This document shows positions 1 to 32,994 of a stretch of 32,994 nt of DNA, in pieces (position 1 is the first letter of the stretch; every line of letters begins with the position of its first letter). Below the pieces are notes generated by a model. That model had not been told where the DNA came from and ran no database searches. It worked only from the letters and a program-made list of their open reading frames with translations. Source of the DNA: Ignavibacteriota bacterium (GTDB taxonomy: Bacteria; Bacteroidota; Ignavibacteria; Kapaibacteriales; UBA961); contig JACPWH010000060.1 of NCBI GenBank assembly GCA_016197185.1, forward strand, positions 1 to 32,994. Direction: 5' to 3'. The position numbers and the translations under genes are program-made.

Positions 1-530
1 GTGGGACGAATTTTAAGATTGAATTGTTCCACAATTTCCTGTTCTTTTTTTTGATATAATTCAATCAAGGCTGTTCGACGCTGCTGGAAACCTTCTTCCT
101 CGAATAGTTGGGGTATTCTTCTCCGAAGAAAACTAATTGCGTCATCCATTGCTTTGGCAAACAATTTTCCATGTCCGGCTGGAAATCGCAACAATTTAGG
201 ATTATCAGGGTTTGTAAAATTCTGTACATAACAGAAATCAAAAACTACAGGACCGGAGGTAGCTACTTCATCCAATATTTTTTTAACAGTTGTTAACCGA
301 CCTGTGCCGGAAACTCCCGATACAAAAACATTGTAACCGTGAGAAAAAAGTTGAGCACCAAGATGTATAGCCTCAATTGCCCGTTCTTGACCTACGATTC
401 CTTTAATCGGAGTAATTTCTTGCGTCGTTTCAAATTTAAAACTTTCAGGTTGACAGTGCCATCGAAGTTCTTTTGCAGTAAGTTCCGTTCGTATGTTAGC
501 AGGAGTAAAGGTGGTTGAATTTTGTGCCAT
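1..530 (-). CDS. Lon-like AAA ATP-dependent protease, N-terminal part (cut by window edge)
   Basis: The reading frame is open from ATG at 530 to the window edge, giving about 176 residues of a longer protein. Residues 43-65 (GIVGQERAIEAIHLG and following) and a P-loop-like GVSGTGRLT at 72-80 are typical of the AAA_32 Lon-related proteases (E. coli YcbZ/LonH relatives). These carry an AAA module followed by a Ser-Lys Lon protease domain. The usual P-loop Lys is Arg here, which I recall as normal for this family. The catalytic protease half lies outside the window, so proteolytic activity is inferred only. The start has no good Shine-Dalgarno, which is common in Bacteroidota. The gene is divergent from the VWA gene, with about 175 bp of AT-rich DNA between them. 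Confidence 0.85.
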   Translation of the reverse strand, partial: MAQNSTTFTPANIRTELTAKELRWHCQPESFKFETTQEITPIKGIVGQERAIEAIHLGAQLFSHGYNVFVSGVSGTGRLTTVKKILDEVATSGPVVFDFCYVQNFTNPDNPKLLRFPAGHGKLFAKAMDDAISFLRRRIPQLFEEEGFQQRRTALIELYQKKEQEIVEQFNLKIRP

Positions 531-705
531 AGAGAGGATAAATTCTTAATTTTTAGCAAATTGTTCTTATATTACGGAATATAATATTACGAAGTTACTA
601 CCTTCACGTTAGAACAGCAAGTTTATTTTCGCAGCATTCGTCCTAAAATTCAACATTGACCTGTTCGTCGTTGCAGCGAATATTTTTTACACTTTAAGAT
701 TATTG

Positions 706-1770
706 ATGAATTCTTACTCACTTGGCATTAGCGGATCATGGATTGCTGTTACCGGTATTATAATAGCTGCAATCGCATTCGCTGTTTATTGCTATCGAAG
801 CACCGTTCCACCAATTTCATCCGGTAAAAAATCAATTCTTATAACTCTTCGTTCATTTGCACTTGCACTTTTTATTCTTGCGCTGTTCGAGCCGATTCTT
901 TCATTTGTGAAGTCTGGTATCGACAGTCCGAAGATTGCATTGCTACTCGATAATTCTCAATCTATGACAATTACGGATAAGAGCGGAAATCGAAAGGACG
1001 GATTCCACTCTGCTCTTGATAATTCTAAAGTTCTATCACTTGGGGATGAAGTTCGAATTGCTTCTTTTCAAGAAGAAATGAGTGCAATAGACCGCGAACG
1101 AATCGACTCAATGAAATTCGACGGACAACTAACAGATATTTCCAGAGCAATTCGTTGGACTGCTGAACAATCAGAAAATGCAAATCTCCGATCCGCACTG
1201 ATGATAACCGACGGAGCATTTAATGCAGGGGCAAACCCTCTTTATGACGCTGAATTACTTGGTAAACCATTGTATATAATAGGTATTGGAGACTCAACCG
1301 AACCAAAAGATATTGCTATTCAAACAATCATTACAAACGACCTTACCTATCTTGAATCGTCTGTCCCCATAAATGTAAATATCAAAGCAAACGGATTTTC
1401 CGACGATATTGCAATTGCAACTAAACTAATACTTTCTGATAACGGTACTCCTATTGCAGAGCAATCTCTTATCCTCCGTAAAGATCAACAGGCATACTCG
1501 GCAGTATTTGATTATCATCCCAAAACCGAAGGCATCCACAAACTCACTGCTTCTATTTCCCCACGCGAAGGTGAATTAACCACAAAGAATAATTCTCTCT
1601 CAGAATTCATTACCGTACTCAAACAGAAACGTCGTATTGCATTATTCGCCGGTGCGCCAAGTTCAGATGTTTCCTTTATTCGGACTATTCTCTCCCCATC
1701 AGTTCAACAAGTGTTGCATCACTCCAACTTATCGCACAGGAATGCGAACGTGGTAAACCTATTTTATTAG
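706..1770 (+). CDS. von Willebrand factor A domain membrane protein, N-terminal part (frameshifted)
   Basis: Two hydrophobic segments (about residues 10-30 and 47-68) precede a VWA domain. The MIDAS metal-site residues are visible: D82-x-S84-x-S86 in LLDNSQSM, T143 in LTDIS, and D169 in MITDGAF. Beta-sandwich-like sequence follows to about residue 310. This layout (two N-terminal helices, VWA, long periplasmic part, final helix) is known for large Bacteroidota/Chlorobi VWA proteins of unknown function. A TTG lies just before the ATG at 706; I chose the ATG. The frame stops at 1770 while the protein clearly continues in another frame, so this is the front of one gene of about 689 codons covering 706-2774. 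Identity as a VWA protein is firm; its role is unknown. Confidence 0.8.
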   Translation: MNSYSLGISGSWIAVTGIIIAAIAFAVYCYRSTVPPISSGKKSILITLRSFALALFILALFEPILSFVKSGIDSPKIALLLDNSQSMTITDKSGNRKDGFHSALDNSKVLSLGDEVRIASFQEEMSAIDRERIDSMKFDGQLTDISRAIRWTAEQSENANLRSALMITDGAFNAGANPLYDAELLGKPLYIIGIGDSTEPKDIAIQTIITNDLTYLESSVPINVNIKANGFSDDIAIATKLILSDNGTPIAEQSLILRKDQQAYSAVFDYHPKTEGIHKLTASISPREGELTTKNNSLSEFITVLKQKRRIALFAGAPSSDVSFIRTILSPSVQQVLHHSNLSHRNANVVNLFY

Positions 1771-1808
1771 TAGCATCACTCCAGACAGATTATACCAAAC
1801 TTAAACAA

Positions 1809-2774
1809 TTGGAGCAATATCTTCCTTTTACAATTATTTCATCACGCCCACAGGAGTTTATGGTTTTTGCTGACGTCCAGACAAAATCACTATCAAATCC
1901 AATTTTGAAAATCAAGGGTATGGACGAAGATGTTTCAATATGGAATCAACTCCCACCGATTTTCCGAACAGAAACGTTTGTAAGGATTAAACCTGAATCG
2001 GAGGTTTTGGCTACCATCAAAGTGAATACAACATCTCTAAATGAATCTCTGATTTCTTCACGTGAATTCCAGGGTAAAAAATCAATAGCTATACTTGGGT
2101 ATGGATTATATCGTTGGAAATTGCTTGGAGAAGCTGCAGAAATTTCCAAAGGACGAAGTGATGCACCGGATGTTCTCACTACTTTCTTTCAAAATTCATC
2201 ACGCTGGCTGACAACTACCGACAATCAAAAAACAGTTCGGATTAAATCCACCAAAAAACTCTATGCAAGCGGTGAAAAAATTGAATTCATCGGTCAGATA
2301 TATGACCAAACCCTTGCACCGATTGACAATGCTGATGTTATAGTGAAAATATCCGGCGGTAAAACAACACGTGAGGTGCATCTTACTCCACTTACCAATG
2401 GTCGCTATAGTGGACAAGTGGAAGGTCTTGCTGAAGGTGACTACGCGTTTTCAGGTACAGTTTCTGTAGCACAGAAACCGTATGGTACAGATAACGGAAG
2501 ATTCAGTGTTGGTGATATCGCCCTTGAATTTCAAAATGTGAGGATGAACTCAGAACTTTTGCGTCAGATTGCTGAACGTACAGGCGGTAAATTCTACACA
2601 CCGGCAACAGCATCAGAGTTCTTAGAGGACTTAAAAAAGCAACCGACATTTTCCCCAAGAACGATTACCCAAAAATCTGAATTTGCATTGTGGAATTTGC
2701 CATGGCTTCTTGCAGCAGGTTTGCTTTGTTTTGCTATGGAGTGGTTTATTCGGAAAAGGTCGGGGATGGTGTAG
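1809..2774 (+). CDS. von Willebrand factor A membrane protein, C-terminal part (frameshifted)
   Basis: This is the continuation of the preceding gene in the -1 frame. The frame is already open upstream, and protein-like sequence (VASLQLIAQECERGKPILLV) begins near 1716, so 1809 (a TTG) is only a nominal start. The visible content is a glutamine-amidotransferase-like region (LGYGLYRWKLLGEA, near 2092-2133), an Ig-like or carboxypeptidase-regulatory-like segment (YASGEKIEFIGQIYD onward), and a C-terminal membrane helix (ALWNLPWLLAAGLLCFAMEW) with a short basic tail. That C-terminal anchor matches full-length members of the VWA family. The gene ends just before a block of palindromic repeats. Confidence 0.75.
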   Translation: MEQYLPFTIISSRPQEFMVFADVQTKSLSNPILKIKGMDEDVSIWNQLPPIFRTETFVRIKPESEVLATIKVNTTSLNESLISSREFQGKKSIAILGYGLYRWKLLGEAAEISKGRSDAPDVLTTFFQNSSRWLTTTDNQKTVRIKSTKKLYASGEKIEFIGQIYDQTLAPIDNADVIVKISGGKTTREVHLTPLTNGRYSGQVEGLAEGDYAFSGTVSVAQKPYGTDNGRFSVGDIALEFQNVRMNSELLRQIAERTGGKFYTPATASEFLEDLKKQPTFSPRTITQKSEFALWNLPWLLAAGLLCFAMEWFIRKRSGMV

Positions 2775-2786
2775 TATTCCAAAGAG

Positions 2787-2838
2787 TTTGTTCCGAAACT
2801 TTGTTCCGAAATTACTATTAATAGTTTCGGAACAAAGT
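2787..2838. repeat. palindrome, TTTGTTCCG version
   Basis: CTTTGTTCCGAAA at 2800-2812 pairs with TTTCGGAACAAAG at 2825-2837 around an AT-rich centre (ACTATTAATAGT, itself palindromic). A further half-copy, TTTGTTCCGAAAC, precedes it at 2787. It has the same architecture as the TTTGTCTCG palindromes elsewhere in the window but a different, compensated stem. Confidence 0.8.
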
Positions 2839-2890
2839 AAAGCTCCGGTAGGAGCAAAAATAGCAATAGTAACCGGATACCACAGATTCA

Positions 2891-3057
2891 TAAAGTTCCG
2901 TATGAGTGACATAGTAATAATAAGACAACCCACAAATCGATAAAGCTCCGTAGGAGTGACATAATAATAGAGACGCAAAGAATATATCGCTCCTATGGAG
3001 CTTTATCGTTTCTTGGGTTTGCATTACTATTGAGATTTATCCCCTACGGGGAAATTG
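2891..3057. repeat. stem-loop repeat units, direct and inverted
   Basis: Two direct copies of TAAAGYTCCGTAKGAGTGAC followed by ATARTAATA start at 2891 and 2941. The segment 2984-3008 (ATCGCTCCTATGGAGCTTTA) is an inverted copy that can pair with 2938-2962. The stretch from about 2987 to 3057, including the CCCCTACGGGG unit, is the reverse complement of a segment at 16316-16390 with few differences, so a composite element of about 70 bp is present at both sites. Confidence 0.8.
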
Positions 3058-3064
3058 AAAATAC

Positions 3065-3124
3065 TTTGTCTCGAAATTATGTCTCGAAACTATATATAGT
3101 AATTACGAGACAAAGTTTCGGAAC
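3065..3124. repeat. palindrome, TTTGTCTCG version with hybrid end
   Basis: TTTGTCTCGAAATTATGTCT begins at 3065, followed by an ACTATATATAGT core and GAGACAAAG, giving a hairpin. It runs straight into TTTCGGAACAA, the end of the other (TTCCG) version, so this copy looks like a hybrid or two overlapping copies. Confidence 0.75.
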
Positions 3125-3145
3125 AATAGACACATCTCAAATCCC

Positions 3146-4255
3146 TTACTGATTCCAATCAAAAAATATCACACCATTTGGATTAACCCCAACAGGAAAC
3201 TTCCTCTCCTGTTTCCATTCATTCTGTGGATTTAGAATCAGCAATTCTCCATTCGTTACGTACCCCTTTGCATTACATATCCATACTGTTCCGTCGTAAG
3301 GACACACATTTACACCATACCAATATTCATTAATCGCAGATTTTGCCACGAGTTTTGGTTGATGATTACCTTCGGCAGGCAAAATATACAAACCGTCATT
3401 ATTCAGAAAAAGAAGTGTATCGCCTGTTAATGAAAGATTGAAATTCTTGGCAATTTTCATTCTCCACCTGCGAAGTTCACTAAAGGTGACTGCATCATAT
3501 TCAACAATTCCTCCGAGTGAATCATCTTTCATGAATTGTGGTAAGTGAGTATAAAGAGCATAGAATTTTGATTTGGAGGGATGTATTCGAAGAGATTGTA
3601 CATCAGGTCCTGCAGGGATAACTGCAATTTCTGTATTTGAGAAAATATCAATTACAGAAATATTATGTGCTTTGATTTCCGGGTGTTCGTAGGCGTAGTC
3701 ACCGAATCCAGAATTTGCAGTAAAAACATATTTGTCCGTAGCTATAATTCCTTCCGGAGCATAACCTACAGCGATATTATCAGCTATTATTTCAAACGTT
3801 GCAGGATTAAACCGAGTAAGTGAATTCGTATGGAAGTCGGTAATAAACCCAATTGTATCATTGACAATTGTTATTTCCCTTGCTGCTCTGTTAGTACCGG
3901 GAAGAGTAATTCTGTTTATCCATTTTCCGGTTGAGATTCGAAATATTTCAACTGTTCCGCTTGTAGTAACAGCTACAAACGCAGTATCTCCTTTATTAAT
4001 AAAATCATTAGCAACATCACCCAGATGAAGGTTCGGGTTAGCGGCAGTAAAATAGTCTTGAACTGTAAGTGAGGAACTGCTTGAAAAACTATACCGATAT
4101 AGTGACGCATTATTATTGCCTCGAAGTCCCTCGCAAAGAATATAGGCACCTTTTCCAGTTGGAGTCAGATTAGTGTTATTTGCAGGCTGATTTGGCGTTG
4201 AAACGCACCCGTACAGGCACACAACATTTATAATTATCAATAAATTACGAAACAT
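3146..4255 (-). CDS. beta-propeller (YncE/BtuG-like) surface lipoprotein
   Basis: The 369-residue protein starts with a lipoprotein signal peptide (lipobox LYGC, Cys17). Repeated blade-like motifs follow: ITIVNDTIGFITDFHTNSLT, FTANSGFGDY, and VCPYDGTVWICNAKGYV near the C-terminus. They suit a seven-bladed YncE/DUF5074-type propeller. In Bacteroides, BtuG surface lipoproteins of this fold capture vitamin B12 for the BtuB receptor. I infer a similar ligand-capture role here, mainly from the neighbours. It lies 7 bp downstream of the secreted protein gene at 4263-5177 in the same operon. No TonB receptor is next to it, so the substrate is uncertain. Confidence 0.6.
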   Translation of the reverse strand: MFRNLLIIINVVCLYGCVSTPNQPANNTNLTPTGKGAYILCEGLRGNNNASLYRYSFSSSSSLTVQDYFTAANPNLHLGDVANDFINKGDTAFVAVTTSGTVEIFRISTGKWINRITLPGTNRAAREITIVNDTIGFITDFHTNSLTRFNPATFEIIADNIAVGYAPEGIIATDKYVFTANSGFGDYAYEHPEIKAHNISVIDIFSNTEIAVIPAGPDVQSLRIHPSKSKFYALYTHLPQFMKDDSLGGIVEYDAVTFSELRRWRMKIAKNFNLSLTGDTLLFLNNDGLYILPAEGNHQPKLVAKSAINEYWYGVNVCPYDGTVWICNAKGYVTNGELLILNPQNEWKQERKFPVGVNPNGVIFFDWNQ

Positions 4256-4262
4256 AATTAAA

Positions 4263-5177
4263 CTATTTAAGAAAGGTAATTGTTTTTAAATATCTGTTAT
4301 CGGATGAAGTTACGACAAGACCATATATTCCGTTAGTAATAGTTTCAAACGGTATTTCTGAATTTTTAGCTGGTTTTTCAATATACGATACCTTGCGCCC
4401 GTCTATTGTATATACTGAATAAACACTTTCAGTTTCGGAATTGATTTTAATACCCTTTTCTCCTATTGAAATGGATATTGGGTCTAACTCTTCAAGATGC
4501 AACCCGACTATAGCATCAAGGTCGAATCCTGTTGTTACCGGATCATAAAGAGGATGCTTACGATTGAGAAGGAGTGAGGCTATATCAGTAATCTTAATAA
4601 AACGAACAGAGTCCATACCTATATCTGAAAGGTCGAAACTATCTCCCCCACTTTCAAGCGGGTTGAATGGGTTTTTATCTCCATTTGTAGGTGTAATACC
4701 TGCACATCCAACAAATGTAAGGGGGTCATATACGAAATCAATATATGTTATACCGTCTTTGCTTACTGAAACCCTTCCGGGTTCTATGAACATTTGAGGA
4801 AATTCGGGTGCATAAAAAGCATTTTCGAAGATTGTAAAATCCTTGCCCGGTAAATCACGCAGGATTTTATTATGAAAACCGAGAATTATTTCACCTCCAA
4901 ATCCAAGAGAACATATTTGATCAGGACTTGCCTGTGGTATTTGGAATCTTGCTGAGGTATCAGGCAAGCCAAATATATTCTTAGGAAAATATTCTGATGA
5001 TTGACCCGAATTTTGCCCGGTTCCCGGTTTGAACAGAATTACTTCATCTGCTCCCGATGCAGTAGTTTTTTGAGCGGAAACTGTAGATGAAATTAGAATT
5101 AATCCCAATAAAAATACGCAACTCTTATATAAAAAAAACGTATTTTTGCACAATAACAACGTATTTGTATTACTCAT
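4263..5177 (-). CDS. secreted surface protein with a probable T9SS C-terminal sorting domain
   Basis: The 304-residue protein has a signal peptide ending near residue 35 (STVSAQ). A central domain of about 190 residues carries LGFGGEIILGF and DFTIFENAF. I associate these with cell-surface proteins found beside propeller lipoproteins in Bacteroidota B12-type loci. The last 70 or so residues (VYTIDGRKVSY, TNGIYGLVV, LKTITFLK) look like a type A T9SS sorting domain, so export across the outer membrane is expected. The signal peptide start is unusually long; no later ATG is available. Its start codon lies only 18 bp from the divergent gene at 5196, so any promoter must overlap that gene. Ligand unknown. 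Confidence 0.6.
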   Translation of the reverse strand: MSNTNTLLLCKNTFFLYKSCVFLLGLILISSTVSAQKTTASGADEVILFKPGTGQNSGQSSEYFPKNIFGLPDTSARFQIPQASPDQICSLGFGGEIILGFHNKILRDLPGKDFTIFENAFYAPEFPQMFIEPGRVSVSKDGITYIDFVYDPLTFVGCAGITPTNGDKNPFNPLESGGDSFDLSDIGMDSVRFIKITDIASLLLNRKHPLYDPVTTGFDLDAIVGLHLEELDPISISIGEKGIKINSETESVYSVYTIDGRKVSYIEKPAKNSEIPFETITNGIYGLVVTSSDNRYLKTITFLK

Positions 5178-5195
5178 AATATCTTTGGAATTTAG

Positions 5196-5744
5196 ATGAA
5201 ATCACTTATTAATCCTCGTTTTGCAGCCGTCAGCGGTTTGATACTGTTGGCTGCACTATCACGACTATTGCCCCATCCGCCTAATTTTGCTCCTATTACT
5301 GCAATGGCTCTTTTTGGAGGTGCATATATTTCCGACAAACGTCTTGCTTTTGTAGTACCTCTGATTGCGATGCTTATCAGTGATTTGTTCCTTGGTTTCC
5401 ATTCTACTCAACTTGTAGTTTATGCTTGCTTTATGTTGATAACCTTTATCGGATTCCGCTTGAAGGATAATAAATCGGTCGGTAGGGTTGCAACAGCAAC
5501 TATAATAGGTTCAATCCTCTTTTTTGTTCTTACAAATTTTGCAGTTTGGGCTTTCAGTTCATATTACCCTACTACAACAGCCGGACTGATCGAATGCTTC
5601 ACTGCAGCAATTCCATTTTACGACCGTTCAATTTTCAGCAGCATGATGCTCAATACATTTTTGGGTGATGCCTTCTTCACAACGATATTTTTTGGTGCTT
5701 TTGTTCTTGCAGAACAAAAAATTCCGCTCAAAGTTAGAAAGTAA
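5196..5744 (+). CDS. small integral membrane protein, DUF6580 / ECF S-component-like
   Basis: The 182-residue protein has about five membrane helices. The N-terminal LSRLLPHPPNFAPITAMALF with GGAYISDKR, followed by LISDLFLGFHSTQ, is typical of the DUF6580 family, predicted to be substrate-binding (S) components or similar vitamin/cofactor transporters. No energising ATPases or T component are nearby, so it would need a shared module elsewhere. It is divergent from the two surface-protein genes with an 18-bp gap. A TATCTTTG match to the Bacteroidota -7 element lies at 5180-5187, but I see no matching -33 element. The strong terminator at 5838-5869 follows. Family assignment is moderately sure; a link to cobalamin is inference. 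Confidence 0.6.
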   Translation: MKSLINPRFAAVSGLILLAALSRLLPHPPNFAPITAMALFGGAYISDKRLAFVVPLIAMLISDLFLGFHSTQLVVYACFMLITFIGFRLKDNKSVGRVATATIIGSILFFVLTNFAVWAFSSYYPTTTAGLIECFTAAIPFYDRSIFSSMMLNTFLGDAFFTTIFFGAFVLAEQKIPLKVRK

Positions 5745-5837
5745 TTACAATGTTATGTGTGGTTAAGCAGGAAACATGAATTTAGATTAGAGTGGAACTG
5801 CTTAGATTCTTACTGCAATATAACGCTTTTATAAAAG

Positions 5838-5869
5838 AAAATCCCCTTCTTTGGTGAGAAGGGGATTTT
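5838..5869. terminator. strong bidirectional intrinsic terminator
   Basis: The stem AAAATCCCCTTCT (5838-5850) pairs perfectly with AGAAGGGGATTTT (5857-5869) around a TTGGTG loop, with an A-run on one side and a T-run on the other. It sits between the convergent genes ending at 5744 and 5898, so it can serve both. Confidence 0.92.
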
Positions 5870-5897
5870 TTGATAATCAGCATATAAAAAACAAACA

Positions 5898-6626
5898 TTA
5901 CTCCCCGGAAATATCTTCCCGAAATGTTTCGCCCATTTTCCTCCCTGCCTCTGCTGCTGCTGCTAATAGGACTCCTTTCACTTCTTCGTCGCTCATCGAC
6001 AGAATCTGAACCATATTCACAATTCCACTAACACTCCTACTAATTGGTGAGAACACTCCGGCAGGAGAAATGTTGCTCAACTCAATAGTTTTACTCTCCG
6101 AATTTCCCCAAACTTTTTTGCCTGTACTTCGCTCAATAATCCGAGATGTGACCTCTACATTAGCATATACACCAAATTGGGTAGATGATAATTCGTAGTG
6201 TTCCAACAATGTTTCTACTATAAATTCGGGATTAGCTTGAATGGAATTGACAGGTCTCACTGACGCATACCGTTCCAAAATCTGCTCAAACCCACTTGCA
6301 ACCGACCATGCCAATGAATCGGGACTTACAGATCGTGCAATTTTACTTTCTACTGAAGACGTAGCAATTGTACTTCCAATTGTACCGATTGTATTGATAA
6401 TTTGTCCGAAAGTATGTGAACTATCCTTAACAATCGGCTTTGCTGATATATAACCCAAGCATACAATACCTCTTGCAGCATCAGCCGAAAGTTGGTAATC
6501 TGAATAAACTGATGAATTTCTAAATTTGACACTACTCAATTTATTGAGATGCCCGCATCCGGTTCCGAGAAACGAATAACAAACTAATAATAAGACTGAT
6601 AAATGAGCATATACCTTACATCTCAT
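5898..6626 (-). CDS. hypothetical lipoprotein, last gene of the YtxH operon
   Basis: The 242-residue protein has a lipoprotein-type signal peptide (Cys24 after LGTG). The mature part alternates beta-like segments with a conserved-looking VYANVEVTSRIIERSTGKKV region and an Ala-rich helical tail (VLLAAAAEAGRKMGE). The fold hints at the auxiliary lipoproteins that bind periplasmic partners, but I do not recognise a family. The start overlaps the stop of the upstream gene as ATGA (6623-6626), which indicates translational coupling, so it probably works with the DUF948-like and YtxH proteins. Confidence 0.65.
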   Translation of the reverse strand: MRCKVYAHLSVLLLVCYSFLGTGCGHLNKLSSVKFRNSSVYSDYQLSADAARGIVCLGYISAKPIVKDSSHTFGQIINTIGTIGSTIATSSVESKIARSVSPDSLAWSVASGFEQILERYASVRPVNSIQANPEFIVETLLEHYELSSTQFGVYANVEVTSRIIERSTGKKVWGNSESKTIELSNISPAGVFSPISRSVSGIVNMVQILSMSDEEVKGVLLAAAAEAGRKMGETFREDISGE

Positions 6627-7042
6627 TTGTTTTTTCCTGAAGATAACGATGAGGAAATCGCAGAAAAAGCTTTGGCAACTCCTGAGACAACTGATGCTGC
6701 CTGCATGAGTGGACCTTCTATTTTTCTTTGCAATATCAATTCCAAATCGTTTACTCTTTTGGCAACTGAATTGAAATAGTCGATTCCGGTTTCGAGAGAT
6801 TCAAATTGATTGTCAATACGAATTACAGTATTGCTTGTATGCTCCAATGTGGTATTTGCAGTAGATAGTGTTTTCTCTACATTTGATTCAATCCGATTGA
6901 TAGCTTTCACAGTATCTTCAAGTGATACTACTGCCTTCCGCATAAATACACGTGACTCTTTGAGAGCAATAATCACATAAATACACATTGCAGCAAAACA
7001 GAGCAATGCAATCAATCCGGCTATGGCAAGAAATATTGGCAT
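6623..7042 (-). CDS. DUF948/YtxG-like membrane-anchored coiled-coil protein
   Basis: The 139-residue protein has one N-terminal membrane helix (about residues 4-27, FLAIAGLIALLCFAAMCIYV). A long heptad-like region follows (VEKTLSTANTTLEHTSNTVI, residues about 35-110), then a Ser/Lys-rich end. This matches DUF948 proteins such as Bacillus YtxG, which are often encoded beside ytxH, as here (51 bp downstream). Its role is probably in envelope or general stress and remains undefined. It overlaps the lipoprotein gene by 4 bp. Confidence 0.7.
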   Translation of the reverse strand: MPIFLAIAGLIALLCFAAMCIYVIIALKESRVFMRKAVVSLEDTVKAINRIESNVEKTLSTANTTLEHTSNTVIRIDNQFESLETGIDYFNSVAKRVNDLELILQRKIEGPLMQAASVVSGVAKAFSAISSSLSSGKNK

Positions 7043-7093
7043 AATAGTTTAGAAAGTATAATTAACAATCACTTAATTGGAACAATGTTTTTA

Positions 7094-7534
7094 TTACAGT
7101 TCCGTATCAACATCTGCACTCTGACGAATCTCTGCACGGAAAGCATCTGCCCCTGCTTTAGCTGCATCACGAACTTTATTTACACCTTCTCCCACTTGAT
7201 CTTTAACATTGGCAGCGCGATACTTGGCTTCCTGAATCATTTGCTCTGCATTATGCATCAGGTTCTCAGCTTGAGTTCTTGCACTTGAAACGATTTTATC
7301 AGCTTGCATTTTGCCTTGATTCACCATGTGTTCTGCTTCATCGCGAGCATTAGAAACATAATCCGCAGCTTTGCCGTAAATTTCTCCCGAACGACGGGCA
7401 ATATCTTCGCGCAATTCTTCACCTGATTTAGGTGCTACCAACAGAGCAGTTATCGCACCTACCGCACCACCTATAAGAGCACCTAATAGGAAACCCTTTG
7501 TGTATGAGTTATCATTTCGATTTTCCATTTCCAA
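7094..7534 (-). CDS. YtxH domain stress-type protein
   Basis: The 146-residue protein has one membrane segment with small residues (GFLLGALIGGAVGAITALLV, residues about 14-33), followed directly by APKSGEELREDIARRSGE. That combination is the hallmark of the YtxH (GvpP-like) family. The remainder is an amphipathic, Ala-rich coiled coil. An alternative start lies two codons in (MENRND). First gene of the three-gene group that continues with the DUF948-like and lipoprotein genes. No clear promoter was found in the 100 bp upstream. Confidence 0.85.
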   Translation of the reverse strand: MEMENRNDNSYTKGFLLGALIGGAVGAITALLVAPKSGEELREDIARRSGEIYGKAADYVSNARDEAEHMVNQGKMQADKIVSSARTQAENLMHNAEQMIQEAKYRAANVKDQVGEGVNKVRDAAKAGADAFRAEIRQSADVDTEL

Positions 7535-7634
7535 TCTCCAATATTTAATAATAAAAAAACTTGATTTATGATTTTGAAATCCTGCTTAAAGGATTCTTAC
7601 ATTTATTACTTGAATTTAAGATACTCCATGGTAG

Positions 7635-7829
7635 TCAAACCTGAGATTCTTCATCGGGGATTCCTACCGGATGACGTACAGCCTTAAAAATATCATTTAC
7701 TATAGTAACAGAAGAATATAGAAATCTGCCTGTTTCTAATATTAGCGAAGTGTTTAACCCATCTACTCCGCTCACTGTGACAAGATATATTTTTACCTTT
7801 TTGCCTGAGTTCTCCAATTTGTTGATCAT
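7635..7829 (-). CDS. hypothetical 64-residue protein downstream of kdsC
   Basis: A small open frame starts 15 bp after the kdsC stop on the same strand and uses codons like its neighbours. The product (VKIYLVTVSGVDGLNTSLI, ending RHPVGIPDEESQV) has no signal peptide, membrane helix or motif I recognise. Position suggests co-transcription with kdsC. In many genomes kdsC is followed by lptC, but this is not LptC. It may be a real small protein or a remnant. A weak hairpin (7578-7595) lies beyond it. Confidence 0.45.
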   Translation of the reverse strand: MINKLENSGKKVKIYLVTVSGVDGLNTSLILETGRFLYSSVTIVNDIFKAVRHPVGIPDEESQV

Positions 7830-7844
7830 TCAGAGTTCAAATTT

Positions 7845-8372
7845 CTACCAATTGTCCTCCGGTACTACTATCGGCTTGTTTTGAGCTACAAGTATCATTT
7901 CGGCAAATTCCCGTACCGCACCATTGCCACCTGTTGCTACGCATATATAATCTGCAACTTCCTTAACAAGTGGAACAGAATCCGCAGGACACGCCGAAAC
8001 TCCCGCAAGCTTGATAGGAGGAATGTCATTTACATCATCGCCGATATATGCTATCTTTTGAAAAGTCAATCCAAGTTTTACGCCAAGTTCCGTAAGGGCA
8101 TATTTCTTGTTTTTGCTTCCTAAAATCACATGTTTGATTCTTAGTTTTTTAGCTCTTGCAGTTACAATTTCGGATAATTCGCTTGTAAGAATAGCAGTTT
8201 GGATTCCAGCCAAATGAAGCAGATTTATTCCCATTCCGTCACGCGTAGAAAAACGTTTGAGTTCCTCACCGTCTCTTGAAAAATACATTGCACTGTCTGT
8301 AAGCGTACCATCCACATCCATTACTACAAGCTCAATTTTCTCTAATTTTTTAAGTAAAATTTGCTGCTCCAT
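7845..8372 (-). CDS. kdsC: 3-deoxy-D-manno-octulosonate 8-phosphate phosphatase (KdsC-like HAD)
   Basis: This is the HAD phosphatase of lipopolysaccharide Kdo synthesis, cytoplasmic and normally tetrameric, removing phosphate from Kdo-8-P. The 175-residue length matches the capless KdsC type. Catalytic motif I is MDVDGTLTD (nucleophile D19, acid D21), motif II is ILTSE (T63, S64), and motif IV is IGDDVNDIPP (D112, D113). The tail AVREFAEMIL is also typical. I start it at 8372, seven codons inside a longer open frame, because AGGGGA lies just upstream. It is divergent from the M28 gene at 8430, with 57 bp between starts. Confidence 0.88.
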   Translation of the reverse strand: MEQQILLKKLEKIELVVMDVDGTLTDSAMYFSRDGEELKRFSTRDGMGINLLHLAGIQTAILTSELSEIVTARAKKLRIKHVILGSKNKKYALTELGVKLGLTFQKIAYIGDDVNDIPPIKLAGVSACPADSVPLVKEVADYICVATGGNGAVREFAEMILVAQNKPIVVPEDNW

Positions 8373-8429
8373 AAAAATTCCCCTAATTTGCAATCAGTTT
8401 CGCGTAGCATTCCACTATATTTTTCAAAC

Positions 8430-9443
8430 ATGCACTCCACAAAAACAATTCCAAACTTTCGGTTTTATGGACTATTAATAGCTGTCTGTTCATCTTTTCT
8501 ATTCGGATGTCCTTCGGAAAAACATCAAATCTCCGAAAAAACAACGAATATGCCACAAGCTGTTATCGAAACAAAAGATACTATTCCGCAGTTTGACGCA
8601 CAAACTGCATATAAATTGGTTGAAAAACAATTAAGTTTTGGTGCACGAGTTCCGGGTTCTCCTGCACACACTTTATGTAGGGAATTTCTGCTTTCTACGG
8701 TCAAAATGTATGCCGATACTGCATTTTTGCAATCATTTAAAGCAGAAATATATGGAAAACCGATAGTGTTTTCAAATATTATTGCAGCGTTCAATCCAAA
8801 ATCAACCAATAGAATCCTTATTTGTGGACATTGGGACAGTCGTCCGCGTTCTGACCAAGACCCAAATCCGGCGGATACCTCAAAAGGATGTCCTGCTGCA
8901 AATGACGGTGCAAGCGGTGTAGCTGTCCTTTTGGAAATAACAAGGATACTTAAAACCTCACATCCTTCAATTGGTATTGATGTGGTTCTTTTCGACGGTG
9001 AAGATTATGGATATGAACATGACCTTGCGAATTATTTTATCGGTGCCAGGCATTATGCAGGGAATCTACCCTTTGCAAAACCGAGTAGTGCAATTTTATT
9101 AGATTTAATCGGTGATAAAGATGCAGAACTGCGCTTCGAGCCGGGTTCGATGAGATCGAACCCTGATGCAATGCGCAAAATATGGGATATCGCATCAAGA
9201 AGAAACTGCAAGTATTTTATTCCTGAAAATGGTAATGGTGTGAGTGATGACCATGATATGCTCATTCAAGCGGGTATCCCGTCGATTGATATTATAGATG
9301 TGAATCTGGTTGGACAAAATGTGCAGAACCCAAGGCGCAAATACTGGCATACAACTCATGACACTATTGAGAATATTTCGGCAGAAACTCTCGGTTGCGT
9401 TGGACAATGCTTACTCGAGTATGTACTTACGTATGGCAAGTAA
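8430..9443 (+). CDS. M28 family lipoprotein, glutaminyl-peptide cyclotransferase-like
   Basis: The protein is 337 residues from the inner ATG at 8430. A longer frame from 8361 would overlap kdsC and bury the signal peptide. The lipobox LFGC (Cys27) makes it a lipoprotein. Zinc-site residues of M28 are visible: H134 in GHWDSR, D159 in AANDGASG, E191 in FDGEDYG, an Asp near 225-229 in LLDLIGDKD, and H307 in YWHTTHDT. Bacteroidota proteins of this layout are annotated as glutaminyl cyclases or zinc aminopeptidases; the sequence does not let me choose. In T9SS bacteria, cyclisation of N-terminal Gln on exported proteins is common, which suits the secreted proteins here. Confidence 0.82.
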   Translation: MHSTKTIPNFRFYGLLIAVCSSFLFGCPSEKHQISEKTTNMPQAVIETKDTIPQFDAQTAYKLVEKQLSFGARVPGSPAHTLCREFLLSTVKMYADTAFLQSFKAEIYGKPIVFSNIIAAFNPKSTNRILICGHWDSRPRSDQDPNPADTSKGCPAANDGASGVAVLLEITRILKTSHPSIGIDVVLFDGEDYGYEHDLANYFIGARHYAGNLPFAKPSSAILLDLIGDKDAELRFEPGSMRSNPDAMRKIWDIASRRNCKYFIPENGNGVSDDHDMLIQAGIPSIDIIDVNLVGQNVQNPRRKYWHTTHDTIENISAETLGCVGQCLLEYVLTYGK

Positions 9444-9616
9444 TCATACCCTTCCGGGTCGGCTCAGGGTGACGTAACTTAATAATTACTAAACTGTTAC
9501 AGAATTGTTATACTGATCTGAATCGAAGCATTCAGATACTTACCTGCCACAAGGTGAAGTATCTAATACGTAAGTTATTGAAAGTAAAATATATAGCCTA
9601 AAATCAATCCTAATCT
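9444..9616. repeat. dispersed GTCA-TGAGC-type repeat fragments
   Basis: GGCTCAGGGTGACGTAACTT near 9463-9482 and TCGAAGCATTCAGATACTTA near 9522-9541 match the two ends of a repeat found again at 21769-21880 and 31376-31416. No gene is present. The prmA start at 9617 has no recognisable promoter within this gap. Confidence 0.6.
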
Positions 9617-10465
9617 ATGCTCAAAAAACAATTTGTAAATCTACATATAGCTATTCCTGAAGAACAATTCGACCTCTCGTATTCAGCACTTGCCGACTTT
9701 CCTTTTGTCGGAATCGAAGAACGCATGGATGAGATTGTCATTACATTTAATGCAATTGATTATACTCCCGAATTTGCCGCTTCGCTTATTGAACGCCTGA
9801 GAGTTTATGGAATTGAAGCAAAAATCCTTTTGGAAGAAGTTATTGATGATAAAAATTGGAATGCCGAATGGGAGGAATCTCTTGAGCCTGTTATTGTCAG
9901 TACCAACGTAGCAATCTCCCCTACCTGGAAAGCTGCCGGTGTTTTGCAACCGATAGTGATTTTGATTAACCCGAAAATGTCTTTTGGAACAGGTTACCAC
10001 CCTACTACACGAATGGTTTGCAGAATGCTGGAAGAAACAGTAAAACCTGCTTCACGATGGATTGATGCAGGAACAGGAACAGGAGTGCTGGCAATCCTTG
10101 CTGCAAAACTTGGAGCGGAATATTGTTTAGCATTTGATAATGATGAATGGTCGGTAGAAAACTCAAAAGAGAATATCACCCTCAATAGAACAGACGAACA
10201 AATTGAATGTTCACAACAAGATGTCTTTACAGTTGAATTACCAATGTCTGACGGTATTTGTGCTAATCTCTATAGAAATTTATTGATTCCAAATTTCCCA
10301 AAATTCTATCAAACACTCAAAAGTCCCGACGGTACTCTTATCGTTTCGGGAATTTTGAAGTATGATGTAGATGAAATAATCTCGGAAGCAGAAGCTGTTT
10401 CATTCAAACATATTCACACTGAATTGGAGAATGAATGGGCTGCAATCCGTTTTACCAAAACATAG
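9617..10465 (+). CDS. prmA: ribosomal protein L11 methyltransferase
   Basis: PrmA trimethylates ribosomal protein L11 using S-adenosylmethionine. The 282-residue product has the small N-terminal L11-recognition domain (about 1-85), the linker signature NPKMSFGTGYHPTTRM (119-134), and the SAM-binding motif DAGTGTGVLAI (150-160), followed by the acidic strand-2 end FDNDEWSV. Length is slightly under the E. coli enzyme (about 293). Six bases after its stop the Ppx/GppA gene begins, so the two are likely co-transcribed. Confidence 0.92.
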   Translation: MLKKQFVNLHIAIPEEQFDLSYSALADFPFVGIEERMDEIVITFNAIDYTPEFAASLIERLRVYGIEAKILLEEVIDDKNWNAEWEESLEPVIVSTNVAISPTWKAAGVLQPIVILINPKMSFGTGYHPTTRMVCRMLEETVKPASRWIDAGTGTGVLAILAAKLGAEYCLAFDNDEWSVENSKENITLNRTDEQIECSQQDVFTVELPMSDGICANLYRNLLIPNFPKFYQTLKSPDGTLIVSGILKYDVDEIISEAEAVSFKHIHTELENEWAAIRFTKT

Positions 10466-10471
10466 ATTATT

Positions 10472-11377
10472 ATGAAAAATCATAGAATAGCATCGGTTGA
10501 TATTGGAACAAATACGCTCTTGATGACAATAGCCGATGTATCCGAGAACGGCATGGAAGTCATTGACGACATTCATTCCATTGCACGGCTCGGGCAGAAT
10601 GTGGATTCATCCAAAACCATTCAGCCTGATGCAATTAAACGGGCAGTTGACATCCTTCATAGATACAAGGCTCGGATTACTGAACTTGGGGTCGATAAAA
10701 TTCGTGCAGTTGGAACAAGCTGCCTGCGTGATGCTGACAACAGAGAAGAAGTCTGTAAGGAATTAGAGGCGGCTCTTGGAAACCCTATTGAGGTAATTAC
10801 CGGAGATGAAGAAGCTCGGCTCTGTTTCATCGGCACTGTAGAAAATGATGAACCTACCACTGTTCTTGACATCGGAGGCGGCAGCACCGAAATAATAAGC
10901 GGGAAAGGAAATACCATCTCGTTCCGCACAAGTTTGGATATAGGTGCAGTACGGCTCACGGAAAAATATTTCCGCAATTTACCACCTACCACCTCACAGG
11001 TTCAAACGGCTTTTGACGAAGTGCGAGAATCAATTTATACGATTGACAAGGAATTGTTTTATCCACTTAGAGTAGTTGCCGGTACACCCACTACCCTTGC
11101 TGCGGTGTGTTTGGGGATTGATACATTTGATGCTTCGAAAATCCATAATTACCCTTTAAGCACTCTCAGCGTTCATATACTTCTCAGGCAATTAGTCGAT
11201 TCAACATTCGACGAACTTACAGCTATGACCGGGGTGCACCCGGGTCGCGCAGATATTCTTCCGGCAGGAACACTTATCCTCCATGAATTCTTGCGTTACA
11301 CAGACCAATTGAAATGTATGGTGAGTGTAAAGGGGTTACGCTATGGGGTGTTGAAGGAAATGGCAGCAGGATTGTGA
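10472..11377 (+). CDS. Ppx/GppA family exopolyphosphatase, short form
   Basis: The 301-residue ASKHA-fold phosphatase has the phosphate-1 motif VDIGTNTLLMTIAD (9-22), the middle AVGTSCLRDADN, the GDEEARLCFIG segment and phosphate-2 motif VLDIGGGSTEI. Family members hydrolyse polyphosphate and/or pppGpp; which substrate applies cannot be told here. It has only the catalytic domains, without the C-terminal HD-like domain of the about 500-residue proteobacterial Ppx, as is common in Bacteroidota and actinobacteria. It follows prmA with a 6-bp gap. Confidence 0.88.
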   Translation: MKNHRIASVDIGTNTLLMTIADVSENGMEVIDDIHSIARLGQNVDSSKTIQPDAIKRAVDILHRYKARITELGVDKIRAVGTSCLRDADNREEVCKELEAALGNPIEVITGDEEARLCFIGTVENDEPTTVLDIGGGSTEIISGKGNTISFRTSLDIGAVRLTEKYFRNLPPTTSQVQTAFDEVRESIYTIDKELFYPLRVVAGTPTTLAAVCLGIDTFDASKIHNYPLSTLSVHILLRQLVDSTFDELTAMTGVHPGRADILPAGTLILHEFLRYTDQLKCMVSVKGLRYGVLKEMAAGL

Positions 11378-11880
11378 ATATGGATGTATGTAACGAACCG
11401 GGGTATGTCGAAGGGTTCAATTACTTGCAATGTATTCATAAGTAAATGCAATCAAAAAGTATTTGTATGCTTCGACTACATTGTAAATGTCATCTTCTAA
11501 TTTGCAGATAAAACAACTGTCCTGTCATGCTGAACTCGTTTCAGCATCCCGTATGAACGTTGAAATTTAGCAAACATAAATTAGCATGACAGAACAGCAG
11601 AGGAGCCCCTGAATCGAGTTCAGGGTGACAGGGGTGAACGTCGTACTCCAATGCCACTGTACAATTTTGCAGGCGGCTTTCGTGACTATCCTGAACTCTG
11701 CATCACAAATATGTTTCCATTTAAGTCCGGCGTAATACTTGACCTAAATATAAACCATCTGATTATTTTTAGGAAACCTTCTTTGATTGAGGTTTAAAAG
11801 TCCTTGTATTTCCCTATATTGTATTTTTTGTACTCAAACTATTTTTCTTGTGTTGCACTTACTTTTTCAATGAGGTTACT
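11378..11880. repeat. 503-bp intergenic region with an inverted repeat pair
   Basis: There is no gene. CTGTCATGCTGAACTCG near 11521-11538 and CGAGTTCAGGGTGACAG near 11614-11630 form an inverted pair (15 of 17 positions match) of the same family as other GTCA-TGA repeats in the window. The remainder is unremarkable AT-rich DNA leading to the gene at 11881. TATTTTTTG near 11820-11829 resembles a -7 box with one extra base, but no good -33 box goes with it. Confidence 0.6.
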
Positions 11881-13848
11881 ATGAAAATTGCTTCTTTGTT
11901 TGGTGTTTCGCTTCTGTCATTTTTACTTGTCATAAGTTCGAACGAGCTTACCGGGCAAGATAAAAGCTGGACTACTGATGTTTCTGTAGCAACAAAAATT
12001 GCAGGACTGAAAGGTGCACGCGTTAACATGGTAGATATTAACAACGACAATTACCCGGATATGTTTGTACAGGAAGAATTAGGAGCAAAGCTCTCCACTC
12101 GCGCTCGCAACATGAAAATCTACCTCAATCAACAAGACCCTAATTCGAATTTTAAAGGTGACAGGATTTTTGTGGATGTAACGGAGCAATCAGGTGTATG
12201 GGTGCACCCAACCATTCCGGACAGCAGCCGGGTGATTGACATTGCACTTATGGCTGACCTCAACAACGACGGTAATATAGACCTTGTAACAGGACCTTAT
12301 TACGACAGATTGGAAAACTTCAAGTTTCCCGATGACCGTTGTGAAGTGATGCTCGGCGACGGCAAGGGACATTTCACCCTTGTTAAAAACAACGGATTGC
12401 ACGAACTCGGTCTGCTTAATTGTGCAGGGTTTACCTTTTTTGATTACGACTTGGACGGAGTTTTGGATTTGTATATTGCTACTTGGTTCAAAGATAAGAA
12501 TCTCAATTATACACAGGGAAACAATTTAGGATTCATGCCTGACTACTTGCTGAGAGGTAACGGCGACGGCACGTTTACCGATGTATCGGAAGAAACAGGA
12601 ATCTCATCTGTGGAATTCCCGATGTACGGTGCAACTGCTATGGATTGGAATAATGACGGGTGGATTGACATTCTTACATCAGCCTATTGCAGAAGCGGTG
12701 GAAACCTTTGGAAGAACAATAAGAACGGTTCATTTACAGACGTAGCCTCAACTATTGGTTATACTTCACAGCTTAGGGGCGGAGATAATGGTCAGCCTTT
12801 ATGCCAATGGGCAGTGGTTCCTGCCGATTTTGATAATGACGGTGATATAGATTTACTGCAAGCATTCGTACATGGGGGTGTCGATCCAAGCGAAGGACAT
12901 TCCACCATTTCCGTTAATCAAGGTGAAGCTACCGGATACAAACTCAAGTGGGACTTAACCAGGCTTCAACGTAAGAACCCGCAATCCACCCATCTTGGAG
13001 ACATGGACGCAGCATGGTTTGATTTTGATAACGACGGTTGGCAGGACTGCGCTTACGGCGAGAATGTATATGTACCGGCAACAGACAGGGTATTTATGTT
13101 TCATCAGAACCCTACCTCACACTCATTCGAAGACATGACCGAAGCAATCGGAATGTTAAGTTATAAACCCTGCTACATTACACGTCCCAACGATTATGAT
13201 TTGGACGGTGATGAAGATATGATGATCGGTTGGGGCAGCGGGCTTGCACTTCTCAGAAACAATGTAGGACGTTCTAACAACAATGTGGAAGTGAAACTTA
13301 TCGCACCTGCAGAAGTGAATCATGATTGTATCGGTGCAAGAATTACAGTGTATGCCGGAGGCATGGCTCAGATCAGGGATGTTCTTACGGGACAAGGACA
13401 TTTCGGAGCACAGCAGCCGCTCGAAAAGATTATCGGTATCGGGCAAAGCACAAAAATCGACTCGATAGTAATTCACTGGCCTCACGAAACACTTGCAAAT
13501 ACAGTAGTTGTCAATCCTCCTATCAATCGTTTTCTAATTATCGGTCAAGAAGGAATCAAAGGTATTATTCAAGGTGTGGGAGAAGAATCTGTGGTCGACA
13601 AAGAATCGCTTTCACTTGTCCCGAACCCTGCAAAGGATTTGGTTCACCTTATAATTCCTGAATCTGCACATACAGGCGGAACAATTACATTGACGGATGT
13701 TCTGGGTGAAACTGTTCTGATAACTCCCCTGCCTCCACAAACATTTGACATGGTACTTCCACTTTCAACTGTAGCCGAAGGGATGTATATGATGATTGTA
13801 AGACTCAATAACGGCTCAATATTCAGCAAATCCTTTATCAAAAGGTAA
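11881..13848 (+). CDS. secreted FG-GAP/VCBS repeat protein with ASPIC/UnbV region and T9SS tail
   Basis: The 655-residue protein starts at ATG 11881, eleven codons inside a longer frame, where the signal peptide begins (MKIASLFGVSLLSFLLV). At least seven calcium-binding-like loops follow: DINNDNYPD, DLNNDGNID, DYDLDGVLD, DWNNDGWID, DFDNDGDID, DFDNDGWQD and DYDLDGDED. They mark an FG-GAP beta-propeller. An ASPIC/UnbV-like segment (GARITVYAGG, VLTGQGHFGAQQP, IDSIVIHWP) is next. The end (LVPNPAKDLVHLII, VAEGMYMMIVRLNNG, FSKSFIKR) is a type A T9SS sorting domain. A surface adhesin or binding role is plausible. The lipoprotein gene at 13887 follows within 38 bp. Confidence 0.85.
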   Translation: MKIASLFGVSLLSFLLVISSNELTGQDKSWTTDVSVATKIAGLKGARVNMVDINNDNYPDMFVQEELGAKLSTRARNMKIYLNQQDPNSNFKGDRIFVDVTEQSGVWVHPTIPDSSRVIDIALMADLNNDGNIDLVTGPYYDRLENFKFPDDRCEVMLGDGKGHFTLVKNNGLHELGLLNCAGFTFFDYDLDGVLDLYIATWFKDKNLNYTQGNNLGFMPDYLLRGNGDGTFTDVSEETGISSVEFPMYGATAMDWNNDGWIDILTSAYCRSGGNLWKNNKNGSFTDVASTIGYTSQLRGGDNGQPLCQWAVVPADFDNDGDIDLLQAFVHGGVDPSEGHSTISVNQGEATGYKLKWDLTRLQRKNPQSTHLGDMDAAWFDFDNDGWQDCAYGENVYVPATDRVFMFHQNPTSHSFEDMTEAIGMLSYKPCYITRPNDYDLDGDEDMMIGWGSGLALLRNNVGRSNNNVEVKLIAPAEVNHDCIGARITVYAGGMAQIRDVLTGQGHFGAQQPLEKIIGIGQSTKIDSIVIHWPHETLANTVVVNPPINRFLIIGQEGIKGIIQGVGEESVVDKESLSLVPNPAKDLVHLIIPESAHTGGTITLTDVLGETVLITPLPPQTFDMVLPLSTVAEGMYMMIVRLNNGSIFSKSFIKR

Positions 13849-13886
13849 TGCACTTTTATTTCACTATATTTTTACCGGAGAAATTT

Positions 13887-14435
13887 ATGAGAAATGTTTT
13901 CTCAATTACACTAACCTTGTTTGTATTGGTTATAATTGGAGGTTGTTCAAGTACAACCGATTCTACTGTGACTTCTGTAAAGTCAGACGACTTTAAAGGA
14001 GAATGGACGGTGCTATATAAGGGTTTGGTAGAAGAAGTTGAAGTTGATGTTCTTACTGAGCAATACACAGGTACAAGAATCATTTTAAGTAGTTTAGGTG
14101 ACGTTGATAACTTATATTTTCTAACAGCAAAAACCGAAGGCAGCACTCTTAGCGGTATATCGGTTGGGTCATTAGGATATAAACCTTACAGCCAAACCAT
14201 AACATACCCCGCAGACAGTATTTGGAACTCAACCCCAAACCCTGATTTCGTGTTCGCCAGTGCGGATTACTATTATCACGACATCAGGGGAAAACTTGAA
14301 CTCACAATGAGTAAAGATGGCAAATCATTCACCGGTATCTACAGAGAAGCAGTAGAAGGTGTGGTACCTCCTTCTCAGACAGAGAGAAAATGGGTTTTGC
14401 GTTCGAAAACTGAATTTACCGGGACTCGGCAATAG
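13887..14435 (+). CDS. hypothetical lipoprotein
   Basis: The 182-residue product begins at ATG 13887, preceded by GGAG at good spacing. A longer frame from 13848 overlaps the upstream stop and spoils the signal peptide. The lipobox is IGGC (Cys20). The mature part looks like an all-beta small domain (FKGEWTVLYKGLVEEVEVDV, LELTMSKDGKSFTGIYREA), similar in style to lipocalin-like Bacteroidota lipoproteins, but I cannot name a family. It is likely in an operon with the FG-GAP protein and is followed by the hairpin at 14495-14522. Confidence 0.7.
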   Translation: MRNVFSITLTLFVLVIIGGCSSTTDSTVTSVKSDDFKGEWTVLYKGLVEEVEVDVLTEQYTGTRIILSSLGDVDNLYFLTAKTEGSTLSGISVGSLGYKPYSQTITYPADSIWNSTPNPDFVFASADYYYHDIRGKLELTMSKDGKSFTGIYREAVEGVVPPSQTERKWVLRSKTEFTGTRQ

Positions 14436-14494
14436 ATTCATAGGGATTTAGGTCAGGTAGGTTATTACAACCGACCTTCCATTTAGCAGGAACG

Positions 14495-14522
14495 AAAGTC
14501 AGGTGTAACAGCACCTGACTTT
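14495..14522 (+). terminator. hairpin, probable terminator
   Basis: AAAGTCAGGTG (14495-14505) pairs perfectly with CACCTGACTTT (14512-14522) around TAACAG. The T-run after it is short (TTTATGTATAT), so termination is likely but not certain. A second, imperfect hairpin (AGGTAGGTT/AACCGACCT) lies just upstream, near 14456-14478. Confidence 0.6.
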
Positions 14523-14572
14523 ATGTATATAGGACACGATACTCATTTCCTTTAATGACATTTCTATAATGT

Positions 14573-14677
14573 TTGTCATTCTGAACGTTAGTGAAGAATC
14601 TCCGTTAGCGTATCCGACCTACAGATTCTTACGTTCTAACGGAGATTCTACGGTCTAAGAATCCCTAAGAATGACAA
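14573..14677. repeat. 105-bp element with terminal inverted repeats (MITE-like)
   Basis: Perfect 10-bp ends, TTGTCATTCT (14573-14582) and AGAATGACAA (14668-14677), flank a perfect internal 13-bp inverted repeat, GAATCTCCGTTAG (14596-14608) with CTAACGGAGATTC (14636-14648). There is no coding capacity. It lies in the 314-bp gap between the lipoprotein gene and the UPF0104 gene. Confidence 0.75.
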
Positions 14678-14749
14678 TTTTAAGTATTTTATTTCTAATA
14701 TCATTGCATTAGTTTATTGACGACTTTTCGACTATCAGGAACGCTCTTA

Positions 14750-15784
14750 ATGACACAAAAGACAAAATCCGCGCTTAGAATCACTCTCAGCATCCTGCTC
14801 GTTGTCGGCTCGCTGTATTATGCGCAGAGTGGAATTGACCTCGGCGCACTGATGGTTTCCCTCAAAAGGGCTAACTATTGGTGGGTATTGGCAACTATTC
14901 CGGTTATTCTGTTCTCCCATTGGCTACGTGCTTTGAGGTGGAAAACGATGCTCAAACCAACATTGAAGGATGCGAAGTTATCGGATTTGTTCTCGGCTGT
15001 GATGGTAGGCTATGCCGTTAATAATGTACTTCCTAAAGGCGGGGAATTTTTGCGTCCGCTTGTTTTTAGCAGGCGTGAGAAAGTGTCGTTTTCGCTTGTG
15101 ATGGCAACCATAATATTGGAACGGTTCATCTTTGATATGCCTGTAACGCTTATGATGGCAGCAGGTGTCTTTCTTTTCATGCGCAATGATATTGCAATTG
15201 CCTACCCAAACTTTACGCTTTCGCAACTGACGGGCATGGGTGTATTGGTTGCGGTTGTTTCGGCGTTTATTCTTGTGCTTGTATTATATCCAAGTCTTAC
15301 CGAATGGATATTGCAACACACAATCAGACGTTATTCACAAAGGGTTTATCTGCGGTTTCATCAACTTGTAGAATCATTCAGACGCGGATTTGAAATCGTT
15401 AAATCTCCGTCGCAATACTACCGCCTGATATTGGAATCCCTCGCTATATGGTTCGTGTATATTATTCCGATGTGGATGACATTCTATGCGTTCGGTTTTG
15501 ACACGTCGTTGGGTTTGGATTTTGGAGATGCTACCTTCCTGTTCATTATAGGGACAATTGCCTTTATTCTCCCTGCACCCGGTGGAGTGGGCTTATTCCA
15601 CACACTCGTTGCAGGTGCAATGATAAAACTTTACCGTATGGATGGTGCAGAAGCCCTTGCTTACGCTACACTTACACACGGAGTAGGGTATTTAATCACA
15701 TCGCTTGTGGGCGGGTTTTACTTTATTATGGAGAATAAGGGGCATCATTTGCCTGTGGTGACAGCGAGTGAGGAAGCGGGATAG
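14750..15784 (+). CDS. UPF0104 / lysylphosphatidylglycerol synthase TM-region family membrane protein
   Basis: The 344-residue polytopic membrane protein has about eight helices. Typical features are SHWLRALRWKTML near residue 55-67, NNVLPKGGEFLRPLVFSR (the conserved N-x-x-[LF]-P-x-[RK]-x-G-E signature), ILERFIFDM, and PAPGGVGLFHTLVAGAM near the C-terminus. Members include YbhN, AglD and the flippase part of MprF, and act in lipid or glycolipid handling. The substrate is unknown. I start at ATG 14750, as the longer frame from 14717 uses a non-ATG start and adds nothing conserved. The repeat array begins about 13 bp after its stop. Confidence 0.82.
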   Translation: MTQKTKSALRITLSILLVVGSLYYAQSGIDLGALMVSLKRANYWWVLATIPVILFSHWLRALRWKTMLKPTLKDAKLSDLFSAVMVGYAVNNVLPKGGEFLRPLVFSRREKVSFSLVMATIILERFIFDMPVTLMMAAGVFLFMRNDIAIAYPNFTLSQLTGMGVLVAVVSAFILVLVLYPSLTEWILQHTIRRYSQRVYLRFHQLVESFRRGFEIVKSPSQYYRLILESLAIWFVYIIPMWMTFYAFGFDTSLGLDFGDATFLFIIGTIAFILPAPGGVGLFHTLVAGAMIKLYRMDGAEALAYATLTHGVGYLITSLVGGFYFIMENKGHHLPVVTASEEAG

Positions 15785-15796
15785 TTGTCTTTCTTA

Positions 15797-16206
15797 AAAT
15801 CCCGTTAGGGATGTAATATCGGTAGAAAAAACAATCTACGCCACCTCTTATAATCCCGTTAGGGATGATATATCGGTAGATAACGCAGCCCCCATCACCC
15901 TCTTATAATCCCGTTAGGGATGTAATATCGGTAGAAAAATAATCCACGCCACCTCTTAATCCCGTTAGGGATGATATATCGGTAGGAAACGCAATCCCCA
16001 ATCCCCCTCTTATAATCCCGTTAGGGATGATATATCGGTAGATAACGCATCCCCAATCCCCCTCTTATAATCCTGTTAGGGATGACATATCGGTAGGAAA
16101 CGCAATCCCCAATCCCCCTCTTATAATCCCGTTAGGGATGAAATATCGGTAGAAATCAATACACAGCCCCCGTCTTAAAATCCCGTTAGGGATGAAATAT
16201 CGGTAT
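15797..16206 (+). repeat. eight tandem stem-loop repeat units, 51-56 bp period
   Basis: The unit core is CCCGTTAGGG followed by ATGAWATATCGGTAG. Cores begin at 15801, 15855, 15910, 15961, 16017, 16072 (CCT variant), 16128 and 16182. Spacing is 54, 55, 51, 56, 55, 56 and 54 bp. The segments between cores are also related to each other (for example GCAATCCCCAATCCCCCTCT recurs), so they are not independent spacers. The last unit pairs with an inverted copy at 16216-16238. Confidence 0.92.
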
Positions 16207-16292
16207 CCGCACAAAACCGATATGCCGTCCCTAACGGGACTTTGCTGTCGTGGTGTGCCATTTTCTACCGATATTTCGCCCCTATGGGGGCT
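16182..16292. repeat. inverted copies closing the array into a large hairpin
   Basis: CCCGTTAGGGA...ATATCGGT (16182-16204) pairs with ACCGATAT...TCCCTAACGGG (16216-16238), with a four-base mismatch in the middle of the stem. A second inverted unit, TACCGATATTTCGCCCC with TATGGGGGC, lies at 16266-16289 and has a CCCC/GGGG stem in place of CCC/GGG. Confidence 0.8.
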
Positions 16293-16315
16293 TGAGGAAA
16301 CCTTATACTGTAATC

Positions 16316-16390
16316 TATTTCCCCGAAGGGGATAAATCTCAATAGCAATGCAAACCCAAGAAACGACAAAGCTCCATAGGAGCGACATAG
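16316..16390. repeat. composite stem-loop element, copy A
   Basis: CCCCGAAGGGG followed by ATAAATCTCAATAGCAATGC, then AAACCCAAGAAACGACAAAG and CTCCATAGGAGCGACATAGG. It is the reverse complement of 2984-3057 with few changes, and is repeated with more divergence at 16497-16570. Confidence 0.8.
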
Positions 16391-16421
16391 GAATTTATCA
16401 GGCGAACAATAGTCTATTTAG

Positions 16422-16485
16422 TTTGTCTCGAAACTTTGTCTCGTAATTACTATGTATAGTTTCGAGACATAATTTCGAGACAAAG
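16422..16485. repeat. TTTGTCTCG palindrome, left of the R-M cassette (first copy)
   Basis: TTTGTCTCGAAAC is followed by TTTGTCTCGTAATTACTATG, then ATAGTTTCGAGACATAATTT and CGAGACAAAG. The halves pair around an AT-rich centre. Confidence 0.85.
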
Positions 16486-16496
16486 GTTTTCTATTT

Positions 16497-16570
16497 CCCC
16501 ATAGGGGATAAATCTCAATAGTAATGCATACCGCCAAAACGATAAAGCTCCATAGGAGCGATATAGGAAT
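16497..16570. repeat. composite stem-loop element, copy B
   Basis: CCCCATAGGGGATAAATCTC, AATAGTAATGCATACC, then GATAAAGCTCCATAGGAGCG and ATATAGG. Same order of parts as copy A; stem bases differ but still pair (CCCC-ATA-GGGG against CCCC-GAA-GGGG). Confidence 0.8.
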
Positions 16571-16578
16571 TTATTTAC

Positions 16579-16628
16579 TTTGTCTCGTAATTACTATATA
16601 TAGTTTCGAGACATAATTTCGAGACAAA
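16579..16628. repeat. TTTGTCTCG palindrome, left of the R-M cassette (second copy)
   Basis: TTTGTCTCGTAATTACTATA, then TATAGTTTCGAGACATAATT and TCGAGACAAA. Nearly the same as 16422-16485 but without the doubled first half. Confidence 0.85.
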
Positions 16629-16772
16629 CTTTCAAGATACCAGAAAAATGCTTTATGTTCAGTGTTTTTATTTGTAGTTTAGTACTCGCATGGAGTGCAA
16701 TGAACCGAAAAATAAATCGTCACTGTTTTATATGGATAAAATTTCAGATTACGACTTAAGTATCATATCAAT

Positions 16773-17558
16773 ATGAATAATATCGAAGAATATAGAAATA
16801 GAATCATTTGCGGTGATTGTCTTGAAACAATGCGTCAAATCCCAAGTGAAAGCATAGATTTGGTTGTTACTTCACCACCTTATAATTTGAAAAATTCAAC
16901 AGGTAACGGGATGAAAGCTAACACGAAAAGCGGTAAATGGGCGGGCGCAGCATTGCAAAATGGCTATACTCACCATGACGATTGTATGCCACACGATAAG
17001 TACAACGAATGGCAGCGAAACTGCCTTACTGAGATGTTTAGGCTCTTAAAGCCGACTGGAGCAATATTCTACAATCATAAATGGAGAGTACAAGCCGGAC
17101 TGTTACAGGACAGACGAGAAATTATCGATGGTTTTCCAATTCGTCAGATTATCATATGGAGAAGAAAAGGTGGAATAAACTTTAATCCAGGATATTTTCT
17201 TCCTACTTATGAAGTTATTTATATGATAACAAAACCCAATTTTTTATTAGCGGAAAAAGCAAATGCCTACGGTGATGTTTGGGAGTTCACTCAAGAAATG
17301 AAGAATGCACACCCTGCCCCTTTTCCTGTTGCTCTTATCGATAGAATAATATCTTCTACTAATGCTCAATTGATATTAGATCCGTTTAATGGTTCTGGGA
17401 CAACAAGTATTGTTGCAAAAGGATTAGGCAGGGATTATATTGGAATCGAAATTTCGCCAGAGTATTGTGAAATGGCTCAGGCAAGACTTGCTAAAAACAG
17501 GACTGAAACTGATCTCGCAAAGTTAAAGTTACAATCACAGCAACCCCTTTTCAACTAA
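16773..17558 (+). CDS. type II DNA methyltransferase, beta-class (N4-cytosine or N6-adenine)
   Basis: The 261-residue enzyme modifies an exocyclic amino group in the recognition site, protecting host DNA from the endonuclease encoded next. Catalytic motif IV, TSPPYN (33-38), precedes the SAM-binding motif I region DPFNGSGT (203-210), an order that places it in the beta class. SPPY-type motifs suit m4C or m6A. MvaI-type systems use m4C, so N4-cytosine is my preferred guess. The endonuclease gene begins 2 bp after its stop. The cassette is more AT-rich than its neighbours and is bracketed by palindromic repeats, as expected of a transferred module. Confidence 0.88.
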   Translation: MNNIEEYRNRIICGDCLETMRQIPSESIDLVVTSPPYNLKNSTGNGMKANTKSGKWAGAALQNGYTHHDDCMPHDKYNEWQRNCLTEMFRLLKPTGAIFYNHKWRVQAGLLQDRREIIDGFPIRQIIIWRRKGGINFNPGYFLPTYEVIYMITKPNFLLAEKANAYGDVWEFTQEMKNAHPAPFPVALIDRIISSTNAQLILDPFNGSGTTSIVAKGLGRDYIGIEISPEYCEMAQARLAKNRTETDLAKLKLQSQQPLFN

Positions 17559-17560
17559 AC

Positions 17561-18352
17561 ATGGACATATATAGTAAACAGGAATTAATTGAAAAATTAA
17601 AAGAAATCTCTGAAATGGAATGGGTTGAAAACGCTCGATATGGAAATCACGGAGGTGTTGGAAATACGCTAGAAGATCTTTTGGGAATTAAAGAAAATAA
17701 TCTCCCGATCCCTAACGCAGCAGAATGGGAATTAAAATGCCAAAGAAGAAGTACAAAATCACTTATGACTCTTACTCATTGTGAGCCATCACCTAGGGCA
17801 ATTAAGTTCGTACCATCTATTTTACTTCCATCCTACGGTTGGAGACACAAAGAAGCTGGGAAAAAACACTCAGAGAATGAAATGTCATTTAGACAAACTA
17901 TACATGGGCTTTCTCCAAGTGATAGGGGTTTTATGGTTAAAATAAATCGAGATGAGAGGAAAATCCTCATATCCTTTGATTCTACCAAAGTAAGTAAAAT
18001 TCATCGTAATTGGTTAGATACAGTAAATAATAAAGTCGGCAATATTAATGAACTTGCTCCTCAGCCATACTGGGGATTTGATGATTTAGAGCATATAGTA
18101 GGAGTCAAGCTTCTCAATTGCTTTTATGTTCAGGCTGAAGTTAAGAAGCAGAATGGTAAGGAATTTTATAGATACTCTTCAGTTCTTATGCTCAGGAAAT
18201 TCAATTTCAATCGTTTTTTAGATGAAATTGAGAAGGGTAATATCCTCATTGATTTTGATGCAAGGACAGGGCATAATCATGGAACAAAGTTTCGTTTACG
18301 CAGAAGTTTATTTCCTAATTTGTATGAAGAAGCCACAGTTATTATTGGCTAA
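17561..18352 (+). CDS. MvaI/BcnI-family type II restriction endonuclease
   Basis: The 263-residue protein has the family signature GNTLEDLLGIKENNLPIP (34-51), followed directly by the active-site segment NAAEWELKCQRR (52-63), where E57-L58-K59 is the ExK part of a PD-(D/E)xK nuclease. A basic, aromatic C-terminal half (HNHGTKFRLRRSLFPNLYEE) would contact DNA. MvaI and BcnI act as monomers on CCWGG- and CCSGG-type sites; the specificity here cannot be read. Oddly, the position just after P51, where I expect the catalytic Asp, is Asn52. It is 2 bp from the methyltransferase gene, and a palindrome follows 28 bp after its stop. Confidence 0.8.
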   Translation: MDIYSKQELIEKLKEISEMEWVENARYGNHGGVGNTLEDLLGIKENNLPIPNAAEWELKCQRRSTKSLMTLTHCEPSPRAIKFVPSILLPSYGWRHKEAGKKHSENEMSFRQTIHGLSPSDRGFMVKINRDERKILISFDSTKVSKIHRNWLDTVNNKVGNINELAPQPYWGFDDLEHIVGVKLLNCFYVQAEVKKQNGKEFYRYSSVLMLRKFNFNRFLDEIEKGNILIDFDARTGHNHGTKFRLRRSLFPNLYEEATVIIG

Positions 18353-18380
18353 GGATTGCCCTCCCCCCACCACAAAAAAC

Positions 18381-18443
18381 TTTGTCTCGAAACTTTGTCT
18401 CGAAACTACTATGTGTAATTACGAGACATAATTTCGAGACAAA
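18381..18443. repeat. TTTGTCTCG palindrome, right of the R-M cassette
   Basis: TTTGTCTCGAAAC then TTTGTCTCGAAACTACTATG, then TGTAATTACGAGACATAATT and TCGAGACAAA. Closely similar to 16422-16485; the two sites bracket the R-M genes. Confidence 0.85.
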
Positions 18444-18463
18444 CGGTTAACAGGAACGTTATA

Positions 18464-18679
18464 TTAATTCCCTATATAATCCAAATAGTTAGGGTGCATT
18501 GTGTACTGAATTTCCTTTGTCTCGATATTCTCTTTTGCAGTTTCGAGACTTACTTTGGAGACAAACTTTCGATACAACCCGCGACGTTGCTGTTCAATTA
18601 ATCCAACTGTTAACGACTCATTAATCCAACGCATTGCAGCTGCTCTCGCAATCCCATACTCCCCATTCAGCACCTCCAT
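18464..18679 (-). CDS. winged-helix-like C-terminal part of the ATPase, in a shifted frame
   Basis: A 71-residue frame (MEVLNGEYGIARAAAMRWIN, ESLTVGLIEQQRRGLYRKF) overlaps the end of the ATPase frame by 59 bp. The segment AAAMRWINESLTVGLIEQ, followed by RRGLYRK, looks like a winged-helix tail as found at the end of RecA-like mobile-element ATPases. It reads back into plausible sequence (VRNSKYLMEVL) where the ATPase frame degenerates. I favour a frameshift that split one gene over a true overlapping gene. Its last 40 or so codons contain a palindromic repeat (18516-18565), translated as FVSKVSLETAKENIETK. Confidence 0.5.
   Translation of the reverse strand: MEVLNGEYGIARAAAMRWINESLTVGLIEQQRRGLYRKFVSKVSLETAKENIETKEIQYTMHPNYLDYIGN
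18516..18565. repeat. diverged TTTGTCTCG palindrome inside coding sequence
   Basis: TTTGTCTCGATATTCTCTTT opens the element, followed by TGCAGTTTCGAGACTTACTT and TGGAGACAAA. The outer arms still pair and the spacing equals that of the intergenic copies, but the centre has diverged. It lies within the open frame at 18464-18679 without breaking it. Confidence 0.75.
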
Positions 18680-19361
18680 CAAATATTTCGAGTTGCGAAC
18701 GTACTATCTGTTTGAAGGCATTTGCACCCAAAAATGTTCCGAGCGCGCTTGCCTTGTCGGACGTATGGTGATTGAAAAGAATGGAGCATCCACCGTCCTT
18801 CAAAAATTCAATCTGACTTTTCAGCACACGGATTGAATCGTTGTCGTTCAGTTTTGCATTGAATTTCACAATGAAATCACTGTAGGAGTCAATCACAATC
18901 AAGTCGAATTTCTGACGTGAAAGTTCCTCGCGAAAGAACGTGAGCATTTCTTCGCCCGTGTCGAAATTCTGCATATTGACTACCGTCATATTTTCCAAGT
19001 CCCTCATATTGTATTCGATTCCATTACAGTTCTTACGAAGGTAGCGGCGAATCCAATTCTCATTTTCCTCCGAGAAGCAGTACATTGCCTTACCGTATGT
19101 CGGTGTAAGTTCGTCATTCAGGAATGCAGTTTGCCGCGAAGCAATCGACAGGCAAAGCTGACGGCAAAACGTGCTTTTGTTCACACCGCTTTTGCCGACG
19201 ATTCCCAAAAATTCCCCTTTCGGGAAAATCTCTCCCCATAAAAACGGGACTTTAATATCCGGTTCGCTTAATAATTGCAGCAGCGTTTTGCTTTGGGCTT
19301 GCGAGGGTGTTTGCGCGAGTATTTCGCGTAATGTGTCGCCTAAGCGTGGTGTTTGGTTCAT
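18621..19361 (-). CDS. RecA-like AAA ATPase (RepA/AAA_25-type helicase), C-terminus frame-broken
   Basis: The 246-residue product resembles hexameric RepA/DnaB-like or AAA_25 ATPases of plasmids and phages. An unusual Walker A, GKSGVNKST (56-64), is present, with Asn61 where Gly is normal. Walker B is KFDLIVIDSY (151-160), and a sensor-like LFNHHTSDKA starts near 195. The last 25 or so residues (DGGAEWGVWDCESSCNALD) look unlike protein of this family, while the -18464 frame continues sensibly, so the true C-terminus has probably been shifted out of frame near 18690-18710. It overlaps the Toprim gene by ATGA (19358-19361), indicating coupling of primase and helicase, a common replication pair in mobile elements. 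Confidence 0.7.
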   Translation of the reverse strand: MNQTPRLGDTLREILAQTPSQAQSKTLLQLLSEPDIKVPFLWGEIFPKGEFLGIVGKSGVNKSTFCRQLCLSIASRQTAFLNDELTPTYGKAMYCFSEENENWIRRYLRKNCNGIEYNMRDLENMTVVNMQNFDTGEEMLTFFREELSRQKFDLIVIDSYSDFIVKFNAKLNDNDSIRVLKSQIEFLKDGGCSILFNHHTSDKASALGTFLGANAFKQIVRSQLEIFDGGAEWGVWDCESSCNALD

Positions 19362-20134
19362 AGTGTTCCTCCCCTTTCAATAAAATCGGTTACGTCGCCC
19401 TTATGTGGCAGGTCGGGCATCAAATCAGTTAAATTATATATTACCACTTTGTTTGCTTTTCCCTTCAGGGAATCATATACTAATTGTGCATGGGCTTTGC
19501 CAGCGTCGTCATTGTCTGGAAGAATTACACAATTCAACCCTTTCAATAGATCACTGTAACTGCTTTTCCACTTGCCTGCTCCCATCGGATTGCAGGTGGC
19601 AGGTACTCCCCATTTGTGCCAAATTGTGTCTGCGTCTTTTTCCCCTTCTACTATATATACTGTAAATTCATCCCTACAAAGGGATGTCCTGAATATGTTG
19701 ATGAGCGGAGCGTTGTAGAGTGTAAGGTGTACGCCTTCTATGCCGCGCTCCCATATACCGAGTTTCCTGAATGCCTGTTCTTCATCGCTCCATTCCAGCG
19801 TGCCCGTCCATTTGTATTGGAAACAGAGTTTCTTCCCGAATGAATTTCGGTAAATGACTATTTTCATAAGGTAGTTATCCCCTGCTTCGTTCCAATAAAT
19901 ATGCTGGCGAACGAATTTCTTAGTGTAGTTTTCTTCGCGCCTTTCTATTTTTTCCTGAATGGTTGCATTGTCTTCAGGGGAAGGTGGCAGGGGTACATCT
20001 TTCTTTGGCGAAAAGAACTTATTGCATGTCCAACATTTCCCGCCAGTCGGGTGTGAGGTGAGTTTGTTGAACCGTTTGTGTTCCCCGCACGGACAGAGGG
20101 ACGGGGCTTTGCTGAACGTGAATGGTATGTTCAT
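19358..20134 (-). CDS. zinc-finger Toprim primase-like protein of a mobile element
   Basis: The 258-residue protein opens with a CPC...CWTC zinc ribbon (Cys14, 16, 34, 37), as in phage-type primases. It then has a middle domain containing KLCFQYKWTGTLEW, and a Toprim fold with VEGEKDAD (E163 and D167) and ILPDNDDAGKAHA (D207, D209, D210) as the metal-binding acids. It most likely primes DNA synthesis for a plasmid, phage or integrated element, together with the overlapping ATPase gene. No integrase, relaxase or capsid genes are near, so this is probably a remnant. No clear promoter was found upstream. Confidence 0.75.
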   Translation of the reverse strand: MNIPFTFSKAPSLCPCGEHKRFNKLTSHPTGGKCWTCNKFFSPKKDVPLPPSPEDNATIQEKIERREENYTKKFVRQHIYWNEAGDNYLMKIVIYRNSFGKKLCFQYKWTGTLEWSDEEQAFRKLGIWERGIEGVHLTLYNAPLINIFRTSLCRDEFTVYIVEGEKDADTIWHKWGVPATCNPMGAGKWKSSYSDLLKGLNCVILPDNDDAGKAHAQLVYDSLKGKANKVVIYNLTDLMPDLPHKGDVTDFIERGGTL

Positions 20135-20448
20135 AATGCGTGTATGATAATGAGGCGTAATTAAAATTTTAATTAATACTCCGCAACATTATTAAATTTA
20201 TTATGAACTCACGAACGATATTTTTGAGATTTTTATTTGGGGCTGTTATTGTTTGATATTTATTGAATTTCAGAATAGTAAGATTTTACAAGTCAGCTTC
20301 ACTCTGAACGGGAACAAACGATGTATTTCAATTTGCAAAATTGACTTCAATGCTTTACAATTCATAAAGTTACTGCTTACGTACATATCTTTGGCAGCAA
20401 GCATCCCCGATATTCTTTCCCAATCTATCGCTTGAACTTGAAAATCCA
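20135..20448. other. intergenic region with no supported gene
   Basis: AT-rich gap between the primase-like gene and the rplS promoter. A 59-codon minus-strand frame (20270-20449, beginning MDFQVQAIDWERISGMLAAK) has natural-looking codons but overlaps the rplS promoter and matches nothing I know. I see no repeat, tRNA or attachment-site signature here. Confidence 0.5.
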
Positions 20449-20480
20449 TTTGGTTACTTCGAAAAATAGCCGTATCTTTG
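20449..20480 (+). promoter_or_regulatory. Bacteroidota-type promoter of rplS
   Basis: TTTG (20449-20452), a 20-bp spacer, then TATCTTTG (20473-20480) is a perfect match to TTTG-N19/20-TAnnTTTG. Transcription would start near 20486, about 28 bp before the rplS start codon. Confidence 0.85.
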
Positions 20481-20513
20481 TGTCTTCATTTTTAAGTCAA
20501 TAAGAGAGAAGTC

Positions 20514-20894
20514 ATGAACAAAGTTGATGCAATAGATCAAATACAAATGGCAAAGGCACTCGAAGTGCGCCGCAGCAAGAGTGAATCCGGTACATCGGAG
20601 ATTCCTTCGTTTCGTCCGGGTGATACTGTTGTGGTGGCTGTACGTGTTATCGAAGGTGAAAAAGAGCGCGTTCAAAATTATCAAGGAATTGTTATCGCAC
20701 GTCGCGGTTCGGGTATCAATGCTACTTTTCGTGTTCGTAAAGTATCCAATGGCGTGGGTGTTGAGCGTATTTTCCCGCTCTACTCACCTATTATCCAAAG
20801 TATAGATGTAGTACGTCAGGGTAATGCCCGCCGTTCTAAACTCTATTATTTACGTGGAATGTCAGAGAAGAAGATCAGAGCGAAACTAAGCTGA
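20514..20894 (+). CDS. rplS: 50S ribosomal protein L19
   Basis: L19 sits at the 30S-50S interface of the ribosome. The 126-residue product has the family hallmarks [40 protein letters not shown], the [20 protein letters not shown] signature and [17 protein letters not shown]. Its length is normal for Bacteroidota. It stands as a single-gene unit with its own promoter and terminator; the usual partners trmD, rimM and rpsP are absent. Confidence 0.97.
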
Positions 20895-20927
20895 TTTTTT
20901 TGGTATGGCGCACAGTTTAGATTATGT

Positions 20928-20962
20928 ACGGCAGACAAAATAAATTTGTTTGCCGTTTTTTT
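20928..20962 (+). terminator. intrinsic terminator of rplS
   Basis: ACGGCAGACAAA (20928-20939) pairs with TTTGTTTGCCGT (20945-20956), with one G-T pair and a short loop, followed by a run of seven T. It overlaps the start of the longer open frame of the next gene, supporting the later start at 20977. Confidence 0.9.
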
Positions 20963-20976
20963 ATTTCCAAAATCCG

Positions 20977-21702
20977 ATGAAAATTTCCGGTTTTTCATTT
21001 GTACGCAATGCAGTAATATTTGATTACCCGGTTTTGGAATCAATCACTTCCCTATTGCCGATTTGTGATGAAGTAATCGTTGCTGTCGGAAAGTCTGACG
21101 ATAACACACTTGAACTCCTCCAATCACTACAATCCCCCAAACTGAAAATTATTGAAACGCTGTGGGACGATTCCCTCCGCCAAGGCGGGAAAATCCTTGC
21201 CGATCAAACCAACGTCGCTCTCGCAGAGTGCACAGGCGATTGGTGTATCTACCTGCAGGCAGATGAAATTCTCAATGAAGAAGACTATACTATTATCCTG
21301 AGTGAAATTACAAAAGCGGATTCGAACACAAAAACAGATGCCCTGCTTTTTGCCTATCGTCATTTCTACGGTAGTTATGATTATCTTGGAGCGGGACGGC
21401 AGTGGTACCGGCAGGAAATCCGTGCATTTCGGAATACAGGAAAGGTAATTTCGTGGGGAGATGCACAGGGCTTTAAGAAAGTGAAGAACAGGACGTTTGA
21501 GTATGGATGCTATGAGCTTGAACGGTTTACCGAAACTCATCCGCGTGTTATGCATAAACGTATCGAGGAGTCGAAAGAATGGACGAAATATTTCGACGGT
21601 TCTCGCCTAAAACCCAAACCTTTCCGAATGAAAATTACCGATGCAATTGAACATCTTTCCGGTTGGAGAATTGGTGAGTATAAGAATTTTATTGAAGTGT
21701 AA
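20977..21702 (+). CDS. GT2-like glycosyltransferase
   Basis: The 241-residue protein has an N-terminal Rossmann-like nucleotide-sugar fold: FSFVRNAVIFDYPVLESITS, ICDEVIVAVGKSDDNT, then the DxD-region CTGDWCIYLQADEILNEED (76-94 approximately). No membrane helices are apparent, so it is probably a cytoplasmic or peripheral enzyme adding a sugar to a surface polysaccharide or lipid. Start chosen at 20977 because the longer frame would begin inside the rplS terminator. A second, differently related GT2 gene follows after a repeat-filled gap. Confidence 0.75.
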   Translation: MKISGFSFVRNAVIFDYPVLESITSLLPICDEVIVAVGKSDDNTLELLQSLQSPKLKIIETLWDDSLRQGGKILADQTNVALAECTGDWCIYLQADEILNEEDYTIILSEITKADSNTKTDALLFAYRHFYGSYDYLGAGRQWYRQEIRAFRNTGKVISWGDAQGFKKVKNRTFEYGCYELERFTETHPRVMHKRIEESKEWTKYFDGSRLKPKPFRMKITDAIEHLSGWRIGEYKNFIEV

Positions 21703-21768
21703 TTATATTCCTACGTAATGTTTATTTTGTATTGTTTTTGCATACGAGAAACCGCAAAGTTTAGAATT

Positions 21769-21880
21769 CGGCAAGTATTTTTACATTTCGACTCCACTCA
21801 GTGTGACGTAATTTATTGTTTATATTGAAGTAAAAGACATGTCATGCTGAGCGGAGACGAAGCATCGAACACTTACCAAT
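21769..21880. repeat. two inverted copies of a dispersed GTCA-TGAGCGGAGTCGAA repeat
   Basis: On the minus strand 21769-21812 reads TTACGTCACACTGAGTGGAG, then TCGAAATGTAAAAATACTTG. On the plus strand 21839-21880 reads ATGTCATGCTGAGCGGAGAC, then GAAGCATCGAACACTTACCA. These are head-to-head copies of one element, present again at 31376-31416 and in fragments at 9463-9541. Confidence 0.8.
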
Positions 21881-22000
21881 TTTGAGTTTCTATATTTTTT
21901 TTACTCACTTTGATAGCAAAATAGTTATAGGTAAGCATACAGATATATTTTATTAACAGTGCACACAAAGCCTCACAGAGTCTAATTAACGATAGTATAT

Positions 22001-22765
22001 ATGGCAAAACTTCCGCTTTCAGTTGCAATAATCTCGTATAATGAGGAAGTCAATATCCGCAGGACATTGGAAAGTATTGCGCCGTTTGCTGCAGAAATTA
22101 TCTTGGTGGATTCTCACTCTACAGATAGAACAAGGGAAATTGCTTCAGAATTCGGAGCCGAAGTTTTCGAAGAGGATTGGAAAGGATTTATGGAGCAGAA
22201 GAACTCCGCCCTTTCGAAATGTACTCAAGAGTGGATTTTGTGTTTGGATTGCGATGAAGTTCTTACCGAGGACCTTCAGTCGTCACTCAGTTCGTCTCTA
22301 ACCCAAACTAAATTTGTGGGTTTTCGAATTAATAGGCGAACAGTTTATTTAGGTAAAATTTTACACCATGCGTGGCAGCCAGATAAAAAATTACGTCTTG
22401 TAAGGCGGGATGCAAAACCTATATGGAACAATACAGTACATGAATCATTATCAATTACGGGCAATATTTCAGATATAAAGGGAGAACTGCTGCATTACTC
22501 TTACAGAGATATTCGCCATCATTTTGAAAAGACAGTATATTACGCCTACCATACTTCACTTTCCTATCATGACCGAGGGAAGAAACCATCAATCGGAAAG
22601 TTAATATTAAATCCTATCTATTCATTTATCCGTAATTACATATTCCAACATGGTTTTCTGGACGGGATTCACGGGTTTATCGCTGCAATGAGTGCATTTG
22701 TATATGTTTTTCTGAAATATGCTTTCTTGTGGGAGATGAGGAGAAATGGTAAGAAAGATAAATAG
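22001..22765 (+). CDS. GT2 glycosyltransferase, WaaE/KdtX-like (LPS core type)
   Basis: The 254-residue product starts LSVAIISYNEEVNIRRTLES and has VDSHSTDRTREIA and the metal-site region ILCLDCDEVLTEDL, the pattern of the beta-glucosyltransferase group that includes WaaE/KdtX of the lipopolysaccharide core. RVNRRTVYLGKIL-like sequence, the His-rich HAWQPDKKLRLVRR and HESLSI follow as in that group. A C-terminal hydrophobic stretch (AMSAFVYVFLKYAFLW) probably attaches it to the membrane. The exact acceptor is unknown. It converges with umuC across the hairpin at 22779-22820. Confidence 0.85.
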   Translation: MAKLPLSVAIISYNEEVNIRRTLESIAPFAAEIILVDSHSTDRTREIASEFGAEVFEEDWKGFMEQKNSALSKCTQEWILCLDCDEVLTEDLQSSLSSSLTQTKFVGFRINRRTVYLGKILHHAWQPDKKLRLVRRDAKPIWNNTVHESLSITGNISDIKGELLHYSYRDIRHHFEKTVYYAYHTSLSYHDRGKKPSIGKLILNPIYSFIRNYIFQHGFLDGIHGFIAAMSAFVYVFLKYAFLWEMRRNGKKDK

Positions 22766-22778
22766 TGAGCTGTTTCCC

Positions 22779-22820
22779 CCATCCGTAGGGGTGGCTTTGC
22801 AAAACCACCGCTACGGATGG
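22779..22820. terminator. long palindromic hairpin between convergent genes
   Basis: CCATCCGTAG (22779-22788) pairs with CTACGGATGG (22811-22820), and inside it GGTGG pairs with CCACC. It is placed to serve both the glycosyltransferase and umuC. With its G+C-rich stem and no T-run, it may equally be a dispersed repeat acting as an mRNA-end hairpin. Confidence 0.65.
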
Positions 22821-22838
22821 ATGTAATTCCCCCACCCC

Positions 22839-24098
22839 TCACACCTGTATCGTAATTATCTCGTCAATATTGGTAGTATAACGCGGCGATAATTTCTCCT
22901 GTCTCATTTTCCATACTTTTTTGGGGTCTTGTGAAGCCAACTTCACGTTATTCTTACCTAACGAAGCGTTTATTTTATCTAATGCCTGCATAGCAGCGAC
23001 ATGCTTGGGATTGCTATTCTCAAACAGGTGCTGCTCTACTTCATCTTGTGGTGTAAAATCCACTACTACTACTCCTGCTTTCTTGTATTTATATCCTTCT
23101 TTGAATATTTTTTTTAATCCTGCCTCAGCGAATTGAGCAAGCTCTATACTTGAATTAGTAGCAAAAGGGAGTTTTACAACGATGCTATTGTTGTATTGCT
23201 CATGGTCTGCCCTGTGAAAGTTGGTACGGATGAATATCATCATTGCATTGCAACAGGATTTTTGCCTGCGGAGCTTTTCCGCGCATGATGCTGCAAAGGT
23301 TATTACCCGCTCTTTTACCTGGTCGAATTCAGTATAATTCTTTTCGAATGTACGGGTAGTGGCAATACTTTTCTTGGCGGTTTCACGTATCAAACGGAAA
23401 GACTCAACACCAAGTAACTCTTGTTTTAGATGTACACTCACAATAGACAGTTTCTTCTGTAGCCATTCATCGTCAAGCTGTGTAAAATCGTATGCAGTTT
23501 GAATATTAATAGCTTGCAAACGTTTCGAAAGTCGCCGTCCGATCCCCCATACGCCATCTACTTTCAACCATTTCAATGCTTTGATACGTTGCTCTTCAGT
23601 ATCAATCGTATAGACACTTTTGGTACGGGCTGCAAATTTCTTAGCAATATAATTGGCTGCTTTAGCCAATGTTTTGGTTCTGGCAATACCGATACTGATG
23701 GGAATACCCGTCCATTTTGTCACTTTTTGTTGCATTTCTTCGCACAGTGCTTGCAAGTCTGCTTGTTTATATCCTTCAAAATTTAGAAATGCCTCATCTA
23801 TACTGTACATCTCGAAATCGTCGGTGTATTCGGCAAGCAGGTTCATTACTCTTTGGCTCATATCACCATAGAGAGTAAAATTGGCAGAAAAGACATGCAC
23901 TTTATGCTGTTCAAAAAGTTCGGCATACTTAAAAGCAGGGGCAGCCATCGGAATACCAAGCTCTTTAGCCTCATTGCTCCTTGCAACTACACAACCGTCG
24001 TTATTCGACAAAACCACAACAGGTTTGCCGTTTAAATCAGGGCGAAACACCCGTTCGCACGAAGCATAAAAATTATTACAATCTACTAATGCGTACAT
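22839..24098 (-). CDS. umuC: UmuC-type Y-family DNA polymerase (DNA polymerase V catalytic subunit)
   Basis: The 419-residue translesion polymerase acts after DNA damage. It starts ALVDCNNFYASCERVF with the first metal-binding Asp (D5/D6 region), has VLSNNDGCVVARS, and the catalytic pair MYSIDEAF. Helix-hairpin-helix sequence (VWGIGRRLSKRLQAI) and the little-finger region with FEKNYTEFDQVKER follow. I start at ATG 24098, which overlaps the umuD stop (TGATG), rather than at the upstream in-frame codon at 24134 inside umuD. Length matches E. coli UmuC (422). Confidence 0.95.
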   Translation of the reverse strand: MYALVDCNNFYASCERVFRPDLNGKPVVVLSNNDGCVVARSNEAKELGIPMAAPAFKYAELFEQHKVHVFSANFTLYGDMSQRVMNLLAEYTDDFEMYSIDEAFLNFEGYKQADLQALCEEMQQKVTKWTGIPISIGIARTKTLAKAANYIAKKFAARTKSVYTIDTEEQRIKALKWLKVDGVWGIGRRLSKRLQAINIQTAYDFTQLDDEWLQKKLSIVSVHLKQELLGVESFRLIRETAKKSIATTRTFEKNYTEFDQVKERVITFAASCAEKLRRQKSCCNAMMIFIRTNFHRADHEQYNNSIVVKLPFATNSSIELAQFAEAGLKKIFKEGYKYKKAGVVVVDFTPQDEVEQHLFENSNPKHVAAMQALDKINASLGKNNVKLASQDPKKVWKMRQEKLSPRYTTNIDEIITIQV

Positions 24099-24547
24099 CA
24101 GAAGGATTTGATAACGTGAGTAACAATTCCCCAAATCAAAAAGTCATTTTCGGGAGTGATTTGGATAGGTTGATAGTTTTCATTGGCAGGCATCAGCCAG
24201 CAAACATTTTTCAGGAGCATTATCTTTTTTATGGTAAATTCACCGTCCAAATAGCATACGGCAATTTTTCCGTCGAGAGCCTCTATGCTTTTATCAATCA
24301 CAAGCATATCCCCATCTTCGATACCTTCATCCTTCATCGACTGTCCCTTTACCCGACCATAAAAAGTGGATGCAGGGTGTTTGACAAGCTCTTTGTTCAG
24401 ATCGATGCTTACAATTGTAAAATCCAATGCAGGCGATGGAAATCCTGCACTTATACCTTCTGAAACGAGCGGTAATTCAAGTTCCGTTTCCATATCGGCA
24501 GAGTAGATATCCAATACCGGGGAAGAGTGTAATTTTAATGCGGACAT
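24098..24547 (-). CDS. umuD: UmuD-type S24 self-cleaving peptidase
   Basis: The 149-residue protein is the partner of UmuC. On RecA activation it cuts itself at Ala34-Gly35 (GISAGFPSPA). The catalytic Ser70 is in GRVKGQSMKDEGIEDGD, and Lys107 in GEFTIKK. The Gly35-Ser70 spacing matches that of E. coli UmuD, so the protein should be active. It is the first gene of the umuDC operon and overlaps umuC by the TGATG junction. Confidence 0.94.
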   Translation of the reverse strand: MSALKLHSSPVLDIYSADMETELELPLVSEGISAGFPSPALDFTIVSIDLNKELVKHPASTFYGRVKGQSMKDEGIEDGDMLVIDKSIEALDGKIAVCYLDGEFTIKKIMLLKNVCWLMPANENYQPIQITPENDFLIWGIVTHVIKSF

Positions 24548-24585
24548 AATGGTTATCCTTAGTTTTTCTGTGAAAGATTATGATG

Positions 24586-24620
24586 CAAACATACACATAA
24601 CTGACGACATTTCCACATGT
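24586..24620 (-). promoter_or_regulatory. probable umuDC promoter with a candidate operator
   Basis: On the minus strand TATGTTTG (plus coordinates 24586-24593) fits the -7 box TAnnTTTG, about 40 bp before the umuD start. The palindrome ACAT-N6-ATGT (24607-24620) covers the place where the -33 box should be, which is itself poor. A damage-inducible repressor site at this position is plausible but not established. Confidence 0.4.
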
Positions 24621-24657
24621 AAAGTACTAAATTACTATCAACAATCGTCCCTCACAT

Positions 24658-25548
24658 TCACCTCACCTCAATATCCACCCGCCTGTTTTCCCTACGCACT
24701 TCATCGGTAGGAGTAGTATCCTTCAAAGCATTCTCTCCCTTAGCAACCACCTTTATCTTCCCAACTTTTTTCTTTTCCAAAAATTCACGCACAGACGTAG
24801 CGCGAAGTTTGGATAAGTTCATATTATAACCGTCCGTGCCAATATCGTCGGCATATCCTGTAACGATAATTTCTTTCGCTTGTTTCAATGATGACATTGA
24901 TTTTTCAAGTAGTTCTTGATTTTCCACGGAAAGTGTACTTTCCTTCGATTCAAAATATATCTTCGGAAGGAAAGTTTTCTCTTTCGGAGTCTCCTTAATC
25001 AGTTTTTCCAAATTCACTTTTTGCGGACGCACCTCCGTAGGCAAACATACAAAATAGATACCTTCGAGTTCATTCACCGAATCGCTTGAAACAATACACG
25101 CAGTATCTTTTTGAGGAGTTCCCCATCCCCTACCGTCCCATTTGGTAATGGAAAAGCCCGGGTGCTTAATTCCATTCTCGTATTCCCCGCCTACCAATGC
25201 CGTTTTTCCATCGGGAGAGATGGAGAACAGAACATCACAATCGGAGGTGTTGAGTGGGGGTCCTACGTTTACGGGTGTATTCCAACTTCCGTCGGAATTG
25301 CGGTCGGAATACCAAATATCATCGCAGTCTTTGTTCATACCCATATTCAACGGATGGTATTTCCTGTCGAAATACAACCGTTTACCGTCGGGAGTGAGAA
25401 GTGGCTGAATAGTAGGACGGTATGAATTTATCACCCCTGGCAGCCGCACTTTGCAGTTAAAACTTGGAACGGAAACTATCTGTTTCTTCGGTTGTGCCGA
25501 GATGGATACTGTTATCAAGAATAGGAAAATGAAGGTATGTTTGAGCAT
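24658..25548 (-). CDS. OmpA-family protein with PD40/TolB-like beta-propeller part
   Basis: The 296-residue protein has a signal peptide (residues 1-18, ending ISA). A half-propeller follows with PD40-type motifs (LLTPDGKRLYFDRKY, FSISPDGKTALVGGEYENG). The C-terminal OmpA domain (about 195-296) has FESKESTLSVENQELLEKS, VTGYADDIGTDGYNMNLSKLR and RRENRRVDIEV. The Asp and Arg that bind peptidoglycan diaminopimelate are recognisable in these segments. Bacteroidota proteins of this layout link the outer envelope to the cell wall. TATTTTTG on the minus strand (25618-25625) could be its -7 box, but no good -33 box was seen. Confidence 0.82.
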   Translation of the reverse strand: MLKHTFIFLFLITVSISAQPKKQIVSVPSFNCKVRLPGVINSYRPTIQPLLTPDGKRLYFDRKYHPLNMGMNKDCDDIWYSDRNSDGSWNTPVNVGPPLNTSDCDVLFSISPDGKTALVGGEYENGIKHPGFSITKWDGRGWGTPQKDTACIVSSDSVNELEGIYFVCLPTEVRPQKVNLEKLIKETPKEKTFLPKIYFESKESTLSVENQELLEKSMSSLKQAKEIIVTGYADDIGTDGYNMNLSKLRATSVREFLEKKKVGKIKVVAKGENALKDTTPTDEVRRENRRVDIEVR

Positions 25549-26030
25549 TAGAAATAAGTTTATACGTTTAAGACTTTGTTTTCATTAGATACAGGAAAAA
25601 TTATTCCCGATTATCTACAAAAATACGAAGTATAAGGGGAAGTTCTCGTTGAATTTCGATGCCTTAGCTTTTATTAACAGTTAAAGGGTGATAAGGTTTT
25701 ACGAAGTTTAAATTCAACTACACACTATATCGAAAAGCAGTATTATCAATAGTATAGAAGTTCCACAAAATATCAGGATATTATAGATTGACAATGCTAT
25801 TATATTATTAGCTTCGCGGTGAGTTTTTAAGCTGTTTAAAGTGAAGATTTACCGGCTAACACTTTGGTTGTTTAATGAATTTAATTAGTTTTGCACACGA
25901 TTGACACTAATTAAAGAAATTACAAAAATCTTTGACATTAACCGATTTCACTGCTCAATAGTTCCATAAAGATAATCAACTGCTTTTTTCACATGTAATC
26001 TTGTTTTTCACATTCAACTTAGGGTTAATT
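25549..26030. other. intergenic region holding the upstream copy of a duplicated promoter
   Basis: No gene is present. The right part (25863 onward) is a diverged copy of the promoter and leader of the outer-membrane protein gene at 26600. The rest is AT-rich DNA with no repeat or RNA gene that I recognise. Confidence 0.55.
25863..25893 (+). promoter_or_regulatory. duplicated promoter, upstream copy
   Basis: TTTG (25863-25866), a 19-bp spacer, then TAGTTTTG (25886-25893). The same boxes and spacer length occur at 26432-26462, and both copies are followed by GATTGACAC about 5-7 bp downstream of the -7 box. This copy now leads only to a truncated start codon region at 26031. Confidence 0.75.
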
Positions 26031-26126
26031 ATGAAACGTTTACTTTGTTTGGCGGGTTTGGTACACTATCGAGATTCCATTTTTGTATATATAGATTCTT
26101 TACTTTTTGTTCTAATAGGGTTGTAA
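26031..26126 (+). pseudogene. stump of a paralogue of the gene at 26600
   Basis: ATGAAACGTTTACTTTGTTT at 26031 matches the start of the gene at 26600 (ATGAAACGATTGCTTTGTTT), including part of the upstream leader, and encodes MKRLLCLAGL. After about ten codons the similarity stops and the frame ends at 26126. The remainder runs antisense through the stump at 26066-26287. Confidence 0.6.
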
Positions 26127-26287
26127 CTGTGTACTAAGTATTTCCCATCGGGAGTGGCAATTATCTGTGACAATTGTCCGGTTGTATCAACCGTTTCCTT
26201 GTACACGCCCATATCTTTCCAACCATTTTGCGCACTAAGAGAATTCAAGGTGATTAGCATGATAACTAACACAAAAAGATATTTCAT
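26066..26287 (-). pseudogene. truncated exported protein (first 73 residues)
   Basis: It has a clean signal peptide (MKYLFVLVIMLITLNSLSAQ), followed by a propeller-like strand pair, GQLSQIIATPDGKYLVHSYN, and then stops after 73 residues. Propeller proteins are several times longer, so only the 5' end seems left. It runs head-on into the plus-strand stump at 26031, so both genes appear to have lost their 3' parts at a junction near 26060. It could still be a small secreted protein, but I think that less likely. Confidence 0.5.
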
Positions 26288-26431
26288 TGATATTATCCAA
26301 AGGTAAACAAGAATTTCCTACTTATTATACTGAAAGCAATCAGATTTGTTCCAATTTCGCAGGCAAAAATATTCTGAATATGAAATTAGAACTCTACAAA
26401 TCTTTCCAGTTTTGAAATTCACCAATTTATA

Positions 26432-26462
26432 TTTGCTTGCTTTGAGGATTTACGTAGTTTTG
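26432..26462 (+). promoter_or_regulatory. promoter of the outer-membrane protein gene at 26600
   Basis: TTTG (26432-26435), a 19-bp spacer, and TAGTTTTG (26455-26462) match the Bacteroidota consensus. The expected start of transcription near 26469 gives a leader of about 130 nt before the ATG. Confidence 0.8.
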
Positions 26463-26599
26463 CAGGCAGATTGACACCTAAGAAGAATTACGGTATACAT
26501 TTTCATTAATTCCTTCAATTACTCACAGCAGAACCATATAGACACTACACTACTTTTTCTCGCTTACTTTCATTTTTTTCATTCTTCATAAGGATTGTT

Positions 26600-27460
26600 A
26601 TGAAACGATTGCTTTGTTTCAGTATAAAAGCTTGCAAATCAACAGGTGTGCGAATAGCTCTTTTTGCATTTGTGCTTCTTCTTTTATGGAACGTCCATGC
26701 ACTCTCCCAAACACTACAGAAACCGATAGAAGGTGATTCGTTGAGTTTTACAGGTTTTGTTACATTGGGATATGGGTTCGGGTCGTTAGATGTCGAGCAA
26801 TTAAATCAGGTGCTCAAGAAATCCAACCTCAGTGAAATTAAATCTTCTGTGTCGTTCTATAATCTCAATGCCAAGCTACCTATAGGTAAGAATTTCTTGT
26901 TAGGTTCAGACATAAAGTCATTCTCAGAGAATTCATCCTTAACAAGAGACACAAGCGGCAGCTTTGTGACCAAAATACAATCGCTTGAAGCCGGGATAAA
27001 TCTTGGCTATTTACTTGTACAAAACAGCTCTGTTATTGTTGCCCCTTCCGTCGGCTTTGCAGCGGGGTTTAATCTTACTGATATTTATATTACCGGTGTA
27101 TATTTAGCATTTCCTCGCTCTTCTGTAAAAGATGAACTCTTGAATGGTTTTCACCCGGAAATTACTAAGATGGTGTCGTATATCAATCTTTCAATTGAAT
27201 TGGAAGCGTATTTTAAACTATTTGGTTTCGGGGTTAAAGAAACACCTGTTCAGGAATTGCCTAACAAACCTGTTAGTATTCAAAACAGGGGCGAGCTATG
27301 GCTGGGAGGGTTTGTATCGTATAATCCACTGCTTACTTCTAATTTTGTTACCGGTACTTCAGATTTTTTCTCCAGTGCAAGTCTCGGTTACAAACCTTCA
27401 ACTTTAAACTATGGTGTACGTCTGATGTTTACCACTTCTTTGAGATTAATAGTTCCATAA
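26600..27460 (+). CDS. probable outer-membrane beta-barrel protein
   Basis: The 286-residue product has a long signal peptide with a basic N-region (MKRLLCFSIKACKSTGVRIA, cleaved near residue 38 after ALSQ). Amphipathic strands typical of a small barrel follow: FTGFVTLGYGFGSLDV, LEAGINLGYLLV, SVIVAPSVGFAAGF, ELWLGGFVSYN and the last strand LNYGVRLMFTTSLRLIVP. I do not recognise a family. It has its own promoter and the terminator at 27489-27520, so it is a single-gene unit. A truncated paralogue start lies upstream at 26031. Confidence 0.65.
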   Translation: MKRLLCFSIKACKSTGVRIALFAFVLLLLWNVHALSQTLQKPIEGDSLSFTGFVTLGYGFGSLDVEQLNQVLKKSNLSEIKSSVSFYNLNAKLPIGKNFLLGSDIKSFSENSSLTRDTSGSFVTKIQSLEAGINLGYLLVQNSSVIVAPSVGFAAGFNLTDIYITGVYLAFPRSSVKDELLNGFHPEITKMVSYINLSIELEAYFKLFGFGVKETPVQELPNKPVSIQNRGELWLGGFVSYNPLLTSNFVTGTSDFFSSASLGYKPSTLNYGVRLMFTTSLRLIVP

Positions 27461-27488
27461 ATAGAAAATTGGCAATTTCATTTTAACG

Positions 27489-27520
27489 AAAGGCGAACGC
27501 ATATACAGTTCGCCTTTTTT
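27489..27520 (+). terminator. intrinsic terminator after the outer-membrane protein gene
   Basis: AAAGGCGAAC (27489-27498) pairs perfectly with GTTCGCCTTT (27508-27517) around GCATATACA, followed by T to 27520. It lies 27 bp before the icd promoter. Confidence 0.92.
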
Positions 27521-27546
27521 ATTGCATCAAATCCACCGTTTGTTCC

Positions 27547-27577
27547 TTGCCTATTTCGTGAAAATTAAGTAATTTTG
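27547..27577 (+). promoter_or_regulatory. Bacteroidota-type promoter of icd
   Basis: TTG (27547-27549), a 20-bp spacer, and TAATTTTG (27570-27577) match the consensus. Transcription should begin near 27584, after the GTG at 27575 that opens the longest frame, which excludes that codon and supports ATG 27632 as the start. Confidence 0.85.
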
Positions 27578-27631
27578 TGCCTTCTCAAATTTAATCCTCT
27601 CGTTTTTCCTACATTCCCTGAAAGCATAGCT

Positions 27632-28900
27632 ATGTCTTATCTACGATTAACTCCTCCGTCCAATGGTGAAAAAATCTCTGTCAATGCTGACGGCAGTCTT
27701 TCTGTTCCCAACAATCCCATTATCCCTTTCATCGAAGGTGATGGAACGGGTGCTGATATTTGGGCAGCTTCGGTTCGTGTGTTTGATGCCGCTGTCGAAA
27801 AAGCATATAACGGAACTCGCAAAATTGAATGGTTCGAGGTGTACGCAGGTGAAAAATCGAATGAAGTCTATGGTGAAAACACATGGCTTCCCGATGACAC
27901 GCTTACTGCAATCAAGGAATTTATCGTAGGTATCAAAGGACCTCTCACCACTCCCGTAGGTGGCGGTATCCGATCAATAAACGTGGCTCTTCGCCAATTG
28001 ATGGACTTGTATGTATGCCTTCGCCCCGTGAGATGGTTCGACGGCGTTCCTTCACCTGTGAAACGTCCCGACCTTGTTGACATGGTGATTTTCCGTGAGA
28101 ATACAGAGGATATTTATGCGGGAATCGAATTCCAAGCAGGAACACCGGAAGCTGTCCAAATGCTAGAATTCTTGCAAGCGAACTTCCCTACTATGGCTAA
28201 GAAAATTCGTTTTGGTGCTGATACTCCAAAAGAAGTCGGTATCGGTATTAAGCCGGTCTCCGCATCCGGTACAAAGCGTTTGGTTCGTGCTGCACTCCGC
28301 TATGCACTCTCTCAAGGACGCAAGAATCTTACAATCGTTCACAAAGGTAATATCATGAAATTCACCGAAGGTGCATTTCGTGACTGGGCTTATGAACTTG
28401 TACGTGAAGAATTCAGCGATGTAGCGGTCGGATGGGATGATTGCGGTGGTAATCCCGGAAATAAATTACTCGTGAAAGATGTGATTGCCGATGCGTTCTT
28501 ACAGCAAATTCTAACACGTCCTGCTGAGTATGATGTGATTGCTTGTATGAACTTGAACGGTGATTACATTTCGGATGCTCTCGCTGCACAAGTTGGCGGT
28601 ATCGGAATTGCACCGGGTGCAAATATCAACTATGACAATGGTTATGCGATTTTTGAAGCAACACACGGTACTGCTCCTAAATATGCAGGTTTGGACAAAG
28701 TGAATCCGGGTTCAGTAATCCTTTCGGGTGAAATGATGTTCCGCTATATGGGTTGGAACGAAGCTGCCGATTTGATTATCAAAGGAATCAACGGTGCAAT
28801 TGCCGCCAAAACTGTAACCTACGACTTTGCACGTCTTATGGAAGGTGCTACAGAAGTAAAATGCTCTGAATTTGGAGATGCGGTGATTGGGAAGATGTAA
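27632..28900 (+). CDS. icd: NADP-dependent isocitrate dehydrogenase
   Basis: This TCA-cycle enzyme oxidises isocitrate to 2-oxoglutarate and yields NADPH. The 422-residue product closely resembles the E. coli dimeric enzyme. Isocitrate-binding residues are S115, N117 and R121 in [14 protein letters not shown]131, and R155 in [15 protein letters not shown]. The catalytic Tyr is Y162, and the Lys is in [25 protein letters not shown] with the late Tyr and Arg in VTYDFARLM indicate NADP rather than NAD specificity. The start at 27632 is set by the promoter position. The toxin-antitoxin pair begins 29 bp downstream without a visible terminator. Confidence 0.95.
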
Positions 28901-28929
28901 GGTCTTAACTCTTTCTAAAGGAGAATATA

Positions 28930-29133
28930 ATGGCAAAAGATGAACTTTCCGACAAAATAAATCATTTGTCGGATGAACATAAGAATATGGTTGAAAAATT
29001 TGTAGAAACTCTCAGCAAGCAGGAAGAAGAACTGTTACACGAAAAGCAAGATTTGTTTTCTATAATGAAGCTTTCTGAAAAGAGTTTTAGCGAATGGGAC
29101 AATGAGGAGGATTCTATATATAATTCAATGTAA
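28930..29133 (+). CDS. antitoxin of a MazF-type toxin-antitoxin pair
   Basis: The 67-residue acidic protein has a helical, Lys/Glu-rich body (DEHKNMVEKFVETLSKQEEE) and a C-terminal tail (SFSEWDNEEDSIYNSM) of the sort that threads into MazF-like toxins. AAAGGAG at good spacing before the ATG is one of the best ribosome-binding sites in the window. Its end overlaps the toxin start by 32 bp. No DNA-binding domain is obvious, so autoregulation is uncertain; it may be read through from icd. Confidence 0.75.
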   Translation: MAKDELSDKINHLSDEHKNMVEKFVETLSKQEEELLHEKQDLFSIMKLSEKSFSEWDNEEDSIYNSM

Positions 29134-29458
29134 TAGAGGTGATATTATATTTGTTCCATATCTGTTTACAGATTTGTCCAACTATAAAAAAAGACCTGTC
29201 GTTGTTATTTCTCCCAATTATTACAATGTAGGGAATGATGTAATAGTTGGTTTTATTACCAGCAATATCAGAGCAAAAGTTCAATTTGGTGACTACCATT
29301 TGCAAGATTGGTCTGATGCAGGTCTGCCTAAACCGTCAATGTTTAGAATGAAATTTGCAACAATTGACCGTTCAATCATCATAAAAAAGTTAGGTGTTAT
29401 GTCCAACTATGATTTGAAGCAAATAGAAACCAAAATTATTGATTTCATAAAAAGTTAA
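29102..29458 (+). CDS. MazF/PemK-family endoribonuclease toxin
   Basis: The 118-residue protein has the family start RGDIIFVPYLFTDLSNYKKR followed by PVVVIS. It continues with the strand NDVIVGFITSNI and the C-terminal IIKKLGVMSNYDLKQIETKI. These RNases cut single-stranded RNA at short motifs and slow growth unless the antitoxin binds them. The Arg-Gly-Asp and the later Ser/Thr of the active site appear intact. The only in-frame ATG (29102) lies inside the antitoxin gene, so translation is probably coupled. Confidence 0.85.
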   Translation: MRRILYIIQCNRGDIIFVPYLFTDLSNYKKRPVVVISPNYYNVGNDVIVGFITSNIRAKVQFGDYHLQDWSDAGLPKPSMFRMKFATIDRSIIIKKLGVMSNYDLKQIETKIIDFIKS

Positions 29459-29498
29459 ATCTAATTTTATTCTTTGTCAAGTCTGATACTTCAACTGA

Positions 29499-29559
29499 CA
29501 TTTTTTCATACAACAACATTTTTTCATACAACAATGTTAAGGGCGTATTCAATACGCCC
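29499..29559. repeat. 18-bp tandem duplication and a perfect 19-bp palindrome
   Basis: CATTTTTTCATACAACAA occurs twice without change (29499-29516 and 29517-29534). Just after it, GGGCGTATTCAATACGCCC (29541-29559) is a perfect palindrome that could act as a terminator stem or a dispersed repeat. The remainder of the gap before pyrG holds nothing I can name. Confidence 0.8.
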
Positions 29560-29672
29560 CTACGTTTAATTGTGTTTGTTCAAATCCATACAGTGCAAAT
29601 TCTTACATAAGCATAGCTGAATATATTATCATTAAAATAAAATATCTCTCAGAAATTAAAGTTCAATCTAAA

Positions 29673-31289
29673 GTGACACATAAAACAAAATATATCTTTA
29701 TAACAGGCGGTGTACTTTCTTCCTTAGGCAAAGGTATCGCATCCGCTTCTCTCGGCTTACTCCTCAAACGTCGCGGTCTCTCGGTAACAGTCATGAAATT
29801 CGATCCGTATATCAATATCGATCCCGGGACGATGAGTCCGCATCAACACGGCGAAGTGTATGTAACAGACGATGGTGCCGAAACAGATTTGGACTTGGGT
29901 CACTATGAACGTTTCCTTGATATTTCAAATACTCGCAATAATAGTGCATCTGCCGGTCAGGTGTATTTCGAGGTAATCCAGCGCGAACGGCGCGGTCATT
30001 ATCTTGGCAAAACCGTTCAAGTGATTCCGCATATCACTGATGAAATCAAACGTCGCATGACGACTTTTGACAAGCAAGTTGACGTAGTTCTTATTGAAAT
30101 CGGCGGTACGGTCGGAGATATTGAGTCACTCCCCTTTCTTGAAGCTGTTCGCCAGATTTGCCTTGAGCGAGGCAATCGCAATACTTTAAATATTCATCTT
30201 ACATACGTTCCATATATCAAATCGGCAGGCGAACTCAAAACCAAACCTACTCAGCACTCTGTGAAAGTATTGATGGAAGTCGGTATTCGCCCTGATATTC
30301 TTCTCTGCCGAACTGAACATAAATTAAGCAAGGATGTCCGTTCTAAAATCGGACTTTTCTGTAATGTGGAGGAAGACTCTGTTATCGAAGCATTGGATGC
30401 AGAAACAATTTATGAAGTTCCATTGTCATTTGCCAAACGTAGTTTGGATGATATTGTCCTCCGTAAATTACATATCAAGACTCCCGAACTTGAACTGGAA
30501 ACATGGACAAAATTCGTGAACAGAATCAAGAACCCCAAGCATGAAGTGACCATCGGTTTGGTAGGTAAATACACACAGGTTCAGGATTCGTATAAAAGCA
30601 TTTCGGAAGCGTTTATTCACGCAGGTGCAATCAACAATACGAAAGTTCATGTCCGTTGGCTTGATTCTGAACATATCACAGCCGAAAATGTAGCTGAACA
30701 ACTAAATGGTTTGGACGGTGTATTGGTAGCTCCCGGGTTTGGCTCCCGTGGAATCGAAGGTAAACTCCATGCACTCAAACTAATCAGGGAAAATGGGATT
30801 CCATTCTTCGGGATTTGCTTGGGGATGCAATGTGCCGTCATAGAGTTTGCACGTAATGTGTGTGGATTGCCGGATGCTAATTCAAGGGAATTCAAGAAAA
30901 CGAAAAACAATGTAATTGACCTCATGCCCGACCAACGGAATATTACAGACAAGGGCGGCACTATGAGATTGGGAGCATATCCGTGCGTTCTTAAAAAAGG
31001 TAGTCATGCAGCTATTGCCTACGGTTCTGAATTCATTAGCGAACGTCATCGTCACCGTTATGAAGTCAACAACTCTTATAGAAGGACACTTGAAGAACAT
31101 GGAATGATTCTGAGCGGACTTTCACCTGATACTACTCTTGTGGAAATTATTGAGTTGCCTAATCATCCGTGGTTTGTGGGTGTACAATTCCACCCTGAAT
31201 TGAAATCACGTGCAGTTAGTGGTCATCCGCTCTTTATAGCATTTATCAAAGCCGCTCTTGCACGGAAGACAGTCTCGAAGGATGAGTAA
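29673..31289 (+). CDS. pyrG: CTP synthase
   Basis: The enzyme aminates UTP to CTP using glutamine and ATP. The 538-residue product has the N-terminal synthase domain (about 1-270) with [17 protein letters not shown] (12-28), [20 protein letters not shown], and [17 protein letters not shown]. The C-terminal class I glutaminase domain has nucleophile Cys382 in [10 protein letters not shown] and the His/Glu of [10 protein letters not shown]. The start is GTG at 29673, directly before the conserved beginning; no ATG in frame fits. Length is normal. No terminator is obvious after it. Confidence 0.97.
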
Positions 31290-31344
31290 TGTATTGTAAT
31301 ATATCATGAAACAAGGCACATTAAATGAAAAAATTAGTTCAGAC

Positions 31345-31416
31345 AGGCTGTAACAACCGGACTGACCTAAAAAGCATTACGTCACATTGAGCGGAGTCGA
31401 AATGTACAACTACTTG
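31345..31416. repeat. dispersed repeat pair after pyrG
   Basis: 31376-31416 (TTACGTCACATTGAGCGGAG, then TCGAAATGTACAACTACTTG) matches the minus strand of 21769-21812. The adjoining 31345-31375 read on the minus strand (AGGTCAGTCCGGTTGTTACA) resembles 14448-14475 (AGGTCAGGTAGGTTATTACA). So both parts recur elsewhere in the window. Confidence 0.75.
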
Positions 31417-31506
31417 CCAATTTCTTACTTTTTTGTACTGTAATATAGTTTCAAATTAGGATTGTGATTTTTTAACAACCCATATTTCTACAAATAAGTA
31501 CGTAGA

Positions 31507-32169
31507 ATGATTTCATCTGCTTTTACACCAATCACGAAATCTTTTTTAAGGAATAAATTCCAAGTATTCCTTGCTTTCGGTTATTTGTGTTTTTGGATAT
31601 TTTACGCAATTAATCCGGTTTGGCGACCACAATGGTGGCTTGATAATTATCTCGTTTTTGCTTTTGTAGCCCTGCTCATACTTACGCATAAGAAATATCC
31701 TCTGTCCGATACTTCGTATTTACTTATCACTGTATTTATGTGTTTTCATGCAGTCGGTGCAAACAAGAGCTATTCGAATGTAGATTTAGGGTTCTGGATA
31801 TCAAAGACATTCGGTTTCGCAAGACCAAATGTATATGACCGGCTTGTACATTTTCTCTTCGGTTTTTTTATGGGGTATCCTCTTCATGAGGTTTTGAGGC
31901 GGTATTCAACATTCAGACGAGTTTGGTGGTATGTGCTCCCTGTTGAATTTATCCTGTCGTATAGTGCAGTGTATGAAATAATCGAAGCAGCCACTGCATG
32001 GTCACTGCCACCTGAACAATATGACCCGTTTGTAGGTTTACAAGGAGATATTTGGGATGGGTATCGTGATATGTCCTGTGCGGCAATTGGAGCAGTATGT
32101 TCAGTTGTTATTATACTTATCATGGCATATAGGAAACAGATTTTGACAAAATCACATTTCAAAATTTAA
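31507..32169 (+). CDS. DUF2238 (YjdF-like) integral membrane protein
   Basis: The 220-residue protein has about six membrane helices. The segment NVYDRLVHFLFGFFMGYPLHEV (near 115-136) and the later EIIEAATAW, then DIWDGYRDMSCAAIGA, are typical of the DUF2238/YjdF family. The function of the family is unknown. It has no visible partner; the FKBP lipoprotein gene follows 21 bp later and may be co-transcribed. Confidence 0.82.
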   Translation: MISSAFTPITKSFLRNKFQVFLAFGYLCFWIFYAINPVWRPQWWLDNYLVFAFVALLILTHKKYPLSDTSYLLITVFMCFHAVGANKSYSNVDLGFWISKTFGFARPNVYDRLVHFLFGFFMGYPLHEVLRRYSTFRRVWWYVLPVEFILSYSAVYEIIEAATAWSLPPEQYDPFVGLQGDIWDGYRDMSCAAIGAVCSVVIILIMAYRKQILTKSHFKI

Positions 32170-32190
32170 TAACTCTTAACAATTAAACTT

Positions 32191-32589
32191 ATGAAATTTC
32201 TTTTTATATTGCCTTGCCTTTTATTCATATTTCTTTTAACAAATTGCTCAAGTACAGATGAGCCGGAGGGAACATTGGAAATTACAGATATAATAGTAGG
32301 AACAGGTGCAGAAGCTGTTTTCGGGAGTACGGTAACTGTTCATTATGTAGGCACATTCACAGATGGTGTAAAATTTGATTCATCACATGACAGAAACAAA
32401 CCGTTTTCCTTTGTGTTGGGTGAGGGTCAAGTTATTAAGGGGTGGGATCAGGGAGTTCTCAATATGAAAGTCGGGGGAAAAAGAAAATTGGTAATTCCCC
32501 CATCTTTGGGATATGGGAGTCATGATTATGGTCCTATCCCGGGTAAATCCACATTGATTTTCGAAGTGGAATTGTTAGGGGTAAAGTAA
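32191..32589 (+). CDS. FKBP-type peptidyl-prolyl cis-trans isomerase lipoprotein
   Basis: The 132-residue protein has a lipoprotein signal (Cys19 after LLTN) and a single FKBP domain: [36 protein letters not shown], then [13 protein letters not shown] and the last strand [11 protein letters not shown]. The aromatic active-site residues (Tyr, Phe, Trp) are in place, so it should be active in folding proteins in the periplasm. It is a minimal FKBP without the dimerisation domain of FkpA. A terminator follows at 32671-32700. Confidence 0.92.
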
Positions 32590-32670
32590 AAAATATGTAG
32601 ATATTTACCTCTTAATAATTCCTCCAATGAGATACATTCAATGAATTGAAACTTCATGTTCTTTCAATCG

Positions 32671-32700
32671 TAGTGCTGCCCAAATCAGCACTATTTTTTT
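32671..32700 (+). terminator. intrinsic terminator just before the last gene
   Basis: TAGTGCTG (32671-32678) pairs perfectly with CAGCACTA (32686-32693) around CCCAAAT, followed by a run of T to 32700. It ends the FKBP unit, yet lies only 17 bp before the next start codon, leaving no room for a promoter between. Confidence 0.9.
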
Positions 32701-32717
32701 AACTAAAAGAAGTAAAT

Positions 32718-32994
32718 ATGAATCTAATGCTCTGCAAACTCAGGGTTACTTTTATCTTGATTACCTGTCTTGTTGGAATTTCCAACCAACACACCATTGC
32801 CTCAGAATCAACCTTCACAATACAAGGAACTATAACCGATGGAGATACAAAACAACCCATTGCTGGAGCTTCCCTACGGGTTATTGACACACGGCTTGGT
32901 ACTTATTCCGGTGTAACAGGATTCTTCCGTATTGCCATTCCTAAGGGGCAATACACTCTTGAAGTAAAATCTCTTGGGTATCAAACACGAACTC
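32718..32994 (+). CDS. exported protein with carboxypeptidase-regulatory-like N-terminal domain (cut by window edge)
   Basis: The frame opens at ATG 32718 and runs to the edge (92 codons). A signal peptide (MNLMLCKLRVTFILITCLVG and on to about residue 29) precedes FTIQGTITDGDTKQPIAGAS and the strands YSGVTGFFRIAIPKGQYTLE, VKSLGYQT. This is the CarboxypepD_reg-like beta-sandwich found at the start of many TonB-dependent receptors and other large surface proteins of Bacteroidota. Without the rest I cannot tell whether a TonB-dependent barrel follows. The terminator 17 bp upstream of its start is unusual. Confidence 0.75.
   Translation, partial: MNLMLCKLRVTFILITCLVGISNQHTIASESTFTIQGTITDGDTKQPIAGASLRVIDTRLGTYSGVTGFFRIAIPKGQYTLEVKSLGYQTRT

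Follow-up and report, generated by a model that had tools for sequence, protein, structure and literature searches.

A diverged palindromic repeat in the probably decayed 3′ end of an ATPase gene of an Ignavibacteriota bacterium

How does a palindromic repeat come to lie inside an open reading frame? The nearest known parallel is the ERIC fusion at an amidase gene end: in E. carotovora, the ECA3499 amidase gene ends in a repeat that follows its conserved domain and is read in frame, the normal stop codon apparently having been lost, and another fusion, SC2711, is regarded as not being a functional gene (Delihas 2007, PMC2759123). The RPE elements of Rickettsia measure about 150 bp, and nearly half of the copies in R. 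conorii, these being members of three among ten families, are located within ORFs (PMC10969869). REPs, marked by GTAG/CGTC, are short palindromes found mostly downstream of genes and between unidirectional and converging genes, and some are known to occur where coding regions end (PMC3733652). From the Porphyromonas gingivalis element BrickBuilt, a minisatellite within a MITE has been reported (PMC4596501).

Here, we analyzed a window of 32,994 nucleotides from an Ignavibacteriota bacterium (assembly GCA_016197185.1, contig JACPWH010000060.1, positions 1–32,994, forward strand), in which an earlier note had pointed out an RPE-like palindrome at 18516–18565 that might extend or change the C-terminus of a mobile-element ATPase. 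We consider this segment to be, with a probability of roughly 0.8, a gene-end palindrome sitting where an ATPase pseudogene has decayed at its 3′ end, rather than a working protein addition. In the scenario that we favor, a repeat family residing mostly between genes, with one third of its copies just behind stop codons, would have met a phage- or plasmid-type ATPase gene in decay, from which 84–89 residues were lost and whose C-terminal part was left out of frame. The repeat would either have arrived at the gene end, or have become the gene end when the original tail and its stop codon were lost; this order of events is one that we infer. The repeat segment would have no function in a protein, and intact copies may act as hairpins at transcript ends. 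As a protein finding, 18516–18565 is ordinary. It does carry a warning for draft genomes: where an open frame traverses a palindromic repeat, that frame can be an orphaned gene end. Of more use is the repeat family itself, with clear matches in only two of the 14 genomes of the taxonomic family that were searched and no copy at an orthologous site in the third genome of the genus. Its arms keep pairing while they change, which renders the origin of such palindromes, and selection on pairing, testable.

Table 1. Features discussed, by window position. Bit scores are those of the covariance model built from ten other copies (R1); distances to genes were counted by coordinates.
Feature	Position	Strand	Evidence or score
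Diverged nested-palindrome copy, 3-unit short form	18516..18565	.	Identity, shuffles, covariance models
Orphaned 3′ end of ATPase gene, shifted frame	18464..18691	-	tblastn
AAA_25 ATPase core, cut short by deletion and frame change	18621..19361	-	Pfam PF13481, E 2.8e-13
Primase-like gene, presumed ATPase partner in element remnant	19358..20134	-	PHROG matches
Full 63-base copy, 29 bases past restriction endonuclease gene end	18381..18443	.	87.3 bits
Full 63-base copy upstream of methyltransferase gene	16422..16484	.	84.9 bits
Short 3-unit copy, length and spacing as in 18516-18565	16579..16628	.	52.0 bits as 16570-16628
Full copy, 19 bases past end of gene 3146-4255(-)	3065..3127	.	79.1 bits
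Short copy with TTTGTTCCG unit, 13 bases past end of gene 1809-2774(+)	2787..2836	.	46.0 bits as 2787-2841

What kind of repeat is this? Full copies comprise ~63 bases, in which two 13-base units are followed by a loop and by both units again in inverted form, and the copies listed range from 50 to 66 bases. Within a copy, the units change largely in concert, as judged by eye (TTTGTCTCG, TTTGTTCCG, TTAGTCCCG, TTAGTCTCA). When 18 copies were aligned, 92.6% of cells paired (83.1% in shuffles) and two-sided changes were present in 44 cells (17.0 in shuffles), while the covariation score of 0.360 was reached by none of 500 shuffles and did not exceed 0.164 when the partner was slid by one to three columns; these shuffles do not preserve the relatedness of the copies. 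Two further counts were not outstanding: a two-sided change occurred in eight of the 18 pairs, which 38 of 500 shuffles also reached, and for further pair types all 500 attained the observed count (28 and 491 of 500, respectively, in an alignment of ten copies). Across the 18 copies, 90.9% of cells in the outer arms are paired, i.e., terminal inverted repeats are present as in MITEs.

In searches with the covariance model built from 18 other copies (R2), where 150 first-look candidates were scored per genome and copies may hence be missed, the family occupied at least 13 places in its own genome besides 18516–18565 and at least nine in the congener G002. A second congener, G001, returned one weak, different-looking hairpin, and 11 other genomes of the taxonomic family returned no match. 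A pattern search of 122 genomes of the order gave more than one match only in the own genome and G002; single matches with two mismatches in five other genomes were set aside as background, a control pattern behaving alike (one match each in four non-own genomes and one in the own genome). A half-repeat pattern had no exact viral match. The family is one of low-copy, interspersed nested palindromes, and two of the three genus genomes searched hold clear matches to it. No description of it was found among open-licence papers.

Most copies lie between genes. We examined 21 of the others—13 from the own genome and eight of the nine in G002, C420 being left out—against mechanically called ORFs of at least 80 aa, from which those overlapped by longer ones had been dropped. 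Eighteen of them overlap no such ORF and three do, with no Pfam family in the two overlapped ORFs; seven, as a raw count, are situated no more than 100 bases beyond the stop codon of an ORF of this size. Two copies share the gap between the converging genes 1809–2774 and 3146–4255. The orthologous gap of G002 holds one element, 12 and 29 bases (by coordinates) from the two gene ends, and that of G001 holds none, the stops there being 14 bases apart. Presence thus varies at an orthologous site, be it by gain or by loss. An exact direct repeat of 3–7 bases abutting both ends was seen at none of 22 copies, and one of 2 bases at a single copy. A terminator scan of 18300–18800 revealed no hairpin with T run at 18516–18565, and a terminator-like site inside the neighboring copy (18406–18384, minus strand; 0.5 expected), whose fold reaches −18.2 kcal/mol (z −6.78).

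The position at gene ends may recall that of REPs, which are likewise short palindromes. However, a terminal GTAG/CGTC within six bases of the end is found in only one of 22 copies, inside its unit, and a linked RAYT gene is not apparent: a single Y1_Tnp gene exists in the own genome and none in the two congeners (G002 being 82% complete), and model R2 has no match in the locus around that sole gene. The copy number, at the level given above, differs from that of REPs, too. With MITEs, the family shares terminal inverted repeats and variable presence at an orthologous site, but not an exact target-site duplication. The likeness to BrickBuilt, a small interspersed element with repeated internal units, is one by description only.

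Could the element be defined by its shape more than by its sequence? The ATPase has an intact paralogue in the same genome, and 17 bases (by coordinates) behind the stop codon of this paralogue there is a 63-base nested palindrome that has the family layout but an unrelated unit, TTTCTGCAACAAC (L036:2728–2790). Model R2 did not find it at E 1, so that its fit to the family concerns layout only. A scan for the layout alone yielded 26 matches in 170,480 bases, and 20 shuffles combined gave 25; with likeness of the left-hand pair of units as a requirement, 15 matches remained as opposed to none in 20 shuffles, counts that are biased upwards because many loci were fetched for carrying copies. This supports an excess of such structures over chance. 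That the element consists, in essence, of four ~13-base units, two direct and two inverted, nested within ~63 bases, is a possibility that we consider less likely than not. If true, machinery of an undescribed kind would copy or maintain a shape at gene ends, and 18516–18565 would be a gene-end shape element that became readable once the gene decayed.

Two structures in G002 may be recorded alongside. A layout match with a GTAACGCAACA-like unit adjoins a family copy at L076:2987–3053, and a long hairpin lies beside the first gene of the ATPase cassette at L037:964–1030; the gene on the other side of this hairpin is presumably tryptophan-dioxygenase-like.

In the window, a restriction-modification pair, consisting of an N6_N4 methyltransferase (16773–17558) and an MvaI/BcnI-type endonuclease (17561–18352), lies between palindrome copies, and 16422–16489 and 18381–18448 are 90% alike in direct orientation. 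The stretch 15784–20514, behind the LPG-synthase-like gene 14717–15784, has different contents in each of the three genus genomes: behind the orthologue, G002 carries two palindromes along with genes that belong to no Pfam family, and G001 has a converging ORF of 1041 aa directly next to it. At 15790–16390 and 2880–3061 there are interspersed repeats of other kinds, whose units include AATCCCGTTAGGGATGATATATCGGTAGA and GCTCCATAGGAGCGACATA, and 2983–3061 is 91% complementary to 16487–16565.

Do the palindromes, then, mark cassettes or help to move them, with 18516–18565 as one cassette border? This proposal would be compatible with a gene-end palindrome in a decayed ATPase gene. Copies starting at 16422 and 16579 precede the restriction-modification pair and those at 18381 and 18516 follow it, and in G002, too, two copies are located behind the orthologue of gene 14717–15784. 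Yet many copies elsewhere adjoin genes that look ordinary by eye, flanking direct repeats of 3–7 bases are lacking as described, and the region in question differs among the three genomes anyway. We therefore regard a role in cassettes as rather unlikely.

The argument for decay comes from the host gene. Its core is 58% identical (tblastn) to two close homologues, the above paralogue in the own genome (L012, 466 aa) and one in G002 (L010, 433 aa, running off its contig). Among 123 genomes of the order no further close homologue was added, and a distant match (27% identity, G025) was left out of the comparison. The core had no match among phages and plasmids at E 1e-5, nor among viral contigs in a pattern-limited search, and a search of the genome collection, limited in the same manner, retrieved solely the already known congener. 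The adjacent primase-like gene matches the PHROG DNA primase and primase/helicase families (E 3.9e-11 and 4.4e-11).

Beyond the core, both homologues continue with a linker, a C-terminal part ending in Y-R-K and a variable tail. From its residues, the C-terminal part may be a helix-turn-helix-like domain; no Pfam family scored above cut-off for it. In the window, similarity to the core runs in frame −2, clear to about 18684 and extended by BLAST to 18639, and the C-terminal part follows in frame −3 at 18691–18566, where it aligns with L010 residues 359–400 (43% identity, E 1e-4, tblastn). L012 matches the same part at E 8e-4, with a weak continuation to 18482 after a 6-residue gap behind YRK. 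What is missing corresponds to residues 275–358 of L010 or 298–386 of L012. The break is located somewhere in 18639–18691, the ATPase frame itself ends at 18621, and the whole-model match to the ATPase passes through one TGA and one TAA. Taken as homology indicates, the frame at 18464–18691 is the frame-shifted tail of a broken gene and not an intact gene. Assignment of this frame to the tail of a mobile-element ATPase, as the earlier note had it, is hence borne out by tblastn homology to both relatives. The stretch it gave, 18464–18679, is indeed open; the listed ORF, however, runs over 18464–18682, and its TTG start is not credible, because homology marks the frame as the out-of-frame 3′ end of the ATPase gene. 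A genomic match to the tail (G000 C311, E 0.0139) was dropped, the ORFs there looking unrelated to the ATPase. Scanning the window with Rfam at gathering thresholds yielded no match, and no tRNA was found.

Alternatively, the frame change may be an assembly error or be bridged by ribosomal frameshifting, and a shortened ATPase with a neutral, repeat-coded tail would be made. From 18624 to 18703 neither frame contains a stop, and an error of a single base would therefore join the two; in a draft assembly the frame change alone could be erroneous, leaving such a protein possible. The loss of 84–89 residues would still be required separately, though, and we deem this explanation unlikely.

In the case of an RPE-like event, the palindrome would have entered the gene of a working ATPase in frame, providing it with a functional C-terminal extension. 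In favor of this, the segment lies directly behind the conserved part, the L010 match stopping at 18566 and the repeat beginning at 18565, immediately behind the YRK codons, which are the last with clear conservation, and the frame is open to a stop. Neither relative has repeat-like sequence in its tail, be it by inspection or with model R2, and precedents exist in RPE (PMC10969869) and ERIC (PMC2759123). Against it, the ATPase gene is divided between two frames and lacks 84–89 residues, on which ground a functional in-frame extension was rejected. Moreover, the tail after YRK comprises 33 residues in the window, 43 in L012 and at least 33 in L010, which leaves its contig there; the relatives' tails being no shorter, a clean insertion is not demonstrated. 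Third-position bias is absent among the differences from a sister copy, and no ORF of a recognized family contains any of the 21 other copies. We thus judge a functional extension very unlikely. There are only two close relatives and their tails align poorly, which leaves room for various original tails and for an in-frame insertion into a once-working gene.

The comparison with homologues that the earlier note had proposed therefore came out divided: the repeat is indeed not shared by the two relatives, and the result that would have spoken against it, repeat-free relatives with the same residues, was not seen in them, whereas the tail is no longer than theirs. Its parallel to Rickettsia holds for a palindromic repeat translated within a protein-coding frame, but extends neither to size, copies here being 50–63 bp long, nor to an intact host gene, the one copy concerned lying in a pseudogene that has lost residues and changed frame. 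ERIC/RU elements resemble our case as small interspersed repeats read in frame at a gene 3′ end, although their sequence is another one, they measure 103–168 bp, and in the amidase the conserved domain stays in frame while the ATPase gene here is broken.

How informative is the open frame itself? On the minus strand, the conserved C-terminal part is followed by the repeat and by 16 codons up to a TAA. The repeat translates as FVSKVSLETAKENIETK without a stop, exactly as had been noted, and is followed by EIQYTMHPNYLDYIGN and then the stop. Of random 51-base stretches from one shuffled window, 38% were open, and among the 21 sister copies the numbers open in each of the six frames are 7, 9, 1, 11, 8 and 2. 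The openness at 18516–18565 is unremarkable, an open frame of one kind or another being common among the copies. The 12 differences from 16579–16628 fall on codon positions 1, 2 and 3 in the numbers 6, 3 and 3; with 12 differences the evidence is weak, and there is no sign of coding constraint.

All of this presupposes that 18516–18565 truly is a diverged copy of the local palindrome, a claim of the earlier note that our comparisons confirm. Its layout can be read as one unit on the left and two inverted units on the right. Without gaps, 38 of its 50 bases are identical to 16579–16628 (plus strand, same register), to the last 50 bases of 16422–16484 (plus) and to the last 50 of 3065–3127 (minus); 37 positions match 18381–18443 and 31 match 2787–2836. 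When 16579–16628 was searched against the rest of the window, all copies being masked, the best match was 27/50, and the maxima were 31/50 in 200 dinucleotide shuffles of the window and 29/50 in 2000 shuffles of 18451–18700. The segment scored 26.1 bits with model R1 (E 0.00097 over the window) and 26.7 bits with model R2 (E 0.0093 over 170 kb). It is absent from the whole-genome results of the covariance-model searches at E 0.1 (150 candidates scored per genome), and the 9-mer TTTGTCTCG by itself shows no genomic enrichment (22 matches, 11 of them inside the window, versus 36 for the backwards pattern), so the case for this copy is a local one. A 63-base register, 18516–18578, preferred by model R1, was set aside: identity there is 40–44/63, its extra end covers the conserved YRK codons, and model R2 ends at 18565.

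That these residues are simply ATPase tail and resemble the repeat by chance is extremely improbable: the YRK codons just upstream also look like a repeat unit (TATCGAAA) though the relatives share them, making part of the likeness here coincidental, and the L012 alignment passes weakly across the repeat, but no shuffled window exceeded 31/50 and model R2 finds nothing in the relatives' tails. As for structure, the copy by itself folds weakly as a single strand (−6.2 kcal/mol, z −2.49) next to the five other window copies (−9.0 to −18.2 kcal/mol), and nine of its 12 differences from 16579–16628 are at loop positions.
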